Assembly (NCBI GenBank): GCA_028684065.1
Contig: JAQUGO010000012.1
Location: forward strand, 1 to 55,796
Source: Sulfurospirillaceae bacterium
GTDB taxonomy: Bacteria; Campylobacterota; Campylobacteria; Campylobacterales; Sulfurospirillaceae
Reading direction: 5' to 3'
Length of the DNA: 55,796 nucleotides
Shown here: positions 1-55,796 of the stretch, in pieces
Position numbering within the stretch: position 1 is the stretch's first letter
Layout: the number at the start of each line of letters is the position of its first letter
The notes under the pieces: generated by a model
Seen by the model: only the letters and a program-made list of their open reading frames with translations
What the model was told of the DNA's origin: nothing
The model's database searches: none
Translations under genes and position numbers: made by a program

Positions 1-185
1 TGGGATTAAATTCTAAAGTTTATTTAGGAAGTGCTGAACTTGCAGCACTCTGCGCATTACTTGGAAGACTTCCTAGTGTGGAAGAATATATGAGTTTAGT
101 TCCTAAAAAGTTAGCGGGTAAAGTAGATAGTGTCTATAAATACCTCAATTTTAATCTCATTGAAGATTATCAACTCGCCAACTAA
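1..185 (+). CDS. acnB: Aconitate hydratase B, C-terminal end (partial)
   Basis: Only the last 60 or so codons are present; the first full codon begins at base 3 and the stop is at 183-185. The peptide contains [19 protein letters not shown], which matches the C-terminal end of bacterial AcnB, the TCA-cycle enzyme that isomerises citrate to isocitrate with a [4Fe-4S] cluster. The cluster cysteines and the catalytic domains lie outside the window. The identification rests on this one characteristic stretch. A hairpin follows 12 bases after the stop. Confidence 0.85.
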
Positions 186-196
186 TACCTTCTTAG

Positions 197-226
197 GCCA
201 CCCTCTCTTTGGGTGGCTTGATCTTT
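197..226 (+). terminator. Probable terminator after acnB
   Basis: The arms GCCACCC (197-203) and GGGTGGC (211-217) are a perfect 7-bp inverted repeat around a 7-base loop, followed by TTGATCTTT. The T tract is interrupted, so termination may be incomplete and some transcripts may read into the slyD-like gene. Confidence 0.6.
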
Positions 227-234
227 ACATGTAA
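225..234. repeat. TTACATGTAA palindrome, copy 1
   Basis: A perfect 10-bp palindrome whose right end overlaps the Shine-Dalgarno sequence AAGGA (233-237) of the slyD-like gene. It is one of six exact copies in the window. Confidence 0.6.
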
Positions 235-242
235 GGACTCTA

Positions 243-713
243 TTGTATATTACAAAAAATAGTATGGTTACCCTTGACTATACCGTAACAGATGCCGATA
301 ATCATTTGATAGATAGTGGGGCAGAACCTATTGTCTACTTACACGGTGGTTATGGGTCCATCTTTGATAAATTAGAACATGCCCTTGAAGGTAAAACCAT
401 AGGTGAAAATGTTGTTGTTAAGCTGAATGCGAATGAAGCTTTCGGTGAATATCAAAATGATTTAGTATTAGTTGAACCTCGTAGTTCGTTTGATGATACC
501 ATAGCGGTTGATCAGCAAATTGAAATGATATATGGAAATGAAGAAGAAGATGCTATTAAAATTATTTATACTGTAACGGCTATTGAAGAAGATAGTGTTA
601 TTTTAGATGGAAACCATCCATTATCAGGTCTTAATATTATCTTTGATACTACAGTGATTGCGATTCGCAAAGCGAGTGAGCAAGAAATCAATGAGCATTT
701 AGATATTCTATAA
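243..713 (+). CDS. SlyD-like FKBP-type peptidyl-prolyl isomerase
   Basis: A 156-residue protein of the SlyD/FKBP family, which catalyses cis-trans isomerisation of proline peptide bonds and acts as a folding helper. The order MVTLDYTVTDADNHLIDSG, then the YLHGGYGSIFDKLEHALEG loop, then GENVVVKLNANEAFGEYQ is the usual FKBP half followed by the inserted-flap domain. The His/Cys-rich metal-binding tail of E. coli SlyD is absent, so a nickel-delivery role is not supported. A TTG start at 243 is chosen because AAGGA lies 5 bases upstream; an ATG at 264 is the alternative and has no comparable ribosome site. Confidence 0.85.
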   Translation: MYITKNSMVTLDYTVTDADNHLIDSGAEPIVYLHGGYGSIFDKLEHALEGKTIGENVVVKLNANEAFGEYQNDLVLVEPRSSFDDTIAVDQQIEMIYGNEEEDAIKIIYTVTAIEEDSVILDGNHPLSGLNIIFDTTVIAIRKASEQEINEHLDIL

Positions 714-720
714 GTAAACA

Positions 721-798
721 TGGTCGGAGCGACGTGATTCGAACACGCGACCTCTACCACCCCAAGGTAGCGCGCTAGCCAGGCTGCGCTACGCCCCG
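721..798 (-). tRNA. tRNA-Pro (anticodon GGG)
   Basis: Read on the minus strand, the acceptor CGGGGCG pairs with CGCTCCG, followed by discriminator A and an encoded CCA. The D arm is GCGC/GCGC, the anticodon stem CTACC/GGTAG encloses the loop TTGGGGT (anticodon GGG), and the T loop is TTCGAAT. All four stems close, with G-U wobbles only. The gene is convergent with the slyD-like gene, whose stop is only 7 bases away. A weak TAAAAT element (complement of 805-810) just upstream may be its -10 box. Confidence 0.95.
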
Positions 799-847
799 AC
801 GCATATTTTAAGTTTGGATTTTAACAAAGATAACCAAAAAGTTTTAT

Positions 848-853
848 TATAAT
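848..853 (+). promoter_or_regulatory. Probable -10 box for the radical SAM gene
   Basis: TATAAT at 848-853 lies 31 bases before the ATG at 885, between that gene and the divergent tRNA-Pro. No clear -35 hexamer is visible, as is usual for Campylobacterota sigma-70 promoters. Confidence 0.55.
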
Positions 854-884
854 GCGACCACATCAACTAAAGAATTAAAAGTAC

Positions 885-2396
885 ATGAAAAATATTATAC
901 TCACAACATTTAACGCACGTTTTACTCACACTGCTATTGGGCTTCGTTATTTATATGCCAACTTAGCGGAGCTGCAAGAAAGTGCAAAAATTATAGAATT
1001 TGTTATTAATACCAATATTGCAGATGCAGTTGAGTCGATTTTAGTGCACCAACCTAAGATAGTAGGTATTGGGGCTTATATTTGGAATGCCCGTGAAGTC
1101 CATGAATTTATCGAGATACTGAAAAAAGTTGCGCCCAATGTTATTATTGTTTTAGGAGGTCCAGAGGCAAGTTATCTCCCACATCGTGTCGATTTTAGTC
1201 AAGCTGATTTTATTATTCAGGGGGAGGGGGATATTGCTTTTTATGAATTGTCCAAGAATCTTTTAAAAGGAATAATTCCTAAAGATAAGATGATAAAAGC
1301 ACCTATGGTTGATATAAAAAACGTTGTTTTACCCTATGATTATTATAATGATGATGATATCAAACATCGATATTGCTATGTTGAAGCAAGCCGTGGATGT
1401 CCTTTTACATGTGAATTTTGTCTCTCTTCGATTGACAAAAAAGTACGTGATATTCCTATCGATATTTTTTTAGTAGAATTAGAAAAATTATGGCAAAGAG
1501 GAGTACGTAATTTTAAGTTTATTGATCGTACTTTTAATCTTAGTATTGCCTATGCCATACAAATATTAGATTTCTTTCTTGTAAAAGAGGGAGAGTATTT
1601 TGTTCATTTTGAAGTTGTACCTGATCATTTTCCTCAAGAACTCAAAGAGCGCATTGTTCGTTTTACACCTGCTTCACTGCAATTAGAAGTTGGGATTCAA
1701 ACATTGGATGCAGCTATTGCTAAAAACATTCATAGAAGACTGAATATTCCAAAAATCAAAGAAAATCTATTATTTTTAAGAGATCATACTAAAGCGCACT
1801 TACATGTGGATCTCATTGTTGGTTTACCAGGTGAGAGCATTGCAGGATTTGGTCAAAATCTAAATATGCTCTATGAAATGAGCCACTGTGAAATACAAAT
1901 CGGTATTCTTAAAAAGCTTTCTGGTACAACACTTTCACGTCATGATAATGATTTTGGAATGGTTTATTCAGATAACCCACCTTATGATATTTTACAAAAT
2001 GACTTAATTCCTTTTAATATGATGCAAAAGATGAAGCGCTTTGCACGCTTTTGGGATTTAGTCTACAACAGTGGTAATTTTAAAAAGACTTCATTACTTT
2101 TATGGAAGGATGATAATGTATTTGATAGCTTTTATGCTTTTAGCGAATGGCTTTATACACAAACACAATCAACTTGGCAAATCTCATTAGATCGTCTTGC
2201 TAACCTTCTTTATCGCTATCTTACAACAATTTTAGATAAAGAAGAAAACACTATTAAGACATGTATGATTGAGGATATTATGTGCGAACGTGGTCGAAAA
2301 TTACCTGCATTTTTACAAGAAAATCATCAAATAAAAGAGCCCAAAGAGTCAAATCTAAAGCTTAATAAAAGACAGTTAAAACACTCTTCTGTATAA
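885..2396 (+). CDS. B12-binding domain radical SAM protein
   Basis: The 503-residue protein has an N-terminal cobalamin-binding-like Rossmann domain (about 1-135, with VGIGAYIWNAREVHEF and VLGGPEASYLP), then a radical SAM domain with the cluster motif C172-x3-C176-x2-C179 in SRGCPFTCEFC, and a C-terminal helical extension resembling DUF4080. Such proteins cleave S-adenosylmethionine to a 5'-deoxyadenosyl radical; many B12-dependent members are methylases, but the substrate of this subgroup is unknown to me. The B12-binding histidine motif DxHxxG is not apparent, so real cobalamin binding is uncertain. The gene stands alone with its own promoter. Confidence 0.85.
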   Translation: MKNIILTTFNARFTHTAIGLRYLYANLAELQESAKIIEFVINTNIADAVESILVHQPKIVGIGAYIWNAREVHEFIEILKKVAPNVIIVLGGPEASYLPHRVDFSQADFIIQGEGDIAFYELSKNLLKGIIPKDKMIKAPMVDIKNVVLPYDYYNDDDIKHRYCYVEASRGCPFTCEFCLSSIDKKVRDIPIDIFLVELEKLWQRGVRNFKFIDRTFNLSIAYAIQILDFFLVKEGEYFVHFEVVPDHFPQELKERIVRFTPASLQLEVGIQTLDAAIAKNIHRRLNIPKIKENLLFLRDHTKAHLHVDLIVGLPGESIAGFGQNLNMLYEMSHCEIQIGILKKLSGTTLSRHDNDFGMVYSDNPPYDILQNDLIPFNMMQKMKRFARFWDLVYNSGNFKKTSLLLWKDDNVFDSFYAFSEWLYTQTQSTWQISLDRLANLLYRYLTTILDKEENTIKTCMIEDIMCERGRKLPAFLQENHQIKEPKESNLKLNKRQLKHSSV

Positions 2397-2398
2397 TA
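2393..2398 (+). promoter_or_regulatory. Probable -10 box for the DUF445 gene
   Basis: TATAAT preceded by TG lies across the stop codon of the radical SAM gene and 24 bases before the ATG at 2423. The DUF445 gene can therefore be transcribed independently. Confidence 0.5.
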
Positions 2399-2422
2399 GT
2401 AATTGACTAAAAAAGGAAAGAA

Positions 2423-3133
2423 ATGAAATTAGATAAAAGTTTATTAACCGATATAATTAGTATTGTACTCATTGGCAGTGCTTATATATTGCCAGATCCC
2501 TACAAGCATTGGTGCCTATTAACAGGTTTGTTTGCACTATCAGGAGCTTTTACAAATCAAATAGCCATACATATGCTTTTTGAAAAAGTACCACTTTTTT
2601 ATGGTAGTGGTGTTATTCAGCTACGTTTTGAGGCTTTTAAAGCTTCTATTAAAGACTTGATGATGTCTCAATTTTTCACGCAAGAACAATTAAATGATTT
2701 TTTTAGCAAAGAAGAACAGAAAATAGATTTAGCCCCTATTATTGAAAATACAGATTTTACTCCAGCTTACGATGCTTTGACTAAAACTGTTATGGAATCT
2801 TCCTTTGGTGGAATGCTAGGCATGTTTGGTGGAGTCAATGCCCTTGAAGGATTGAGAGCTCCTTTTAGCGAGAAATTAAAGCTTTCAATGCTTGAAATAA
2901 CAAAAAGTGATGCATTTAATCAAGAATTAGATAAAAACTTAAAAAATTCATCACTTAGTAGTGATATATTAGAATCTATTGAACGCATGATAGATAAGCG
3001 TTTAGAGGAGTTAACACCTATAATGGTCAAAGAAATTGTTCAAAATTTTATTAAAGAACATTTAGGTTGGCTTGTTGTTTGGGGTGGTTTTTTTGGTGGA
3101 CTTATTGGTTTAATTTCAGCTTTTATCGTCTAA
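2423..3133 (+). CDS. DUF445 family membrane protein
   Basis: A 236-residue protein with two membrane segments near the N terminus (about 7-24 and 30-50) and one at the very C terminus (about 215-236, LVVWGGFFGGLIGLISAFIV). The stretch GAFTNQIAIHMLFEKVPLF is the recognisable DUF445 signature (compare G-x-x-TN-x-x-AI-x-MLF). The middle is helical and probably extramembrane. The family has no assigned biochemical function that I know. It is shorter than most members, and AAGGAAAG upstream supports the start. Confidence 0.75.
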   Translation: MKLDKSLLTDIISIVLIGSAYILPDPYKHWCLLTGLFALSGAFTNQIAIHMLFEKVPLFYGSGVIQLRFEAFKASIKDLMMSQFFTQEQLNDFFSKEEQKIDLAPIIENTDFTPAYDALTKTVMESSFGGMLGMFGGVNALEGLRAPFSEKLKLSMLEITKSDAFNQELDKNLKNSSLSSDILESIERMIDKRLEELTPIMVKEIVQNFIKEHLGWLVVWGGFFGGLIGLISAFIV

Positions 3134-3158
3134 TCATAACAAGAATATATTTTATGTA

Positions 3159-3176
3159 TAATTATACGTATAATTA
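3159..3176. promoter_or_regulatory. 18-bp perfect palindrome in the trmA promoter
   Basis: TAATTATACGTATAATTA reads identically on both strands, lies 12 bases before the trmA-like ATG, and contains a -10-like TATAAT (3169-3174). Another TATAAT lies at 3157-3162. It could be an operator or simply two opposed AT-rich promoter elements. Confidence 0.45.
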
Positions 3177-3187
3177 ATAGGAGTTTT

Positions 3188-4291
3188 ATGGAATGTCGTT
3201 ATTTTGGGCAATGTGGAAGTTGTACATTGCATGCACTAAATTATAAAGAGCAGATTGAGTACAAAAAAAACAAGATTGCTTTACTTTTTGAGTCATTACA
3301 TGTGCAAGAGTTTGATTGCTTCACGTGCGAAGATTCTCATTATCGTAGCCGCGCAGAATTTCGTATTTGGCATGAGAAAGAGCACCTTAGCTATGCTATT
3401 GGTGGTATAGAAAAAAAAGAAACAGTGTGTATTGCACAATGTCCTAAAGTGGATATAAAAATATACCATTTAATGGAACCTTTGCTTAAAGTGATTGAAA
3501 AAAACAGTATGCTTAAAGAAAGGCTTTTTTCAATCGAGTTTTTAGTAACCGAAAAAGATGTATTGGTAACGATGATCTATCATAAACCATTATCCCAAGA
3601 ATGGGATGCTGCAGCTAATATGTTAGAATCTATGTTTAGTCTGCATGTTATTGGAAGAAGTCATAAAGTACAACGTATTCTTTCACAAAATTTTGTTGAA
3701 GACTGTGTACTTGTTGATGGTAAAACTTATATTTATCATGTTATTGAAGGTGGATTTTCACAACCCAATCGTGCTATTAATACACAGATGATTAATTGGG
3801 TTTATCGTCATTTAGATAATTGTCATGATCTTCTTGAACTCTATTGTGGCTATGGAAATTTCACGATTCCTTTAAGTCAAAAATTTCACAAAGTCTTAGC
3901 AACTGAAATTTCTAAATCCTCTATCAAATCGGCTCTTAAAAATTGTGAACTCAATCATGTAAGCCATATTGCATTTTTACGTATGAGTGCCGAAGAATTA
4001 ACATCTGCTTTAAAAAAAGAAAGGGAATTTAATAGGTTAAAAGATGTTAATTTAGATGCTTATACATTTAGTCATGTTTTTGTTGATCCACCACGTTCTG
4101 GTATGGATATACAAAGCTTGGCTTTCATTGCTCAATTTGAAACGATTATTTATATTTCATGTAATCCTATAACTCTAAAACGTGACTTAGAAATATTGAC
4201 ACAAGACTTCACTATTGAGCACTTTGCACTTTTTGATCAATTCCCGCATACAGAGCATATTGAATCAGGTGTTATACTCAAAAGAATCTAA
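3188..4291 (+). CDS. trmA: tRNA (uracil-5-)-methyltransferase with extra Cys cluster
   Basis: The 367-residue protein has the length and order of E. coli TrmA, which methylates uridine 54 in the tRNA T loop. Recognisable blocks are YRSRAEFRIWH, FSQPNRAINTQMINW, the SAM site LLELYCGYGNFTIPL, FVDPPRSGMD, the catalytic-cysteine block YISCNPITLKRDL, and the terminal block ALFDQFPHTEHIESGVIL. Unlike E. coli TrmA it begins with C3-x5-C9-x2-C12 and has C81 and C85, a pattern like the iron-sulfur site of RlmD. The TrmA-type C-terminal blocks argue for tRNA rather than rRNA as substrate. The gene ends in a shared terminator. Confidence 0.88.
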   Translation: MECRYFGQCGSCTLHALNYKEQIEYKKNKIALLFESLHVQEFDCFTCEDSHYRSRAEFRIWHEKEHLSYAIGGIEKKETVCIAQCPKVDIKIYHLMEPLLKVIEKNSMLKERLFSIEFLVTEKDVLVTMIYHKPLSQEWDAAANMLESMFSLHVIGRSHKVQRILSQNFVEDCVLVDGKTYIYHVIEGGFSQPNRAINTQMINWVYRHLDNCHDLLELYCGYGNFTIPLSQKFHKVLATEISKSSIKSALKNCELNHVSHIAFLRMSAEELTSALKKEREFNRLKDVNLDAYTFSHVFVDPPRSGMDIQSLAFIAQFETIIYISCNPITLKRDLEILTQDFTIEHFALFDQFPHTEHIESGVILKRI

Positions 4292-4316
4292 AGCCTTTAC
4301 TTGTGTTAAAGGCTTT
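4290..4316. terminator. Bidirectional terminator between trmA and chemoreceptor
   Basis: AAAGCCTTTA (4290-4299) and TAAAGGCTTT (4307-4316) form a perfect 10-bp stem with a 7-base loop and have A and T runs on both sides. It serves the convergent trmA-like gene and the minus-strand chemoreceptor gene, whose stop it touches. Confidence 0.8.
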
Positions 4317-5497
4317 TAAATTTTAAATTGATTTAGTCTACTGGATAGTTCAGTTGATTGATTAAGAAGCTCAGTTGAATCATTACTTAATGCATTTACA
4401 CCATCACTATTATGGGAAATAGTCTCATACATTTTATTGATATTGAAAATAATATGGGTTGTTTCTGTTGAAAGGTGTTTTGAAATAGAAGCTGCTTCAA
4501 GTGAAATATGTGAAGCATTCGTGATAACATTTTCAACAGTGCAAATATTTGTTTCTGCTTTTTGAGAATTCTCTGCAATTTTTTCAATAAAGCGATAGTT
4601 GTTTACCATTTCACTGCTGGCATTAATGATATTTTGAACGATGACACTAATAGTAGCATTGATTTCTGTAAGGCTTTTTTGCGTTCTTTCTGCAAGATTA
4701 CGTACTTCATCAGCTACGACAGCAAATCCTCGTCCATGTTCTCCTGCACGTGCCGCTTCAATAGCAGCATTTAGGGCTAGAAGATTTGTTTGGTCAGCAA
4801 TATCAGAGATAACTGTTAAAACATTCTTGACTTGATTAGCATCATTACTGAGTTGTGAAAGTTTATCGGAAGTTTGAGATTCAACTTCTGAAGCTTGTTG
4901 TATGTCTTGTACTAACATGCGTATCTCTTGTGCTGTTTCATTTAATGTTTGAGAAGCACTAAGAATATTATCACTTGCCTGATTGCTACTCTGTGTTGAG
5001 CGATCAAGCTCATTTTTTATAAAATCACCCAAGTCTTTTGTCTCTTTGGCCATTTTAAGTTCATCTCCAATTCTCTTTTCCATTTCATGAGTTATATTTG
5101 AAAAACGATTGGCCATCTTATAACTCTCTTGTGATGCAACAGTTGATGCTGTGACTGTAACGTGGATTTTATCTATAAATTTATTGATATTATCAGATAG
5201 CTCTGCAATCTCATCTTTTGATTGCAGTCTAATGCGTTTTGTCAAATCACCACTTCCTTGTGCCAAGTCGAGCGTAATAGTGGAAAGTGAGCCTATTGAA
5301 TTGGTAATACTGTTAACCATCACCATCGTAAAAATAAAAAAGAAAATCATACCCAGTAACGAACCTGCCATAAGAATATTTCTCTCTGTACCATCTAATA
5401 CAGAATAAACCAAGACGATGTTACCAAGAAATCCAAAAAGTGTTGAATAGGCTAAAATATAACCTTTTGTTTTAATTTTTATAGCATTGAGAAACAT
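4316..5497 (-). CDS. Methyl-accepting chemotaxis protein, no periplasmic sensor domain
   Basis: A 393-residue chemoreceptor. Two membrane segments (about 13-34 and 41-63) are separated by only some six residues, so there is essentially no periplasmic ligand domain. A HAMP-like segment follows (about 64-115, with [22 protein letters not shown]), then a long coiled coil whose hairpin tip (about 232-276) carries the conserved [20 protein letters not shown] and [12 protein letters not shown] sequences that contact CheA and CheW. Such architectures may sense within the membrane or via HAMP, or be driven by partner receptors; which applies here cannot be read from sequence. TGTTATAAT upstream gives it its own promoter. 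Confidence 0.93.
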
Positions 5498-5535
5498 TAA
5501 TTTTCCTTATAACTAGTTCATGTAAAATCGGATGG

Positions 5536-5544
5536 ATTATAACA
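5536..5544 (-). promoter_or_regulatory. Extended -10 box for the 393-residue chemoreceptor
   Basis: On the minus strand this reads TGTTATAAT, about 39 bases upstream of the ATG at 5497. No flagellar sigma-28 or sigma-54 pattern is visible. Confidence 0.5.
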
Positions 5545-5591
5545 CAAAAATTAAAAATAATATATGGATAATTAAGACAAAAGATTGACTT

Positions 5592-5600
5592 TGCTATACT
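5592..5600 (+). promoter_or_regulatory. Extended -10 box for CoA-binding protein and ilvA
   Basis: TGCTATACT lies 30 bases upstream of the ATG at 5631 and would drive the two-gene unit that includes threonine dehydratase. Confidence 0.55.
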
Positions 5601-5630
5601 TTTCTCTTTTATTATGAAAGGATAAAGTCT

Positions 5631-6068
5631 ATGGAATGCCTAATACCAAGTATTAATACAAATGATGGGAACAAATTAAAAGATATTTTTTCAACATGTA
5701 AACGCATTGCTATTGTTGGTCTTTCACCAGACCCTACAAAAGACAGCCATAAAGTTGCCAAATATTTACAAGAACATGGATTCAAAATTTATCCTATATA
5801 TCCCAAAGAAGATATGATCTTAGGTGAAAAAGTTTATCGTACGATAACAGAAATAACGGAACCTATTGATATGGTTGACATGTTTAGAAAAGCGGATATT
5901 GCCAATAGTCTTATTGAGGAGGTCATTCAAAGAGGCGATATTAAAGTCTTTTGGCTTCAATTGGGAATTGTTAATGATCCTGCATGTGAAATAGCACAAA
6001 AAAATGGGATTATTGCGGTTCAAAATAAATGTACAAAATTAGAATATGAAAGGTTACATCAACAATGA
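5631..6068 (+). CDS. CoA-binding (YccU-like) Rossmann protein
   Basis: A 145-residue single-domain protein of the CoA-binding family. The segment CKRIAIVGLSPDPTKDSHKVAKYL is its nucleotide-binding loop and KIYPIYPKEDMILGEKVYRTI the next strand and turn; VFWLQLGIVNDPACEIAQKNG and a late cysteine follow, as in YccU-type proteins. These resemble the CoA-binding domain of succinyl-CoA synthetase, but no enzymatic activity is established. It overlaps ilvA by 4 bases, so the two are almost certainly translationally coupled. Why a CoA-binding protein accompanies isoleucine synthesis is unknown. Confidence 0.85.
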   Translation: MECLIPSINTNDGNKLKDIFSTCKRIAIVGLSPDPTKDSHKVAKYLQEHGFKIYPIYPKEDMILGEKVYRTITEITEPIDMVDMFRKADIANSLIEEVIQRGDIKVFWLQLGIVNDPACEIAQKNGIIAVQNKCTKLEYERLHQQ

Positions 6069-7276
6069 TAGCTCTGAGTGAAATTGTCAAAGCAAAACGA
6101 CAAATTGAATCTGTTGTTAACAAAACACCATGCATTCTTGTTCCACTATTAAGTGAAGAAGTCGGTGCAAATGTTTATTTAAAAAAAGAAAATTTACAAA
6201 TTACAGGTGCCTACAAACTAAGAGGAGCTTATAATAAAATAGCATCATTGACTCAAGAAGAGCGTCAACGTGGAGTTATTGCTGCTAGTGCAGGCAATCA
6301 TGCACAAGGTGTAGCCTATAGTGCACGAAGTTTTAATATTACAGCTACTATTATTATGCCAGAAGCTACTCCTTTATTAAAAGTTACAGGAACAAAAGCT
6401 CTGGGTGCTGAAGTGATATTACAAGGTGATAATTATGATGAAGCTTATGCTTATGCTCTAACTTATGCACAAGAGCATAAGTTAACGTTTATTCACCCTT
6501 TTGAAGATGATAAAGTAATTGCAGGCCAGGGTACAATTGCACTCGAGATGCTTGATGAAATTAATGACCTCGATATTATTGTTATTCCTATTGGAGGGGG
6601 AGGGTTGATTAGTGGAATGAGTTCAGCTATCAAACAAATTGATCCTAATATTCGGGTTATTGGCGTCACAGCTACTGGTGCACCTGCTATGCATGACTCA
6701 TTTCATGCCAAAAAAGCACTCAATTCTCAAAGTGTGAGAACTATTGCAGATGGTATTGCTGTTCGTGATGTGAGCGAGTCAAATTTAGCAAATATTTTAG
6801 AATGTGTTGATGAAGTAGTACAAGTCGATGATGAAGAAATCGCTTCGGCTATTTTATTTTTATTAGAACGACAAAAATTAGTTGTAGAAGGTGGTGGAGC
6901 AGCAAGTGTTGCCGCTATTATGCATAGTAAGTTTAGTTTTGATAAAAATGCCAAAATAGGGGCTGTTTTAAGTGGTGGTAATATTGATGTACAAATGCTT
7001 TCCGTTATCATTGAAAAAGGTTTAATGAAATCTCATCGTAAAATGAAATTATTGATTACGCTGATTGACAAACCTGGTGCCTTAATGCGATTAACGGACT
7101 TATTTCGCAATGCCAATGCTAATATTATTCAGATTGACTATGATAGAACATCTACTCAATTATCTTATGGAGATGCAAAAATTACTATTGTATTAGAGAC
7201 AAAAGGTCTTGAACATCAAAAAACGATAAGAGAACTTTTAGGCAAAGCAGGGTATCCCTTTAAGGAAGAGTTATAA
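6065..7276 (+). CDS. ilvA: Threonine ammonia-lyase (threonine dehydratase)
   Basis: The 403-residue PLP enzyme converts threonine to 2-oxobutanoate and ammonia, the first step toward isoleucine. GAYKLRGAYNKIA (PLP lysine about K51), ASAGNHAQGVAYSA, and the glycine loop IPIGGGGLISGM are the canonical cofactor-binding blocks. A single ACT-like domain occupies about 328-403 (MKLLITLIDKPGALMRLTDL), giving the shorter form with one regulatory domain rather than the two-domain form of E. coli IlvA. Acetolactate synthase for the later steps is encoded at 36952-39117. The gene overlaps its upstream neighbour by 4 bases and ends in a hairpin. Confidence 0.93.
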   Translation: MIALSEIVKAKRQIESVVNKTPCILVPLLSEEVGANVYLKKENLQITGAYKLRGAYNKIASLTQEERQRGVIAASAGNHAQGVAYSARSFNITATIIMPEATPLLKVTGTKALGAEVILQGDNYDEAYAYALTYAQEHKLTFIHPFEDDKVIAGQGTIALEMLDEINDLDIIVIPIGGGGLISGMSSAIKQIDPNIRVIGVTATGAPAMHDSFHAKKALNSQSVRTIADGIAVRDVSESNLANILECVDEVVQVDDEEIASAILFLLERQKLVVEGGGAASVAAIMHSKFSFDKNAKIGAVLSGGNIDVQMLSVIIEKGLMKSHRKMKLLITLIDKPGALMRLTDLFRNANANIIQIDYDRTSTQLSYGDAKITIVLETKGLEHQKTIRELLGKAGYPFKEEL

Positions 7277-7284
7277 ACTCTTCC
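7264..7284. terminator. Terminator overlapping the ilvA stop codon
   Basis: GGAAGAGTT (7264-7272) and AACTCTTCC (7276-7284) form a perfect 9-bp stem with a 3-base loop containing part of the stop codon. It lies between the convergent ilvA and the 148-residue protein gene; flanking T runs are short. Confidence 0.6.
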
Positions 7285-7292
7285 CTTGGGAA

Positions 7293-7739
7293 TTAAATTT
7301 GTTCATAAGCGTTTAACAATCGCTCTCTGAGTGCATCAGCTAACATTTCACCATCAACACAATTCTCTTTAAGAAACAATTCCATGCCACTAAGAATTTC
7401 AAAAAGATCCGCTTCAATTTCTTGAGCACTTTTTTGTTTAGCCATTAAGGTCTCAAAAAAAACTAATTTACGAATATAATCCGAAAGTATTTCGAGTAAA
7501 GCAGATTCATTTTTACCTTCCAATAAAATATAATGACGATTTTCTATTATTTTGCTACTATCTATCTGGTTTTTAATTTCTCTTATCTCGTCTTGAATAA
7601 CAGCTGAAAATTTAGCATAACTAGAATAACCAGTGGAAGACTGTTTATTGTCCAAATTTTTAGTAACACGATTAATTTGTTTTGACATAATAATAGCAAC
7701 AAAACCTAAAATCATTAAAGCAGGAATAATTTGTTCCAT
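7293..7739 (-). CDS. Membrane-anchored protein of unknown function
   Basis: I do not recognise this 148-residue protein. It starts with one hydrophobic segment (about 3-19), a short basic stretch, then a mostly helical, acidic domain (about 45-148) with no cysteine motif or catalytic signature. Its SD sequence AAAGG overlaps a TTACATGTAA palindrome 9 bases upstream of the ATG. It lies just downstream of the amino-acid transporter genes on the same strand, with a 23-base gap after the ATPase gene, so it may be the last gene of that operon. Confidence 0.7.
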   Translation of the reverse strand: MEQIIPALMILGFVAIIMSKQINRVTKNLDNKQSSTGYSSYAKFSAVIQDEIREIKNQIDSSKIIENRHYILLEGKNESALLEILSDYIRKLVFFETLMAKQKSAQEIEADLFEILSGMELFLKENCVDGEMLADALRERLLNAYEQI

Positions 7740-7747
7740 AAATACCT

Positions 7748-7757
7748 TTACATGTAA
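7748..7757. repeat. TTACATGTAA palindrome, copy 2
   Basis: A perfect 10-bp palindrome. On the minus strand it continues directly into AAAGG, the ribosome binding site of the 148-residue protein gene, the same arrangement as at 225-234. Confidence 0.6.
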
Positions 7758-7762
7758 CGCGA

Positions 7763-8509
7763 TTAATGTGATAAAATTTGCTCTAAAAAAAGCTTTAGTC
7801 TATCAGATTCTGGATTTTTGAAAAAATTCTCAGGAGTGTTTTCTTCGACGATTTGTCCAGCATCCATAAAAATGATACGATCGGCAACTTTTTTCGCAAA
7901 TCCCATTTCATGAGTAACACACACCATGGTTTTATCTTCTTTCGCTAATTCTATCATAACATCTAAGACTTCTGCAACCATTTCAGGATCAAGTGCCGAA
8001 GTTGGTTCATCAAAGAGCATTATTTTAGGATTTTTACACAAACTTCTAGCAATAGCGACACGTTGCTGTTGTCCACCTGAAAGTTGATTAGGATATTTAT
8101 TAGCTTGCTCGGCTATATTAACACGCTCTAAATATTTCATTGCCATAGCATTTGCCTCTTTTCGAGGCATTTTTTTTACCCAAATAGGTGCTAATGTTAA
8201 ATTGTCTAAAATAGTGAGGTGAGGGAAAAGGTTAAAATGTTGAAAAACCATTGCTACTTCTTCACGAATAGCTTTAATTTTTTTAATATCATCGACTAGC
8301 TCTATACCATCAACAGAGATACTTCCCTCTTGAAACTCTTCAAGTCTATTGATGCAACGAATCAGTGTCGATTTACCTGAACCAGAAGGTCCACAGACAA
8401 CAATAATTTCACCTCTTTTGACGGTTAAATTAATGTCTTTTAAAACGTGAAAATCACCATACCATTTATTTAAATTTTTAATTTCGATTATTTCTTTATT
8501 TTCTTTCAT
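7763..8509 (-). CDS. aapP: Amino-acid ABC transporter ATPase
   Basis: A 248-residue ABC ATPase of the polar/general amino-acid class. Walker [10 protein letters not shown] is at about 40-48; the signature [18 protein letters not shown], Walker [17 protein letters not shown] and the switch histidine in VCVTHEMGF are intact. It powers uptake by the two permeases encoded immediately upstream (8-base and 2-base gaps). The symbol follows the AapJQMP system because both permeases are long and paired with an AapJ-type binding protein. Confidence 0.9.
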
Positions 8510-8517
8510 TTTCTATC

Positions 8518-9603
8518 CTATCTCAAATTAGTATTAAATCGTTTTTCAAGTTTTTGACTGAAGTTTGACATGGAATAACAAAAAATCCAAAAGATAAATG
8601 TTACAAAAACATATCCTTCTGTTTCATAACCTAACCAATAGGAGTCTGCTGCACTTAAGCGAACCATAGCTAATAAGTCAAAAAGTCCAATAATAAGTAC
8701 CAAGGTAGTATCTTGGAAAAGAGCAATCGAAACGCCTACAAGATTAGGGATAGCCACTTTCAGCGCTTGGGGTAAGATTATTAAAAACATTTTTTGCCAA
8801 TATGAAAAGCCTATGGCATCTGCTGCTTCGTATTGACCTTTAGGAATAGATTGAAGACCACCTCTAATATTTTCAGCAATATAGGCCGCTTCAAACATTG
8901 CAATACCAATAAGTGCACGAAGTAATTTATCAAAAGTCACACCTTCCGGGAAAAAAAGCGGCAAGATAATAGACGACATAAATAAAATAGTAATCAGTGG
9001 CACACCACGAATAAATTCAATATATGTTACGCTAACACTTTTAATAATGGGCAGGTTAGATTGTCTACCAAGCGCTAAAATAACGCCTATTGGAAAAGCA
9101 GAGACGATACCAACAGCCGCAACTAAAATGGTCAGCATTAAACCACCCCATTTATCGGTTGGAACATACTCTAATCCAAACATGTCACCACGTACTAAAA
9201 TAAAACCTGCTATAAAATAGACATGCATTAAAATAACTTTAATCCAAGGACTTTTTAAAAATTTAAATGAACCCATTAGAATAAAAAAGAGCCCATAAAT
9301 TGTATTAACACGCCATCTCTCGACACTAGGGTAAAAACCGTACATAAACATATCAATTTTCATACGTATAAAAACCCAACACGCGCCACCACTATTACAA
9401 TCTTCACGAGTTGAGCCTTGAAAGTCAGCATTAATATACGCCCACTTTATAAATGGTGGTATGATCCAAAAAAGAATAGCGATGCCTAATAGTGTTAAAG
9501 CTGCATTGAGTGGAGTTGAAAACAGATTGTACTTAATCCAATAAGAAAACCCCTTAGTACTGCTAGGAGCCGTGCGCGTTTCAACTTTTTGAAAAATTGC
9601 CAT
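8518..9603 (-). CDS. aapM: General L-amino-acid ABC transporter permease M
   Basis: The 361-residue inner-membrane permease has an N-terminal membrane region (about 30-155) longer than that of His/Gln-type permeases, as in AapM. The transport domain carries SAFPIGVILALGRQSNLPIIKSV, FIRGVPLITILFM, and the ATPase-contact loop EAADAIGFSYWQKMFLIILPQALK. It pairs with AapQ to form the pore. A 2-base gap to aapQ and 8 bases to aapP indicate one transcript. Confidence 0.88.
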   Translation of the reverse strand: MAIFQKVETRTAPSSTKGFSYWIKYNLFSTPLNAALTLLGIAILFWIIPPFIKWAYINADFQGSTREDCNSGGACWVFIRMKIDMFMYGFYPSVERWRVNTIYGLFFILMGSFKFLKSPWIKVILMHVYFIAGFILVRGDMFGLEYVPTDKWGGLMLTILVAAVGIVSAFPIGVILALGRQSNLPIIKSVSVTYIEFIRGVPLITILFMSSIILPLFFPEGVTFDKLLRALIGIAMFEAAYIAENIRGGLQSIPKGQYEAADAIGFSYWQKMFLIILPQALKVAIPNLVGVSIALFQDTTLVLIIGLFDLLAMVRLSAADSYWLGYETEGYVFVTFIFWIFCYSMSNFSQKLEKRFNTNLR

Positions 9604-9605
9604 TA

Positions 9606-10766
9606 TTATCGCTCCTTTATTTTCATTTTATGATTAAACCAGTTTAAAACAGCGGAAACAACAAGGCTGATAACAAGATACACTAGCATCGTCATCGAGA
9701 TAATCTCAATGGCTTGCCCCACTTGATTCAGAGAGGTTCCTGCAAAAACAGTCACAATTTCTGGATAACCTACTGCTGTTGCCAACGAAGAGTTTTTGAT
9801 AAGGTTTAAATATTGATTGATGATAGGCGGGATAGATATACGAATAGCTTGCGGTAAAATAACTAATTTAAGGGATTGGTAATTTGACATACCCATTGAG
9901 GCAGCTGCCTCTTTTTGCCCGTGACTAACTGCTTCAATGCCTGAGCGAACAGCTTCAGCAATAAAGGTAGCAGTGTATATTGTTAAAGCAAAAGCTAGGG
10001 CTAGAAATTCTGGTGAGAGTGTCTTTCCCCCTTTGAAATTAAAACCTCTAAGCTCTGGATAACTAAAATCAAGATGAGAACCACCTAAAAAATAAGCAAT
10101 AAAGGGGAAGATAATAAACATTCCAATAGCCCAAGGAATAACGATAAAATCTTCACCTTTTGTTTCTTTACGTTTATTAGCCCATGCATTAAGAACTATA
10201 GTGGCAAGGAGTGCAACCACTAAACTCCCTAAGATCGTATAAAATGTAATATTATAAGCGGGAAGGGGAAAATAAAGGCCTCGATTGTTGATAAAAAACA
10301 TATCATAAAAATTATAACTCTGCTTGGGGCTTGGCATAGCACGTAAAACTACGTTATACCAAAATAAAATTTGAAGTAGTAAGGGAATATTTCTAAAAAA
10401 ATCAATATATCCTCTCGCTAATTTCGCAATAAGCCAGTTTTTTGAAAGTCTTAAAATACCAATAATAACGCCAACAATTGTCGAAAAAACAATGCCAACA
10501 AAGGCAATAATCAGTGTATTCAATAAACCAACTAAAAATACACGTCCATGGGTATCTTCTTCGCTGTATGAAATGGGCGATTGATCAATTCCAAATCCAG
10601 CTGTACCATTTAAAAATCCAAAACCCGTTTGTATGCCTCTTTGTTCTATATTGGCAACCGTATTGATCCCAATATACCACAAAAAAGCAACCAACCCTAT
10701 AACGGTTAGGAACTGAAAAATAAACCCTCTAACTTTTGGGTTTCTCAAAAGCGTTATTAACATCAA
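9606..10766 (-). CDS. aapQ: General L-amino-acid ABC transporter permease Q
   Basis: A 386-residue permease, partner of AapM. It has an N-terminal membrane segment (about 13-33), the conserved permease block STIVGVIIGILRLSKNW, YIDFFRNIPLLLQILFW, a long central insertion typical of AapQ, and the cytoplasmic ATPase-coupling loop KEAAASMGMSNYQSLKLVILP. Family members import a broad range of L-amino acids across the inner membrane. It is separated from aapJ by 76 bases containing a stable hairpin, likely setting lower expression than the binding protein. Confidence 0.88.
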   Translation of the reverse strand: MMLITLLRNPKVRGFIFQFLTVIGLVAFLWYIGINTVANIEQRGIQTGFGFLNGTAGFGIDQSPISYSEEDTHGRVFLVGLLNTLIIAFVGIVFSTIVGVIIGILRLSKNWLIAKLARGYIDFFRNIPLLLQILFWYNVVLRAMPSPKQSYNFYDMFFINNRGLYFPLPAYNITFYTILGSLVVALLATIVLNAWANKRKETKGEDFIVIPWAIGMFIIFPFIAYFLGGSHLDFSYPELRGFNFKGGKTLSPEFLALAFALTIYTATFIAEAVRSGIEAVSHGQKEAAASMGMSNYQSLKLVILPQAIRISIPPIINQYLNLIKNSSLATAVGYPEIVTVFAGTSLNQVGQAIEIISMTMLVYLVISLVVSAVLNWFNHKMKIKER

Positions 10767-10786
10767 CGTCCTTTCTCAATAAAATC

Positions 10787-10814
10787 ATTGGAGTAGGAAA
10801 AAGCCTACCCCAAT
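10787..10814 (-). terminator. Intercistronic hairpin between aapJ and aapQ
   Basis: ATTGGAGTAGG (10787-10797) and CCTACCCCAAT (10804-10814) form an 11-bp stem with one mismatch and a 6-base loop. There is no strong T tract in the direction of transcription, so it more likely protects the aapJ message or only attenuates transcription. Confidence 0.55.
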
Positions 10815-10842
10815 TAAAATATACTAATATTTTTAGAGATGA

Positions 10843-11868
10843 TTATCTAAAAGGAGGAGCGTATTGAAGTCCACCAGCATTCCATAATGCGTTATAGCCT
10901 CTAGCAATTTTCAAAGGAGAACCCATACCGACTGTACGCTCAAAGGATTCACCATAGTTGCCAACTTGTTTGATAATGGTGTAAGCAAAATCTTTTTTAA
11001 GACCTAGATTTTCACCCATTTGTCCCTCAACACCCAATAAACGTTTGATATCTGGATTAGTTGTTTTAAGCATAGCATCGACATTGGCACTTGTAACGCC
11101 AGTTTCTTCCGCTGTTAACATAGCATTGTATGTCCATCTTACGATATTAAACCATTTATCATCACCTTGTCGAACAACAGGTCCTAATGGCTCTTTTGAG
11201 ATAACTTCTGGAAGAACGATAGAATCATTTGGTTTTTCAAGTTTGATTCTCAAGCCGTAAAGTTGGGATTGGTCAGACGTTAAAACATCACATCTTCCAC
11301 TTTCATACCCTTTAAGAACTTGGTCATTGGTATCATAAGAGACAAGTTTGTATTTCATTTTGTTTGTTCTAAAATAATCGGCTACATTTAACTCTGTTGT
11401 TGTTCCTGTTTGAAGACAAATAGAAGCACCATCAAGTTCTTTAGCACTTTTTACGCCAAGTTTTTTGGTCACCATAAAACCTTGACCATCATAGTAATTA
11501 ACGCCTGCAAATTTAAGCCCCAAACTTGTATCACGAGTCTCAGTCCATGTTGTATTACGTGAAAGCATATCTATTTCACCAGATTGAAGCGCCGTCAATC
11601 TCTCTTTCGCATTAAGTGCAACATATTTAACTTTTTTTGCATCACCTAAAGTTGCAGCAGCAACAGCACGGCAAAGATCAACATCAATACCTTTATAAAC
11701 ACCATCACTTCCTACTTCAGAGAAACCTGGCAAACCGCCATCAACACCACACTTTACGAATCCTTGTTTTTGAACTTCGCTCAGTGTATCAGCATTAAGT
11801 GAAGTTGCGCCTAAGCCCAAAACAGCAATGGTTGCTAAAGAAATTTTAGCAAGTTTAGAATAAATCAT
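10843..11868 (-). CDS. aapJ: Amino-acid ABC transporter periplasmic binding protein
   Basis: A 341-residue solute-binding protein. A signal peptide covers about residues 1-26 (hydrophobic LATIAVLGLGATSL, then LNADT), with no lipobox. The mature part shows GFVKCGVDGGLPGFSEVG, GIDVDLCRAVAAATLGD and DMLSRNTTWTETRD, typical of AapJ/BztA-type receptors for glutamate, glutamine and related amino acids; the exact ligand cannot be read. It is the first gene of the transporter operon, with TAGAAT (complement of 11901-11906) as a possible -10. Confidence 0.9.
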   Translation of the reverse strand: MIYSKLAKISLATIAVLGLGATSLNADTLSEVQKQGFVKCGVDGGLPGFSEVGSDGVYKGIDVDLCRAVAAATLGDAKKVKYVALNAKERLTALQSGEIDMLSRNTTWTETRDTSLGLKFAGVNYYDGQGFMVTKKLGVKSAKELDGASICLQTGTTTELNVADYFRTNKMKYKLVSYDTNDQVLKGYESGRCDVLTSDQSQLYGLRIKLEKPNDSIVLPEVISKEPLGPVVRQGDDKWFNIVRWTYNAMLTAEETGVTSANVDAMLKTTNPDIKRLLGVEGQMGENLGLKKDFAYTIIKQVGNYGESFERTVGMGSPLKIARGYNALWNAGGLQYAPPFR

Positions 11869-11987
11869 ATATCTTCCTTTCGAGTTTGGTATGAGTGTTA
11901 TTCTATCATTAAAATCTTTTTTTGTACAAAATTCATGAACAAAATTTGAGCAGAAACCTTATAGTAATCTTTATTTGTGTAAATTCG

Positions 11988-12872
11988 CTATTTTTTTCGA
12001 CGTGAATAAGCATCTATACTAAAAATAGCAAGGGCTATCCAAATAAGAATAAAGGTAATGAGTTTGTCATGACTAAATGGTTCCTTATAAATAAAGATTG
12101 CCAATAAAAAAGAAACTGTTGGACCAAGATATTGAAAAAAGCCAATATGTGTAAGCGATATTTTTGTTGCAGCCGCATTAAACCATAAAAGAGGGATAAC
12201 AGTGACAACACCAGCTAAAAGTAAAAGATAGCTAATTTTATTAGGGGGTAAAACAAAAGCATTTTGATCATGTAATACTAAATAAGAAAAATATAAAAGA
12301 GCTATTGGAAATAAAATGAGTGTTTCTATATATAACCCTGTCATCGATGGTAAGTTAATTTTTTTACGAATAAGACCATAAAAAGCAAAACTAAAAGCAA
12401 GAGTCAAGGATACCAGAGGAATAGAGCCAAGTGTTATAACTTGATAGACAATAGCCATACATGCTAAGAAAATTGCTATTTGTTGCCACTTGCTAGGTCT
12501 GTCTTTGAAAAAAATTATTCCCAATGAAAAATTAACCAGCGGATTGATGTAATAACCTAAACTTGCCTCCGTAATCATATTATTACTGACAGCCCAAATA
12601 AAAACAAGCCAATTGGTTGATACTAATAATGAAGAAAGGATAAGGTATTTAATTTTATGAAAATCTTTGACTAAAAGCTTAAAAGCACCCATTTGTTTGC
12701 TAAAGACAATCATCCCATAAAGAAGGACAACGGACCAAATAATGCGATGCGTTAAAATTTCAGTAGGAGAGACGGAACTAATGAGTTTAAAGTAAATAGG
12801 AACTAATCCCCAAAAACCAAATGCCATAATCGCATAAATATATCCTTGTACTTCAAGGGAGAATTTTTTCAT
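11988..12872 (-). CDS. rarD: RarD-type EamA family permease
   Basis: A 294-residue integral membrane protein with about ten hydrophobic segments in two EamA-like halves. The start YIYAIMAFGFWGLVPIYFKLI, the EILTHRIIWSVVLLYG block and NMITEASLGYYINPL are characteristic of RarD, a member of the drug/metabolite transporter superfamily. The physiological substrate is unknown; the name comes from a chloramphenicol phenotype in Pseudomonas. It is transcribed divergently from the DAHP synthase gene. Confidence 0.85.
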   Translation of the reverse strand: MKKFSLEVQGYIYAIMAFGFWGLVPIYFKLISSVSPTEILTHRIIWSVVLLYGMIVFSKQMGAFKLLVKDFHKIKYLILSSLLVSTNWLVFIWAVSNNMITEASLGYYINPLVNFSLGIIFFKDRPSKWQQIAIFLACMAIVYQVITLGSIPLVSLTLAFSFAFYGLIRKKINLPSMTGLYIETLILFPIALLYFSYLVLHDQNAFVLPPNKISYLLLLAGVVTVIPLLWFNAAATKISLTHIGFFQYLGPTVSFLLAIFIYKEPFSHDKLITFILIWIALAIFSIDAYSRRKK

Positions 12873-12950
12873 AGTTTCTACTTTTTTAGCGCATTGTAAT
12901 GATAATTATGTTAAAAACCTCTTATTACTTTACATATATAAAGGGTTTTT

Positions 12951-14315
12951 ATGAATACGTGGACACGCTCGTCTTGGAGAGAAAAGAAAATTAGGCAGCA
13001 GCCTACCTATACAAATCAAGAATTACTTCACAGTGTTGAACAAGAACTAAGTAAATATCCACCACTTGTTTTTGCAGGTGAAGTAAGACAACTTAAAGCA
13101 AGTTTAGCCGATGTTGTAGCGGGTAAAGCATTTTTACTTCAAGGTGGAGATTGTGCTGAAAGTTTTGCAGATTTTAATGCTGTCAACATTAGGGACATGT
13201 TTAAAGTTCTCTTACAAATGGCGGTTGTTTTAACCTTTGCAGGAGGTTGTCCTATTGTTAAAGTAGGTCGCCTTGCTGGTCAATTTGCTAAGCCACGCTC
13301 CAGTGATTTTGAAGAAATCGGGGGTATAAGTTTACCAAGTTATCGTGGTGATATTGTTAATGATAATGAATTCACTGAAGATGCACGCATACCAAACCCA
13401 AAACGAATGTTGAAAGCCTACAACCAATCTGCTGCTACAATGAACCTTTTACGTGCATTCTCACGTGGTGGTTTAGCAGATTTACACCAAGTTCACAAGT
13501 GGACTTTAGGTTTTGTCTCTGAAAGTCCATTAGGTGAACGTTATAAACATCTTTGTGAACGTATTACTGAAACATTAGCATTTATGGAAGCATGTGGTAT
13601 TACATCAACAAATACACCTAGTATTAATGAAACCGTTTTATACACATCCCATGAAGCCTTACTTTTAGCATACGAAGAAGCGCTTACTCGAAAAGACAGT
13701 TTAACAGGTGATTGGTATGATTGTTCAGCACATATGCTCTGGATCGGAGATCGTACGCGTGAACCTGATGAAGCACATGTTGAATTTTTAACAGGTGTAA
13801 AAAATCCTATAGGTATTAAAGCGGGACCTTCAATGACTGTTGAAAGTTTAATGAAACTCATTGATAAATTAAATCCAGAAAATGAACCAGGTCGTTTAAA
13901 TATTATTGTAAGAATGGGTGCAGACAAAATTGAAAGTGAATTCCCTAAACTTGTACGCGCCGTGAAAGCCGCCAAAAAAGAAGTTTTATGGAGCATTGAT
14001 CCGATGCATGGTAATACCATTAAAACATCCAATAATTATAAAACACGTACATTTGATGAAGTATTACGAGAAGTAAAAGGATTTTTTAAAGTTCACGAAG
14101 AAGAGGGTACCTATCCTGGAGGCGTTCATCTTGAGATGACAGGGCAAGATGTAACAGAATGTATGGGTGGTGCACAAGATATTACTGAAGAGAATCTTGC
14201 TTGCCGTTACCACACACAATGTGATCCTCGCTTGAATGCAAATCAAGCTTTAGAATTAGCTTTCCTCATTGCTGATTCCTTGAAAGCAGCACGCCAAAGA
14301 CGTCTTAATAGTTAA
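12951..14315 (+). CDS. Class II DAHP synthase
   Basis: The 454-residue enzyme condenses phosphoenolpyruvate and erythrose 4-phosphate to DAHP, the entry to the shikimate pathway. [17 protein letters not shown] at the start, [55 protein letters not shown] and [13 protein letters not shown] are hallmarks of the plant-like class II (AroA-II) family, unrelated in sequence to the AroF/G/H enzymes of E. coli. Length is as expected. A single gene with its own upstream region and a long hairpin after the stop. trpC, which uses a later branch, is at 22942. Confidence 0.94.
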
Positions 14316-14318
14316 ACT

Positions 14319-14357
14319 AATGACATTGTAAAGACTTTTTTGTCTTTACATGTCATT
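14319..14357 (+). terminator. Long hairpin after DAHP synthase
   Basis: AATGACATTGTAAAGAC (14319-14335) pairs with GTCTTTACATGTCATT (14342-14357) with a single bulged T and a loop of six T. The stem contains TTTACATGT, a partial copy of the recurring palindrome. It lacks a clean T tract after the stem. Confidence 0.65.
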
Positions 14358-14417
14358 TCTTATTCGCTAAATGATTCTCTTAACTTTCTTTTAATATATA
14401 ATTTAATTGTTTTCAAC

Positions 14418-14423
14418 TATAAT
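14418..14423 (+). promoter_or_regulatory. Probable -10 box for the CheX-like gene
   Basis: TATAAT at 14418-14423 lies 33 bases before the ATG; the leader between them is almost pure A and T. Confidence 0.5.
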
Positions 14424-14456
14424 CTTTAAATTAAAATAATATTTTTTGGAAAAAAA

Positions 14457-14873
14457 ATGAAACAAGCCATCATGCAAGCCATTGAAAATTTTTGTTCCAC
14501 TATTTTATATGTGCCATTAGAAAATGGTAAATCCATTGGTAAACAATTTTACGGTGCAGCCATTGCTCTTATTGAAAATGATATTGAGCATATTTGGTAC
14601 CTTTTTTTTAAAAAAGACACCCTTAATATCATTGCACAAAATTTACTGTGTGAAGACCATTTATGCGAAGATGATTTAGATGATTTGCTAAAAGAGATAT
14701 CCAATCAAATTATCGGTTCAGCAAAAGTTATTTTAGAAACTACTTATCCGCATTGCAAATATCAACTAAGTGTTCCAGAATTTATGGGAAATGTTCCAAC
14801 ACCTTTTCCTATTAAGTTACAAGAATCTTTAGTCTATAAAATAAAAAATAGAACTTTTGTCATTGGAAGGTAA
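14457..14873 (+). CDS. CheX-like putative CheY-P phosphatase
   Basis: A 138-residue cytoplasmic protein that looks like a single CheX/CheC-type domain. KQFYGAAIALIEND is a CheX-like strand pair and the helix DDLLKEISNQIIGSAKVIL contains E80-x-x-N83, the residue pair used by CheX/CheC/FliY phosphatases to remove phosphate from CheY. No receptor or kinase gene is adjacent. The call rests on this motif and length. Its stop lies 5 bases from the end of the convergent ABC ATPase gene. Confidence 0.65.
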   Translation: MKQAIMQAIENFCSTILYVPLENGKSIGKQFYGAAIALIENDIEHIWYLFFKKDTLNIIAQNLLCEDHLCEDDLDDLLKEISNQIIGSAKVILETTYPHCKYQLSVPEFMGNVPTPFPIKLQESLVYKIKNRTFVIGR

Positions 14874-14878
14874 ATTTT

Positions 14879-15448
14879 TTACGTTAATTCAATCACTCTA
14901 TTACTGCACCAAGTCGCTAAATATTTATCATGTGTAATCAATAATATACCTACTCTATCTAAAAACTGAACGAGCAATTGCATCACATGTAACCCTGTGA
15001 CATTATCTAATGCCGATGTTGGCTCATCTGCTAAAATCAATTGTGGTTCCATCAAAAGAGCCCTTAAAATAGAACATCTCTGTAATTGTCCACCACTAAG
15101 TTGATGAGGCTTTTTTTCAAGTAAAGCCCTATCAAGATGCAATGCTGCACACAATGTTGGTAAATCATATAATGAAGCAACATCTCTTATTTGATTTATT
15201 ACTGTGTATGAAGGGTGAAAAGAAGTATACGGGTCTTGAAAAATTTGAGAAAGTTTTACGACTTCTATTGTACCCTTTTGAGGTCGTAAATTACCTGTAA
15301 TCAACTCAAAAAGGGTACTTTTCCCGCTTCCGCTTGCACCAAGAATTGAAACAACTTCTCCTACTTGTACATGTAGTGAGAAATTATGATATAAAGCAGG
15401 AGAATTTGGATAAGCAAAACTCATATTATCAATACTCAAAATGTTCAT
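14879..15448 (-). CDS. Short ABC transporter ATPase (Dpp/Nik-like)
   Basis: A 189-residue ABC ATPase with Walker A GASGSGKST (37-45), a Q loop reading IFQDPYTSFHP, signature LSGGQ (116-120), Walker [13 protein letters not shown] and the switch sequence LLITHDKYL. The Q-loop sequence is typical of oligopeptide/nickel (DppF/NikE) ATPases, but at 189 residues it lacks their C-terminal extension. No permease or binding-protein gene is adjacent. It overlaps the end of proA by 4 bases, so it is probably translated by coupling. Its partners must be encoded elsewhere. Confidence 0.82.
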   Translation of the reverse strand: MNILSIDNMSFAYPNSPALYHNFSLHVQVGEVVSILGASGSGKSTLFELITGNLRPQKGTIEVVKLSQIFQDPYTSFHPSYTVINQIRDVASLYDLPTLCAALHLDRALLEKKPHQLSGGQLQRCSILRALLMEPQLILADEPTSALDNVTGLHVMQLLVQFLDRVGILLITHDKYLATWCSNRVIELT

Positions 15449-16680
15449 GCGCGAACGTTGCCTTTACCGTAAACTTTATATTTATAGGTTGTTAAGTCAT
15501 TAATTCCCATAGGTCCCCTGGCATGTAATTTATTGGTACTAATACCCACTTCTGCACCAAAACCAAATTCGCCGCCATCTGTAAATCGTGTGCTTGCATT
15601 AATATAAACACATGCGGCATCCACTTTATTTAAAAAGCGTTCACCCGTTGTGTAGTTTTCAGTGATAATCGCCTCTGAATGTCCTGACCCGTACTTTGTA
15701 ATATGGTTGATAGCTTCATCAACATTTTGTACAACTTTAATAGACAACGCATTGCTTAAGTGTTCTGTATGAAAATCTTCATCCGTTGCTAACGCGACAT
15801 GTAAGAGTTTTTGTGTTTTTTCACACCCTTTGACAATGCTCTTTTGCTCATTGAATGCTTCCATCATAAGTGGTAAAAAAATATCAGCAATTTTTTCATG
15901 AACGAGCAATGTTTCTAGAGCATTACAAGCACTTGGTCTTTGACATTTAGCATTAATAACAATTAACAAAGCATTCTCAAGATTGGCTTGAGAATCTACA
16001 AAAATATGGCACACACCTTTATCATGCTTTACTACAGGAACAGTTGCATTTTCACTGACAAAGCGGATCAACGCTTCACCACCACGAGGAATAATTAAAT
16101 CAACATATTTATCCATTTTAATAAGTTGACTAACCCCTTCACGACTGTAATCAGGAAGAAGAGAAATAATCTCTTTACCAAGACCATAGTTGATAAGTAC
16201 CTCTTGTAAAATAGAGGCAATGATAGTATTACTTTCTTGAGCTTCTTTACCACCTTTTAAAACACATGCATTACCACTTTTAAAGCATAATGCGGCAGTA
16301 TCACTTGTCACATTAGGTCTACTTTCATAGATAATGCCAATAACCCCAATAGGAATCGTAACTTTTTCAATTTTAAGACCACTCGGTACAACCCAACCAT
16401 CTATTACTCTACCTACAGGCTCACGTAAAGCTGCAATTTCTCGTATAGCGTCTGCCATTTCGTGAATGCGTTTATCATTAAGCAATAATCGATCAATGAG
16501 TGCAGGAGAGAGGTTATTGTATGTTGCATTCTCTAAATCTTTTTGATTCTGAGCCATAATCCGAAAGCTATTTTTTTCTAAAGCATCAGCCATCTTACGC
16601 AAAATTTCGTCTTTAAGTGAAGGCTCAAGTGTTGCGATCATTCGACTAGCATTCTTGGCTTTTTCTAAAAATTGTTGCAC
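15445..16680 (-). CDS. proA: Glutamate-5-semialdehyde dehydrogenase
   Basis: A 411-residue NADPH-dependent enzyme that reduces gamma-glutamyl phosphate to glutamate semialdehyde in proline synthesis. GVIGIIYESRPNVTSDTAAL, ACVLKGGKEAQESN and the catalytic cysteine block KCQRPSACNALETLLV (C252) are as in E. coli ProA, and the C-terminal FGAEVGISTNKLHARGPMG is complete. proB is not adjacent. It precedes the ABC ATPase gene with a 4-base overlap. Confidence 0.95.
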   Translation of the reverse strand: MQQFLEKAKNASRMIATLEPSLKDEILRKMADALEKNSFRIMAQNQKDLENATYNNLSPALIDRLLLNDKRIHEMADAIREIAALREPVGRVIDGWVVPSGLKIEKVTIPIGVIGIIYESRPNVTSDTAALCFKSGNACVLKGGKEAQESNTIIASILQEVLINYGLGKEIISLLPDYSREGVSQLIKMDKYVDLIIPRGGEALIRFVSENATVPVVKHDKGVCHIFVDSQANLENALLIVINAKCQRPSACNALETLLVHEKIADIFLPLMMEAFNEQKSIVKGCEKTQKLLHVALATDEDFHTEHLSNALSIKVVQNVDEAINHITKYGSGHSEAIITENYTTGERFLNKVDAACVYINASTRFTDGGEFGFGAEVGISTNKLHARGPMGINDLTTYKYKVYGKGNVRA

Positions 16681-16751
16681 GTTATATGCCTTATAATGGA
16701 GTTTTTTAAGATTTTACAATTTTTATATTTAATATGTCATAAGTATGAAAC

Positions 16752-16760
16752 TGCTATAAT
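16752..16760 (+). promoter_or_regulatory. Extended -10 box for the flavin oxidoreductase gene
   Basis: TGCTATAAT lies 34 bases before the ATG at 16795, in the divergent region shared with proA. Confidence 0.6.
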
Positions 16761-16794
16761 AATTATCAAGAAAAATTGATATAAAGGTTAAACA

Positions 16795-17748
16795 ATGCAA
16801 CAGATGTATGATGTCGTTATTATTGGCGGTGGGCCTGGTGGTATTGGTGCAGTTGTAGAAGCCAAAGTTCTTGGAATGCAAAGTATTTTGATGATTGAAA
16901 AAGGTGACAACCACTCTCAAACCATACGTAAATTTTATAAAGATAATAAACGCGTTGATAAAAATTATAAAGGGCAAGAAGTCCAACTCGAAGGTAGTAT
17001 TGATTTTCGTGATGGCACCAAAGAGAGTACCCTTAACTATTTTGATTCTTTGTTGGATAGCAATGAAATTGATGCCGTATTTAAAAGTGAAGTGGAAAGC
17101 ATTACCAAAGTCGGTGAAGAATTTTATATCGTTACCAATATAGCAGGATATAGAGCAAAAAATGTTATTGTAGCCATTGGGACTATGGGAAAACCCAATA
17201 AACCAGATTACCCTTTACCTCTTTCTTTAAAAGAACGTATTAATTTTAATTTAGATAAATGTTCACAAGGTGAAAAATTATTGCTAGTTGGGGGCGGAAA
17301 TTCTGCTGTTGAATATGCCATTGAACTTTCGAAAACAAATAATGTTACGTTAAATTATCGCCGTGATAGCTTTAATAGACTCAATGATGTTAATCTAAAA
17401 ATGATTCATGAATACAATGGCCAAGAAAAACTTCGTTTACGTTTAGGAATGGATATTGTCTCTGTTGAAAATGAAAATGGCTTAGTCAAGGTCAATTTCA
17501 CAGATGGTTATTTTACGATTTACAATAGAGTTGTATACGCTATTGGTGGAACAACACCTGTAGATTTCTTAAAAAAATGTGGTATTACCATTGATGCTGA
17601 AGGAAAGCCAGAGTTTGATGATAATTTTGAAAGCAAAGTTAAGGGACTTTATCTTGCAGGAGATATCGCTGTGAAAAGTGGAGGGTCTATTGCCATTGCA
17701 CTCAATCATGCATACCATATCATTAATCATATCTTAAATAACAAATAA
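16795..17748 (+). CDS. FAD/NAD(P)-dependent oxidoreductase (thioredoxin-reductase fold, YpdA-like)
   Basis: The 317-residue flavoprotein has an N-terminal FAD-binding IIGGGPGGIGAVVEA and a second nucleotide-binding loop LLVGGGNSAVEYAIELS, the two-dinucleotide-domain order of thioredoxin and ferredoxin reductases. LYLAGDIAVKSGGSIAIAL is the C-terminal FAD block. The redox CxxC of thioredoxin reductase is missing, as in ferredoxin-NADP reductases and YpdA-type disulfide reductases. The electron acceptor is unknown. The coiled-coil gene follows after 14 bases and may be co-transcribed. Confidence 0.8.
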   Translation: MQQMYDVVIIGGGPGGIGAVVEAKVLGMQSILMIEKGDNHSQTIRKFYKDNKRVDKNYKGQEVQLEGSIDFRDGTKESTLNYFDSLLDSNEIDAVFKSEVESITKVGEEFYIVTNIAGYRAKNVIVAIGTMGKPNKPDYPLPLSLKERINFNLDKCSQGEKLLLVGGGNSAVEYAIELSKTNNVTLNYRRDSFNRLNDVNLKMIHEYNGQEKLRLRLGMDIVSVENENGLVKVNFTDGYFTIYNRVVYAIGGTTPVDFLKKCGITIDAEGKPEFDDNFESKVKGLYLAGDIAVKSGGSIAIALNHAYHIINHILNNK

Positions 17749-17762
17749 AACTAGGCTAAAGA

Positions 17763-20633
17763 ATGCACAAAAATAGTATCCCATTTTCTTTTCTCTTAAA
17801 TATTGTATTTAGTGTTATCCTTCTCGCAGGAGGCTATGCCGCATATCACTTTGGCAATTTTGGGGGAGCTTCACTCAATGAATTGAAAATGGGATACATT
17901 AAAAAAGAAGATATTCAGTTTAAAGATCTCCCTACTCAATTACAAGCACATTATATTGATAAAGATGCTGTCATTGAGCAAAGCAAAGATGGCTCTTTAT
18001 TTGAAGATGAATACATAGATGAAGAAGGTAAGCCCATTCCTGAAGCGGATGTTACACCGCGCGATTTCAAGCGGATGGTTCAAAAATTACAAAAAACACT
18101 TCTTTTTTTACAACATGACAATTTACTTTTAGCGAATGAAAAGAATGATTTGCTCAGAAAAATAGATGAAATTAATAATGAACGAGAAGAAGAAAAAACT
18201 TCTCTGAGTAATAAAAACCTTGAAAAAATAAATGATGCTGAACAACAACACTATAAAAACATCAGTGATTTGACTATGAAACTCAATGAGTTACAAAAAG
18301 AAAATGTGGTCATTGCACAGCGAGCTAATATCGAAAGTAATACGCTAAAAAGCCAAATTGAAGAGTTAAAAGCACAAGCAATTGACGAACAAGATAAAAA
18401 ACGTGATGAAATTAAAAGGGCAAGAGAAGAAGAACAGTTTAAGTTGATGGATTATAAAGATAAAATCAAATTACTTAATGACCAAATAGCTCTTTTAAAT
18501 GATCAAATTAAAACTAATAATGAGTCTGCCAATAACACATTGAACCGAAAAATTGAAGAAATATCGAAACTCAAAGATGAAAGTATTCAAGCATCCAATG
18601 AAAAAAATGAGATTTTAACCAAAAATGCTAAATCTATGGTAGAACTTGAACGCAAACATAACGAAGAAATCACCAAATATGCCAAAACTATCGAACTTCT
18701 AAAGGCTGATACTGAAAAACTTATAGCCAAAAATCGTGCTGATTTAGTCAAATTGGATGAAGAAAATACAAAGAAAATAGCACAAGAACAAGAACAAACA
18801 AAAGCCGCAAATGTAGAACTGTCTAGTGCCAAAAAACATATTGACGCGCTAATGCTTGAGAATGAAAAAGATTTTAATAAATTTAGAACCTATTTAGAGG
18901 ATGAAAAAAAATTAAACAAAGAGCTTAATAGTGCCAATAAACAACTTGAGGCATCGATAGAAGCAACCGAAAAAAAATTAAACACTGTTATACTTAGCCT
19001 GAATGAAACGGTTGCTAAGAAAGAAGCTAACATCAAAGATTTGTCACAAAAGATAGTTACGTTACAAAATGAAAAACAAAATTTTGATGCTGAAGTGAAA
19101 AAGAAAATTGAAGAGAATGATCGCATTCACAACAAAAATTATAAATTATTTAATGAAAAAATAGCTGGTTTTGAAACTTCAAAACGTGAAATGCTTGAAA
19201 AACTAGACAAACAACTAGGCGAATATAAAAATGCTGCAAAAGAAAATTATGACAAAATGCAATTTCATGTCAATGAACTAACGCGTGTTAACACAGACTT
19301 AAAACTCAAGGTTGATAGTAAAGAAAAAGAGATTCAAGAACTCAATACGCAATTACTAGCATTGAACGATGCACAACAAAAAGCAAAGATTGCCCAAGAA
19401 AGTAAATTATCTGAAGTAAGAGGCGCTTTTAATGATCTTCGGGAAGATGTAAAGCAAAAAGATGCCGAAAATCTAGCTAAAATGAATTCACTAGAGAAAG
19501 AACTTCTGGCAAAAGAAACAACATTGGCAAGTTTAAAAAAAGAAGAGACTCTTAAAATAGCTTCATTTGAAAAAGTATCTCGAGATACAGAGATAAAATT
19601 ACAAACAAGCCAAAATGAACTCATTAGCAAGAATGATACAATTAAAACGCTACATGCCAAGGTAAAAGAGCTAGAAAACAATCAAATAGTTCAAACCAAT
19701 AAACAAATAGAAGATTTAAAAGCAAAACTAGCACAGATTGAAAAAAATAGACTTGCTGAAGATTCTAAAATGGTTGATTTGAAAGATGAACTTAAAAGAC
19801 GTGAGATTGAATATCTTGACAACCTTAAAGCGATGGACAAAGAGCTGAAAATGAAAGATACTAAGCTTTTAGCGATTAAAGATACGATTGCAAAAAATGA
19901 GCAATTCAAAGCAGCTCAAGAGGAAAAACTCAAAAGTGCTAAAGAAGAGTTTAAACAACGAGAACTGAATTATTTAGATACAATCAAAGCTTTAGATAAA
20001 GAGATTAAAAACAAAGAAGCTGCTTTAGTTAAAGCTGAAAAAGGCGAAACAAGTACTATTGTTGAGTTAAAAAATGAACTTAAAACAAAAGAAACTGACT
20101 TGCTAAGAACCAAAGATGACCTTACAAAACGCTTGGCTTCCAGTGAACAAACCATTAAAACTTTAGGCGAGAAAATAAAACTCTTAGAAACAGCCTCATC
20201 ATCCAAAGCTCTACAACAAGCCTCTATACCTGCAACGAAAGTAGAGACCAAAGCATCCAAATTAGTCTTCATAGAAAAAATAACGTGTACCGATATGGGT
20301 ACAGGGGTGAATGCGGTAAGTGATACTTGTAAACAAAATGTAAAATCATTTTTAAACAAATATGATACATCTTACTATTTTGAAGTGGCTCCTATTGTTG
20401 ATAATGGTGGTTTTGCATCACTTAAGTTAATTAAAAATAAAAAAGTTGGCATAGACGATAGTGAAATTGATAGAATTACTGGACTTGCCAATATAGGATT
20501 AGGAAAAGCGAGAGCAAAAGCGGGTGGTGAGCTTGTAACGGGTACATTAGGCGAGGGGGCAAAGATTAGTTATGCACTATCTAATGTAGAAATTGATCGT
20601 GCGCGAGGATTTCAAATCAGTGTCTACAAATAA
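17763..20633 (+). CDS. Large membrane-anchored coiled-coil protein
   Basis: A 956-residue protein I cannot assign. Residues about 8-28 are a single uncleaved-looking membrane anchor, followed by a roughly 80-residue acidic linker. About 105-815 is almost uninterrupted heptad-repeat coiled coil, extremely rich in Lys, Glu, Asn and Leu. A compact C-terminal domain (about 833-956) contains two cysteines (TCTDMG and SDTCKQN) that could form a disulfide outside the cytoplasm. The end of this domain (GLGKARAKAGGELV then ARGFQISVY) vaguely recalls the last helix and strand of OmpA-like domains. A spacer spanning the periplasm is one reading. The downstream methyltransferase gene starts 4 bases after the stop. 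Confidence 0.8.
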   Translation: MHKNSIPFSFLLNIVFSVILLAGGYAAYHFGNFGGASLNELKMGYIKKEDIQFKDLPTQLQAHYIDKDAVIEQSKDGSLFEDEYIDEEGKPIPEADVTPRDFKRMVQKLQKTLLFLQHDNLLLANEKNDLLRKIDEINNEREEEKTSLSNKNLEKINDAEQQHYKNISDLTMKLNELQKENVVIAQRANIESNTLKSQIEELKAQAIDEQDKKRDEIKRAREEEQFKLMDYKDKIKLLNDQIALLNDQIKTNNESANNTLNRKIEEISKLKDESIQASNEKNEILTKNAKSMVELERKHNEEITKYAKTIELLKADTEKLIAKNRADLVKLDEENTKKIAQEQEQTKAANVELSSAKKHIDALMLENEKDFNKFRTYLEDEKKLNKELNSANKQLEASIEATEKKLNTVILSLNETVAKKEANIKDLSQKIVTLQNEKQNFDAEVKKKIEENDRIHNKNYKLFNEKIAGFETSKREMLEKLDKQLGEYKNAAKENYDKMQFHVNELTRVNTDLKLKVDSKEKEIQELNTQLLALNDAQQKAKIAQESKLSEVRGAFNDLREDVKQKDAENLAKMNSLEKELLAKETTLASLKKEETLKIASFEKVSRDTEIKLQTSQNELISKNDTIKTLHAKVKELENNQIVQTNKQIEDLKAKLAQIEKNRLAEDSKMVDLKDELKRREIEYLDNLKAMDKELKMKDTKLLAIKDTIAKNEQFKAAQEEKLKSAKEEFKQRELNYLDTIKALDKEIKNKEAALVKAEKGETSTIVELKNELKTKETDLLRTKDDLTKRLASSEQTIKTLGEKIKLLETASSSKALQQASIPATKVETKASKLVFIEKITCTDMGTGVNAVSDTCKQNVKSFLNKYDTSYYFEVAPIVDNGGFASLKLIKNKKVGIDDSEIDRITGLANIGLGKARAKAGGELVTGTLGEGAKISYALSNVEIDRARGFQISVYK

Positions 20634-20637
20634 TACC

Positions 20638-21342
20638 ATGCTTTTAAATCAACCCGAAGAAGGGTATCGATATAATAGTGATACTCTTTTACTCTATGAT
20701 TTTATTAAGTCCTTTAATCCTAAAGGAAGTTTGCTTGATGTTGGTTGTGGATGTGGTATTTTAGGATTACTTTTAAAAAGAGATTTTCCTACATTAGATG
20801 TTCATCTCTTAGATATTCAAGAACAAAACTATCTTTTGAGTCGAAATAACGCTGAGCAAAATTCAATTGCAATTGAAAGCTTTACATGTAATGATTATTT
20901 AATCACAAAATTTGAAGATAAATTTGACTTTATTGTCTCTAATCCACCTTTTTATCACACGGGTGTTGTTAAAAGTACCAATCTTTCTTTGTCTATAAGT
21001 CGCCACAGTAGCTACCTTCCTTTTGATAAATTTGCACATAAAGTTACAAAGACATTAAGTAACAAAGGATATTTTTGCTTTTGTTATGATGCTAAACAGT
21101 TGGATATTTTAATGTGCGAGCTTTTGGCTAATAAGCTTAATGTGGAAGATATCTGCTTTGTATATCCTAAAGTAGATAAAGAAGCCTCTTTAGTTTTGAT
21201 TCGTGCACGCAAAAATTCTAAAACGCTATGTAAAATTCATCCACCAATATTTATGTATGAAAATGAAAACTTTTCCACAAAAGTGCAATCTATTTTTGCA
21301 CACTCTCAAACAAAGAGTTACACATGCAATCATCTATTATGA
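20638..21342 (+). CDS. TrmN6-like tRNA1(Val) adenine-N6 methyltransferase
   Basis: About 234 residues from the ATG at 20638. The start LLNQPEEGYRYNSDTLLLYDF, SAM-binding LLDVGCGCGILGLLL and adenine-N6 motif FIVSNPPFYHTG match the TrmN6 (YfiC) family, which methylates A37 of tRNA1(Val); the exact target here is inferred. The reading frame is open further upstream; a GTG at 20620 with GAGGA 10 bases before it is a credible alternative start that would overlap the coiled-coil gene. It is the first of six tightly packed genes. Confidence 0.82.
   Translation: MLLNQPEEGYRYNSDTLLLYDFIKSFNPKGSLLDVGCGCGILGLLLKRDFPTLDVHLLDIQEQNYLLSRNNAEQNSIAIESFTCNDYLITKFEDKFDFIVSNPPFYHTGVVKSTNLSLSISRHSSYLPFDKFAHKVTKTLSNKGYFCFCYDAKQLDILMCELLANKLNVEDICFVYPKVDKEASLVLIRARKNSKTLCKIHPPIFMYENENFSTKVQSIFAHSQTKSYTCNHLL
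20882..20891. repeat. TTACATGTAA palindrome, copy 3
   Basis: A perfect copy inside the TrmN6-like gene, encoding part of a Phe-Thr-Cys-Asn stretch. It has no obvious regulatory placement. Confidence 0.55.
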
Positions 21343-21707
21343 CAAAAAATAATTATCCCTACAGCTTCAATACAAAAGCATGTGAATCATGTGCTGGTAA
21401 TTGTTGTATTGGAGAAAGTGGTTATATTTGGGCCAATAATGAAGAAATTATTGCGATGAGTGAGTATTTAAACTATAAAAAGGAAGATTTTATAAATGAG
21501 TATTTACTAAAAGTACGCTATCGTTTCAGCATAAAAGAGGTACCCTATACCGGTGGCCATAGATGTATCTTTTTTGATTTAGAAAAAAGACAATGCCGCA
21601 TTTATGCTGTGCGTCCAAATCAATGTAGAACGTTCCCTTTTTGGGACTATTTTAAAGAAAATATTAATGAGGTTGAATCAGAATGTCCCGGTATTATCCG
21701 TTTATAA
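21324..21707 (+). CDS. YkgJ-family cysteine-cluster protein
   Basis: A 127-residue protein with CESCAGNCCIGESG near the N terminus, GGHRCIFFDLEKRQCRIYAVRP in the middle and NQCRTFPFWDYF, the arrangement of the YkgJ/Fe-S oxidoreductase-like family thought to bind zinc or an iron-sulfur cluster. The precise role is unknown. The ATG at 21324 has AAAGAG 5-6 bases upstream; a second ATG at 21339 forms an ATGA overlap with the preceding stop and is also possible. The 3' end overlaps the TPR lipoprotein gene by 25 bases. Confidence 0.82.
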   Translation: MQSSIMTKNNYPYSFNTKACESCAGNCCIGESGYIWANNEEIIAMSEYLNYKKEDFINEYLLKVRYRFSIKEVPYTGGHRCIFFDLEKRQCRIYAVRPNQCRTFPFWDYFKENINEVESECPGIIRL

Positions 21708-22945
21708 TTGCACTGTTCCTTTTGACTGGTTGTAGCACAAAAGAGATGATTTATAATGAAACAACGAAAAAATCATTTGAAGAAGAAGATAACTTAATTT
21801 TACAAGCATTAAATTATCAACAAAATGGTGATTATGTTAATGCAAAAAAGATTTATCATCTTTTATATGACCAAAGTCAGAAAAAAATCTATTTAGCAGA
21901 AGAAGCTGGTTTGGCTTTTGTTTTAGGTGATAAAGATGCTCTCAACCTCATTCAAATGGGTATTCAAAAATATCCAGAAGAAAAAAACTTTAATCGCTTA
22001 TTAGTAGGACAATTGGTTAAAGAGAAACGTTATACAGAAGCAGAGCAAGAGATATTGGCACTCCTAAGAATAGACAAAAGTGTACAACACCTTAGTATCG
22101 CAGGTAATCTTTATTTACAAATGAAAGAATATCCATTGGCATTAAAATATTTTGAAAGTGCCTATAAACAAGAACAATCTGAAGATATTTTAATCAATAT
22201 TGTAGAACTACTTTATCGCTTTTTGAGTAAGAAAGATGATGCAATTGCTTATTTAGAAACTTATGCAAGTATGGAAGGATGTGGGAAAAGTGCTTGTTTT
22301 AGATTGCTAGAAATCTATGGTAGAGATAGAAATATTAAAGGGCTTATCTCCACCTATAAAAAGCTTTATAAAGAAAATCCAAATGAAGAGTTTTCTAAAA
22401 AAATTGTCGAACTTTTGATATATAAGAAAGAGACTAAAGAAGCTATTTCATTTTTAGAAAAAAATCAAACAAATCCTACCCTTCTTTTAGAAATCTATGT
22501 AAATCAAAAACTGTTTGAAAAAGCTTATAAACTCGCTGACAAACTGTACAAAGAAAGCAAAAACCTTGATTTTTTAGGCAAAATGGCTATCTACGAATAC
22601 GAACTCAATAAAGCAAATCTAACCCCTGATGTTCTACACTCAATTCAATCAAAATTTGATGAAGTCACGAGTGTTTTACATGATTCTGTCTATCTCAATT
22701 ATTATGGCTATTTATTGATTGATCATGATATTAATATAGAAAAAGGCTTAAGTCTTGTCCAAGAGGCTTTGAAGATAGAACCAAATTCACCGTATTATCT
22801 TGATTCCTTAGCATGGGGACTTTATAAATTAGGAAAATGTGCTGAGGCTAATGAGATTATGAAATATTTTGGTGAAAATATTTATGAAGAAGAAGTGGCT
22901 CAACACTTTGAAGCCATCAAAAAATGTTTGAAAGAGAAACAATGA
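21683..22945 (+). CDS. TPR-repeat lipoprotein
   Basis: A 420-residue exported lipoprotein. [18 protein letters not shown] is a signal peptide ending in the lipobox LTGC, so the mature protein would start at Cys17. The rest consists of helical TPR-like repeats (for example [57 protein letters not shown]). Residue 18 is Ser, compatible with outer-membrane sorting. A scaffold role for an envelope complex is likely, but the partner is unknown. It overlaps both neighbouring genes. Confidence 0.8.
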
Positions 22946-23730
22946 TATTAGATGAAATCATTAAAAGAACACGAGAAGATTTAGAAGTAAAGAAAAAAAA
23001 ATTTACAATGGATTGGTTAGGACGTAGTCTTGCCTACAATACGTATATGCCACGAAACGTTAAACCCTATCTTACAGCAACACCAGAAAATCCTTATCGG
23101 ATTATCGCCGAAGTGAAAAAAGCCAGTCCAAGCAAAGGTATTATCAAAGAAGATTTTGATCCTATTATAATTGCCAAAGCCTATGAACTTGGTGGTGCTG
23201 ATGCTATTTCTGTATTAACAGAACCTCATTATTTTCAAGGCAATCTTGAGTATCTAACAGAAATAAGGCGTTATGTACCTACACCACTATTGCGTAAAGA
23301 TTTTATTATTGATGAATACCAAATTCTTGAAGCACTAGTTTATGGTGCTGATTTTATTTTACTTATTGCCAAAGCCCTCACAAAACAAGAACTCAAAAAT
23401 CTTCTTGAGTATGCCCTAAGACTTGGGCTCGAAGTTTTAGTTGAAATTCACGATAAAGAAGATTTAGTAAAAGCTATTTTTGCTGGTGCAACTATTATTG
23501 GTGTTAATCATCGAAACTTAGAGACATTTGAGATGGATATGACATTAACTGAAAAACTTATGCCACTTATTCCACAAGGAAAAATCATTGTGGCAGAAAG
23601 CGGATTACATGATAAAGAAACTATCGTCAACTTAAGTAAAATTGGCGTCGATGCTTTTTTAATTGGCGAATACTTTATGCGTGAAGCTGACATCAAATCC
23701 TCTGTACAAGCAATTAAAAAAGTAGATTAA
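22942..23730 (+). CDS. trpC: Indole-3-glycerol phosphate synthase
   Basis: A 262-residue TIM-barrel enzyme converting CdRP to indole-3-glycerol phosphate in tryptophan synthesis. [44 protein letters not shown] and [13 protein letters not shown] are the canonical active-site strands. The ATG at 22942 overlaps the previous stop as ATGA and has AAAGAGA upstream, so I prefer it to an in-frame ATG at 22924. The gene sits outside any trp operon, as is common when trp genes are scattered. It overlaps the HIT gene by one base. Confidence 0.94.
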
Positions 23731-24221
23731 TGGAATATTTATATGCACCATGGCGCGATACCTACTTTAAAGAGAAAGTAGATGGTTGCGTTTTTTGTAA
23801 CCTTTCAAATCATCCGCACTTAGACACAATGCATCACGTTTTATACCGTGATGAAATTTGTTTTATTGTTATGAATCGTTATCCTTACTCAGCAGGACAT
23901 TTTATGGTTATACCACATTATCACACCGATGCACTTGAAAATCTTGACGAACAAGCATGGTTACATATGTCTCATATCATACAACAGTGCGTCAAAATGC
24001 TGAAAATTGGGCTTGAAGCACAAGGTGTCAATCTAGGTATGAATTTAGGTAAAAGTGCAGGGGCAGGCATTGCTGAGCACATTCATTACCACATTATTCC
24101 TCGCTGGATTGGTGATACAAATTTTATTACAACTGTTGCCAATACTCGTGTCTATTCAACAGATTTTGAAAAAATATATCAAACATTAAAAGATTTGATT
24201 CCTGAGTTTATTTCATGTTAA
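23730..24221 (+). CDS. HIT family hydrolase
   Basis: The 163-residue protein has CVFCNLSNHP near the start, a zinc-site-like element, and the catalytic histidine triad GIAEHIHYHIIPRW near the end. These features fit the HIT superfamily of nucleotide phosphoramidases and dinucleoside hydrolases (Fhit or Ap4A-phosphorylase-like). The substrate cannot be specified. The start codon shares its first base with the trpC stop, and it overlaps the next gene by 7 bases. Confidence 0.9.
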   Translation: MEYLYAPWRDTYFKEKVDGCVFCNLSNHPHLDTMHHVLYRDEICFIVMNRYPYSAGHFMVIPHYHTDALENLDEQAWLHMSHIIQQCVKMLKIGLEAQGVNLGMNLGKSAGAGIAEHIHYHIIPRWIGDTNFITTVANTRVYSTDFEKIYQTLKDLIPEFISC

Positions 24222-25231
24222 CAGAATTAGACGGAGATGCTTTTGTTCATAAAAAAGCAGAATTCTCCCTTTTAATTGATGCCAGAAGCCCTAAAGAATT
24301 TACAGAATCACATATTCCAGAAGCGCAAAACTATTATGCCCTAAGCGATAGTGAACATCACGAAGTTGGATATACCTATAAACAAATTTCGCACAATGAT
24401 GCTAAAGTATTAGGGGCTCATTATATCTGTCTAAATGTTGCTAAATATCTCTTAGAAATATCAAAGAAACATCCCATAGGTAGTAAAATAGGTATTTATT
24501 GTGCCAAAGGTGGCCTTAGGTCTAGTTCTATTGCTATTATTCTTTCTCATGTTGGTTATCAGGTATTCAAACTCAAAGGTGGCTATAAAAGCTACCGATA
24601 TTATGTACTCAATTACCTTGATAAGCTACCACACAAAAAGTATATTGTTCTTGGCGGCAACACAGGTTGTGGTAAAAGTGAATTATTGAAATTTTTACCT
24701 CATAGTATCGATTTAGAAGCCTTTGCCAATCACCTTGGTTCTACTTTTGGCAGTATCAAAGGTATACAACCGAGTCAAAAAATGTTTGAGAATTCTTTGT
24801 TTGAAGCATTTTTTTCGATTCCTTCTGAAGCAGCTATTTTTATTGAAGGGGAGAGCAAACGCATTGGGAATGTAACACTTCCTACCCTTCTTCACAATAG
24901 GATGAAAGAGAGCTTTCGCATTGAAATAACAGCTCCAATAGAGCAAAGAGTTCAGCGTATTTTGAAAGATTATATAAAAATTGATGATGCTTTCTTTTAT
25001 AAAGCTATGCAAACTATCACTCCGTATATTAAAACTACCTCCAAAGAAGAGATTATAGATGCATATCAAAGGGATGATTTAGCAATGGTTGCCAAGCTAC
25101 TTTTAATTGATTATTATGATATTGTTTATAAAAAGCCTAGTAAGGTTGATTTTAAAATAGATAATGCTGATATCAAGAGCACACTATTAGCCTTAAATAC
25201 TTTACATGTGAAGTTCCTATCCATTTTATAA
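24215..25231 (+). CDS. mnmH: tRNA 2-selenouridine(34) synthase
   Basis: The 338-residue protein has an N-terminal rhodanese domain with active cysteine C96 in YCAKGGLRSSS, joined to a P-loop domain with Walker A GGNTGCGKSELL (147-158). This two-domain order is diagnostic of SelU/MnmH, which replaces sulfur by selenium in 2-thiouridine at the wobble position of some tRNAs, using selenophosphate. It implies a selD gene elsewhere. The usual Arg in the cysteine loop (CxRGG) is Lys here, a conservative change. It is the last gene of the overlapping run. Confidence 0.92.
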   Translation: MLTELDGDAFVHKKAEFSLLIDARSPKEFTESHIPEAQNYYALSDSEHHEVGYTYKQISHNDAKVLGAHYICLNVAKYLLEISKKHPIGSKIGIYCAKGGLRSSSIAIILSHVGYQVFKLKGGYKSYRYYVLNYLDKLPHKKYIVLGGNTGCGKSELLKFLPHSIDLEAFANHLGSTFGSIKGIQPSQKMFENSLFEAFFSIPSEAAIFIEGESKRIGNVTLPTLLHNRMKESFRIEITAPIEQRVQRILKDYIKIDDAFFYKAMQTITPYIKTTSKEEIIDAYQRDDLAMVAKLLLIDYYDIVYKKPSKVDFKIDNADIKSTLLALNTLHVKFLSIL

Positions 25232-25311
25232 CCAATCTGCTATAAAAAAGTACATTATTGTTTTTGTATAAATATTAATCACTTTTGTTTACTATATTTC
25301 TTATCTAATGT

Positions 25312-25317
25312 TATAAT
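25312..25317 (+). promoter_or_regulatory. Probable -10 box for the HBM chemoreceptor
   Basis: TATAAT lies about 50 bases before the ATG at 25369, in an AT-rich leader. The ribosome site AGGAGGAG (25358-25365) is unusually strong. Confidence 0.5.
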
Positions 25318-25368
25318 TTAATACTAAAAGTGCTCTAAAATATATTGTAAGTTATGCAGGAGGAGATT

Positions 25369-27225
25369 ATGTTTAAAAATCTATCCATTAAAGCAAAAAA
25401 TATTATTTTAGCAATTGTTGTACTTCTTGGAATGAGTGCTATTCATATTACTTCTAAAATTTTTAATGATGAAGAAAAAGAGCTTTTATCATTGCATAAT
25501 AATGTTGCTCAAGTAAAAGAGTATATTTTACAACTACGTAAAGATGAAAAAGATTTTTTTGCAAGAAAAGATCTTAAATACATCAAAACATTCCAGGATT
25601 CACTTAAAAAAATCAATGTACACATTAAAGAAATCATTGTTAATGCAACAAAACTTGATGTTGAAACTACTGAATTTAAACAATTAGAAGGTACTGTAGA
25701 GTACTATGCCAAAGTATTTGATGAAATCGTTGCATTGCACAAAAAAGTTGGACTTAATCCTGAAGATGGACTTGAAGGGACGCTTCGTAAAGCAGTGCAT
25801 GATGCAGAAGCTATCTATAAAACACATCATGATTATCAGATGCAAACGCTCATGCTAACGCTTCGTAGAAATGAAAAAGATTTTATGTTACGAATGTCAC
25901 CCAAATATCTTGATGAACATGCTGCAAACTATCAAAAAGCACTCTCATATATTCAATCACATGAAGAACTTGCTTCAACTCAAAACCTCATGCAAGCGTA
26001 TAGAGACCGTTTTGTAGAGTATGCAAAAGCTATTGAAACTATTGGTTTTAATGAAAAAAGTGGCTTAACTGGAAAATTACGAGATACGATACACGAAACA
26101 GAATCCATTATTGAGCACACAATTAAAAATATGGAAGAGAATATTCAAAATCATATATATCATACAAATATGATTTATTTAATGGTAGGTGGCATTGTTA
26201 CAACTACCGTATTAATACTCATTTTTATTATTATACGTAGTGTCCTTGTACCACTTCATTCTCTTACAAAAACCATTGTTTCAAATGAAAGAGATTTGAC
26301 ATTGCGTTATAACACGCCTTATAATGATGAACTCAAAGAAATTGTAGATGCACTGAATGGTTTTATGGAAAGATTACGTAAAATTGTTATTGGGGCAATC
26401 AATGCGAGTGATGAGAATGCAACGGTTGCATATGAACTCTCAAACACATCTAATAATATTGGCAAACGAGCAGAAGAAGAAAGTCGCATTGTTGCCCAAA
26501 CGACAAAAAGTGGCTATGAGGCGAAAGTACAAATTGAAGAGTCAGTTTTCACAACAAAAGCTGCAAAAAAAGAGATTGAAGAGACCAATAGTTCTCTCAC
26601 AGATGCCACTGCCATTTTTAGCGTTCTTATTCAACAAATTGGTCAAACAGCAGCTGTCGAAAGTGACTTACAAATCAAATTAGAAACGCTATCTCATGAT
26701 GCAGATAAAGTTAAAGATGTCCTTAATATTATTAATGATATTGCAGATCAAACCAATCTCTTAGCATTGAATGCAGCCATTGAAGCTGCCCGTGCAGGAG
26801 AACATGGACGAGGTTTTGCAGTAGTTGCAGATGAAGTAAGATTATTAGCCGAACGTACACAAAAAAGCCTTGTAGAGATTAATACAACCGTTAGTGTTAT
26901 TCTTGAAGCTATTAGAGATTCTGGTTCACAAATGGATATTAATGCTAAACTCTTTAATGAATTGGTCAAACAATCTGAAATTGTTTCGAGTAAAATTACA
27001 GCATCCGTTGCTTTTATGCAAAACACTCTTAAAGTAATGGATACGGCTACATCTATGTCGGAATACTCTGGCAATAAAATCAAAATAGCCATGGAGGAGA
27101 TGAATCATATCCATGAAATAACAACAAGTAATGCAAAAGATTTAGAAGAGATTGCCTCAGCTACTGAGCATTTACACAATGTCACCCAAAATCTTAACGA
27201 TCAGTTGCATTATTTTAAAGTATAA
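25369..27225 (+). CDS. Methyl-accepting chemotaxis protein with HBM-like sensor
   Basis: A 618-residue chemoreceptor. The ATG at 25369 is preferred over 25354 because AGGAGGAG ends three bases before it. Membrane segments at about 10-29 and 269-290 enclose a helical periplasmic domain made of two related halves: LRKDEKDFFARKD (56-68) recurs as LRRNEKDFMLRMS (165-177), and GLEGTLRKAVHDAE as GLTGKLRDTIHETE. This duplication and the DEKDF/NEKDF motifs fit the helical bimodular (HBM) domain known from Pseudomonas McpS, which binds TCA intermediates. HAMP and the standard signalling hairpin follow. The ligand is not readable. Confidence 0.92.
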   Translation: MFKNLSIKAKNIILAIVVLLGMSAIHITSKIFNDEEKELLSLHNNVAQVKEYILQLRKDEKDFFARKDLKYIKTFQDSLKKINVHIKEIIVNATKLDVETTEFKQLEGTVEYYAKVFDEIVALHKKVGLNPEDGLEGTLRKAVHDAEAIYKTHHDYQMQTLMLTLRRNEKDFMLRMSPKYLDEHAANYQKALSYIQSHEELASTQNLMQAYRDRFVEYAKAIETIGFNEKSGLTGKLRDTIHETESIIEHTIKNMEENIQNHIYHTNMIYLMVGGIVTTTVLILIFIIIRSVLVPLHSLTKTIVSNERDLTLRYNTPYNDELKEIVDALNGFMERLRKIVIGAINASDENATVAYELSNTSNNIGKRAEEESRIVAQTTKSGYEAKVQIEESVFTTKAAKKEIEETNSSLTDATAIFSVLIQQIGQTAAVESDLQIKLETLSHDADKVKDVLNIINDIADQTNLLALNAAIEAARAGEHGRGFAVVADEVRLLAERTQKSLVEINTTVSVILEAIRDSGSQMDINAKLFNELVKQSEIVSSKITASVAFMQNTLKVMDTATSMSEYSGNKIKIAMEEMNHIHEITTSNAKDLEEIASATEHLHNVTQNLNDQLHYFKV

Positions 27226-27387
27226 AAAAAGTATATTGATAGGGAGTAGTATATCTTAACTATTTTCTATCAAACATCAGTAAAGATTTAATTGAAGGGA
27301 AGAAAAAATATTTTATACTTTATTATTATTATTTCTATTTGTTTAAATCCAATTTAATTTTAATACTCTATCAGAACAATGCAAAGA

Positions 27388-28140
27388 CTAGAAATTATGC
27401 ATATGATAGTGGGAATGGTGGAAATCTTTATGTTTGTGTTTATGAATATGTAAAAGATTACCTTCTATTAACCTATTTTTATCTGCCATTAAAGTATCAA
27501 TGGCACCATCAAAGATTAGTTGATGATTCTCATTAAGCACTAAAGCTTTATCGCCTAATTCATATGCAATAGAAATATTGTGTGTAGAGATTAATGTTGT
27601 AATAGACATTTCCGAAAGCAAATCTACAAACAATCCTGTTGTTTTTGGGTCCATATTTGCTGTTGGCTCATCGAGTAGTAAAAATTCTGGCTCAAGGGCT
27701 AAGATAGCACATAACATAACTTTTTGTTTTTCACCTCCACTGAGTTTCAAAGGTGAGCTTTGAAGATACGTGTTTAATTGAAATTTTTCAGCCATTGCTT
27801 TCACTCGATCATCAATATCACTCATATCAAATTCACGCAAACCAAAGGCTATCTCATCATAAACAGTTGGATTGAAAAGCATCGTATCAGGGTTTTGGAA
27901 TAGAATTCCTACTTCTTTTCGAAAACTTTTTGTAATACTTTTTTTGCTTAAAAGTTGCTCTTTATAAAGATAGGTTCCTTCGCCAAAATAAAGGCCAGCT
28001 AAGATACGAAGTAGGGTACTTTTCCCACTCCCATTATTACCTAATAAAACTACTTTTTCACCCGTTTTAATGTCAAAAGAGAGTTGATTTAAAACTTTTT
28101 TGGTTTCATAGTAATAACTTAGATTTTCAATTTTAATCAA
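27388..28140 (-). CDS. cbiO: Nickel/cobalt ECF transporter ATPase with His-rich tail
   Basis: A 250-residue ABC ATPase with Walker A GNNGSGKST (34-42), LFQNPDTMLFNPTVYDEIAFG typical of energy-coupling-factor ATPases, signature LKLSGGEKQK and Walker B FLLLDEPTANMDP. The last 22 residues contain nine histidines, an extra metal-binding tail. It overlaps the T-component gene by 8 bases. Together with CbiQ, CbiN-like and CbiM it would import Ni2+ or Co2+; NikO is an equally valid name. Confidence 0.9.
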   Translation of the reverse strand: MIKIENLSYYYETKKVLNQLSFDIKTGEKVVLLGNNGSGKSTLLRILAGLYFGEGTYLYKEQLLSKKSITKSFRKEVGILFQNPDTMLFNPTVYDEIAFGLREFDMSDIDDRVKAMAEKFQLNTYLQSSPLKLSGGEKQKVMLCAILALEPEFLLLDEPTANMDPKTTGLFVDLLSEMSITTLISTHNISIAYELGDKALVLNENHQLIFDGAIDTLMADKNRLIEGNLLHIHKHKHKDFHHSHYHMHNF

Positions 28141-28711
28141 ACAATCCCCTTGCTTTAAGTGCTAAACTTTTTTCTTCACTATCATACAATGCTTTTTTAA
28201 AGAAATAGCCAAAAGCTGATGCAATAAACTCTTTTTGAGAGCGCTCACTCATTTTTTTAATGACTCTACTTTTGAGAGAAAGTTTAAAATTCTCATAGCT
28301 TTTTTGATAACTGATTATTTGTGAAAGTGAAATAGTCCATAAAAAACTAAGCGTTTTTGAAAACGAAAGTGCTTGAGCAATATTAGCGTAACGCGTGAAT
28401 AAAAAGGTGAGCAGTGTCAAATCAAAAACACGTATATTAAACATAAGAATATAATCAATCCAAACACGCTGTTGCATCATAGAGGTTACAATATAGCCTA
28501 TACTAATGACAAGATTAAATACTAAGATAGATTTCAAGGCACGTTTAAGAAGTATAAAAATCTCTTTTTTAGCTAAGAGTAAACAAATGAAAGCATAAGT
28601 AGATAAATACACTAAAGAATGGCTAGAAAGTATTATCCCTAGTCCAAGACAATAGAAGCCAAAAAGGAATCTATCGTGCAATCTTTTTTCCAAGAAAATA
28701 AAAAAATCCAA
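28133..28711 (-). CDS. cbiQ: ECF transporter T component (CbiQ/NikQ)
   Basis: A 192-residue membrane protein with four or five hydrophobic segments in the first half and a cytoplasmic C-terminal part. Two Arg-bearing coupling elements are visible: FKLSLKSRVIKKMS and the terminal SLALKARGLFD, corresponding to the ARG motifs by which EcfT proteins contact the ATPases. It is short compared with typical CbiQ (about 225 residues). It overlaps its neighbours on both sides. Confidence 0.82.
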   Translation of the reverse strand: MDFFIFLEKRLHDRFLFGFYCLGLGIILSSHSLVYLSTYAFICLLLAKKEIFILLKRALKSILVFNLVISIGYIVTSMMQQRVWIDYILMFNIRVFDLTLLTFLFTRYANIAQALSFSKTLSFLWTISLSQIISYQKSYENFKLSLKSRVIKKMSERSQKEFIASAFGYFFKKALYDSEEKSLALKARGLFD

Positions 28712-28952
28712 AAATCAAAGTAATACCTACAATACCTGAAAGATAATATGCAACAACTTCATTTATACCTGCAATCGTATAATCAGGTATAAGTGCTTTC
28801 ATGTGAAATGCATTCTCAATGCCTTTAGGAATAAAACCTAACATCTCTTGATAATACTCATTTTCCCATTCTGCCCATGCAGGATTTTCGCTTATCAAGC
28901 CTAATGGGAGAAAAATCAATACAATTATAATAGGATAAAAAATATTTTTCAT
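28671..28952 (-). CDS. CbiN/NikN-like PDGLE-domain protein
   Basis: A 93-residue membrane protein with an N-terminal hydrophobic segment (about 4-20), a loop with ENPAWAEW and a second membrane segment (about 67-87). The arrangement matches the PDGLE or NikN accessory subunits found between M and Q genes of nickel/cobalt ECF transporters. It overlaps cbiQ by 41 bases and cbiM by 4 bases. Its role in other systems is to stabilise or complete the M subunit. Confidence 0.72.
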   Translation of the reverse strand: MKNIFYPIIIVLIFLPLGLISENPAWAEWENEYYQEMLGFIPKGIENAFHMKALIPDYTIAGINEVVAYYLSGIVGITLIFGFFYFLGKKIAR

Positions 28953-29599
28953 GCATGTACTCCTTTATAAATCTGATTTTTGACAATATAACGATAGGCA
29001 AGTCCTGTAAAGATACCTTCAACAATACCAAAAAATAGTATATGCGAACCCACAATGGCAGGTAGCGCTAAGTTCAAACCAAAGGGAAAATATAATGGTT
29101 CACCCGTTGGTGTTGTTGCAATAAGGGGTTGAATACCTAAAAGAACGGCAACAACGAATGATGAAATAACAATGCCTATCCAACCACTTAAAAAAGGAGC
29201 ATATAATTTAGTCTGTATCTTGATATAAAGATAATGAGCCGTAAAAGATGCCATAAATCCCATTGCCAATGCGTTAGCTGCAAAAGTTGTCATGCCACCA
29301 TCACCAAAAACAAGTGCTTGAATGAGGAGCACTAAACTGACGCATAAAGAAGCAATCCAAGGACCAAATAAAATAGCAATTAAAGCAGCCCCCACAGCAT
29401 GTCCACTGGTTCCACCGGGAATAGGAATATTAAACATCATAATAATGAAGCTTAGGGCACTTAAAGAGGCGATTAATGGTAATGTTGTCTCATCTAACTG
29501 TTCTTTGAGTTTTTTAAAAGCAATAATCCATAAGGGTAAAGTAACAGCATAGGTGGCAATACATGTAATGGGAGAAAGATAACCATCAGGAATATGCAT
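28949..29599 (-). CDS. cbiM: Nickel/cobalt ECF transporter substrate component
   Basis: A 216-residue membrane protein beginning MHIPDGYLSP. In CbiM/NikM the free N-terminal amino group and His2 are metal ligands, and this sequence is nearly invariant. Six or seven membrane segments follow, with NIPIPGGTSGHAVGAAL containing further conserved His residues. It is the first gene of the operon, downstream of a large inverted-repeat region. Whether Ni or Co is the substrate cannot be told from sequence. Confidence 0.92.
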   Translation of the reverse strand: MHIPDGYLSPITCIATYAVTLPLWIIAFKKLKEQLDETTLPLIASLSALSFIIMMFNIPIPGGTSGHAVGAALIAILFGPWIASLCVSLVLLIQALVFGDGGMTTFAANALAMGFMASFTAHYLYIKIQTKLYAPFLSGWIGIVISSFVVAVLLGIQPLIATTPTGEPLYFPFGLNLALPAIVGSHILFFGIVEGIFTGLAYRYIVKNQIYKGVHA

Positions 29600-29613
29600 A
29601 GTAAACTCCTAAA

Positions 29614-29699
29614 TAAAATGTAATAATAATTATAGCTACAATAAGTATTACTTAATTAATATTTGTATTATTATTACATTTTAAATCTTAGTATTACTT
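29614..29699. promoter_or_regulatory. Inverted-repeat control region of the nickel/cobalt transporter operon
   Basis: The 17-base arms 29614-29630 and 29667-29683 are perfect inverted repeats separated by 36 bases. Inside and beside them AGTATTACTT occurs twice (29644-29653 and 29690-29699). Reduced to its core, the region holds GTAATA at 29620 and TATTAC at 29646, 29672 and 29692. It fills most of the gap between pdxA and cbiM, where the operon promoter must lie. The arrangement resembles an operator for a dimeric or tetrameric metal regulator such as NikR; the regulator is not shown by the sequence. Confidence 0.6.
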
Positions 29700-29702
29700 G
29701 AA

Positions 29703-30635
29703 TTAAAAGGTTAATAAAGATTTACCTTGGGCAAGTTTAGCAGCCTCTTTAATAGCATTGATATAACTCAGTGTAGACGGATTCATATTTTTATAAGCAA
29801 TATCAAATGCTGTTCCATGATCAACGGATGTTCGAATAACACCAGCATTCAAACTTACATTAATACTTTCGTTAAAGTAAAGCACTTTTAAAGGAATGAG
29901 CCCTTGGTCGTGATACATGCAAACAAAGTATTGATAACGCTCTCTATTGGCTTTTGTAAATGCCATATCAGGTACAAATGGACCGTCAAAAACGTCACGT
30001 TCTAAAAAATTATTGGCTTTTTGAATTGCTTTTTTAATCTCTTCTTCCTCATCACCAATAACACCATTGTCACCAGCATGAGGATTAAGACCCAAGACAG
30101 CAATTTTGTCAACACCTATTTCTTCATAAACTTTAACTAAAAAGGGTTTAAGTTTTTTAGCTTTGATTTCATGAGGAACATCTTTGAGCGGAATATGATG
30201 TGTGTAGAGAATAGTAAACATTGCTTCACATCCTAGCATCATAATAGCATCACACCCTAACAAATCACTAAGTGCATCCGTATGACCTTTGTATTCAAGT
30301 CCAGCCATAGCCCAAGATTCTTTATTAATAGGGAGAGTGACTATTGCACTTACCTCATTGCTTTTGGCTAAAGCAACAGCTGTGATAAAAGAGTCATAAG
30401 AAGATTCTCCTGCTTCTTCACTGCAAACTCCTGGTGCAATTTCAAATATTTTGCCACATTCTCGCGTTTCAAAATCGGTTGGAACTTCTAATCCTAATAA
30501 AGCAGCACCCCATTCTAACATATTTTCATTAACACAATAAAGAGGCTCACACAGTGTTTTAACTTCTTCATGAGAACGAAGAGCAATTTCCAACCCAATA
30601 CCATTTAAATCACCTAAACTGATTGCTATTTTCAT
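29703..30635 (-). CDS. pdxA: 4-hydroxythreonine-4-phosphate dehydrogenase
   Basis: A 310-residue enzyme of the DXP-dependent vitamin B6 pathway. The metal-binding histidines appear in YKGHTDALSDLLGCDAIMML and MYHDQGLIPLKVLYF, and GLNPHAGDNGVIGDEE is the typical substrate loop. Its product is used by PdxJ, encoded immediately upstream with a 4-base overlap. Confidence 0.94.
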   Translation of the reverse strand: MKIAISLGDLNGIGLEIALRSHEEVKTLCEPLYCVNENMLEWGAALLGLEVPTDFETRECGKIFEIAPGVCSEEAGESSYDSFITAVALAKSNEVSAIVTLPINKESWAMAGLEYKGHTDALSDLLGCDAIMMLGCEAMFTILYTHHIPLKDVPHEIKAKKLKPFLVKVYEEIGVDKIAVLGLNPHAGDNGVIGDEEEEIKKAIQKANNFLERDVFDGPFVPDMAFTKANRERYQYFVCMYHDQGLIPLKVLYFNESINVSLNAGVIRTSVDHGTAFDIAYKNMNPSTLSYINAIKEAAKLAQGKSLLTF

Positions 30636-31411
30636 TTAATAAGTCCTATCATTTCTTTTACTGCATTTTCAAATCCAATAAAAATAGATTTAGCAATAAT
30701 ACTTTGTCCTATGTTTAACTCTTCTATCTCTTTTATTGTAAGAATATTGTGTACATTATGATAATTGAGCCCATGTCCAGCAGCAACACGTATTCCAAAT
30801 TTTCTTGCTTCTGAAGCACTTTCTTGCAGGCTCTCTAGTGCATCCTTAAGCTTTACATGTAAACTCACACGGTCACACTCCAATTCTTTAATACTATGAT
30901 GTGTTCTTGCGAGATTAGAGTATAACATGGCATATACATTGGCATATAATCCTGTATGTAGTTCGACCCATTCAACATCAAGTTCTTTAGCTTTTTGAAT
31001 CATCAGTGTAGTAGGATCAATAAATAAAGAGAGTTCAATCTGTTCTTTTTTGAGCTGTTGAGCGATAGATTGTATGGCATCAAAATAATGTACAACATTT
31101 AAGCCACCTTCTGTCGTTACTTCTTCACGCTTTTCGGGAACCAATGTTATACGGTGTGGGTGTAAAGCTGTCACGATTTTAATAACATCAGCATTAATGG
31201 AACATTCCATATTGACAGGCAATGATGAATTTTCAATAATTCTGCGAGCATCTTCGTCGTGAATATGGCGTCTATCTTCTCTAAGGTGAATAGTGATTTG
31301 ATCTCCACCTGCACGATTCACCAAAGAAACTGCATCTAGGGGGTCTGGGTCATTTATTTTTCGTGCTTCTCTTAAAACAGCTATATGATCAATGTTAACT
31401 CCTAGAAGCAT
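30632..31411 (-). CDS. pdxJ: Pyridoxine 5'-phosphate synthase
   Basis: A 259-residue TIM-barrel enzyme that condenses the PdxA product with 1-deoxyxylulose 5-phosphate to form pyridoxine 5'-phosphate. LLGVNIDHIAVLREARK, DQITIHLREDRRHI, ITLVPEKREEVTTEGG, VELHTGLYA and VAAGHGLNYHNV are canonical. It heads a two-gene operon with pdxA from the promoter at 31442-31450. Confidence 0.95.
   Translation of the reverse strand: MLLGVNIDHIAVLREARKINDPDPLDAVSLVNRAGGDQITIHLREDRRHIHDEDARRIIENSSLPVNMECSINADVIKIVTALHPHRITLVPEKREEVTTEGGLNVVHYFDAIQSIAQQLKKEQIELSLFIDPTTLMIQKAKELDVEWVELHTGLYANVYAMLYSNLARTHHSIKELECDRVSLHVKLKDALESLQESASEARKFGIRVAAGHGLNYHNVHNILTIKEIEELNIGQSIIAKSIFIGFENAVKEMIGLIK
30852..30863. repeat. 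TTTACATGTAAA palindrome, copy 4
   Basis: A full 12-bp perfect copy inside pdxJ, encoding part of the Ser-Leu-His-Val-Lys-Leu region. Confidence 0.55.
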
Positions 31412-31441
31412 TATAAAATCCTTATTTAAATATATAATAAC

Positions 31442-31450
31442 ATTATAGCA
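31442..31450 (-). promoter_or_regulatory. Extended -10 box for pdxJ-pdxA
   Basis: On the minus strand this reads TGCTATAAT, about 31 bases before the pdxJ ATG. Confidence 0.65.
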
Positions 31451-31538
31451 AAATCCATATTGCGAAATGATTTCAGATGTTATTAAATGATTTTATACTT
31501 TAATACATAAATTAATTTTTATAACTCAAGGGTAGTGC

Positions 31539-31907
31539 ATGGTTGTTTTTCGTGTAGATAAAGAGAAAAATATTTTATTTATGAGCATAACAGGAATAGT
31601 CCCGAAAGATAAAATGTTAGACTCCATTGAATTGTTTGCTAAAAAATGTACTGAATTAAAAGAATATTTCACTATTATCAATGATATGTCTCTTTTGAAA
31701 ATTTCTTCAGACCATGATTTTGATATTTTGTCAAAAACAACTTTTATGATGAAAGAAAAATTTTTAATAGGGAAAATCATACGAATAATCGGAACTAATC
31801 ATTCTTATGAAATAAAACTCAAACATTTTGATGCACACTATCACATGGAAAATATCTTTTATGTTTCAAATAAAAAAAGTGCATTCGAAACTCTTTATAA
31901 GCTCTAA
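31539..31907 (+). CDS. Small protein of unknown function, possibly STAS/SpoIIAA-like
   Basis: A 122-residue cytoplasmic protein. The pattern of a short strand pair (FRVDKEKNILFMSITGIV), a helix (KDKMLDSIELFAKKC), a strand ending in IINDMS, a second helix and a basic strand (GKIIRIIG) resembles STAS/SpoIIAA-like folds. There is no clear sequence signature, so this is a fold guess only. It stands alone, divergent from pdxJ and convergent with the Sel1-like gene. Confidence 0.6.
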   Translation: MVVFRVDKEKNILFMSITGIVPKDKMLDSIELFAKKCTELKEYFTIINDMSLLKISSDHDFDILSKTTFMMKEKFLIGKIIRIIGTNHSYEIKLKHFDAHYHMENIFYVSNKKSAFETLYKL

Positions 31908-31908
31908 A

Positions 31909-32313
31909 TTAAAACTTATAGCTGAAATAGCGTTGAAGTATTTTTTGACAATGAGGAATTTTTAAGCGCAAACCTTTCATCAACCCATCAGCAATATAAC
32001 TTGTATTGGTATGGGCATTCATATAAGCTTCACTCAAGTAGCAACCTGCAGGAATATTTCCATACTCACGAGCAAATTCAAAAAGTTCTATAGCTTTTAT
32101 AGTGTCAACATGTACTCCTTCCCCATATAAATACATTTTACCAAGCATATAAGCAGCATTAGCTGATTCGTCTTGTTTAATAGCTTGTTCAAAAGAAATC
32201 TTAGCTTTTGCGTAGGATTTTTGATTGTATTCAAGAATTCCTTCACGTAAATTATTATCCGAGCTATACGCGTAGACGATGACTATTAAAAAGAATGAAA
32301 ACAGACGAAACAT
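31909..32313 (-). CDS. Exported Sel1/TPR-repeat protein
   Basis: A 134-residue protein with a signal peptide (FRLFSFFLIVIVYAYSSD) and two or three short helical repeats. SANAAYMLGKMYLYGEGVHVDTIKAIELFEFAREYG shows the Sel1 pattern A-x-x-x-LG-x-x-Y-x-x-G-x-G. Such proteins are usually periplasmic scaffolds. It lies downstream of the cytochrome b-DHC gene on the same strand, 117 bases away, and could be a distant member of that unit. Confidence 0.7.
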   Translation of the reverse strand: MFRLFSFFLIVIVYAYSSDNNLREGILEYNQKSYAKAKISFEQAIKQDESANAAYMLGKMYLYGEGVHVDTIKAIELFEFAREYGNIPAGCYLSEAYMNAHTNTSYIADGLMKGLRLKIPHCQKILQRYFSYKF

Positions 32314-32430
32314 TTTAAACCGCCTTAGTTATGAAAAATAGTTTTATCAGATTATAGTCATAAATAATATAGATTCTCTTTCAATTAAAAGGTAAAAAAA
32401 ATTTTAATAAATATTTAACGTGATTTTATA

Positions 32431-33561
32431 TTATTGAGGAATGTGAATAAAAGTAATATCAAAAATTCCTTTTTCAAAACCATGATGACATGCAAAACAG
32501 TTTGATTTATCTTTTATCAAAGGAGATTTAAACGTTTCATTACTAATACGATGATGAACCCTGCGCCAATAAGGCGATTTTGTAATTGATAACGGTCTCA
32601 TTTCACCTAATGATTCTAATGTTTTAAAAGATAATTTACGGCTTGAATATTCTGCACTATGGGCAAGAACATACGATTTTATATCCAATTGCATCTCTTT
32701 AGAAATATTGTTTTCTGTGATTTTTTCTCCAAAATGATTTTCCAAACCATCAAACAGTTTGACCCATGATTCTTTTGGAAGCATATATGGTGGATAGTTT
32801 TTATGACATTTACCACATTTTTCGTAAAAAGCAGGACTTTCTGTTTCAAAATCAATAGGTTCGAAACGACTTTGAGTTAAACTATTTTCAGGTTGAGATA
32901 CAATGAAATAAAAAGAATATACGACTAAGGCAATCACACTATACACAAAAATATTTCGAATAGCCGATACTTTTGTATCAATTCCATCACATTGTTTATA
33001 ACCAGTCACCATTGCAAATACCATATTTGTTCTATGATAGAATTGCTCAATAAGAACGCCTATGACATGAATAAAAGCCCATAATAAGAGACTATATGAA
33101 GTATATTGATGTATTGTTAATAATACATTCGAGTAGTGATAATATAAAGGGTTTAGAAAACGTGTTATACCACAGCCTTCTTGAACGCCATACAGGAGAA
33201 TACCTCCGAAGACGATTAGATAACCTATAAAAAGAACTATCAATGTAAACCAACTTGATGCTGGATTGTGTCCTGGATGAATTTTACGCCATCTATTGTT
33301 TACTTTTTCTTGAAAATAGTGTTTTAGACTACTCGCATGTAACATAAATGTATTAAAGGTAGCATATTGTGGCCCCAAAAAACCCCAAATGATACGAAAT
33401 GTGAGAACAATGCCAAAAGTATATCCAAAGGCTATATGGTAGATGAATTTATCATGAAAAAAAGAAGTTAGAAAAGAGGCAAGAAAAGAGATTACAATAA
33501 TCCAATGAATCATGCGCGTACATAAAGGCCATACAAAAACATAACCAAATTTTCTGTTCAT
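32431..33561 (-). CDS. Cytochrome b561-type membrane protein fused to a dihaem cytochrome c (DHC) domain
   Basis: A 376-residue fusion. Residues 1-225 form a cytochrome b561/Ni-hydrogenase-b-like domain with five membrane segments (about 15-35, 40-60, 104-125, 150-172, 202-222) and candidate haem-b ligands H19, H42, H151 and H165; HPGHNPASSW precedes the third helix as in that family. After the fifth helix the chain should be periplasmic, and it carries two haem-c sites, C249-x-x-C-H and C355-x-x-C-H. The segment KCHKNYPPYMLPKESW and the late HHRIS region match the DHC family, normally a separate protein. Likely role: transfer of electrons between periplasmic cytochromes and the quinone pool. 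The cytochrome c and SQR-like genes lie directly upstream. Confidence 0.85.
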   Translation of the reverse strand: MNRKFGYVFVWPLCTRMIHWIIVISFLASFLTSFFHDKFIYHIAFGYTFGIVLTFRIIWGFLGPQYATFNTFMLHASSLKHYFQEKVNNRWRKIHPGHNPASSWFTLIVLFIGYLIVFGGILLYGVQEGCGITRFLNPLYYHYSNVLLTIHQYTSYSLLLWAFIHVIGVLIEQFYHRTNMVFAMVTGYKQCDGIDTKVSAIRNIFVYSVIALVVYSFYFIVSQPENSLTQSRFEPIDFETESPAFYEKCGKCHKNYPPYMLPKESWVKLFDGLENHFGEKITENNISKEMQLDIKSYVLAHSAEYSSRKLSFKTLESLGEMRPLSITKSPYWRRVHHRISNETFKSPLIKDKSNCFACHHGFEKGIFDITFIHIPQ

Positions 33562-33620
33562 TAGATTCTTTTCTTATGTTTTCTGATGTTGAAACATCAG
33601 AAAACATAATACATAAATTA

Positions 33621-33995
33621 TTATTTATTTATATTGAAAGTATTGAAAATATAATTAGCCATAGCTTTTATATCGTAATCATAACCTTTTTCAGTGAGTT
33701 TTTGCATATTATGCTCCATCACGTCGTGCTCAGTTGCTGTTGATTGACCAAGTCCACCATTTTTAATATCAAAAAGATCTAACTCAAGTTCTTGAACTAT
33801 TTTTTTATTAATGGCAGGTGCTTTCTTTTCTGCCTTTCCTTCACCTTTATCTCCATGACAATGCGAACATGTCGCTTTATAAACTTCAGCTGGAGTATAT
33901 TTATAAGTCACTGTATTGCTTTTGGGTGAATCGCCACATCCACTTAATGCTATAAGGGCTACAGCAGACGACACAATTAATATTAATTTTTTCAT
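33621..33995 (-). CDS. Monohaem cytochrome c lipoprotein
   Basis: A 124-residue exported protein. The signal peptide ends in the lipobox ALSGC (Cys20), so it would be anchored to a membrane on its periplasmic side. One haem site CSHCH follows a typical c553-like helix (PAEVYKATCSHCHGDKGEG), and EHNMQKLTEKGYDYDIKAMANYI provides the expected Met axial ligand and C-terminal helix. It lies 36 bases after the SQR-like gene and 59 bases before the cytochrome b-DHC gene, a natural electron carrier between them. Confidence 0.85.
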   Translation of the reverse strand: MKKLILIVSSAVALIALSGCGDSPKSNTVTYKYTPAEVYKATCSHCHGDKGEGKAEKKAPAINKKIVQELELDLFDIKNGGLGQSTATEHDVMEHNMQKLTEKGYDYDIKAMANYIFNTFNINK

Positions 33996-34031
33996 TCTTT
34001 TATCCTTTATCTCTTATTCATACTTATTATA

Positions 34032-35501
34032 TTAAGCTCGACCAGCAAGCATGCCGTAAATTGTCATAGGTTTGAGTGCATATACCTTGAGTAACCACCA
34101 TATCCAACGCTCTTGTGTAGGGTCAAGTGGAAATGATGGAGTAGGTTTAGCTGTCCAATCAAATTCTGCCAACATAACTGTTCCAATACTGGTAATCAGT
34201 GGACAAACAGTATAGCCATGGTAAGCCGAAGGAAGTTTTTCTTTTTTCTCCATAACGGCAATAAGATTATCAGCCAAAACACCATATTGTTTACGTATAC
34301 TTCCACCTGTTTTTCCCATTGGCAGGGCGGCAACATCTCCTAAAGAAAAAATATTTTTATATTTGACATGTTGTAATGTCTCTTGTGCGACGGGTACCCA
34401 TCCTTTAGAAGAGCCTATTGGTGATTTGCCAACAATATCAGAAGCTTTTTGAGGTGGTGTTATATGAATAAAATCATATTTGCGCTCTTCCTCTTTAGAC
34501 ATTTGAACCATGGTGTACTCTTTTAAATCCTCATCATACTCACCTTTTTCAAGCCATGTTTTTTCAAAAGTTGCCACTTTTTTATCGGTATCAATAGCGA
34601 CTAAATTGGTTTTGTATTCCCATTTGAAATTTCGTGCTTTAAATTGTGCCAAAATAGCTTCATGATATTCAGTTACACCAAACATTTTGCTACCACTTGG
34701 ACAAAAAATCAAATCAACTTTATCTCTCACACCTGCTTCTACCAATCGAGCATGGGTCAAATACATGATTTTTTTAGGTGCACCACCACATTTGATAGGA
34801 GTACTCGGATCTGTAAAATAAGCTTGCAATTTTTCAGTCCCAGTATGTTTTTTTGCTTTTTCAATTAATTCTTGAATACCTTTATAGGTATCAACAGCAC
34901 CATCTGCAAAGTAGATAGAATAAACACCATTTTTACCTACCTTTTGGCGAACAATAGTATTTTCACCAGCAGAAGTAATTTCGCCTTCTAATCCTTTTAT
35001 TCCACCATAGTTCAACATTAAGCCTGTTGCAACCACCAAATAATCATACGTAATATCTTCACCACTTGAAATTTTTACTTTATTATTGGTTGGATCAAAG
35101 CTAACAACTGAATCTTTGATTAATTTAACACCTTTAGGCAAAAAATCTTCTATTTTATATTCAATGTCACTTTTTTGCCACACACCGCCCCCAATAAGTG
35201 TCTGTCCTGGTTGATATGACACTGATTTTGGATTAGGTTCTATAATAGTTACATCTGGATTTGATAAACTATTGCATAATTTTGCAGCTGTAGACACGCC
35301 CGCAAGTCCACCTCCAACAATCACTATTTTGCCTGTGGCACTCGATGAAGCTTTAGCTTGTGTTGTGCCTATTGAACCAGCTAAAACACTCGCCGCTACA
35401 GGGGATGCAGCTAAAAATTTCATTGCTTCACGACGTGACATTTTACCTTCGTATTTTTCAATCTCACCGAGTAATTCTTCAATGATTTTGTCTGATTTCA
35501 T
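34032..35501 (-). CDS. Tat-exported sulfide:quinone oxidoreductase-like flavoprotein (type II motifs)
   Basis: A 489-residue FAD protein. The start at 35501 has AAGGA 7 bases upstream; M21 (35441) is an alternative. MSRREAMKFLAAS (21-33) is a twin-arginine signal, predicting export of the folded flavoprotein. FAD binding is at IVIVGGGLAGVSTAAKLC. The two redox cysteines lie in TPIKCGGAPKKIMYL (C238) and GYTVCPLITSIGTVMLAEFDW (C433), which match human SQOR-type enzymes. A Trp-rich terminal helix (ERWIWWLLKVYAL) should dock on the membrane. Sulfide oxidation is the likely reaction; the acceptor may be quinone or the neighbouring cytochrome. Flavocytochrome c sulfide dehydrogenase is the alternative. 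Confidence 0.82.
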   Translation of the reverse strand: MKSDKIIEELLGEIEKYEGKMSRREAMKFLAASPVAASVLAGSIGTTQAKASSSATGKIVIVGGGLAGVSTAAKLCNSLSNPDVTIIEPNPKSVSYQPGQTLIGGGVWQKSDIEYKIEDFLPKGVKLIKDSVVSFDPTNNKVKISSGEDITYDYLVVATGLMLNYGGIKGLEGEITSAGENTIVRQKVGKNGVYSIYFADGAVDTYKGIQELIEKAKKHTGTEKLQAYFTDPSTPIKCGGAPKKIMYLTHARLVEAGVRDKVDLIFCPSGSKMFGVTEYHEAILAQFKARNFKWEYKTNLVAIDTDKKVATFEKTWLEKGEYDEDLKEYTMVQMSKEEERKYDFIHITPPQKASDIVGKSPIGSSKGWVPVAQETLQHVKYKNIFSLGDVAALPMGKTGGSIRKQYGVLADNLIAVMEKKEKLPSAYHGYTVCPLITSIGTVMLAEFDWTAKPTPSFPLDPTQERWIWWLLKVYALKPMTIYGMLAGRA

Positions 35502-35704
35502 GTACCTATCCTTACTTTGTGTATCTATCCATTCTACTTCTTGATTTCTAAATATTCCCTTTTGTAGTAATATTATATGAGTATTATTTAGCACTAAGTT
35601 ATATTTGTTTTGAGTGATAAATGAACTATATGATGTTTTATACGTAAATTTAAGTTGGGAACAAGTATTATAATTTTTTTTAGAAAGAGTTATGAAGGTT
35701 ATTA

Positions 35705-35926
35705 ATGGTACAAAAAGAATTATTAATTTTCGCCTTAGTGTTACTTGTATTATCCCTTGGTATGCATATGAACCAGTGGATAGCACATCCTATTCTTCAC
35801 CTTCAACACTTAAGCGAACACAAAATGCCATACCATCCACTACTTTATACATTTATTTGTTATCTTGCCATAGGTTTTTTTCGTTTATTGATTCATTTTG
35901 TCTCTAAAATTTTTCGGTCTCATTAA
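35705..35926 (+). CDS. Small two-helix membrane protein
   Basis: A 73-residue protein with two hydrophobic segments (about 5-22 and 47-66) separated by a His-rich linker (MHMNQWIAHPILHLQHLSEHKM). GAAGG lies about 8 bases before the ATG. The next gene starts 6 bases after its stop, so it is probably co-transcribed with the Ppx/GppA gene. I do not recognise a family; the histidines suggest, without proof, metal or haem contact. Confidence 0.6.
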   Translation: MVQKELLIFALVLLVLSLGMHMNQWIAHPILHLQHLSEHKMPYHPLLYTFICYLAIGFFRLLIHFVSKIFRSH

Positions 35927-35932
35927 CTCTAT

Positions 35933-36838
35933 ATGCTAACCTTTGATCTTGGTTCTAATACACTGCGTATATTAGAGTTTGACTGTTTAACTCAAAAACG
36001 TATCAATGCATTTGAAAAAATAGTTCGAACAGCTAAAGACTTGCATAAAACAAATATGATAGCAGCAAGTTCACAAAAAGCCATAATAGATGCCCTTGAT
36101 GAAGCTTCAAAACTATTCGATTTTAAATCACATAAATGTTTTTGTGTAACAACTGAAGCCATGCGAAAAGCACATAATGCAACACAAGTTTTAAACACTA
36201 TAGAAATACAATTTGGATTAAAATTTGATATTATTAGTGGTGAAAGAGAAGCTTATCTGACTTCATTGGCAATTGAAAATGCACTCAAACGTGAATCACT
36301 CATAAGTGATACCTATGTTTTATTTGATCTAGGTGGTGGTTCTACAGAAATTACATTTTCCTACAAAGGCATCAAAGAAAGCAAAAGCTTTCCTTTTGGT
36401 ATCGTCACAATGGCAGAAAAATACACAGAAAATATTGCCTCAAAAGTAACAGAAATTGTTTCCAATATTGATAGTTTTATCCAAACTCACGGTAATATAC
36501 CAAAAAAATATTTACAATTAGTAACAACGGCAGGAACTCCCACTACTGTGTCAGCCTTTATTCAAGGCTTAGATTATGAGCATTATGACTATAACAAAGT
36601 TAATGGAAGCACTTTACATATGAATGATTTCCAGCATGCTTTTGAACGACTTTCAACAATGCCACCTCTTGAAGCTGAGCGCTATACTGGCACGAATCGT
36701 AAAGATCTGATTATTGTAGGTATCCTAATAGTCCAAGCTTTAATGCAAAAATTAGGCTTCACTACATGTGTTGTTATGGATGATGGTTTGCGTGAAGGTG
36801 TAGCGATTGCTAACTGTAACAATTTTATCACACATTAA
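35933..36838 (+). CDS. Ppx/GppA family phosphatase
   Basis: The 301-residue protein has the ASKHA fold signatures MLTFDLGSNTLRILEFD and VLFDLGGGSTEITF, with FGIVTMAEKY and TTAGTPTTVSAFIQGLDYEHYD later. It belongs to the exopolyphosphatase/pppGpp-phosphatase family and lacks the extra C-terminal HD-like domain of E. coli Ppx. In Campylobacterota short members may act on polyphosphate or pppGpp; the substrate is not decided by sequence. No strong ribosome site is visible, suggesting coupling to the small membrane protein gene. Confidence 0.88.
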   Translation: MLTFDLGSNTLRILEFDCLTQKRINAFEKIVRTAKDLHKTNMIAASSQKAIIDALDEASKLFDFKSHKCFCVTTEAMRKAHNATQVLNTIEIQFGLKFDIISGEREAYLTSLAIENALKRESLISDTYVLFDLGGGSTEITFSYKGIKESKSFPFGIVTMAEKYTENIASKVTEIVSNIDSFIQTHGNIPKKYLQLVTTAGTPTTVSAFIQGLDYEHYDYNKVNGSTLHMNDFQHAFERLSTMPPLEAERYTGTNRKDLIIVGILIVQALMQKLGFTTCVVMDDGLREGVAIANCNNFITH

Positions 36839-36864
36839 GTAGTGAAGGTTCTTTAATATTAATT

Positions 36865-36873
36865 TGCTATAAT
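36865..36873 (+). promoter_or_regulatory. Extended -10 box for ilvB-ilvN-lpxD
   Basis: TGCTATAAT lies about 78 bases before the ilvB ATG, leaving a leader of roughly 70 bases. Confidence 0.65.
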
Positions 36874-36887
36874 AACCCACTTTTTTT

Positions 36888-36927
36888 GCAAAGTATCATT
36901 ATTTTTAATGCTTTGCATGATAAGCAT
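36888..36927 (+). promoter_or_regulatory. Overlapping inverted repeats in the ilvB leader
   Basis: GCAAAG (36888-36893) pairs with CTTTGC (36911-36916), while ATGCTT (36908-36913) pairs with AAGCAT (36922-36927). The two hairpins share bases and cannot form together. No leader peptide rich in branched-chain residues is evident. The SD sequence AAAGGAGAGG follows. Confidence 0.35.
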
Positions 36928-36951
36928 CATTAAAATACGAAAGGAGAGGTC

Positions 36952-38643
36952 ATGGAGTTAAGCGGTTCCCAAATGGTCATAGAAGCACTACGTAAGGAGA
37001 ATGTCAGCGTCGTCTTTGGCTATCCTGGTGGTGCTATCATGAATGTTTATGATGAAGTTTATAAACAAAATTATTTTAGACATATTCTTACAAGACACGA
37101 ACAAGCAGCAATTCACGCGGCAGATGGTTATGCAAGAGCAAGCGGTGAAGTTGGTGTTGCTTTTGTTACCAGTGGCCCAGGTTTTACTAATGCCGTAACA
37201 GGTCTTGCAACAGCGTATATGGATTCGATTCCTATGGTGGTGATTAGTGGGCAAGTTCCTATTAGTATGATTGGTACGGATGCCTTTCAAGAAATTGATG
37301 CTGTTGGTATTAGCAGACCTTGTGTTAAACATAATTATCTCGTAAAAGATGTTAAAGATTTGCCACGTATTTTAAAAGAGGCGTTTTACATTGCACGAAG
37401 TGGCAGGCCAGGTCCTGTACATGTTGATATACCCAAAGATGTTAGTGCGCATATGGGTGAGTTTGATTATCCTGATGAAATTAAAATGCAAACATATAGG
37501 CCAACCTATAAAGGTAATCCTCGTCAGATTAAAAAGGCCATTGAAGCTATTGCCAACGCAAAGCGTCCTGTTCTTTACATTGGGGGTGGTGCAATTAACT
37601 CTAACGCCAGTGCAGAGGTTAGAGAGTTCGCCCGTATTGCAGGAATTCCTGCTGTTGAAACATTAATGGCACGAGGTATTATGGGCGATGAAAATCCATT
37701 GCTTCTTGGAATGCTAGGAATGCACGGCTGTTATAGTGCTAATATGGCGATGAGTGAAGCAGATTTGATGATTGCTTTTGGTCCACGCTTTGATGATAGG
37801 GTTACCGGAAAGCTCAGTGAGTTTGCCAAACATGCCAAAATCATTCATGTTGATATTGACCCAAGTAGCATTGGTAAAATTGTACCAATTGACTATCCTA
37901 TAGTTGGTGATTTAAAAAATGTTGTTGATGCCATGATCCCTTTGGCCAAAGAGCATATTGATGAGAATAAATACAAGCCATGGCGCGATTTACTCAATCG
38001 ATATGATGAAATTCATCCTCTTAAATATGAGGACTCCAATGAAATCTTAAAACCCCAATGGGCAATTGAGCGTGTGGGACAATTACTGGGTGATAAGGCG
38101 ATTATTTGTACGGATGTTGGACAGCATCAAATGTGGGCAGCACAATTTTATCCTTTTAGTTACCCTCGTCAATGGGTCACTAGTGGAGGTCTTGGAACGA
38201 TGGGCTTTGGCTTACCTGCAGCTATGGGAGCACAAGTTGCTATGCCTTCTAAAACCATTATTAACTTTACTGGTGATGGCTCAATTTTGATGAATATTCA
38301 AGAACTAATGACCGCGGTAGAAAGTAAAATTCCCGTCATCAACATCATCTTAAATAATCAATTTCTAGGCATGGTTCGTCAATGGCAAACTTTCTTTTAT
38401 GACAAACGCTACTCGTCTACTGATTTAACAGTCCAACCGGATTTTGTTAAATTAGTTGAGAGTTTTGGAGGGCGTGGTTTTAGAGTTCATACCAAAGAAG
38501 AGTTTGATATTGCGCTTGAAGAAGCCTTGAAAAGTAATACAGTTTGTATGATTGATGTTCACGTTGATCGTTTTGAAAATGTTTTACCAATGGTGCCTTC
38601 GGGTGGAACATTGTATAACATGATGCTTGAGTATAAGGAGTAA
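36952..38643 (+). CDS. ilvB: Acetolactate synthase large subunit
   Basis: A 563-residue thiamine-diphosphate enzyme joining two pyruvates, or pyruvate with 2-oxobutanoate, in Val/Leu/Ile synthesis. VFGYPGGAIMNVYDEV and the catalytic Glu in LTRHEQAAIHAADGYAR, the FAD-region block VHVDIPKDVSAHMGEF, and the TPP motif NFTGDGSILMNIQELM are intact. Ends 3 bases before ilvN. IlvA at 6065 supplies 2-oxobutanoate. Confidence 0.95.
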   Translation: MELSGSQMVIEALRKENVSVVFGYPGGAIMNVYDEVYKQNYFRHILTRHEQAAIHAADGYARASGEVGVAFVTSGPGFTNAVTGLATAYMDSIPMVVISGQVPISMIGTDAFQEIDAVGISRPCVKHNYLVKDVKDLPRILKEAFYIARSGRPGPVHVDIPKDVSAHMGEFDYPDEIKMQTYRPTYKGNPRQIKKAIEAIANAKRPVLYIGGGAINSNASAEVREFARIAGIPAVETLMARGIMGDENPLLLGMLGMHGCYSANMAMSEADLMIAFGPRFDDRVTGKLSEFAKHAKIIHVDIDPSSIGKIVPIDYPIVGDLKNVVDAMIPLAKEHIDENKYKPWRDLLNRYDEIHPLKYEDSNEILKPQWAIERVGQLLGDKAIICTDVGQHQMWAAQFYPFSYPRQWVTSGGLGTMGFGLPAAMGAQVAMPSKTIINFTGDGSILMNIQELMTAVESKIPVINIILNNQFLGMVRQWQTFFYDKRYSSTDLTVQPDFVKLVESFGGRGFRVHTKEEFDIALEEALKSNTVCMIDVHVDRFENVLPMVPSGGTLYNMMLEYKE

Positions 38644-38646
38644 AAG

Positions 38647-39117
38647 ATGGAACAAATAAGAAGAGTTTTATCTGTTATTGTTTTGAATGAAGATGGTGTT
38701 TTATCTCGTATCTCAGGACTTTTTGCGGGCCGAGGGTATAATATCGACTCATTAACAGTAGCGCCTATACCTAAAACCAATTTATCACGATTAACCATAG
38801 TAACCTCTGGCAATACCGCTGTTTTAGAGCAAATTGTGAAGCAATTACATAAACTCATTCCAACGTATAAAGTTATTGAGTCTGGTACTTTTGTTGAAAA
38901 AGAGTTAGCCCTTGTTAAAATTCCTCTCAATGAAGATTTTAATGGCCTTGATGCTATGCTTAAAGCGTATAATGGAACCATTGCAAGTAGTAATGAAGAT
39001 TTTATCGTAGTTATGGTCGCAGATGATTATGAGAGAATTGATAATTTTCTTAAAGCCATTAAAAAATATAACCCTATTGATATGGTTCGAAGTGGTTCTG
39101 TAGCTATGGATATTTAA
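38647..39117 (+). CDS. ilvN: Acetolactate synthase small (regulatory) subunit
   Basis: A 156-residue regulatory subunit with an N-terminal ACT domain ([33 protein letters not shown]) and the C-terminal domain typical of the longer IlvH/IlvN form. It would confer valine feedback on IlvB. The name ilvH is used equally for this length. It overlaps lpxD by one base. Confidence 0.93.
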
Positions 39118-40070
39118 TGAAGCTTTCACAACTCGCAACGCCTTTAAAACTAGATTTTGTCGGTAACGATTTTGAAGTAACCTCTTTAGCAACACTCAAA
39201 GAGGCTACTTCTTCACAGATTGCCTATCTTGAAAATCCAAAACTTTTACCTGATTTGCAAACAACAAAGGCTGGTGCTGTCTTTGTATCTTCACACTATC
39301 AATCATATGTTCCTGCAACATGCATTGCACTTATAAGTCCAAATCCACATCTTAGTATGGCATATGCTAGTGCTTATTTTGCCAAAAAAGACTTTGTGTG
39401 CGCCAACAATGAAACACACATAGCCTTGATGTGCGATATTGGTAAAAATGTTGTTATAGGCGATGGTACCATTATTGAAGAAGGCACTCATATTATGCCC
39501 AATGTAACCATTGGAGCCAATGTTTTTATCGGAAAAAATGTAAGAATATTTCCTAATGTTGTTATTTATGATAACAGTATTATCAAAGAGGGATGTATCC
39601 TTCAAGCAGGTGCCATAATTGGAAGTGATGGCTTTGGATATGCTCATACGCCACAAGGTGAGCATATTAAAATCTATCATAGTGGTAATGTCATTTTAGA
39701 AGAGAATGTTGAAATTGGTGCTAATACGACTATTGACAGAGCTGTCTTTGGTTCAACCATCTTAAAAAAAGGTACTAAAATAGATAATCTAGTACAAATT
39801 GGCCACAACTGTGAAATTGGTCAATCTTCAATTATGGTGGCACAATCTGGACTTGCTGGTTCAACAAAACTTGGTAGGAATGTCATAATGGGTGGGCAAA
39901 GTGCCACAGCTGGTCATATCGAAATTGGTGATTTTGCTATGATTGCCGCACGTGGAGGAGTAACAAAATCAATTGAAGGTGGCAAAACTTATGGTGGTTT
40001 TCCATTAACACTTCAACATGAATGGTTAAAAACACAAGCTAAAATAGCTAGATTTTTCAAAAAAAATTAA
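39117..40070 (+). CDS. lpxD: UDP-3-O-acylglucosamine N-acyltransferase
   Basis: A 317-residue acyltransferase of lipid A synthesis. An N-terminal uridine-binding domain (about 1-95) leads into left-handed beta-helix hexapeptide repeats ([20 protein letters not shown] and following), with [20 protein letters not shown] and the catalytic histidine in [14 protein letters not shown]. It follows ilvN with a one-base overlap, linking an envelope enzyme to branched-chain amino-acid synthesis in one transcript. Confidence 0.94.
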
Positions 40071-40081
40071 AGGATTAGACA

Positions 40082-40330
40082 ATGAGCGGAAAAAATACAA
40101 TATTAACAAAATTTGCACTTGCTGGTACAAAAAATGGAATTATTTCAATTTCACACTTAGAAGAACCTTATGGAAATGGTTCATTTCCAGTGGTGAGTAT
40201 TGGTATTTCGTTGAAGAAAAATGGGGAAGAGCCAGATTGGAAAGCCCATATTCCTTATGAAAACTTAGATGAACTTATTACTGCATTACAAGATGCTAAA
40301 TCACGCTTTCAAGTAGAGACAACTAAATAA
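40082..40330 (+). CDS. Small conserved-looking protein of unknown function
   Basis: An 82-residue soluble protein without cysteines or recognisable motif; it is probably a compact beta-rich fold with a C-terminal helix (YENLDELITALQDAKSRF). AAAGGA lies 8 bases before the ATG. It is 11 bases after lpxD and ends just before a strong terminator, so it is the last gene of the ilvB operon. Confidence 0.65.
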   Translation: MSGKNTILTKFALAGTKNGIISISHLEEPYGNGSFPVVSIGISLKKNGEEPDWKAHIPYENLDELITALQDAKSRFQVETTK

Positions 40331-40336
40331 TATTCG

Positions 40337-40372
40337 TATAGCTTTACATGTAGATTTACATGTAAAGCTATA
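40337..40372. terminator. Bidirectional terminator built from two palindrome copies
   Basis: The arms 40337-40352 and 40357-40372 are a perfect 16-bp inverted repeat with a 4-base loop (GATT). Each arm contains TTTACATGTA, and the second half includes a full TTTACATGTAAA (40355-40366). It separates the convergent ilvB operon and GltD-like gene and overlaps the stop of the latter. Confidence 0.75.
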
Positions 40373-41564
40373 AAGCTGCTATATATTCTTCAATGGCAAC
40401 TGCAACATTTTTTGAAAAAGCGACAGCTTCAACAACAGTACGTGCACCTGTTACAACATCACCAGATGCAAAAACACCTTTCATAGATGTTCTACCACTT
40501 TCATCAGTCACAACAAGCCCCTTACCATCAACCATAATTTCTTTAGAACTTTGCACAATATTATCTTTTGGATTTTGACTAATTGCAACTAAAACAGAAT
40601 CTGCATCAAAAAACCCTTCTTCGCCACTACCATCTGTACTGACATATTTGATACCGTTTTCACAAATTTCTATTGGTTCTTTATAAAGCTCAAATTTAAC
40701 ACCATCAATTTTGGCACATTCTACTTCATGATGTGAGGCTGGAATATTTTCCATACCTTTACGATACATAATAATAACATCACGCGCGCCATTACGCACA
40801 GCTGTTCGCGCTACATCCATAGCGACATTACCAGCGCCTAAAACAACTACGGTATTTCCTAAGGAATAAACAGATGGACTTTTAAGATAATCAATAGCAA
40901 AATGAACATGTCCTAAACTTTCACCCTTAATATCTAGTTTTTTAGGTGACCAAACACCTGTTCCAATAAAAACAGCTTTAAACTCATCACGAAAAAGATC
41001 ATTAATCGTAATATTTTTACCAATAGTAATATTGGGACGAATTGTGACCCCTAATTGTTTGAGCTTGATGACTAATGTATCCAACGTCGTTTTATTAAGC
41101 CTAAAATCGGGGATACCATAACGAAGTACACCACCAATTTTATCATTAGCATCATACATGGTAATCGCATAACCTTTAGCAGATAAGATAAATGCCAAGG
41201 CAATACCGGCAGGTCCACTACCAATAATCGCAACTTTATGACCATTAGATGCAGGTTTTTCATATTGAACATCATTGATATATAAATCAGAAATATAATT
41301 CTCAATACTACCAACGCTAACCGCTGTCTGCTTTTTATTAAGAACACAATGTCCTTCACAATGTTTTTCATGAGGACATACAAGGGAGCAAATAACAGAG
41401 AGAGGATTATTATCAAAAAGCATTTTACCGGCTTTTTTAATATCGCCAGCTAAAAAAAGTCGTATCATTTCTGCGATAGGTGTATTTACAGGGCAACCAG
41501 TTTGGCATGATGGTTTTTTGCACCCAAGACATGTTTGTGCTAATTTAATGGCATATTTATTCAT
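40368..41564 (-). CDS. GltD-like NAD(P)-dependent oxidoreductase
   Basis: The 398-residue flavoprotein has an N-terminal iron-sulfur domain with C12-x2-C15-x4-C20-x3-C24 and a second group in SVICSLVCPHEKHCEGHC, then FAD-binding VAIIGSGPAGIALAFILS and NADPH-binding VVVLGAGNVAMDVARTAV. This is the small-subunit architecture of glutamate synthase, also used by NfnB-like and related electron-transfer modules. No glutamate-synthase large subunit is adjacent, so its partner is unknown. A TTTACATGTAAA palindrome runs into its SD sequence AAAGG. Confidence 0.85.
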   Translation of the reverse strand: MNKYAIKLAQTCLGCKKPSCQTGCPVNTPIAEMIRLFLAGDIKKAGKMLFDNNPLSVICSLVCPHEKHCEGHCVLNKKQTAVSVGSIENYISDLYINDVQYEKPASNGHKVAIIGSGPAGIALAFILSAKGYAITMYDANDKIGGVLRYGIPDFRLNKTTLDTLVIKLKQLGVTIRPNITIGKNITINDLFRDEFKAVFIGTGVWSPKKLDIKGESLGHVHFAIDYLKSPSVYSLGNTVVVLGAGNVAMDVARTAVRNGARDVIIMYRKGMENIPASHHEVECAKIDGVKFELYKEPIEICENGIKYVSTDGSGEEGFFDADSVLVAISQNPKDNIVQSSKEIMVDGKGLVVTDESGRTSMKGVFASGDVVTGARTVVEAVAFSKNVAVAIEEYIAAL

Positions 41565-41572
41565 TATCGACC

Positions 41573-41584
41573 TTTACATGTAAA
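41573..41584. repeat. TTTACATGTAAA palindrome, copy 6
   Basis: A full 12-bp copy 8 bases upstream of the GltD-like ATG on the minus strand, continuing into AAAGG, the ribosome binding site. Confidence 0.6.
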
Positions 41585-41640
41585 ACTTTAAGTGAAATTT
41601 AAACAAAACAATAAGACTTTTATAGGAAGTTTTGAAAGGA

Positions 41641-41659
41641 GGGCGCCTTTAATACGCCC
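41641..41659 (-). terminator. Possible terminator after aspC
   Basis: GGGCG (41641-41645) and CGCCC (41655-41659) form a short GC-rich stem with a 9-base loop, 12 bases after the aspC stop; on the minus strand it is followed by TCCTTT. The T tract is weak. Confidence 0.45.
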
Positions 41660-41671
41660 AATATTAAACAA

Positions 41672-42850
41672 TTACTTTTTATAGTTTTCAACAAATTCTT
41701 TGATACGATGAATACCATCTTTAATACTTGCATCATCCGTAGCAAAGGATAATCTAAAGTAACCATCTGTTCCAAAGCCAAGACCAGGGACAACAGCAAC
41801 ACCTTTTTCTTCTAAAAGCATCTTAGAAAATTTTATTGAATCATTTTCAACTGCTTTTGTATTAACATAAAGATAAAAAGCACCTTCAGGTTTAAGGGTA
41901 CTCAAACCTTCAATGGCATTAATCATTTCACAAGCCATATTTCGACGTTTTTCAAAAGCTTTACGCATTACTTCAATATCATCATCAGCTAAACCATCTA
42001 AGGCTGGAACAGCAGCTTTTTGCGTAATGGAATTAATATTAGAGGTACTTTGTCCTTGTAAATCAACAATAGCATTCGTAATTTCTTTAATAGGGCAGGC
42101 CAAATAACCGAAACGCCAACCAGTCATAGAAACCGACTTACTAAGACCGTTGACAGTAATCGTACGTTTATACATATCTTCACTAATGGAAGCAAGTGAA
42201 GTAAACTGCTTGCCATCAAAAATGATTTTTTCATACATTTCATCCGAAACAACTAATATATTTGTTCCCTTAAGAACCTCGGCTAAAGCACTTAATTCTT
42301 CTTTACTATAAATAGCACCTGTTGGATTAGAAGGTGTATTAATCAAAAGGGCTTTAGTTTTAGGCGTAATAGCAGCTTTAAGCTGTGTAGGTGTAATTTT
42401 AAATCCACTTTGCTCATCTGTGTCAATAAACACAGGAGTGCCATCACTGTATTTAACAATTTCAGGATAAGTCACCCAATAAGGAGAAGGTATAATGACT
42501 TCATCACCTTCATTTAAAATAGCTTGAAAGATATTAAATAAAGAGTGTTTAGCGCCAACATTTACAACAATATCGCTTGGTTTATACTCAATATTATTTT
42601 CACGTTTAAGCTTGCCAGCAATTGCCTTTAAAACGTCTGGAGTCCCTCCAACGGCTGTATATTTTGAAAAACCACTATTAATTGCCTTAATTGCAGCATC
42701 TTTAACCACTTGCGGGGTATCAAAATCAGGCTCACCTGCTGAAAAGCTAAGCACATCTTTGCCACTTGCTTTCATATCTCTAGCCAACGCTGTAATGGCC
42801 ATAGTAAGAGAGGGAGACAACACTTGAATTCTTTTTGATAACATAGACAT
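41672..42850 (-). CDS. aspC: Aspartate aminotransferase (class I/II)
   Basis: A 392-residue PLP enzyme transferring the amino group between aspartate and 2-oxoglutarate. VNVGAKHSLFNIFQAIL, IPSPYWVTYPEIV, LINTPSNPTGAIYS, the PLP lysine block TVNGLSKSVSMTGWRFGYLA and the substrate arginine in GYFRLSFA match the aspartate-aminotransferase Ib group. The gene has its own promoter and so is separable from cysE, although C. jejuni has the same neighbours. Confidence 0.9.
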   Translation of the reverse strand: MSMLSKRIQVLSPSLTMAITALARDMKASGKDVLSFSAGEPDFDTPQVVKDAAIKAINSGFSKYTAVGGTPDVLKAIAGKLKRENNIEYKPSDIVVNVGAKHSLFNIFQAILNEGDEVIIPSPYWVTYPEIVKYSDGTPVFIDTDEQSGFKITPTQLKAAITPKTKALLINTPSNPTGAIYSKEELSALAEVLKGTNILVVSDEMYEKIIFDGKQFTSLASISEDMYKRTITVNGLSKSVSMTGWRFGYLACPIKEITNAIVDLQGQSTSNINSITQKAAVPALDGLADDDIEVMRKAFEKRRNMACEMINAIEGLSTLKPEGAFYLYVNTKAVENDSIKFSKMLLEEKGVAVVPGLGFGTDGYFRLSFATDDASIKDGIHRIKEFVENYKK

Positions 42851-42879
42851 GGACTTTCCTCATTTAAAATCTCGCGATG

Positions 42880-42888
42880 ATTATAGCA
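42880..42888 (-). promoter_or_regulatory. Extended -10 box for aspC
   Basis: On the minus strand this reads TGCTATAAT, 29 bases before the ATG at 42850, between cysE and aspC. Confidence 0.65.
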
Positions 42889-42913
42889 AAAAATGAAACA
42901 ATTACATCAAAAA

Positions 42914-43630
42914 TTATTCTTTAACTGACTCTAAATACGATTTATAGATAAACTCAAGTTCATCGTCTTTTGTTTTAGCATCACCGTGATTGTGTTGAAT
43001 AATATCTTCCAAGATTTTAAGTCGTTTAAACATATAGATAAAAAGTTCTTTATTGATATCAGGAATCTTATTATGAGCCATAGGGTTCTTATCTCTCCCT
43101 TTTTCGATAATACGAGCAGGGATACCAACAGCAGTAGAATCATCAGGAATACTTTTAACAACAACTGAATTAGAACCTATACGACAGTTTTCACCAATAA
43201 TAATATCTCCAAGAATTTTAGCACCTGATCCGATAACGGTATTGTGACCAATAGTAGGATGGCGCTTAACACCTCTCTCTAAACTAACGCCCCCCAAAGT
43301 AACACCTTGATAAATAAGTACTTCATCTCCAACTATCGCTGTTTCCCCAATAACAACACCAAAAGCATGATCCAAAAATACACGCCTACCAATCGTACAT
43401 GCAGGGTGAATATCTATATTAGTAATTACTTGGGAAATACCCATTAAAATGCGAGCTAAGACTTTAAACCCTTTTGTATATAATGCATGCGCAATACGAT
43501 AATTCACCAAGGCCCAAACACCTGGATAATTGAAAAAAAGTTCAATCTTGGAATTTAAAGCAGGATCACGTAAAACTGGCTGTGAAAAATCCTCTTTGAT
43601 CTTAAACCAAAGAGATACCGAATGACTCAT
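42914..43630 (-). CDS. cysE: Serine O-acetyltransferase
   Basis: A 238-residue hexapeptide-repeat acetyltransferase making O-acetylserine for cysteine synthesis. A helical N-terminal part (ALVNYRIAHALYTKGFKVLA) precedes the beta helix with NIDIHPACTIGRRVFLDHAFGVVIGETAIVG and IYQGVTLGGVSLERGVKRHPTIG, which contain the active-site His and Asp. The C-terminal tail beyond about 180 is longer than in minimal CysE and acidic. It overlaps speA by 4 bases. Confidence 0.93.
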   Translation of the reverse strand: MSHSVSLWFKIKEDFSQPVLRDPALNSKIELFFNYPGVWALVNYRIAHALYTKGFKVLARILMGISQVITNIDIHPACTIGRRVFLDHAFGVVIGETAIVGDEVLIYQGVTLGGVSLERGVKRHPTIGHNTVIGSGAKILGDIIIGENCRIGSNSVVVKSIPDDSTAVGIPARIIEKGRDKNPMAHNKIPDINKELFIYMFKRLKILEDIIQHNHGDAKTKDDELEFIYKSYLESVKE

Positions 43631-45471
43631 CCTGATATCTCCTCATTATTAATTGTTTTAAGGTATCCATTATCATTTAAAAAGAGGTAAATTTCACCTA
43701 AGATATGCTTTTTTTCTTTTTCACTAATAATAGTAGATTTTTCTATACGATTATTAAGATTTTCTTGTACTTCTTTAATGTCATAATCCAAATCCTCTAA
43801 AATATCACTGATACTTTGAGATTCAAGCATATTTTCTACCACAAAGCCATCATCATCAATAATGATAGTAGCTTCAGTTGGATGCGTAAAAAGGTTGTGT
43901 TTCATGCCTAATACTTCTTGATAAGCTCCCACCAAGAAAAAGCCTAAGAAATAATCACGGTTTTTGATATCAACATCATGCAAGAATAGAGGCGTTTCGG
44001 TATTAAAACCAATTTCGCCATCACTATCACATGTGATATCCCACAAGGAAGCTGAACGTGTCGGTACTTCATCTAAGCGATCAAGCGGCATTACGGGGAA
44101 TGTCTGACCAATACCCCAAAAATCTGGTAAACTTTGAAATAAAGAAAAATTCACTAAATAGCGCTCTTGCACCCTATCTTGAATATCTAAAATTTCACTG
44201 AGTTTTTTATCCGCAATCAATCCCACAGCTTTTTTAATAATCAAATTGACCAAAACCTCAGTATTGGAACGATCCTGAAGATCAATATAACCTAAATCAA
44301 AGAGAGTTAACAAAGACTCCATATGATCAATACTATCGTGTAAAAATTCTAGTGCATTTTTACGGTTCATAGTTCCCAAAAGATCATATAATTCTTGAAC
44401 CAATGGTGGATTAATCTCTTTAAGATGCAATTTTTGATCTGTATATTCTTGTGAAAAAAGTTCTAAGACAGGTGCAACTAGGACAGCATGATGCGCTGCA
44501 ACAAAACGGCCTGATTCAATAAAAATATCAGGTTCGGCAACATTTTTTTGATTGGCAATATCTTTAAGTAAGTACACAACGTCGTTAGCATATTCGCTTA
44601 GGGTATAGTTTTTATGCAATGTCGTTTTATGCTGTGAATACTCAACAGCAAGGCCACCACCAAGGTTAATGGCTTTAAGATGTGTAGCACCCATACGGCA
44701 AAGCTCTGCATAGATATTCCCAGCTTCACGAAGCGCTTTTTTCAAAGGAGCAATGTCAGTAATTTGTGAGCCTATATGAAAATGAATCATGGTAAATCTA
44801 TCGAGTAAACCAGCATCTCGAATCATATTAACTGCTTCAAGAAGCTCTGTGGAAGTCAGTCCAAACTTTGAGTTGATACCACCACTTTTAGCCCAAATAC
44901 CAATGCCAGAACTATGCAAACGGATACGAAGCCCGATATTAGGAACACATCCAAATCTATCCTTGGCAATGCTAATGATGCTCTCTAATTCGTTAAGCCC
45001 TTCAATCGTTAACGTAATATTATGCCCCATCTCTGCGGCAATAAAACCAAGGGAAATCATCTCGTTGTCTTTAAACCCATTAACTGTTATATGGGCATGA
45101 GGGTTATTGTAAGCCATCGCCAAAATGAGTTCAGCCTTACTTCCAGCCTCCAAACCATAGTGGTATTTTTCTCCAAGAGAAACAAGGTTTTTCACAAAAT
45201 TAGGAAATTGATTTACCTTGAGGGGGTATACGGCATTGAAACTTCCCTCGTAGCCATACTCTTTTTTTGCATCTATAAAACTCTTATAAATCATACGAAT
45301 TTGTTTTTGAATAAGGTGAGGAAAACGTAAAAGAATAGGACCACGGATGCCATCTTTTCGTATTTCATGGACAATTTCAATTAATGAAGGTTCACATCCT
45401 GTATTGACTTTAACCTTTCCATCTTCAATAAAAAAATTATCATTTCCCCATGTTTTTATGCCATAATCCAA
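43627..45471 (-). CDS. speA: Biosynthetic arginine decarboxylase
   Basis: A 614-residue PLP-dependent decarboxylase making agmatine for polyamine synthesis. NAVYPLKVNQFPNFVKNLV carries the PLP lysine, LEAGSKAELILAMAY and FHIGSQITDI are conserved, and the second-domain cysteine region is at SLWDITCDSDGE. It is a little shorter than the E. coli enzyme (658). It lies between hisS (11-base gap) and cysE (4-base overlap). Confidence 0.94.
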   Translation of the reverse strand: MDYGIKTWGNDNFFIEDGKVKVNTGCEPSLIEIVHEIRKDGIRGPILLRFPHLIQKQIRMIYKSFIDAKKEYGYEGSFNAVYPLKVNQFPNFVKNLVSLGEKYHYGLEAGSKAELILAMAYNNPHAHITVNGFKDNEMISLGFIAAEMGHNITLTIEGLNELESIISIAKDRFGCVPNIGLRIRLHSSGIGIWAKSGGINSKFGLTSTELLEAVNMIRDAGLLDRFTMIHFHIGSQITDIAPLKKALREAGNIYAELCRMGATHLKAINLGGGLAVEYSQHKTTLHKNYTLSEYANDVVYLLKDIANQKNVAEPDIFIESGRFVAAHHAVLVAPVLELFSQEYTDQKLHLKEINPPLVQELYDLLGTMNRKNALEFLHDSIDHMESLLTLFDLGYIDLQDRSNTEVLVNLIIKKAVGLIADKKLSEILDIQDRVQERYLVNFSLFQSLPDFWGIGQTFPVMPLDRLDEVPTRSASLWDITCDSDGEIGFNTETPLFLHDVDIKNRDYFLGFFLVGAYQEVLGMKHNLFTHPTEATIIIDDDGFVVENMLESQSISDILEDLDYDIKEVQENLNNRIEKSTIISEKEKKHILGEIYLFLNDNGYLKTINNEEISG

Positions 45472-45482
45472 TGTCGTGCTCC

Positions 45483-46691
45483 TTAAAAATTCTCTAATTT
45501 AATACGTTGTTCTTCTTTACTTTCCAAATCTTTAATCCAAATGGTGCCATCTGCGAGTTCGTCTTCACCGATACATACACAAAATTTTACATAATTTTTA
45601 TCAGCATTCTTTAAATGTGATTTAAGTGATTTGGCCTCATAAAGTGTATGTACCACAAAGTTTTGACGTTTGGCAATGCTCAAACGATATGCGACTTCCA
45701 ATGCTTCTTCACATAGTGCACCAACATAATAGCCTTCACGCTTTGCCTCTGGCATCTTCACCAATTCCATCAAACGCTCAATTCCCATAGCAAAACCAAC
45801 ACCTGGCGTAGACTTACCATCTAAAAATTCGACCAGCCTATCATATCTTCCACCACCTGCAATCGCACTTTGTGCCCCAATGTCAGAACTAACAAACTCA
45901 AAGGCCGTTTTAGAATAATAATCAAGACCTCTCACCAACTTTGAATTGATGCTATAAGCAATACCAAAACTATCTAAAACACTCTTCAATACAGCAAAGT
46001 CAGTTGAACATTCTTCACACAAATTTTCCAAAAGCATCGGCGCATTGGACAGTAAAATACGACAATGTTCATTTTTACAATCCAAAACACGAATAGGATT
46101 AGTCAATTTACGTCTTTCACAATCTTCACATAAACCCTCGGTTTTATCTAAAAAACCAACCAACTGGGTACGGTAGGGCGGCATACAAACAGGACAACCC
46201 AAAGAATTTATCTCCAAAGTAAAGCCAATGCCTAAAGTTTTAAACATTTCACAAAGCATTAAAATAATTGTTGCATCTTCTCTAACATTAGCTTCGCCAA
46301 ATGTTTCTGCACCAAATTGATGAAATTGTCTTAAACGTCCTTTTTGAGGTCGCTCATAACGAAACATTGGGCCATGGTAAAAAAAGCGCCTAACGCCACC
46401 TGCTTTATCATATTTTTGTTGGATAAACGCCCTGACAACGCCAGCCGTTCCCTCTGGGCGCAAACAAACATCGTTTTCACCTTTATCAATAAACTGATAC
46501 ATTTCTTTGCCAACAATATCGCTACTCTCACCCACGCTTCGCTTAAACAAAGCCGTCTCTTCAAGAATAGGTGTTTCAATAAATAAAAATCCATAATTTT
46601 GGGCGATTTTGGTACACGTTTCAATCACATGTGTGTACACTTCACTGTTAGGACTAAGAGTGTCTTTCATTCCACGTAAAGCATTAATCAT
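45483..46691 (-). CDS. hisS: Histidyl-tRNA synthetase
   Basis: A 402-residue class II aminoacyl-tRNA synthetase. ALRGMKDTLSPNS, ETPILEETALFKRSVGESSDIV, LRPEGTAGVVRAFI, the histidine-specific LVRGLDYYSKTAFEF and GGRYDRLVEFLDGKSTPGVGFAMGIERL are diagnostic. A four-Cys-type insert (CPVCMPPYR with GLCEDCERRK, then CEECSTDF) fits a zinc-ribbon-like variant of the insertion. The ATG at 46691 is preferred (GAGGA 8 bases upstream) over an in-frame TTG at 46706. It overlaps tmk by 8 bases. Confidence 0.94.
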   Translation of the reverse strand: MINALRGMKDTLSPNSEVYTHVIETCTKIAQNYGFLFIETPILEETALFKRSVGESSDIVGKEMYQFIDKGENDVCLRPEGTAGVVRAFIQQKYDKAGGVRRFFYHGPMFRYERPQKGRLRQFHQFGAETFGEANVREDATIILMLCEMFKTLGIGFTLEINSLGCPVCMPPYRTQLVGFLDKTEGLCEDCERRKLTNPIRVLDCKNEHCRILLSNAPMLLENLCEECSTDFAVLKSVLDSFGIAYSINSKLVRGLDYYSKTAFEFVSSDIGAQSAIAGGGRYDRLVEFLDGKSTPGVGFAMGIERLMELVKMPEAKREGYYVGALCEEALEVAYRLSIAKRQNFVVHTLYEAKSLKSHLKNADKNYVKFCVCIGEDELADGTIWIKDLESKEEQRIKLENF

Positions 46692-47268
46692 ATAAAAATT
46701 CCTCAATCTGTTGGTATATCGTTTCTCGATCTAGTGCCGCATCCACTTCCAATACAGCGATGGGAAGAGCATGAATGATTTCGCGCATTATAGCTTGAAT
46801 CTGTAACAAATAGCTTACACCTCTTTTTTCAATCACATCATGCTCTTTTTCACTGAGCCTCGATGTGATTAATATCTCATTGGTTAAAAAAAGAACTATT
46901 TTATCGGGAAGCTCTTCATGTAGTGCAAAGCGATTAAGTCGTAATAAAAAATCTCTATCAACCAAAGGGTGATTGGCCACAGCATATGATATGCCAGAGA
47001 CAAAGCCTCTATCACTTATGACGGTATAAGTTTGCCTTTTTGTTTTTACAATGGTATCGTAATGTAAAGCACGGTCGGCTAGAAAAAGAAAGAGTTCTGC
47101 ATTAAAAGAATGAAGTTCTTCACCTTCAAGTAAAATATGTCGTAACTTTTGCCCTGTTCTTGTACCACCAGGCTCTTTGGTTGCGAGTACCTCTTTATGT
47201 CTCTGAGCAAAAAACTCTACTTGGGTACTTTTCCCGGTAGTATCAACACCTTCAAAAATTACATACAT
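46684..47268 (-). CDS. tmk: Thymidylate kinase
   Basis: A 194-residue P-loop kinase phosphorylating dTMP. YVIFEGVDTTGKSTQVEFFA (P loop), LATKEPGGTRTG and VISDRGFVSGISYA (DRx lid region) are characteristic. It is somewhat shorter than the E. coli enzyme. It overlaps coaD by 10 bases. Confidence 0.93.
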   Translation of the reverse strand: MYVIFEGVDTTGKSTQVEFFAQRHKEVLATKEPGGTRTGQKLRHILLEGEELHSFNAELFLFLADRALHYDTIVKTKRQTYTVISDRGFVSGISYAVANHPLVDRDFLLRLNRFALHEELPDKIVLFLTNEILITSRLSEKEHDVIEKRGVSYLLQIQAIMREIIHALPIAVLEVDAALDRETIYQQIEEFLYD

Positions 47269-47744
47269 GGTAAACTTTTTCGAAGTAAAGGCTGAATAAC
47301 ATGGGGAACAAGATGACTTACATTACCACCGTGTTTTAAAATAGAACGCACCACAGAAGAACTAATAAATGCATGTTCTAAACTTGGCATCAAATAAACA
47401 GTTTCTAATTCTTTCCATAACGATGAATTAGCGTAACCCATTTGAAGCTCATACTCAAAGTCACTTACAGCTCGAAGACCACGTATCATAACGTGTATAT
47501 TTTTAAATTGTGCAAAGGTGACTAAAAGACTATCAAAAGGTTCAACTTCAACACCATTAATATCTGCAATTGCTTCTTGAACCATCTTAACTCTTGTCTC
47601 AATACTAAATAAAGGACGTTTTTCTTCAGAAATAGCAACAGCTACAAGGACTTTGTCAAATAACATCTTTGCACGTCTAATAACATCTATATGCCCATTG
47701 GTAATAGGATCAAAAGTCCCAGGATAAATTGCTATTCTGCGCAT
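47259..47744 (-). CDS. coaD: Phosphopantetheine adenylyltransferase
   Basis: A 161-residue enzyme of coenzyme A synthesis. RIAIYPGTFDPITNGHIDVI with the TxGH nucleotidyltransferase motif, and LEHAFISSSVVRSILKHGGNV, are standard. The ATG at 47744 is chosen because GGAG lies 7 bases upstream; an upstream in-frame start at 47762 would add MGGSQP and deepen the overlap with ubiX. Confidence 0.94.
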   Translation of the reverse strand: MRRIAIYPGTFDPITNGHIDVIRRAKMLFDKVLVAVAISEEKRPLFSIETRVKMVQEAIADINGVEVEPFDSLLVTFAQFKNIHVMIRGLRAVSDFEYELQMGYANSSLWKELETVYLMPSLEHAFISSSVVRSILKHGGNVSHLVPHVIQPLLRKSLPCM

Positions 47745-48274
47745 TGGTTGGCTCCCTCCCATCGTTTAAAGAGTTGGTGTTCAATTCCTAATAAATCAAA
47801 CCATTTTCCTATTAAAAAATTTTCCATCTCTTCTAAAGTATTAATTTCAGCATAGTATCCTAATATGGGAGGAGCTATATGGATACCCAAACGAGAAAGT
47901 TTGAGCATATTTTCCAAAGCAATGGCCGAAAAAGGCATTTCACGAGGAGCCAATAGAAGAGGGTGCTTTTCTTTTATCATAACAGAAGCTGTTCGTGTGA
48001 GCAGATTATCCGCAATACCATAGGAAATTTTAGCTAGTGTATTCATACTGCATGGGATAATGGCCATACCATCGGATTTAAAAGAACCAGATGCAGTGAT
48101 GGCTCCAATGTTTTCATCGTCTAAAAAAGAGAGATTGTGTTCATTCTGAAAGACTCTCTTTGCATGTTCTGAGATAATGATATATTTTTCAATTTCCAAA
48201 GGCAACGCTTTAACAAATTTCAAGCCTAATTCAACGCCACTAGCACCACTAATACCTATAATTAAGCGTTTCAT
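47732..48274 (-). CDS. ubiX: Flavin prenyltransferase UbiX
   Basis: A 180-residue flavoprotein that prenylates FMN to make the cofactor of UbiD-type decarboxylases. LIIGISGASGVELGLKFV, GAITASGSFKSDGMAIIPCSMNTLAKISYG and LLAPREMPFSAIALENMLKLS are the family blocks. No ubiD gene is in the window. In Campylobacterota it may serve menaquinone-type (futalosine) synthesis or another decarboxylation. It overlaps flgA by 4 bases. Confidence 0.92.
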   Translation of the reverse strand: MKRLIIGISGASGVELGLKFVKALPLEIEKYIIISEHAKRVFQNEHNLSFLDDENIGAITASGSFKSDGMAIIPCSMNTLAKISYGIADNLLTRTASVMIKEKHPLLLAPREMPFSAIALENMLKLSRLGIHIAPPILGYYAEINTLEEMENFLIGKWFDLLGIEHQLFKRWEGANQCAE

Positions 48275-49178
48275 TCGACTATCATAACCTGATTAGTAGA
48301 AAGAATTTTTGCTTTCAATATTTTGCCTTGTTCTGTTTTAATTTTAACGATATCGCCGATATTCCCATCTTCAAGGAGTGTGGCTTGGACTTCAATCATT
48401 AAAGCTCCTTCTTTTAAATAGGCTTTAATACTATCTCTTTTGGAAACATCTTGCTTCTCCTCAAAAAAGTTTTCCATTAAAATCTGGCCCTCTTTGATAT
48501 AATTTTTAATCACTAAATTAGAAGGCATGAGACCTACAATTGTACGAGAGGAAAAGTTATCAAGTCCAATAGAAACCTGTTCATAATCATCAGTATCTAG
48601 GATTTTACCGTTAAGCAAATTATGTTTTGCTTTAAAGACGTCTACACTGGCTTGAAGCTCATAATTGACATAAAATTTTCGTTCTTTATTGCCTATTTGA
48701 AAAATGGCAACAAATGTTCCATTGCTTTTTTTGATTGCACTATCTTGGATTTGTACTGCGATTAATTTATAGCGAGCAAAATCTGAGGGAAGGGAAGTAC
48801 GAATAAAAATATGCGGTTTCTTTTCTATTTTTACAAAAGGAAACATTGCTTGAAATTTTTCCAAAAAAGCATTATTTAAGGCATCCTCTTGTCCCATCAT
48901 TTTACAATGGCGTTTAAAGATAACAACACCCTCTGTTACATCTATAACCGTTATGTTTTTATCTGAAAATGCCGCAATAAGTTGAGAAGTTGGAATCGTA
49001 TAGTGTACCCTGTCTTTTGGAATATTAACAATAGGGAAATTATCTTTAGTATTAAGACCAAAAAAAGTTGCATTAAGCATATCTGAGTCAATACAATAAT
49101 TTTTTTCAATATAAATTTTTGAATCAGCATATAAAGGGATTGTAGTAAAAAAAATAATGAGAAAAAAATAAGTAACTA

Positions 49179-49179
<1 letters not shown>
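48271..49179 (-). CDS. flgA: Flagellar P-ring assembly chaperone FlgA (start unclear)
   Basis: Residues after a signal-peptide-like [19 protein letters not shown] include a SAF-like region and a C-terminal domain ending [31 protein letters not shown], typical of FlgA, the periplasmic chaperone for P-ring assembly. The open frame continues upstream through tRNA-Gly, which cannot be coding. Between the mature tRNA end and the signal peptide no ATG, GTG or TTG exists in any frame. The coordinate given assumes an ATA start at 49177-49179; this is a guess. Two T runs (complement of 49147-49154 and 49162-49168) make a sequencing indel possible. Confidence 0.75.
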
Positions 49180-49253
<74 letters not shown>

Positions 49254-49265
49254 AAAACGGACGGA

Positions 49266-49294
49266 ATTTTACCAAAAAAAACCCTTTGTGTCAA
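49266..49294 (-). promoter_or_regulatory. tRNA-Gly promoter, TTGACA-17-TAAAAT
   Basis: On the minus strand, TTGACA (complement of 49289-49294) and TAAAAT (complement of 49266-49271) are separated by 17 bases, which is a near-consensus sigma-70 promoter, rare in a genome where -35 boxes are usually absent. The spacer contains the 3' arm and T8 tract of the upstream terminator. Confidence 0.75.
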
Positions 49295-49342
49295 ATTGTG
49301 ATATAAAGAACCATAATTTTATCACAATTTTATTTCAAAGGG
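49274..49342 (-). terminator. Two-tier terminator after the 541-residue chemoreceptor
   Basis: On the minus strand an outer stem CCCTTTG/CAAAGGG (49336-49342 with 49282-49288) encloses an inner 11-bp stem (49320-49330 with 49293-49303) and is followed by eight T (49274-49281). This is a classical intrinsic terminator in the direction of the chemoreceptor gene. Confidence 0.8.
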
Positions 49343-49350
49343 CTTAGGCT

Positions 49351-50976
49351 CTAAACCTTGAAAATATCAATCTCTTTTTGCAATTCATGAGTCGAATCAT
49401 TTAATTCTTTTGAAACAGTGATAAGATTGTCTGCTATTATTTTATTGTCATGGGCCAAATCAGTTGCTTTTTCAACACCACTTGTAAGTTCATCAATCTC
49501 TTTAGAAATACTTAACGCCTTTTCATAGGCAATATTTGTAATATCTAAACTTTTAGACGTTTTTTCTTTTGTTTCATTGGCCATTCCTGAAATTTTAATA
49601 GCATTATCGTTTAAATCAACAACTTTTTGACTATTTTCTTTAATATTTTCACTCGCACTTGAAACACTTTGAACAACAATACTAATCGTAGCATCAATTT
49701 CTGAAAGTGATTTTTGTGTGCGCTCAGCCAACTTTCGTACTTCATCAGCTACAACAGCAAATCCACGGCCATGTTCTCCAGCACGTGCCGCTTCAATGGC
49801 AGCATTAAGAGCTAAAAGGTTTGTTTGGTCAGCAATATCTTTAATCATTTCTAAAACAGAGCGTATTTGTGTTGTTTGTTCTGCTAAATCATGCATTTGA
49901 GATGAGATATGTTGTTCATCTTGGCTTACTTGATTGATATTATCAACGATATTATCCAATGTAGTAATCATCATATCCAACATCGTATAATCTTCTTTCA
50001 TATAAGTAGCAGATGTTTCAGCAATATTACGGGACTCTTGCAACTCCGTATTGATTTTCGTTGTTAATATTTTAACCGTCTCAACAATTTTATCTTGTTG
50101 CTGTGCAATACTTGTAATTTTATCTGAAGAAATTTGCATACTCTTATTAATCTCGGAATTTGAAGCCATTGTCATTTTTGCTTTTATAATCGCCTGTTGT
50201 AATGTTGCTAATAGAATATTAATATTAGTGCTAATATGGCCAATCTCATCATTAGCACAAACAAAAATAGGTCTATCTAAGGCTAAATCATTGGTAATAT
50301 CAGCAAGATGCTTACCAATACGCTCTATACGTTTAACAATGTAACGGCTGACACTCAGCAGTAAGCCTGAAGTAATAAGTAAAATCAAAATAGAAACAAT
50401 AATGACTATATAGAGATTTTTATCAAGCTTGGCACTAATTTCTATACTGATATCATGCACTCTTTGACTAGTGAATTTAGAAATATTATCAAAACGTTGA
50501 GAAATATACCGACAAGGAGCTTCCATTTCAACCGCCATATCGCCTATATCTTCTCTATTATCTTTCACATAGAGTTCATGTATTTTTTTAAAATTTGGTA
50601 CAATTTTCTCAGTATAGGCTTTATATGCTTCATTAAGATTTTGTTTTAAAGTTGGATCATCATAAAAATCACTCTTTAAGGCTTTTACAAAAAAATCATT
50701 CATCTTTTTTTCAGTAACAACGATGCGATCTCGGGCTTGGCCTGTTGGCAAAAATTCACTTGTTACGTGAATCAGATCATTTAATATTGTTTCAAAGGTA
50801 TTTTTTGCCATCGAAATTTCGTTATCAGGAACAACATTTTTTTGATAAATAGTTTCTAAAGAATTTTTTCCTATAACACTCGAACCAATACTCACATACG
50901 ATAGTATGGCCAATCCAAGAACTGTAAACATAGAGATAGAAAGGAGTTTTGTTGAAATAGTAAGGTTTTTAAACAT
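49351..50976 (-). CDS. Methyl-accepting chemotaxis protein with helical periplasmic sensor
   Basis: A 541-residue chemoreceptor. Membrane segments at about 10-32 and 190-212 enclose a 155-residue helical domain resembling four-helix-bundle sensors, with one cysteine ([12 protein letters not shown]). A HAMP region and a coiled coil follow, with the tip [20 protein letters not shown] and [19 protein letters not shown]. The tip is almost identical to those of the other two receptors in the window, so all should join the same arrays. The ligand is unknown. Confidence 0.92.
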
Positions 50977-51016
50977 TGAAACAGACCCTTTTAATGGTGA
51001 ATATTTTTGTTAGAAA

Positions 51017-51033
51017 TTAACATTAATTGTTAA
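51017..51033. promoter_or_regulatory. Dyad upstream of the 541-residue chemoreceptor
   Basis: TTAACATTAATTGTTAA has 6-bp perfect arms around TTAAT, 41 bases before the chemoreceptor ATG and close to the end of moeA. It may be an operator, or chance in an AT-rich gap. Confidence 0.3.
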
Positions 51034-51043
51034 GTTTACAATA

Positions 51044-52282
51044 CTAATTTTTAAAAAGCCCTTGATGTTCAGTTAAAAGTGGTTTAAATAAAAAAATATT
51101 TACCTTTTTACCCATCTCAATACTTGCCGTCTCTTCTGTTGTAATTAACAATGCATTACTATAATGCATGGGCGTTATCATTCCAGAGCCGTATTTATTG
51201 CTATTACAAACCTTAAATGTACCATTTTCATATAAACCTAAAACTAAATTTACACGCCCTGATTTAACTTTAAACATTTCCTGATTGATTGCTTGAATGA
51301 ACTGATAGTTAAAGTTTTTTTCACCTTGTAGTTTTTTTAATAAAGGAATTAAAAATAAAAAGGCATTCACATAAGCTGCAAGTGGATTGCCAGGAAGTGA
51401 TGCAACTATTGTTTTACCCATTTTCCCCAACATTGTTGGCTTTCCTGGTTTAATATTGATACCATGGAAAAGCGCTTCAAAGCCATTAGATTGGAGAGCT
51501 TTTTCAACATAATCAGCTTCTCCCATGCTTACACCACCGCTTGTCACAAGAGCATTGTAAGCTTTCATTTCCTCAAAATAGGCTGTTGCTTTTTCAAGAT
51601 TATCAGGTATCACCCCGCAATAATGTGCATCAAATCCATATTCTGTAAAAAGGGCAATGAGTGCTGTAGCATTAATATCATAGATTTCATTTTCATTGGC
51701 ACTATCCCATGGATTTTTAAGTTCATCGCCTGTCGAAAATACAGCAATCGAGAGTTTTTTATACACTTTAATATGTGTAATTCCCTGAGAAGCAAGCATT
51801 GCTAATGTGCTAGACGTGATATAACTACCTTCATGTAAAAGGATTAAACCTTCTTGTTGCTCTTCGCCTTTGAGACGCAGAGCATTTCCTTTCGTGACAT
51901 GCAAAGGAATATGAGTCGTTGTTTCAGTGTAAGCCAAGCAATCTTCAAAAGGTACTATAGTATCAACATCATCCGGTACTTTTGCACCTGTCATAATTTT
52001 ATAGCACTCATCTTTCTCTAAACAAGCTTCAACGATATTACCTGCTAAAATAGTTTTTTTAATGGTTAATATTTTATTACAATCACTGTGTTTAATCGCA
52101 AAGCCATCCATTGCTGCATTATTGTAAGAAGGTAAATTCTTTTGGCATACAATATCTTCTGCTAAAATTCTTCCTAATGCATGAAGTGTTGAAACCCATT
52201 CACTATCTTTCGTTCTATTACTGCTAAGAGTTAATGACAGTGTTATTGCTTCATCAAAACTTACAGTTGTCATTTTTGCCAT
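51044..52282 (-). CDS. moeA: Molybdopterin molybdotransferase MoeA
   Basis: A 412-residue enzyme inserting molybdate (or tungstate) into adenylylated molybdopterin. LPSYNNAAMDGFAI, IMTGAKVPDDVDTIVPFED, VAVFSTGDEL-like SIAVFSTGDELKNPW, LVTSGGVSMGEADYV, KPGKPTMLGKMGKTIVASLPGNPLAA are standard. GAGGAG is 6 bases from the ATG at 52282 and only 3 from that at 52285, so I favour the former. It directly follows murA. Confidence 0.93.
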   Translation of the reverse strand: MAKMTTVSFDEAITLSLTLSSNRTKDSEWVSTLHALGRILAEDIVCQKNLPSYNNAAMDGFAIKHSDCNKILTIKKTILAGNIVEACLEKDECYKIMTGAKVPDDVDTIVPFEDCLAYTETTTHIPLHVTKGNALRLKGEEQQEGLILLHEGSYITSSTLAMLASQGITHIKVYKKLSIAVFSTGDELKNPWDSANENEIYDINATALIALFTEYGFDAHYCGVIPDNLEKATAYFEEMKAYNALVTSGGVSMGEADYVEKALQSNGFEALFHGINIKPGKPTMLGKMGKTIVASLPGNPLAAYVNAFLFLIPLLKKLQGEKNFNYQFIQAINQEMFKVKSGRVNLVLGLYENGTFKVCNSNKYGSGMITPMHYSNALLITTEETASIEMGKKVNIFLFKPLLTEHQGLFKN

Positions 52283-52285
52283 CAT

Positions 52286-53548
52286 TTACTCCTCAAGACG
52301 TTTAATCTGTGCCCCTAATTTTGAAAATTTACCCTCTAAGTTCTCATAGCCTCGATCTAAATGGTAAATTCTATGTATTTTAGTTGTTCCATCAGCGACT
52401 AATGCTGCTAAAATAAGTGCTGAGCTTGCTCTTAAATCTGTTGCCATAACATCTGCCGCATTGAGTTTTGCTTTACCTTCAACGGTCGCACTATGCCCTT
52501 TGAGTTTAATATTAGCACCCATACGACTCAGCTCACTTACATGCATAAAACGATTTTCAAAAAGTCTCTCATCAATAATGCTTGTTCCCTTAGCTTGCGT
52601 ACATAACGCCATAAACTGAGCTTGTAAATCTGTAGGAAAACCTGGATATTCAGACGTTTCAATGTCTGATGGCAATTGCTTTTCACCAGGGTGAATGGTT
52701 AGAGTATCCCGCGTTTCATCAATTTTAAATCCCATTTGCTCCAATTTTAATGTCACTGCCTCAAGATGTTTAGGGTTAACATTGGTTAATGTAATCTTTG
52801 ATTTAGTAATGGCACCAGCACACAAATAGGTACCTGCTTCAATGCGATCTGGAATGACTTTAAAATCGGGAATATCAAGCAATTTTCCACCACTGCCAGC
52901 AATGATTAATTGTGATGTCCCTATACCTTCAATTTTTACACCAGCATCTGCTAAAATTTCACACACTTGAACCACTTCTGGCTCTTTCGCAACATTGACA
53001 AGTTTTGATGAACCATGAGCAAGGGCTGCTGCCATAATGATATTTTCACTTCCTGTAACGGTAACTTTATCAAAAATAATTGTTGCACCTTTGAGCCCTT
53101 TGGGCGCCTTAGCAACCACATAACCTTGTTTAATTTCGATAACTGCACCCATTTGTTCTAAGGCTTTTAAGTGTAAATCAATGGGGCGTTGTCCAATAGC
53201 ACAACCTCCCGGCAAGGAAACTTCACAATGTCCAAAACGAGCTAATAAAGGCCCTAACGTCAATATTGAAGCACGCATTTTGCGAACAATATCATAATTG
53301 GCACATGCCGAGTTTACCGTCGTTGAATCAATCTCTACTGTATTATTATTACATGTAGAAGTAGCCCCTAAATTGGTTAAAAGTTGCAACAATGTTTTTA
53401 CATCAGCCACTTCAGGTATATTGGTTATTGTAAGTTTTCTACTGGAGAGGAGGGTAAGTGCTAAAAGAGGAAGTGCGGCGTTTTTAGCTCCAGAGATAGA
53501 GACTGAACCACTTAATTTTTGTTTGCCTTGAATTGCTAAATAATGCAT
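52286..53548 (-). CDS. murA: UDP-N-acetylglucosamine 1-carboxyvinyltransferase
   Basis: A 420-residue enzyme performing the first committed step of peptidoglycan synthesis. [21 protein letters not shown] is present, as are [24 protein letters not shown], which contains the active-site Cys targeted by fosfomycin, and [16 protein letters not shown]. The stop codon abuts the moeA start, so the two are co-transcribed. Confidence 0.95.
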
Positions 53549-53629
53549 TATTGTACATCCCTTATGAAATATGTGACAATTGTATAGAAAATATCATTAA
53601 ATTTTCTATGTAATGTGAATTAATTTTGG

Positions 53630-53635
53630 TAGAAT
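53630..53635 (+). promoter_or_regulatory. Possible -10 box for the GGDEF/PilZ-like gene
   Basis: TAGAAT lies 28 bases before the ATG at 53664, in the divergent gap with murA. Confidence 0.4.
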
Positions 53636-53663
53636 AGCTAAACTTCTATTTGTAAGGCCCTGC

Positions 53664-55562
53664 ATGATTTTAGAACAATTTGTATCTGAAACATATACAA
53701 TGAGTATTGCGCATCTCTATTTTGATGAAAAAAAACTTGATATTTTCGATGCACTAGCCATTCAACACCCAAATTTTTCTTCATTTGATCTTTCAAACCA
53801 TGAAATGCGTATTCCCAATGCTCAATTTTTATTTATTGAAATAGGTGAAAGTTCTAAAGAAAAACTTAAAGTATTAGTAGGATTACTCAGTAAAAACAAG
53901 CCTATCGCTACCTATATTTTTGCAGAAGATGTTGAAAATAGATTGCTTTTAAAATTTGCTTTGCATTTTGGTATTGTAGATGTGCTTCCCCTTAGAAATG
54001 ATGACGCAGTATGTCATGCTCTCTTTGCTAAAAACGTTAATAAACTTGATACTAAGCTTGATATTCACCAAAAAGTTGAACGTGAACATTTACTGGGTAC
54101 TCTATTTCCTTTTTTTATTTTTACAAACGATCATCTCACTTATGCAAATAATAAAGCCTTGAGCATTTTTGAAACAACTAATTTATCTGAAATTGAAGAG
54201 GGATTATACAGTGAAGCAAATATTATTGAGCTCTTACAAACTACGAATGAAAGGCAAACAAGTATTGTTTTAGAAGATGAAATGGGTCAAAAAATGGTTT
54301 ATATTTGTCATGTAAAGCATTTTGCACACGTAAATCAAAAAATACTTACAATGATGCATTACGATGCTGAGGGACAAAATAAAAATTGTTCATCGGTACT
54401 CAATCGTTTTGACTTTATTGAAAAACTAAAAGACAAACTTGCCCAACAAAGTTTAAGCCATCAAAAACTCTCTTTAATTCTTATCAATATTTCCAATCTC
54501 GATAAGCTTAATAAAACATTCTCAAATACAACACTTTATGAAGCATTTAAAAACTTTTTGATGAAAATTATCCGTTTAAAAGCAGAAAATCAAGATATCG
54601 TACAATGGAGCCCTAATTTATATCTTATTTTATGTGAAGATTTTGATTTTGAACAAACATGTGAACAAACACGCTATATTCAGCAAGAACTTATCAATAC
54701 AACAGCTCAAGAAAAAGTGACCCCAGTGATTCTTTCATCTGCATTAATGCTTCAAAAGATGGATTTAAATGAAGCCATTACCTATATTGAAAAAGTTAAT
54801 ACAAAAAGTATGCTCCATCAAGACATTCAAAAAATTGATTTTTATGAAGTCGAATACCTCGAACATGTCGTGGAAGAAAAAGAGCAAATAGCCTATTTAA
54901 TGCGCAATTGCATCAACAATAAAATCCCCCTCAAACTACTTAATATTTACAAAGGATTATGTATCAATACAAACTCAAGTGTCCTTAAAATCAACGATGA
55001 CTCGTATTATTTGCATTGTGAAAATTTACAAGGTTATGCAATGCAGATTGAAGGTGAAACCGTCATACAAGCACCAAATTTCCCCAAAGATATTAAAGCT
55101 GAAGTTTCTATTGTTGATATTAAAAAAGCCTTTGTTATCCTTAAAAATCTTAATTTTTTGCCTAATAGTGCGAATAGTCGACAACATACTAGAGTTCAAA
55201 CAAGCATTAGAACACCCATTATCTTACGTTGTAAAAATAAAAGTTCATTTCAAGGTGAAGTTTTAGATATCTCGGTCAATTCTATAGCTATGAAACTAAA
55301 CAAGCTTTTGAAAGAAGATATACGTCATCAAATCGTCAAACTAAGTTTTTCTCTACCTTCAGAAGAGAATGAAAATGGCTATGTAGTAATGGATATAGAA
55401 GGAAAAGTGTCCTATTTAGGAAACAATAATGAGCATACAAAAATAGTCGTTATGCTTGGAGCACTACCTAAGCCTTTTGATGAATATTTACTTAAATATA
55501 TGTATACACGCCAAAAAGAGTTAATTTTAGAAATTAGAAGGGCAACAAAAGCTTACAATTAA
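53664..55562 (+). CDS. Degenerate GGDEF plus PilZ-like signalling protein
   Basis: A 632-residue cytoplasmic protein. About 1-130 resembles a receiver-like fold without clear phosphorylation residues; about 145-235 may be a PAS-type domain. About 245-400 follows the GGDEF-domain layout (RFDFIEKLKDKLAQQ, LSLILINISNLDKLNKTF) but lacks a GGDEF sequence, so it should not make cyclic-di-GMP. About 510-620 resembles PilZ: RQHTRVQTS is a near match to RxxxR, while DISVNSIAM stands for DxSxxG with the Gly replaced. Domain calls are from pattern only. It is transcribed alone. Confidence 0.68.
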   Translation: MILEQFVSETYTMSIAHLYFDEKKLDIFDALAIQHPNFSSFDLSNHEMRIPNAQFLFIEIGESSKEKLKVLVGLLSKNKPIATYIFAEDVENRLLLKFALHFGIVDVLPLRNDDAVCHALFAKNVNKLDTKLDIHQKVEREHLLGTLFPFFIFTNDHLTYANNKALSIFETTNLSEIEEGLYSEANIIELLQTTNERQTSIVLEDEMGQKMVYICHVKHFAHVNQKILTMMHYDAEGQNKNCSSVLNRFDFIEKLKDKLAQQSLSHQKLSLILINISNLDKLNKTFSNTTLYEAFKNFLMKIIRLKAENQDIVQWSPNLYLILCEDFDFEQTCEQTRYIQQELINTTAQEKVTPVILSSALMLQKMDLNEAITYIEKVNTKSMLHQDIQKIDFYEVEYLEHVVEEKEQIAYLMRNCINNKIPLKLLNIYKGLCINTNSSVLKINDDSYYLHCENLQGYAMQIEGETVIQAPNFPKDIKAEVSIVDIKKAFVILKNLNFLPNSANSRQHTRVQTSIRTPIILRCKNKSSFQGEVLDISVNSIAMKLNKLLKEDIRHQIVKLSFSLPSEENENGYVVMDIEGKVSYLGNNNEHTKIVVMLGALPKPFDEYLLKYMYTRQKELILEIRRATKAYN

Positions 55563-55572
55563 TGCCCTTCTA
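55535..55572. terminator. Bidirectional hairpin between the PilZ-like gene and fumarase gene
   Basis: TAGAAGGGCA (55535-55544) and TGCCCTTCTA (55563-55572) are perfect 10-base arms around an 18-base loop that contains the stop of the PilZ-like gene. It lies between convergent genes; T runs are poor. Confidence 0.6.
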
Positions 55573-55582
55573 TAAACACATA

Positions 55583-55796
55583 TTAGGCGAAGACCTCGTA
55601 CTGAGCACGACCAATTTTATAAAGGTCAGCACCAAAGGTGTCATTGATAACGGTCAATGGAAAATCAACCACTTCAAGTCTGCGTATTGCCTCAGGTCCT
55701 AATTCTGGATAAGCAATGACTTCAGCACTTTTTATCTGTCGTGCCAAGAGTGCTCCTGCACCTCCTGTCGCTCCAAAGTAAATCGCTTTCGATTGA
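55583..55796 (-). CDS. Fumarate hydratase class I, beta-domain C-terminal end (partial)
   Basis: The last 70 codons of a minus-strand gene that continues beyond the window. The peptide IYFGATGGAGALLARQIKSA, then VIAYPELGPEAIRRLEVVDFP and VINDTFGADLYKIG matches the C-terminal (beta) domain of iron-sulfur class I fumarases and tartrate dehydratases. Fumarase, in the TCA cycle with AcnB, is the more likely identity. Whether it is a separate beta subunit or one long chain cannot be seen here. Confidence 0.85.
   Translation of the reverse strand, partial: QSKAIYFGATGGAGALLARQIKSAEVIAYPELGPEAIRRLEVVDFPLTVINDTFGADLYKIGRAQYEVFA

Follow-up and report, generated by a model that had tools for sequence, protein, structure and literature searches.

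The three genes and their products

Do three consecutive genes for an exported SQR, a small cytochrome c and a membrane cytochrome b with a dihaem tail constitute one sulfide-linked electron-transfer module, and in which direction would electrons pass through it? The question arises from a locus in the window, a stretch of 55,796 nucleotides that is contig C1 of a Sulfurospirillaceae genome of 2.67 Mb (99.9% complete). An earlier note had proposed, from the letters of the sequence, such a module at the periplasmic side or in the membrane. By translation and Pfam analysis, we confirmed the positions it had given for the three genes, their location on the minus strand and the gaps of 36 and 59 bases between them. 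The products also have the character that it had assigned to them: a flavoprotein with a Tat signal and both SQR cysteine motifs, an anchored monohaem cytochrome c, and a membrane cytochrome b with a dihaem tail.

The first gene (34032-35501, minus strand) encodes a Tat-exported, type II-like SQR. Its start was assigned to the ATG at 35501; a longer ORF beginning with GTG at 35786 was rejected because it overlaps the conserved divergent gene of a 73-aa protein with two TM segments (35705-35926, plus strand), homologues of which adjoin SQR in many Campylobacterota. The protein matched Pyr_redox_2 (2e-14). Its best relative of solved structure is human SQOR (8e-72), which aligned over the full length with both redox cysteines matching (TPIKC/TPVKC and GYTVC/GYTSC); in a Foldseek search with the predicted model, human SQOR came first (7e-40) and FCSD later (3e-22). 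The AF2 model has low confidence over the C-terminal 40 residues and does not settle the quinone site. Fold and the two redox cysteines are common to type II SQRs such as human SQOR, and the Tat signal is shared with those of Epsilonproteobacteria, in which the motif was present in all proteins examined (PMC4584964). The SQR of the trio differs from these known enzymes in that genes for a cytochrome c and for a CytB/mDHC fusion stably follow its own.

A gene for an exported sulfide flavoprotein next to a cytochrome c gene is likewise the arrangement of FccAB, and the flavoprotein gene of the trio does adjoin one for a cytochrome c. However, a true flavocytochrome c was rejected because domain, cysteine and fold all spoke against it: the flavoprotein is SQOR-like; the FCSD flavin-binding domain (PF09242) was absent from its Pfam scan and found in 0/24 genomes, in a search whose controls likewise matched nowhere; and none of its only four cysteines (Cys57, 219, 248 and 414) lies near the presumed position, close to the N-terminal fold, of the residue for covalent FAD.

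The second gene (33621-33995, minus strand) encodes a monohaem cytochrome c lipoprotein with the haem motif CSHCH, the lipobox LSGC and a Cytochrom_C domain (PF00034, 2.6e-6). Since H90, M93, H95 and M112 are all invariant in 47 relatives, as is the haem motif, the sixth ligand and the potential are not deducible from sequence.

The third gene (32431-33561, minus strand) encodes a CytB/mDHC fusion, a cytochrome b of the FdnI/Ni-hydrogenase type with a C-terminal dihaem cytochrome c domain (PF01292 and PF09626). Pfam placed DHC (4e-29) and Ni_hydr_CYTB (2e-15) within one protein, and Foldseek retrieved 2fw5 (DHC) and 1kqf_C; the parts are thus an FdnI-like cytochrome b and a DHC as in Rhodobacter and Shewanella. 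In the AF2 model (pLDDT 88.8), the membrane part has five long helices, and five TM segments were predicted. The invariant His19, 42, 151 and 165 fit an arrangement of two b haems; the likewise conserved CXXCH motifs (249 and 355), His276 and His336 fit a bis-His DHC. The histidines in the cytochrome b part have the 14-residue spacing of FdnI. Lysines and arginines are located in loops 63-99 and 176-199; prediction puts these positively charged loops on the cytoplasmic side, which would place the DHC in the periplasm. Fold, His spacing and presumably the quinone role are common to the fusion, FdnI and the cytochrome b of Ni-Fe hydrogenase, but the fusion possesses its own dihaem c domain and no such dehydrogenase adjoins it. 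The sequences themselves show the domains, the haem sites, the signals for Tat export and lipid anchoring and the predicted topology, as well as the conserved association described below.

We rejected the idea that the fusion originated at this locus. According to the earlier note, known SHP-DHC-cytochrome b clusters carry DHC as a separate protein; this proved incorrect, as CytB/mDHC chimeras have been published from SHP operons, S. deleyianum among them, with a proposed direction from quinol to CytB to mDHC (PMC2909971), and the genome under study has one of its own. On contig C5 (L075:4014-5996), the genes for SHP (DUF1924), a soluble DHC and this other CytB/mDHC chimera are followed by one for a response regulator. 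The fusion of the trio, in which a cytochrome b561-type domain is joined to a DHC with two CXXCH motifs, has the identical two-domain architecture but no SHP gene or soluble DHC beside it; its clade is distinct from that of the SHP operons, at about 31-35% identity, and is associated with SQR instead. Among 397 genomes of the phylum, the two clades were cleanly separated (E <=1e-155 versus >=1e-116), with the SQR type present in 27 genomes. In the paralogous SHP-type clade (18 loci), SHP was found in 15/18 and SQR in 0/18.

Conservation of the trio in Campylobacterota

Within Sulfurospirillum, the SQR-type fusion and SQR are adjacent on one strand in 22/24 genomes, the present one included; of the other two, one has its SQR where a contig ends, and the second is an incomplete genome that lacks both. 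Wherever both end genes lie on one contig, the trio is adjacent. Adjacency could have been inherited by chance, the three products having no joint function: the genes flanking the trio are also syntenic in the genus, so that within-genus adjacency alone is weak evidence. In other families, however, the flanks differ (pyrG-recJ, for example) and the order SQR-monohaem cytochrome c-fusion is kept (L097, L100, L105, L111, L113, L114, L116 and L118). Pairwise distances of the three proteins correlate with r of 0.69-0.74, to which shared species history contributes. Chance inheritance is therefore hardly credible.

The earlier note had called for a search of Campylobacterota genomes for co-occurrence of the three genes. 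We collected 61 loci of the SQR-type fusion clade, leaving out L207, which has no scorable fusion ORF. SQR lies upstream in 53 of them, five end at a contig edge, and three (Hydrogenimonas and relatives) have PsrAB-NrfD instead. Hence, SQR precedes the fusion in 53/56 loci with sufficient upstream sequence, among varied flanking genes. In one further exception (L276, G370:C1:2784000-2796500), the fusion follows pyrG-recJ and is itself followed by psrA-psrB-nrfD-cytochrome c; the usual cytochrome c is missing there, and SQR is about 40 kb away. Along the SQR tree, the state of the module switches at least 8 times. Clearly, the three genes are neighbours in related genomes, and the association is not due to chance: the twin arginine, Cys219 and Cys414 of SQR are invariant in 77/77 relatives, and the adjacency recurs across families with different flanks.

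Hairpin between the second and third genes

The 59-base gap between the cytochrome c and cytochrome b genes contains a hairpin (33574-33609, minus strand) with a 16-pair stem (-19.9 kcal/mol, z -5.2) and no U-tract. Its pairs covary across the genus, with 28 compensatory cells compared to 8.3 in shuffles and 3 to 11 in slid controls, and other families have terminator-like stems in the corresponding gap. Promoter and terminator scans yielded no more than in shuffles. The conserved hairpin makes simple co-transcription, or equal co-expression, of the trio doubtful; expression of gene 3 may be weaker than that of genes 1 and 2.

Association with Psr genes

Downstream of the trio, 31/51 related loci with at least 1.5 kb of sequence on that side encode a PsrA/PhsA-group molybdopterin protein with a Tat signal, usually joined by a 187-aa four-cluster ferredoxin (e.g. 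L164:6307-9272, L159, L188 and L202). Periplasmic sulfur chemistry is common to the trio and the polysulfide/thiosulfate reductases PsrABC/PhsABC, and psrAB trail the trio in many relatives; the trio loci of Sulfurospirillum differ in having no Psr gene or molybdopterin subunit beside them. Because the fusion occurs with psr genes, sometimes without SQR, it appears to be tied to periplasmic sulfide/polysulfide chemistry generally, not to SQR alone.

SQR and cytochrome c might accordingly work as a pair similar to FccB/FccA that feeds terminal oxidases, with the fusion belonging to a polysulfide reductase and being a neighbour by operon history. The frequent downstream PsrA and the hairpin or terminator-like break before the fusion gene agree with such a division, as do genera g3-g5, in which SQR is accompanied by a two-haem cytochrome c without the fusion, and the Hydrogenimonas-type loci and G370, in which the fusion is found with PsrABC and no SQR. 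Nevertheless, Sulfurospirillum retains the trio without adjoining Psr genes, and the two psrABC sets of the present genome lie on another contig. We regard this division as decidedly unlikely.

Direction of electron transfer

From these features we infer the substrates, acceptor, flow direction and complex formation of the trio, which likely serves electron transfer with sulfide or polysulfide in the periplasm. Other SQRs transfer electrons to quinone themselves. In the reading that we tentatively prefer, the Tat-exported type II SQR would work on the periplasmic surface of the inner membrane, oxidising sulfide to per- or polysulfide, and would most likely hand the electrons to menaquinone itself. 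The fusion, with its FdnI-type, bis-His dihaem b part and a periplasmic DHC, would form together with the anchored cytochrome c a haem branch between the menaquinone pool and periplasmic partners. By analogy with the SHP operons, this branch would most likely run from menaquinol through haem b and mDHC to cytochrome c.

The C-terminus of SQR is alike in loci with and without cytochromes among the 77 relatives, and neither cytochrome is encoded downstream in 51/77 sampled SQRs, which suggests that SQR functions without them; a special quinone-free SQR inside the module was rejected, no C-terminal difference being seen. In the presumed S. deleyianum 5175T genome (G014, L078:6469-6808), a frameshift lies between residues 67 and 74 of the trio's cytochrome c, and SQR and the fusion are intact. 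Growth of S. deleyianum on sulfide and nitrate has been reported, as judged from the title of Eisenmann 1995 cited in PMC3035281. If it oxidises sulfide with the SQR of the trio, the cytochrome c would be dispensable there. The unchanged SQR and the frameshift make an obligatory path via this cytochrome c doubtful and favour direct reduction of menaquinone.

Two observations point the other way. Wherever any cytochrome occurs, fusion-free loci included (L069-L074), SQR is accompanied most constantly by cytochrome c, which suggests direct transfer from SQR to cytochrome c. In addition, Rhodobacter-type DHCs are described as low-potential in a title cited in PMC8838479, and with a low-potential DHC, transfer from sulfide into quinone fits better than the reverse. 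Electrons might then pass from SQR through cytochrome c, mDHC, the periplasmic-side haem b and the cytoplasmic-side haem b to menaquinone. Formate dehydrogenase-N feeds menaquinone through FdnI, and the FdnI fold, the four haem-b histidines and the predicted topology of the cytochrome b part would fit this route, as does the gene order maintained in the testable loci. On the other hand, SQR retains its usual C-terminus, the cytochrome c is frameshifted in G014, and most sampled type II SQRs of Campylobacterota are without such neighbours. We consider this haem route possible, if doubtful, and favour direct reduction of menaquinone by SQR over it. If true, the haem route would move charge across the membrane during sulfide oxidation and change the accounting of energy yield from sulfide in Campylobacterota. 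That the trio is an energy-conserving periplasmic sulfide dehydrogenase, in which electrons reach menaquinone on the cytoplasmic side via cytochrome c, DHC and the FdnI-like cytochrome b and build up membrane potential, seems unlikely.

Electrons could also flow in reverse, from menaquinol via CytB/mDHC and cytochrome c to the flavoprotein, which would reduce polysulfide. The association with Psr genes is compatible with this, and SQRs in sulfur reduction are discussed in PMC10045233. Every sequence feature of the flavoprotein, however, is that of a sulfide-oxidising SQR, and reverse flow is highly improbable. Polysulfide reduction from menaquinol is moreover uphill without energy input.

Candidate sulfide oxidase of Sulfurospirillum

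For sulfide oxidation by Sulfurospirillum, a bidirectional polysulfide reductase of the Psr type has been suggested as a possible enzyme (PMC4794192). The SQR of the trio is the sole SQR-like match in most genomes of the genus, that of presumed S. deleyianum included, and is therefore a direct candidate for the sulfide oxidase and for knock-out. The trio is real and conserved and consists of known parts; in the open-access literature, we found no description of an SQR-cytochrome c-CytB/mDHC cluster. Also new are the PsrAB-type genes often appended in relatives, the covarying hairpin, the SQR unchanged with or without cytochromes, and the frameshifted cytochrome c gene.

Three minor observations were made. 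A second SQR-like protein, without Tat, is encoded in the same genome (L278:7097-8551, contig C12) and in a few relatives within the genus; from a reading of its sequence only, it would be type VI. In the divergently encoded 73-aa protein, for an orthologue of which Pfam gave no match, histidines look invariant. Finally, a 122-aa ORF without a Pfam match is present at 31539-31907 on the plus strand, and homologue-like ORFs occupy the same place in some relatives (e.g. L081:2758-3141).
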